A stretch of 8,014 nt of DNA from a bacterium (GTDB taxonomy: Bacteria > UBP14 > UBA6098 > JAFGQG01): positions 1 through 8,014 of the forward strand of contig JAFGGQ010000033.1 of NCBI GenBank assembly GCA_016930435.1. The letters run 5' to 3'. The translations under genes were made by a program, and so were the position numbers. Below are positions 1-8,014 of the stretch, one piece after another. Each line of letters opens with the position of its first letter. Positions within the stretch are counted from its first letter, which is position 1. The notes beneath the pieces are model-generated. The model saw nothing but the letters and a program-made list of their open reading frames with translations. It did no database searches and was not told the origin of the DNA.

Positions 1-63
1 AAAAATGCAAATTTTATTCCGAAGTTTATATTCTAATAACCTGTTTTTCGATATTTCAGGCAT

Positions 64-69
64 TATAGT
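64..69 (+). promoter_or_regulatory. Weak candidate -10 box for the orphan lipoprotein gene
   Basis: TATAGT matches five of six bases of the sigma-70 -10 consensus and lies about 60 nt upstream of the TTG start at 129. The hexamer 17 nt further upstream (CTGTTT, 41-46) is a poor -35. The surrounding 128 bases are AT-rich and contain no other gene. This is a weak call on base composition and one hexamer only. Confidence 0.2.
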
Positions 70-128
70 TAATTTCAACTGCATTAAACGGGACTATTAC
101 AGAGAACAAAAATAAAGGGATCTTTAAT

Positions 129-989
129 TTGAATAATAACCGGAAAATACTCCTATTTGTTATAATGGGGCTGGTTGGGCTGTTGGTAAGCTGTAAACCA
201 ACCTACAGGCTCATTGATTTCGAGGTGGACCAGGGCAAGGATTACGGGTATATCTTCGATCTGGTAAAGGATGAACCGGGTGAACCCCATATATTGACCG
301 GGTATTTAGCTTATTATGAGGTCTATCCCGCAATCAGGTCATACTGGAACCACTACGCCCTGGCGCACGGTCAGCAATGGCTGGCAATGTACCTGGTGCC
401 CGACAGGGAGAGCAGCGCAAAGGTCAAAAGCTTCTATTCCATTAAGGACACAATAAGAATGGAGCTCGAACAATTGGAACTGATGTTCAATACGCGAAGA
501 AAGGTAGCCGGAGAACCCGAAGCGCTTATCGCTATCAACATTAATCGCTCCGGACTGGCCTCCCTTGGCATACTCCAGCACTACCTGAGCGACAGCTGTG
601 AAAAGCTCCGCTATAAATACACGGAGGGATTTGATTACGAGGGCATTATTTTTGCCGTTCTGGATAGCGCGGGGTGGGAGATTTTGAATTATCATCGTCC
701 ACCCGCTTCGGAGATTATCCTGGCTCAATACCAGTGCCCTACTGCGGAAGCGGAATCTCTCATTGACGCAATGGCCCGGCTACCGGTGATAACCATACAG
801 GGCAGTTATCAGGAACCAGACCGGTTTGCCATTGCCAAAAGGCACTGGCCACTCATCAAGAGCTGGGTAGCTGAAAAATTCTTCGCAATAAAAATGATCT
901 TTATGGAAGACCTGCTGGACCCAACCGTTAAACCGAACCACCCGGAACCCTGGTTACACCCTGAAGATTCAATATATAAGCACCTGTAA
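129..989 (+). CDS. Predicted lipoprotein of unknown function, TTG start
   Basis: This gene encodes a 286-aa protein that I do not recognise. Residues 7-20 are a hydrophobic signal segment, followed by a lipobox L19-V20-S21-C22, so the mature protein should be lipid-anchored at Cys22. The start is TTG at 129, chosen because AAAGGGA (114-120) sits 8 nt upstream. The first in-frame ATG (codon 13) would delete most of the signal peptide. The mature part has no obvious repeats, is rich in aromatic and charged residues, and contains two further cysteines (C157, C203). Residues 100-125 are probably helical. The stretch after about 262 is proline- and histidine-rich. The gene stands alone: it is convergent with the leftward receptor operon and ends about 30 nt before a hairpin terminator. 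Lipoprotein status is well supported; function is open. Confidence 0.8.
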   Translation: MNNNRKILLFVIMGLVGLLVSCKPTYRLIDFEVDQGKDYGYIFDLVKDEPGEPHILTGYLAYYEVYPAIRSYWNHYALAHGQQWLAMYLVPDRESSAKVKSFYSIKDTIRMELEQLELMFNTRRKVAGEPEALIAININRSGLASLGILQHYLSDSCEKLRYKYTEGFDYEGIIFAVLDSAGWEILNYHRPPASEIILAQYQCPTAEAESLIDAMARLPVITIQGSYQEPDRFAIAKRHWPLIKSWVAEKFFAIKMIFMEDLLDPTVKPNHPEPWLHPEDSIYKHL

Positions 990-1016
990 AAATTGGCTGT
1001 ATAAAAGAATTTAGGC

Positions 1017-1069
1017 AAAAAAAACCCGGGAAACCCCTCTCGAGGCCTCCCGGGAAAATTTGTTCTTTT
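1017..1069 (-). terminator. Rho-independent terminator, strong leftward and possibly bidirectional
   Basis: A perfect 7-bp inverted repeat, CCCGGGA (1025-1031) and TCCCGGG (1048-1054), encloses a 16-nt loop. On the minus strand the hairpin is followed by eight Ts (complement of A1017-1024), which is a textbook terminator for the beta-helix lipoprotein gene ending at 1087. On the plus strand it is followed by a looser T-rich tract (1059-1069), so it may also stop transcription of the lipoprotein gene ending at 989. Its place between two convergent genes fits dual use. Confidence 0.85.
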
Positions 1070-1086
1070 CTATAAACTTACATTTT

Positions 1087-2367
1087 TTAGTGTTCGGAAG
1101 TAGTCCATCCCTGGGTCCAGTCATTGCTGGGGTCCACTCCCCCGATAAAATCCACATCGGTAAAAAATCCATCATTAGGTGGATCAGCAACGGTATGGGT
1201 CAATGCTGCGTTCTGGGGCCGGAAATCAGGGGCATTCTTGTCGTAGGGGTCAATCACCGGACTCTGAGTAGCCTCAAGGTTATGGCTCATTGTGTTCAGG
1301 GCAAAATTTTCTTCGTCAAAGCCATCATCATCATTAATGAAGTTAGCTCCGTTACCGTAGAAGATGCAGTTATCAATGATCAGGTTACCGGCCTCTACAT
1401 TCAGGAAGGTTTGTTCATGGTCGATATCCAGACCATGCTCATAAAAACCCATAATTATGCCATTATAGAGCTTGCCCTTGCTCCCTTCCCGGACCAACAT
1501 TCCAATGTCACTTTCAGGGCCAGCAGGATCACCTATCAGGGTAAAATTATAGATAGTAGGATTGGAATAAGGTTCGGCGGTATTATCTTCACCGCTGTTA
1601 TCGAATTCAAAACCCTGATCGGCATCATCACCGTACTGCTGGGCTACAATAAACTGGGCTTTGCCCTGCCATCCGTCAGTATAATCAAAACAATCATCCG
1701 CAATCCCGGTAAGCAGGGCGTATTTGATGTTGCAAGTGCCCCCAAAGAATTCGATTCCGTCGTCCTTGTTCATGTGAACCTGGATATGGTCCACCGTTGT
1801 TCCCCGACCTACACCCTGGAAAGCAATACCATTCAACTCGTTATCCGGGCTGATCTCGCGACCGGCATATTCCACTCTTACATACTGAAGTACACCGGAA
1901 TTATCATTAGGATCGCTGCCGCCATAATAACCCGTTCCACCTTCGCCATAAGCTTCATCGCCGGTATTCAAGGGAGCATTACCATTAATGATCAAGCCGC
2001 CCCAGTTCCCGCGCCCCCGCTCACCCTCAGCACGGTCACTCGTCATGATAATGGGATCGGTGGCAGTACCCTGAGCCATGATCCTGGAATTCCTTCTGAC
2101 CACCAACATTCCCCAGGTAGAAGATTCGCCGTAAATCTTGGTACCCGCCTCGATGGTTAAAATGGTTTCATCTACATCATTACCTACAAACACTCCACCC
2201 CTGAGCAGATATTCATTATCAGCAGTCCAGGTGGTATTTCCAGTTATGACACCGGATACTGTAACAACCTCATCTGAAGGACCTGTCCCGTTATTACTAT
2301 CACTGCAGCCAGTGATCAGCAGCCCTGTTGACAGTCCAAAGAGTAGTATAACTCTCAGCATCTTCAT
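1087..2367 (-). CDS. Right-handed beta-helix lipoprotein, likely partner of the adjacent TonB-dependent receptor
   Basis: The product is 426 aa with a signal peptide and lipobox I18-T19-G20-C21, so it is a lipid-anchored envelope protein. From about residue 35 it shows the stacked short beta-strand pattern of a right-handed parallel beta-helix: TWTADNEYLLRGGVFV (46-61), TIEAGTKIYG (71-80), and GNWGGLIINGNAPL (120-133). Later turns include RVEYAG (164-169), DGIEFFGG (203-210), DDCFDYTDGW (224-233) and GLDIDHEQT (312-320). The acidic loops suggest bound calcium, by inference. The C-terminus ends in a DWTQGW motif (416-421). As I recall, such proteins are commonly encoded next to TonB-dependent receptors in Bacteroidota and marine proteobacteria and often carry misleading automatic names. 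AAAGGAG (2374-2380) lies 6 nt before the ATG. The gene follows the receptor gene on the same strand after a 118-nt gap and probably shares its transcript. The transported substrate is unknown. Confidence 0.85.
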   Translation of the reverse strand: MKMLRVILLFGLSTGLLITGCSDSNNGTGPSDEVVTVSGVITGNTTWTADNEYLLRGGVFVGNDVDETILTIEAGTKIYGESSTWGMLVVRRNSRIMAQGTATDPIIMTSDRAEGERGRGNWGGLIINGNAPLNTGDEAYGEGGTGYYGGSDPNDNSGVLQYVRVEYAGREISPDNELNGIAFQGVGRGTTVDHIQVHMNKDDGIEFFGGTCNIKYALLTGIADDCFDYTDGWQGKAQFIVAQQYGDDADQGFEFDNSGEDNTAEPYSNPTIYNFTLIGDPAGPESDIGMLVREGSKGKLYNGIIMGFYEHGLDIDHEQTFLNVEAGNLIIDNCIFYGNGANFINDDDGFDEENFALNTMSHNLEATQSPVIDPYDKNAPDFRPQNAALTHTVADPPNDGFFTDVDFIGGVDPSNDWTQGWTTSEH

Positions 2368-2388
2368 TTGAAACTCCTTTTTAGATAG

Positions 2389-2466
2389 TTAAAACTTATA
2401 GCGCTTTGGTTTTTTTGTTCTAACAGCTTCCGGACTTTTTAATGGCCACACCTCCTTTCCTCCCAT
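2389..2466 (-). CDS. Possible 25-aa basic peptide between receptor and lipoprotein genes
   Basis: In the 118-nt gap between the two leftward genes, an ATG at 2466 opens a 25-codon frame beginning MGGKEVWPLKSPEAV and ending KKPKRYKF. It is preceded by AAAGGG (2473-2478) at a 6-nt spacing, as good as the other ribosome-binding sites here. The peptide has eight Lys/Arg against two Glu and no hydrophobic segment, so it would be cytoplasmic and cationic. It starts 20 nt after the receptor stop codon. A very good internal SD-like run (AAGGAGGTG) lies within it but has no well-spaced start of its own. It could equally be untranslated spacer, since an open frame this short is expected by chance. Confidence 0.22.
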   Translation of the reverse strand: MGGKEVWPLKSPEAVRTKKPKRYKF

Positions 2467-2485
2467 CAAGAGCCCTTTTACTTTT

Positions 2486-5251
2486 TCAATATATTGAATA
2501 TGATAATCCCAGAGAAAACGATAAGCCCTTCTTATAATGTCTTTGCAGAGCATCACCCTGTGTAAATTCAACTTCAGGATCTAACAGATTTTTTGCACTG
2601 AATTTCAGTTTTGCTTTGCCCAGTAATGCTTGTGATAGAGTGAAATCCAAATGCGGCACAGATTCTTCATAGATATCCGGAGTGCCTGCTATACCCACTT
2701 CAGAGATCAACCTGCCGGTTATATTAAATGCCAGGGATAAGTTAGTACCATACTTCTGATTTGAATATTCGAGCATTGTATTAAGCACATAAGGCGCCTG
2801 GCCCTGGAGAGGTCGGTCTGTGGTGGTTTCCCGGCCACCTTCCTGTAATCTTACCCGGGATCTTATCAGAGCCAGATTCCCGGAAAGTGTAAAATCAGAA
2901 AACAGATGAGTGATAACTCCCAAGCCTTGACGAAGTTCCAGTTCAATACGATAAGCATAAGCATTTTTTGCATTCTGCCAGGAGGAAGTTACTTCTGTAG
3001 CATTGAGGAGGGTTTTTTCAATAGGATTGGTAAAATGCTTGTAGAAAACCGCTAATGAAATGTTTTGAGCTAAACCCGGATACCATTCCCACCGCATATC
3101 ATAATTCTGGATCAGAGCCCTTTTAAGGTCTGGATTCCCTACGACAGCATGGCCCCCGATGTCAGTAAATTCCAAATTAGAAAGTTCCCGGAAGCTCGGT
3201 CTGGAAACGGTTTGAGAGAAACCTGCCCGAAGGTTCATATCTTCGGTTAGGCTATAGTTCAGGTTTACTGCAGGAAGAATATCGTGATTATTTACCTCAC
3301 CAATGACCGGATCGGCGTCGGGGTTGAATAGGTCGAATGTAAATACCTTCTGATAGGAAAATTCATAGCGAGCTCCCCCAACAAACCGTAAATTTCGGAG
3401 GAGGGGCATATCGGCCATCAAATAAGAAGCTACTAATGTTTGTGCAGCTCTGTAATTATCGGTTGACCGGGTATCCTCTTCAAGCTGGAAACCATCAGGC
3501 CCGATGTTTTCGGGCGAAAAGATTGCTTCGGGTTCCTGGTATATATTCACATCATTGAAGTCCTGCGGCTTATACCGGAAGCGACGGGAATCGATCTTCC
3601 TGTTCTTGTATTCAAGATTTATACCGGTCTGAAAGTTTGAAGGCAAAGAAAACCATTGCCTGAACGGAACTTTTAGGTCAGCCCCGAAATCGCCATTATG
3701 ATCGATCAGGCTACTGAAAAAACGGGAACCGCTATTGCTTTCGTCGGCTAAGCGATATTCATTTTCACCCACCCTGGACTCGAAAAGGGTTTCCCGGGTA
3801 TCCGGTTCATACCGTTGCGCTAACGAATAATTGGCTTTCCAATCCAATTCCATATTATCTGAAGAGAGCAAATGTTCTCCGGAGATACCCGTTGACAACA
3901 GGGAGCGCTCCACCCAACTCAGACGAGTACTGATCTCATCCAGATTGTGGTCCCTGTTGGGAAACATACCATAAGACTGCACTTCATCGTCGGCTGAACG
4001 GGTATAAGTAGTCCGCCAGTTTAGTTTGTGAAGGGGGGAAACCTTAAGGGAAGTATTAAAGATCCCCCCCCAGAGGACATGGAATTCGGAAATTTGATAA
4101 TCTTCATAATGATGACGGGCTTCCAATCCATTCGGCCCCTTTATATAATAAAAACGCTCCTCTTCACGGAAAGAATAACTGTTTTTATAGGTTAATGAGG
4201 CTACGTATCCAAAAGGCCGTTTGAATAGATTAGTATTGTTGCCCACGGATAAACTGTAACTTTGATTCAAAGGGGCTTTTATATCATAAGGCGTCCAAAT
4301 ATTCCTGAAGGATTCACCAAGGGTTTCTAATTCGGAGGAAGAAAAGCCGCCACCGAACATACCGCCAGGTACGATTTTTTGGTCTTCAGAGGCTTGTTTA
4401 ACCAGGTCCGGGAGGTCCCGAAAACCCTTGCCAAAACCCAAAAAGTCATAAGCGCCGCCCTCATATACCGAGAACTTGTTAAAGGTAGTCTGAGAACTAT
4501 AACCCATAGAAGCATCAAATCTGACATTGAAGCTTTCCGGGAAATCCTTGGTTGTCAGCTGGATACATCCCCCTGAAAAATCCCCGGGTAAATTGGGAGA
4601 AAAGGATTTGGCAACCACCACGTTGTCCAACAGCCCGGAAGGAAAGATATCGAAAGGCACTGCCCTTTTATCCGGCTCCGGACTGGGAAGCGAGGATCGA
4701 TTTAGTTGTGCGGTACTGTACCTTTCATTCAGCCCCCTGACAAAAACATATTTATCACTATCGATGGTTATACCGGTTACCCTTTTCAGGGCATCAGACG
4801 CCTTAGAATCACCACCCGCGGAGATCTGTTCAGATGAAATGCCCGAATTTATGGTTGCCGCCTTTTTCTGCCCGTTTAGCAATCCCTCCACGGAAGACCT
4901 GATCTTTTTTGCGGTTACCGTTATTACATTATGGGTAAGGGCTTCGGGAGTAATACTCAAATCCAGACGGGAAGTATTACCCTCTTTTACTACAACGTCG
5001 GTAACCATAATCCCGGCATATCCGATCCGGCTGGCGACCAGGGTATGATTGCCTGCCGGCACACCGTCGATCCGATAAATCCCATCAAGGTCGGAAGCGT
5101 CCCCGATCTTATATTCTTCCACAACAATATTAACGCCCGGCAGGGGTTCTCCGGTCTCACCATCCAGTACCTTCCCCTCTATCTTGGAGCCCCAGCAGAA
5201 TGAAATCAGCGCCAGAAGAATAAAAACCGCAATAAATAAGCATTTTTTCAT
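2486..5251 (-). CDS. TonB-dependent outer-membrane receptor with carboxypeptidase-regulatory-like N-terminal domain
   Basis: This is a 921-aa outer-membrane active transporter. A signal peptide (about 1-21, ending SFCWG) precedes a carboxypeptidase-regulatory-like Ig-fold domain (about 24-100, with GKVLDGETGEPLPGVNI and DLDGIYRIDGVPAGNH). Next is a TonB-box-like segment NVITVTA (108-114). The plug (about 125-236) contains VRGLNERYST, a PSPEPDKRAVPFDIFPSGLL stretch and NVVVAKSFSPNLPGDFSGG. The beta-barrel fills about 245-921 and ends in an aromatic tail (SLGLSYSIY), as expected for BAM recognition. I placed the start at 5251 because GGAG (5257-5260) sits 5 nt upstream of this MKK. An in-frame ATG 13 codons earlier would add a polar, charged leader before the signal peptide. 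This plug subtype is, as I recall, the one typically paired with beta-helix lipoproteins like the downstream gene. The substrate cannot be read from sequence. Confidence 0.95.
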   Translation of the reverse strand: MKKCLFIAVFILLALISFCWGSKIEGKVLDGETGEPLPGVNIVVEEYKIGDASDLDGIYRIDGVPAGNHTLVASRIGYAGIMVTDVVVKEGNTSRLDLSITPEALTHNVITVTAKKIRSSVEGLLNGQKKAATINSGISSEQISAGGDSKASDALKRVTGITIDSDKYVFVRGLNERYSTAQLNRSSLPSPEPDKRAVPFDIFPSGLLDNVVVAKSFSPNLPGDFSGGCIQLTTKDFPESFNVRFDASMGYSSQTTFNKFSVYEGGAYDFLGFGKGFRDLPDLVKQASEDQKIVPGGMFGGGFSSSELETLGESFRNIWTPYDIKAPLNQSYSLSVGNNTNLFKRPFGYVASLTYKNSYSFREEERFYYIKGPNGLEARHHYEDYQISEFHVLWGGIFNTSLKVSPLHKLNWRTTYTRSADDEVQSYGMFPNRDHNLDEISTRLSWVERSLLSTGISGEHLLSSDNMELDWKANYSLAQRYEPDTRETLFESRVGENEYRLADESNSGSRFFSSLIDHNGDFGADLKVPFRQWFSLPSNFQTGINLEYKNRKIDSRRFRYKPQDFNDVNIYQEPEAIFSPENIGPDGFQLEEDTRSTDNYRAAQTLVASYLMADMPLLRNLRFVGGARYEFSYQKVFTFDLFNPDADPVIGEVNNHDILPAVNLNYSLTEDMNLRAGFSQTVSRPSFRELSNLEFTDIGGHAVVGNPDLKRALIQNYDMRWEWYPGLAQNISLAVFYKHFTNPIEKTLLNATEVTSSWQNAKNAYAYRIELELRQGLGVITHLFSDFTLSGNLALIRSRVRLQEGGRETTTDRPLQGQAPYVLNTMLEYSNQKYGTNLSLAFNITGRLISEVGIAGTPDIYEESVPHLDFTLSQALLGKAKLKFSAKNLLDPEVEFTQGDALQRHYKKGLSFSLGLSYSIY

Positions 5252-5365
5252 TTTTTCTCCATGTCCCTTTGTTCCTGAAAACACACACATTAAAGTTGAA
5301 TCTCTCTAAATCATCCTGATTAACAAAAAATATCTGGGGGGAGAATAAGTGAGGAATGTAAATGC

Positions 5366-5395
5366 AGTATAAGCGGAAAATTAATTTTTAGTTAA
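5366..5395 (-). promoter_or_regulatory. Candidate promoter for the receptor operon
   Basis: Read on the minus strand, TTAACT (5395-5390) and TATACT (5371-5366) are separated by 18 nt and match the sigma-70 -35 and -10 consensus at four and five of six bases. Transcription would begin near 5359, leaving a 5' leader of about 108 nt before the receptor ATG at 5251. No operator is evident. The call rests on hexamer matches alone. Confidence 0.35.
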
Positions 5396-5488
5396 AACCC
5401 ATCCTGCGTATGACAGGAAAATACACTTTGCGGTGATTTATAAACGATATAGGGATGACGTTGAAAAAAAAGTTTTTATTTCTGCTGA

Positions 5489-5540
5489 TTTTTTATTAAA
5501 AAATACTTGACATTCCATTACCGGGTATTTTATTGATTAT
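5489..5540 (+). promoter_or_regulatory. Candidate promoter for the cysteine-peptide/propeller operon
   Basis: A perfect -35 hexamer TTGACA (5507-5512) is directly preceded by an AT-only inverted repeat, TTTTTT-ATT-AAAAAA (5489-5503), which resembles an UP element. The -10 is weak: TTTATT (5529-5534, 16-nt spacer) is the best match. A short palindrome, TACC-G-GGTA (5519-5527), lies in the spacer and could be an operator half-site. A weak -10 behind a perfect -35 would suit an activated or repressed promoter, but that is inference. Confidence 0.4.
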
Positions 5541-5610
5541 TGGGTACTACGAAATTTCTAAGCGAGGCTTATTACTTCCTCTCTAATTGATCTGGATGAT
5601 TTGTCTCTAT

Positions 5611-5645
5611 CAGGAAAGTTGGGTGCTATCCCCTGTTCTTTTTTT
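5611..5645 (+). promoter_or_regulatory. Weak hairpin plus T-run in the leader, possible attenuator
   Basis: In the leader upstream of the first peptide gene, CAGG (5611-5614) can pair with CCTG (5632-5635), and GGG (5621-5623) with part of the CCCC run (5630-5633). A run of seven Ts follows (5639-5645). The stem is interrupted and not very stable, so this is only a possible intrinsic terminator or attenuator ahead of the operon. Confidence 0.2.
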
Positions 5646-5709
5646 GCAGTATCCCGCCAAACAGAGAGAATAACTTAAGAATTCCAAAACCTTAAGCAAA
5701 GGGGGAGTC

Positions 5710-5973
5710 ATGAATGTATTAATAAAATTCAAATTGCCTATCCTGATCCTGCTGCTCTTACTACCACTCGCAATAAACTTGCTGTTTGCCGATTATGAAC
5801 CAACGGACAGGAATGGCTTCAGAATTGTAGAGGGGAATATCGAGACCTGCTATTGCGGACCGTCTATGCAGTGTTTTCCGTGTTATGATAGGGTAGAAGA
5901 TTCCGGATCGGGATGGGATAAATTCCTTGATTTTTTGAGTAAAATATCCCCTATTTTCGAACTATTTAAATGA
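5710..5973 (+). CDS. Small exported cysteine-motif peptide, copy 1
   Basis: This 87-aa product matches no family I can name. Residues 9-27 are strongly hydrophobic and end in LLFA before D28, consistent with a signal peptide or an N-terminal membrane anchor. An acidic linker (28-46) leads to a tight four-cysteine cluster, C47-Y-C49, C55 and C58, reading CYCGPSMQCFPCY. The tail from about 69 (WDKFLDFLSKISPIFELF) should form an amphipathic, aromatic-rich helix. The start at 5710 is preceded by the purine run AAAGGGGGAG (5698-5707). The stop overlaps an upstream ATG of the next gene as ATGA. The next gene encodes a peptide with the same plan, and propeller genes follow. After export the cysteines could form two disulfides or bind a metal. 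Layout recalls NVEALA-type peptides of Bacteroides, but I see no NVEALA sequence. Confidence 0.75.
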   Translation: MNVLIKFKLPILILLLLLPLAINLLFADYEPTDRNGFRIVEGNIETCYCGPSMQCFPCYDRVEDSGSGWDKFLDFLSKISPIFELFK

Positions 5974-5984
5974 AAGGAATTCAA

Positions 5985-6230
5985 ATGAAAAAAAAGCTAA
6001 TTGTTGCTTTCGTTCTGGTTAATTTGTTTCTGGTCTTCTCCTCTGCTTTACTTGGAAAAATGGCCGCGCAGGACAAAGAAGGCTGGTTTGACTGGACCGA
6101 CGATAGTCGAAGCAGCTATATCTGTAGATGTGAAGGCATTGGCTGCAGACCCTGTTGGGGGCAAGAACCCAGTTTTGCCGAAAAGATCGAGAACTTGATC
6201 GGGAAATGGTTTTTTAATAACTATGAATGA
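5985..6230 (+). CDS. Small exported cysteine-motif peptide, copy 2
   Basis: This 81-aa product is a divergent relative of the preceding peptide. A lysine-rich n-region (MKKK) and hydrophobic core (5-23) form a signal peptide, perhaps cleaved after A27-A28. A charged, tryptophan-containing linker (29-46, KEGWFDWTDDSRSS) leads to C47-R-C49, C54 and C57, reading CRCEGIGCRPCW. The tail (FAEKIENLIGKWFF) is again an amphipathic helix. The first two cysteines fall at residues 47 and 49 in both peptides. I chose ATG 5985 because AAAGGA (5973-5978) lies 6 nt upstream. The in-frame ATG at 5970 overlaps the previous stop but has no comparable site. The gene is 11 nt from its upstream partner and 35 nt from the first propeller gene, so all are probably cotranscribed. 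Function is unknown; CxPC recalls the thioredoxin CGPC motif, but the peptide is far too short for that fold. Confidence 0.75.
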   Translation: MKKKLIVAFVLVNLFLVFSSALLGKMAAQDKEGWFDWTDDSRSSYICRCEGIGCRPCWGQEPSFAEKIENLIGKWFFNNYE

Positions 6231-6265
6231 TTTATTTGCGGATTAAATAGCTAACTGGAGTTTTT

Positions 6266-7348
6266 ATGACGAAAAGCTGCGGAATTGTTGTATTAATTCT
6301 GTTTCTCATTTCCGGGCTATATGGCCAGACCGGTTTCTATGACCTGTTTGAACCTGTTAATTCCTTTACCTTGTCCCTGCCGGATTCAGTTCCTCCTATG
6401 GGCGAGATCAGGGACATTGACGTTAACCCTTCAGGCGAAATGTTCCTGCTTGAAGGCGGGGGAAGCAGGATCATGAAATTTTCGCGGAAAGGAGTCTTTG
6501 TCAAACAGTGGGGCGGAAAAAATGCCGTCGGTAAATACCACCTTTCAGTATTGGGATCAGCATTTATAGATACCAGCAGATCCGAGCTGATAGTAGCTGA
6601 TTGGCTCAAAGGCAGAGTCGTCTTCTTCGATTACAATGGCAAATACAAGGATTCCTTTCTGACATCGTCCCATCTTATAGGAATAGACGGAGCTATCCCT
6701 CATCCCACCGAAAAAAACTGGTACGCCATCGGCGGGATCATTGCCCAAAACCACCAGTTTTTCCGGGAGAAAGAATACTACGCCAAAGGCATGCACATCT
6801 TCGACCGAAAGGGAAAATACCGGGAATCTGCTTTTGACCTCTACAGAAAAGAAATTCTGGAAAAAAACAACTTCAATTATCTCACTACAGTACTGAACCT
6901 GCACGGTAATAATATTATTGCCGGATACATTACCAGTTATAAGATCTCCATTATCAACCCCGAAGGGAAAATCGAAAGATACCTGAACGAAAAACCCGAT
7001 AAATGGCATCAACTCGAGATCAGTGCCGAAGACGCTTTTAAGGATCTGCTGTATAGCTTTTCAACTATCCGGAGTATAGACGTTCATAATGATCATATTA
7101 TTGTCCTGTATTCATATTATTCTCAGGAAGAAAAAACACTGTTGAGTACCCCTCAGCTTCTTATTTATAATCCCTCAAACGTGCTGATCGGAAATGGAAT
7201 AGAGGTCAGCTGGTTATCCGGGAATGATAATCAGAATGCCCGTATATTTCGGAAGGGCTTTGATGGTCTATTCTATGCTGTTCGGTTAAAGGATGGGAGT
7301 GATGAAAACAGCGGCTATGAGGTGGGCCTCTTTAAGCCCCGGTTTTAG
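6266..7348 (+). CDS. Exported six-bladed beta-propeller protein (NHL/TolB-like), copy 1
   Basis: The product is 360 aa with a signal peptide (about 1-20, ending SGLYG before Q21). It has no lipobox and no mature cysteine, so it is probably soluble in the periplasm or secreted. The body shows repeated blade signatures in which a strand reading 'visible or remembered state' is followed by an aromatic/FD turn and a G-K strand. Examples are GEMFLLEGGGSRIMKFSRKG (57-76), ELIVADWLKGRVVFFDYNGK (107-126), GMHIFDRKGKYRES (175-188), NNIIAGYITSYKISIINPEG (215-234) and PQLLIYNPS (296-304). This matches the six-bladed propeller proteins of Bacteroidota (PF17170/TolB-like class), typically binding or scaffold proteins with no catalytic residues. 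CTGGAG (6255-6260) sits 5 nt before the ATG. It lies between the cysteine peptides and a paralogous propeller gene that overlaps its 3' end. The ligand is unknown; the neighbouring peptides are the obvious candidates, by inference. Confidence 0.8.
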   Translation: MTKSCGIVVLILFLISGLYGQTGFYDLFEPVNSFTLSLPDSVPPMGEIRDIDVNPSGEMFLLEGGGSRIMKFSRKGVFVKQWGGKNAVGKYHLSVLGSAFIDTSRSELIVADWLKGRVVFFDYNGKYKDSFLTSSHLIGIDGAIPHPTEKNWYAIGGIIAQNHQFFREKEYYAKGMHIFDRKGKYRESAFDLYRKEILEKNNFNYLTTVLNLHGNNIIAGYITSYKISIINPEGKIERYLNEKPDKWHQLEISAEDAFKDLLYSFSTIRSIDVHNDHIIVLYSYYSQEEKTLLSTPQLLIYNPSNVLIGNGIEVSWLSGNDNQNARIFRKGFDGLFYAVRLKDGSDENSGYEVGLFKPRF

Positions 7349-8014
7349 AATCCTTTTTTTGCTGGGGATATTAATCTCATTCGCCGGCTATACATTCGCC
7401 GAAGATGACTTGTATGACTATTTCCGGCTCGAAAAAGAGATCGCTATCGACCCTTTCTGCGTCGATCCCCCACTGGGGAGCTGCAACGAGATCACACAAA
7501 ACCGGGATGGGATTCTGTTTATGGGATTTTTTCCCAGCCAGCGCCTTTTAAGCTTCACCCCAGAAGGAAAACCACTTAATATCTTTACGGGAAAATACGA
7601 AGCGGGGAAAAGAAATCCTTACCTGATTGCCAATGACCCATTTTTCTGTGAAGAAGAAGGATACATCGTAGTATCCGATTTTTTCAACCGCAGAGTGATG
7701 TATTTTAACTTAAACGCCAAGTTAAAGGACTCCTTTATCGCTAATGCTGATAAGCTCTATGACCTGACCCAAACCGTGCATTTCCGGGATTATGTTCTGG
7801 TAGGAGGGATGGCCCTCGATTTCATTCAGGAAAAACCACTCCTGTGGAATGGTTGGTACCTGCACGTCTTTGACAGGAATGGGAAGTACCTGAAAAGCCT
7901 TTTTGAAGCATATCCGGAGATGGTAAAGAATAACAGGTTCCGTAATAACGGAGGCTTGGTGGCCGTTGCCGGTGACCGTATATACTGCGCCCAGACCTGC
8001 CATTACCTGATTTC
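7302..8014 (+). CDS. Exported six-bladed beta-propeller protein, copy 2, 3' end outside the window
   Basis: An open frame overlaps the end of the preceding propeller gene and stays open to the window edge, giving at least 237 aa. The best start is ATG 7302, with AAAGGA (7288-7293) 8 nt upstream. ATG 7317 is a second option. Residues about 17-33 (ILFLLGILISFAGYTFA) form a signal peptide before E34. The mature part parallels copy 1: GYIVVSDFFNRRVMYFNLNA (120-139) matches its ELIVADWLKGRVVFFDYNGK, and LHVFDRNGKYLKSLFEAYPE (187-206) matches its MHIFDRKGKYRESAFDLYRK. Unlike copy 1 it contains mature cysteines C53, C61, C116, C229 and C233, so disulfides within it or with the cysteine peptides are conceivable. 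The 47-nt overlap implies translational coupling. Presence of the gene is well supported; its length and C-terminus are not visible. Confidence 0.85.
   Translation, partial: MKTAAMRWASLSPGFRILFLLGILISFAGYTFAEDDLYDYFRLEKEIAIDPFCVDPPLGSCNEITQNRDGILFMGFFPSQRLLSFTPEGKPLNIFTGKYEAGKRNPYLIANDPFFCEEEGYIVVSDFFNRRVMYFNLNAKLKDSFIANADKLYDLTQTVHFRDYVLVGGMALDFIQEKPLLWNGWYLHVFDRNGKYLKSLFEAYPEMVKNNRFRNNGGLVAVAGDRIYCAQTCHYLI

Follow-up and report, generated by a model that had tools for sequence, protein, structure and literature searches.

Exported cysteine peptides encoded ahead of beta-propellers recur outside their lineage and may form a cell-envelope system

The right end of the window (the whole stretch of DNA analysed here, which is the entire 8014-b contig C61 of the draft genome G000) encodes two small exported cysteine peptides and two tandem beta-propellers, all on the plus strand between positions 5710 and 8014. 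Pairs of such peptides and homologous propellers recur in other genomes, and we hold with fair confidence, based on sequence comparison, that the peptide–propeller system is real and recurring. Because the same pairing is found in unrelated bacteria, in many cases next to genes for disulfide handling, it looks like a real, unstudied cell-envelope system. The peptides and propellers probably constitute one functional unit.

Peptide 1 (87 aa, 5710–5973, +) is separated by 11 nt from peptide 2 (81 aa, 5985–6230, +), which is followed after 35 nt by propeller 1 (360 aa, 6266–7348, +); the ORF of propeller 1 overlaps by 47 nt that of propeller 2 (7302–8014, +), which is open at the contig end. Our ORF calls agree with the coordinates, gaps and overlap that the first-pass annotation had given for four exported proteins. 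All four starts are preceded by a Shine-Dalgarno-like sequence, which for peptide 1 is GGGGGAG (5701–5707, +) and for peptide 2 is AAAGGA (5973–5978, +). The latter lies upstream of the ATG that yields the 81-aa product; a start at another ATG of this frame, at 5970, would lengthen it to 86 aa. No promoter-like site exceeding chance was found upstream of the four genes, and an Rfam search of the window returned no family. By their layout the four genes read as a real operon. Elsewhere the window holds a divergently oriented pair on the minus strand, a lipoprotein-like beta-helix protein (1087–2367) and a TonB-dependent receptor containing a CarboxypepD_reg domain (2486–5290), which lie outside the finding, and a 286-aa lipoprotein-like ORF with an LLVSC lipobox and a TTG start (129–989, +), for which family searches gave no match.

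Both peptides have a hydrophobic, signal-like N-terminal segment. The C-x-C-x(4-5)-C-x-P-C motif recognised by the first-pass annotation is present in both, as CYCGPSMQCFPC in peptide 1 (C-x-C-x5-C-x-P-C, 5848–5883, +), which ends in ...WDKFLDFLSKISPIFELFK, and as CRCEGIGCRPC in peptide 2 (C-x-C-x4-C-x-P-C, 6123–6155, +), which has a helix-prone tail. We applied a detector combining a hydrophobic N-terminus, a cysteine cluster and the motif to the ORFs; it recovered both peptides in the real window versus no ORF in 300 first-order Markov shuffles. The two peptides share only their layout and the motif and have no BLAST similarity to each other. Peptide 1 has no match in Pfam, NCBIfam or PADLOC and no significant match in PHROGs. 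In the 16 other genomes of the class the DNA pattern of the motif occurs, never inside a small exported ORF, and these matches were rejected as chance out-of-context frames. Weak peptide matches in the class (E 0.003–1) were likewise rejected as pieces of larger or unrelated ORFs.

Propeller 1 and propeller 2 are paralogous to each other (E 1e-16, 26–28% identity), and neither has a meaningful match in Pfam (none at E<=1), NCBIfam, PHROGs or PADLOC. Against solved structures, phmmer matched them weakly to NHL domains. An AlphaFold2 model of propeller 1, built from only two sequences and of modest confidence (pTM 0.62, mean pLDDT 60), shows a beta-propeller behind an N-terminal signal-like helix. 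With this model the best Foldseek matches were NHL domains (E 5e-11), and the exported protein BF0058 of Bacteroides fragilis (4raa) was also matched; propeller 1 is thus predicted to adopt the NHL beta-propeller fold, with a blade number that is not secure at a mean pLDDT of 60. In an hhalign comparison, the window pair aligned with five homologues over 226 columns (probability 97.7, E 2.3e-12), and four of these five exceed the cut-off of DUF5128 (PF17170). Homologues in G089, G299 and G230 pass this cut-off (with E values of 1.9e-10 and 8.7e-11 among the DUF5128 matches of homologues), while the window propellers themselves do not reach the gathering threshold; the hhalign result gives them homology over the domain to accepted DUF5128 members. 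When the window propellers are built into a profile with their family, this profile matches BF0058 with E 1e-12. By profile homology via intermediates, the window propellers are tied to the DUF5128 six-bladed propellers. Another, distant exported NHL-type propeller is encoded elsewhere in G000 (contig C55, L143 9715–10554), without a convincing peptide neighbour.

In the NVEALA (PF14055) loci of Bacteroides, a peptide of 60–90 aa with a hydrophobic N-terminus and a cysteine-bearing C-terminus is encoded together with TolB-like/DUF5128 six-bladed propellers. The window peptides resemble these in being short and exported, with C-terminal cysteines, and in lying beside a propeller of the six-bladed type, but they carry a different cysteine motif and have no PF14055 match at E<=1. 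NVEALA went undetected in all 386 genomes searched, G000 included, while the Bacteroides ihuae control was positive. The window propellers are like DUF5128, TolB_like (PF15869) and BF0058 by their homologues, by the joint profile and by fold, and unlike DUF5128 and TolB_like members in having no direct Pfam match. The likeness to NVEALA loci proposed by the first-pass annotation holds by analogy only: the peptides are not NVEALA by profile, and the propellers link via intermediates to DUF5128 and BF0058. On this analogy, the window operon is a relative of the NVEALA–propeller loci in layout, not by profile. Literature searches found no papers for NVEALA and, for DUF5128-type proteins, only propeller papers on other topics.

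Among the 17 genomes of the class, propellers or peptides are found in G000 only, and the 16 others are without a homologue. A profile search of 386 genomes revealed a near full-length propeller relative in G089, directly upstream of which, on the same strand, lies an exported cysteine peptide ending in CACPVLAGDCVCKWIPR. Within the phylum of G089 (40 genomes), G401 holds a clear propeller homologue (E 6e-25), and there the gene order is that of the window: two tandem exported cysteine peptides (MRKLY..CHCPIIQGDCMC.. and MSKKS..CSCPVLYGDCYC..) and then the homologous propeller. A profile built from these three peptides, two of G401 and one of G089, is strong in only two of the 40 genomes, G089 and G401, and full-length propeller matches are likewise confined to these two. 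By our own arithmetic, two independent genome pairs drawn from 40 coincide exactly in 1 of 780 draws, and the chance of this coincidence is smaller still because the peptide and propeller genes adjoin.

A search started from G401 led to G299, which is absent from these 40 genomes; neither G299 nor G344 belongs to the phylum of G089, since that phylum was searched whole. One contig of G299 (C40) encodes in a single run a TlpA-like protein, a MauE–AhpC/TSA fusion, an exported cysteine peptide and two propellers, and so shares with the window, in a third phylum, a cysteine peptide followed by two tandem propellers. A second contig (C54) has a propeller followed by a ResA-like thioredoxin, and also two ORFs (L206 1549–2322 and 2761–3096) with Gly/Ala/Cys-rich hydrophobic ends and a bacteriocin-like look. 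The order in G402 is thioredoxin-like lipoprotein, exported cysteine peptide, propeller and MauE. G230 (contig C61) has a MauE remnant, an exported peptide with two cysteines and two lipoproteins, the first a propeller and the second thioredoxin-like. In G344 (contig C476), a MauE–rhodanese fusion (L223 6627–7469) lies two genes ahead of an exported cysteine peptide that reaches the contig end, with an unknown gene between them. Altogether, an exported cysteine peptide directly upstream of a homologous propeller was found in other phyla in G401, G089, G299 (C40) and G402.

Of 98 propeller ORF entries whose upstream DNA could be read, the detector flagged 8, a count that takes in duplicates and chance calls (a false-positive reading frame in G230 and one unrelated match in L143), where roughly one chance match is expected among 98 entries. 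Because the profile was trained on positive loci, this count illustrates rather than proves enrichment. The genuine calls belong to the nearest homologues, whereas generic NHL propellers mostly lack an upstream peptide. The argument for the pairing, drawn from gene content and order, is carried by the 40-genome co-occurrence, the double-peptide order of G401 and the peptide–propeller–propeller order of G299. The peptide–propeller unit proposed at first reading is thereby supported, as it recurs outside the lineage with the peptide genes immediately preceding the propeller gene in the same orientation, and as peptides and full-length propeller homologues coincide in two genomes of the one phylum tested whole. 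The first-pass annotation had also reasoned that propellers found routinely without peptides would contradict such a unit, which is the case for generic NHL propellers but not for the close homologues.

The peptides of the window and those of G401 and G089 are not alignable beyond length, signal and four cysteines, and their cysteine spacing differs (C-x-C-x4/5-C-x-x-C in the window versus C-x-C-x6-C-x-C). Since window and other-locus peptides have size, export signal and clustered cysteines in common but no alignable sequence, common descent is not established. Degenerate-pattern scans of genome and viral contigs, based on propeller 1 or on both propellers, confirmed no relative. A DNA pattern for CxCPxxxGDCxC gave six matches in viral contigs, which were rejected as none lies in a usable reading frame, and tblastn in plasmids returned only generic NHL/gluconolactonase matches.

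Other loci have MauE and thioredoxin/AhpC-like genes nearby, which suggests that the peptide's thiol state is important. Disulfide formation in methylamine dehydrogenase is a speculated role of MauE, and candidate RiPP clusters include MauE genes (PMC7794033). The related loci resemble methylamine dehydrogenase maturation by MauE/MauD and the MauE-bearing RiPP candidates in that an exported cysteine peptide is accompanied by genes for MauE and thioredoxin-like proteins; unlike methylamine dehydrogenase systems, they contain no amine dehydrogenase genes that we could see, and G000 has no MauE match. In NHLRC2 and SOQ1, thioredoxin-like and NHL propeller domains occur in one polypeptide (PMC6107167), which indicates that both domain types can work together; these proteins share the two domain types with the related loci and differ as eukaryotic fusions without a peptide partner. 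A literature search for MauE plus propeller found no papers. MauE (PF07291) had no match in three class relatives or in G000, whose assembly (2.85 Mb, 180 contigs) is 90% complete and whose contig ends inside the operon; oxidation there, if any, would therefore be carried out by an unlinked enzyme or by one lost to an assembly gap. The MauE of G401 was not counted, as it sits among housekeeping genes away from the cassette. The nearby maturation partner anticipated by the first-pass annotation fits the related loci, in which the pair is flanked by genes for MauE and thioredoxin/AhpC-like proteins, but G000 gave no MauE match. From these neighbourhoods we infer that the peptide–propeller envelope system may frequently be served by a MauE/TlpA-type disulfide relay.

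We propose the following working model. N-terminal signals, which are sequence features only, would export peptides and propellers separately. In the periplasm, the four clustered cysteines would be brought into one definite state, disulfide-bonded or metal-bound, in many relatives by the MauE-type membrane protein and TlpA/AhpC-like thioredoxin of adjoining genes and in G000 presumably by an unlinked or unrecovered oxidoreductase. The folded peptide, oxidised or metal-loaded, would then dock on its cognate propeller as a ligand or small subunit, as conserved adjacency and co-occurrence suggest. Conserved adjacency of the genes supports a shared function, and capture of the peptide by the propeller is, from gene order and co-occurrence, a proposition with an even chance of being right. 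We place the fuller reading, in which all four genes belong to a single envelope operon whose six-bladed NHL-type propellers bind Sec-exported cysteine peptides outside the cytoplasm, at the same midpoint. That a thiol/disulfide relay sets the state of the peptide falls a little short of even. More tentatively, the loci may represent an undescribed system in at least three phyla, comprising fast-diverging Sec-exported cysteine peptides, dedicated MauE/thioredoxin oxidation and capture by cognate tandem six-bladed propellers, with the Bacteroides NVEALA loci as one named branch.

In G401, G089, G402 and G230 the cassette forms an AT-rich island of about 27–48% G+C against about 50–60% in its surroundings (L139 4000–5667, L140 1–1000, L141 1–4000 and L212 1–7500), which suggests recent gain or relaxed composition; the window has only a mild dip (38–45%). 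In five genomes a contig ends in or beside the cassette, namely G000 (window 7302–8014), G401 (C167, L139 end), G089 (C114, L140 start), G299 (C54, L206 start) and G344 (C476, L223 end), and this points to repeated or strain-variable sequence there. The AT-rich islands would suit an antagonism cassette, in which the disulfide-stabilised exported peptides are bacteriocin-like toxins that the propellers bind for self-protection or delivery. So would the sporadic distribution, the fast-diverging small peptides, the tandem propeller paralogues and the bacteriocin-like Gly/Cys-rich hydrophobic ORFs 3' of the propeller and thioredoxin of G299 (C54, L206 1549–3096). Nevertheless, the peptides have a typical Sec signal and not a double-glycine leader, no ABC exporter lies nearby, and we know of no immunity protein that is a propeller of this kind. 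The tail is absent from the G401 peptides, and its amphipathicity in the window is marginal: an antimicrobial-helix reading was rejected, as the observed value is reached by 3.8% of shuffles for peptide 1, a marginal result, and by 9% for peptide 2, which lacks significance. We consider antagonism unlikely.

Metal handling, in which the clustered cysteines bind copper, zinc or similar and the propeller is a carrier or receptor, in a role comparable to that of exported bufferins, seems to us equally unlikely. The C-x-C...C-x-P-C spacing is suitable for metal binding, and the MauE protein of a related locus weakly matches HvfX, a family of Cu-binding RiPP maturation (E 1.4e-4). Copper is bound by exported Cys-motif RiPPs with DoxX partners (PMC12452194). 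Like the window peptides, the bufferins and oxazolins (MNIO RiPPs, PMC12452194) are short, Sec-exported and marked by a cysteine motif, and they have a DoxX-family membrane partner. Unlike in bufferin clusters, for which PMC12452194 mentions no propellers, no MNIO or partner gene was seen; none of the window ORFs encodes an MNIO (DUF692) enzyme beside the precursor, and no DUF692 or DUF2063-type gene was found in the window or recognised in neighbouring loci. Moreover, cysteine spacing differs between loci, and the G230 peptide has two cysteines only.

A chance neighbourhood, in which small exported proteins of no relation happen to lie next to an NHL propeller of a common kind, is improbable. 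NHL propellers are abundant, most lack such a neighbour, and about one detector match is expected by chance; but chance accounts poorly for tandem peptides ahead of a homologous propeller in another phylum (G401), for the exact co-occurrence across 40 genomes or for the peptide with two propellers in a third (G299). An oxidoreductase made of a small Cys-rich subunit and a propeller, on the pattern of methylamine dehydrogenase or quinohemoprotein amine dehydrogenase, is the least probable reading, since, although relatives contain the same ingredients (a small exported Cys-rich chain, a propeller chain and MauE/MauD-type genes), amine dehydrogenase propellers are seven-bladed quinoprotein types, the peptides have 2–6 cysteines, and no cytochrome, radical SAM or quinone-cofactor maturase was recognised in the loci examined.

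The family libraries that we searched assign no function to NVEALA-type peptides or DUF5128 propellers. The pairing of peptide and propeller beyond the range of NVEALA, together with a disulfide module in several genomes, yields a testable hypothesis, namely that a redox-set exported peptide is held by a propeller. If true, this would provide the first mechanism for exported proteins that are now annotated by fold alone.
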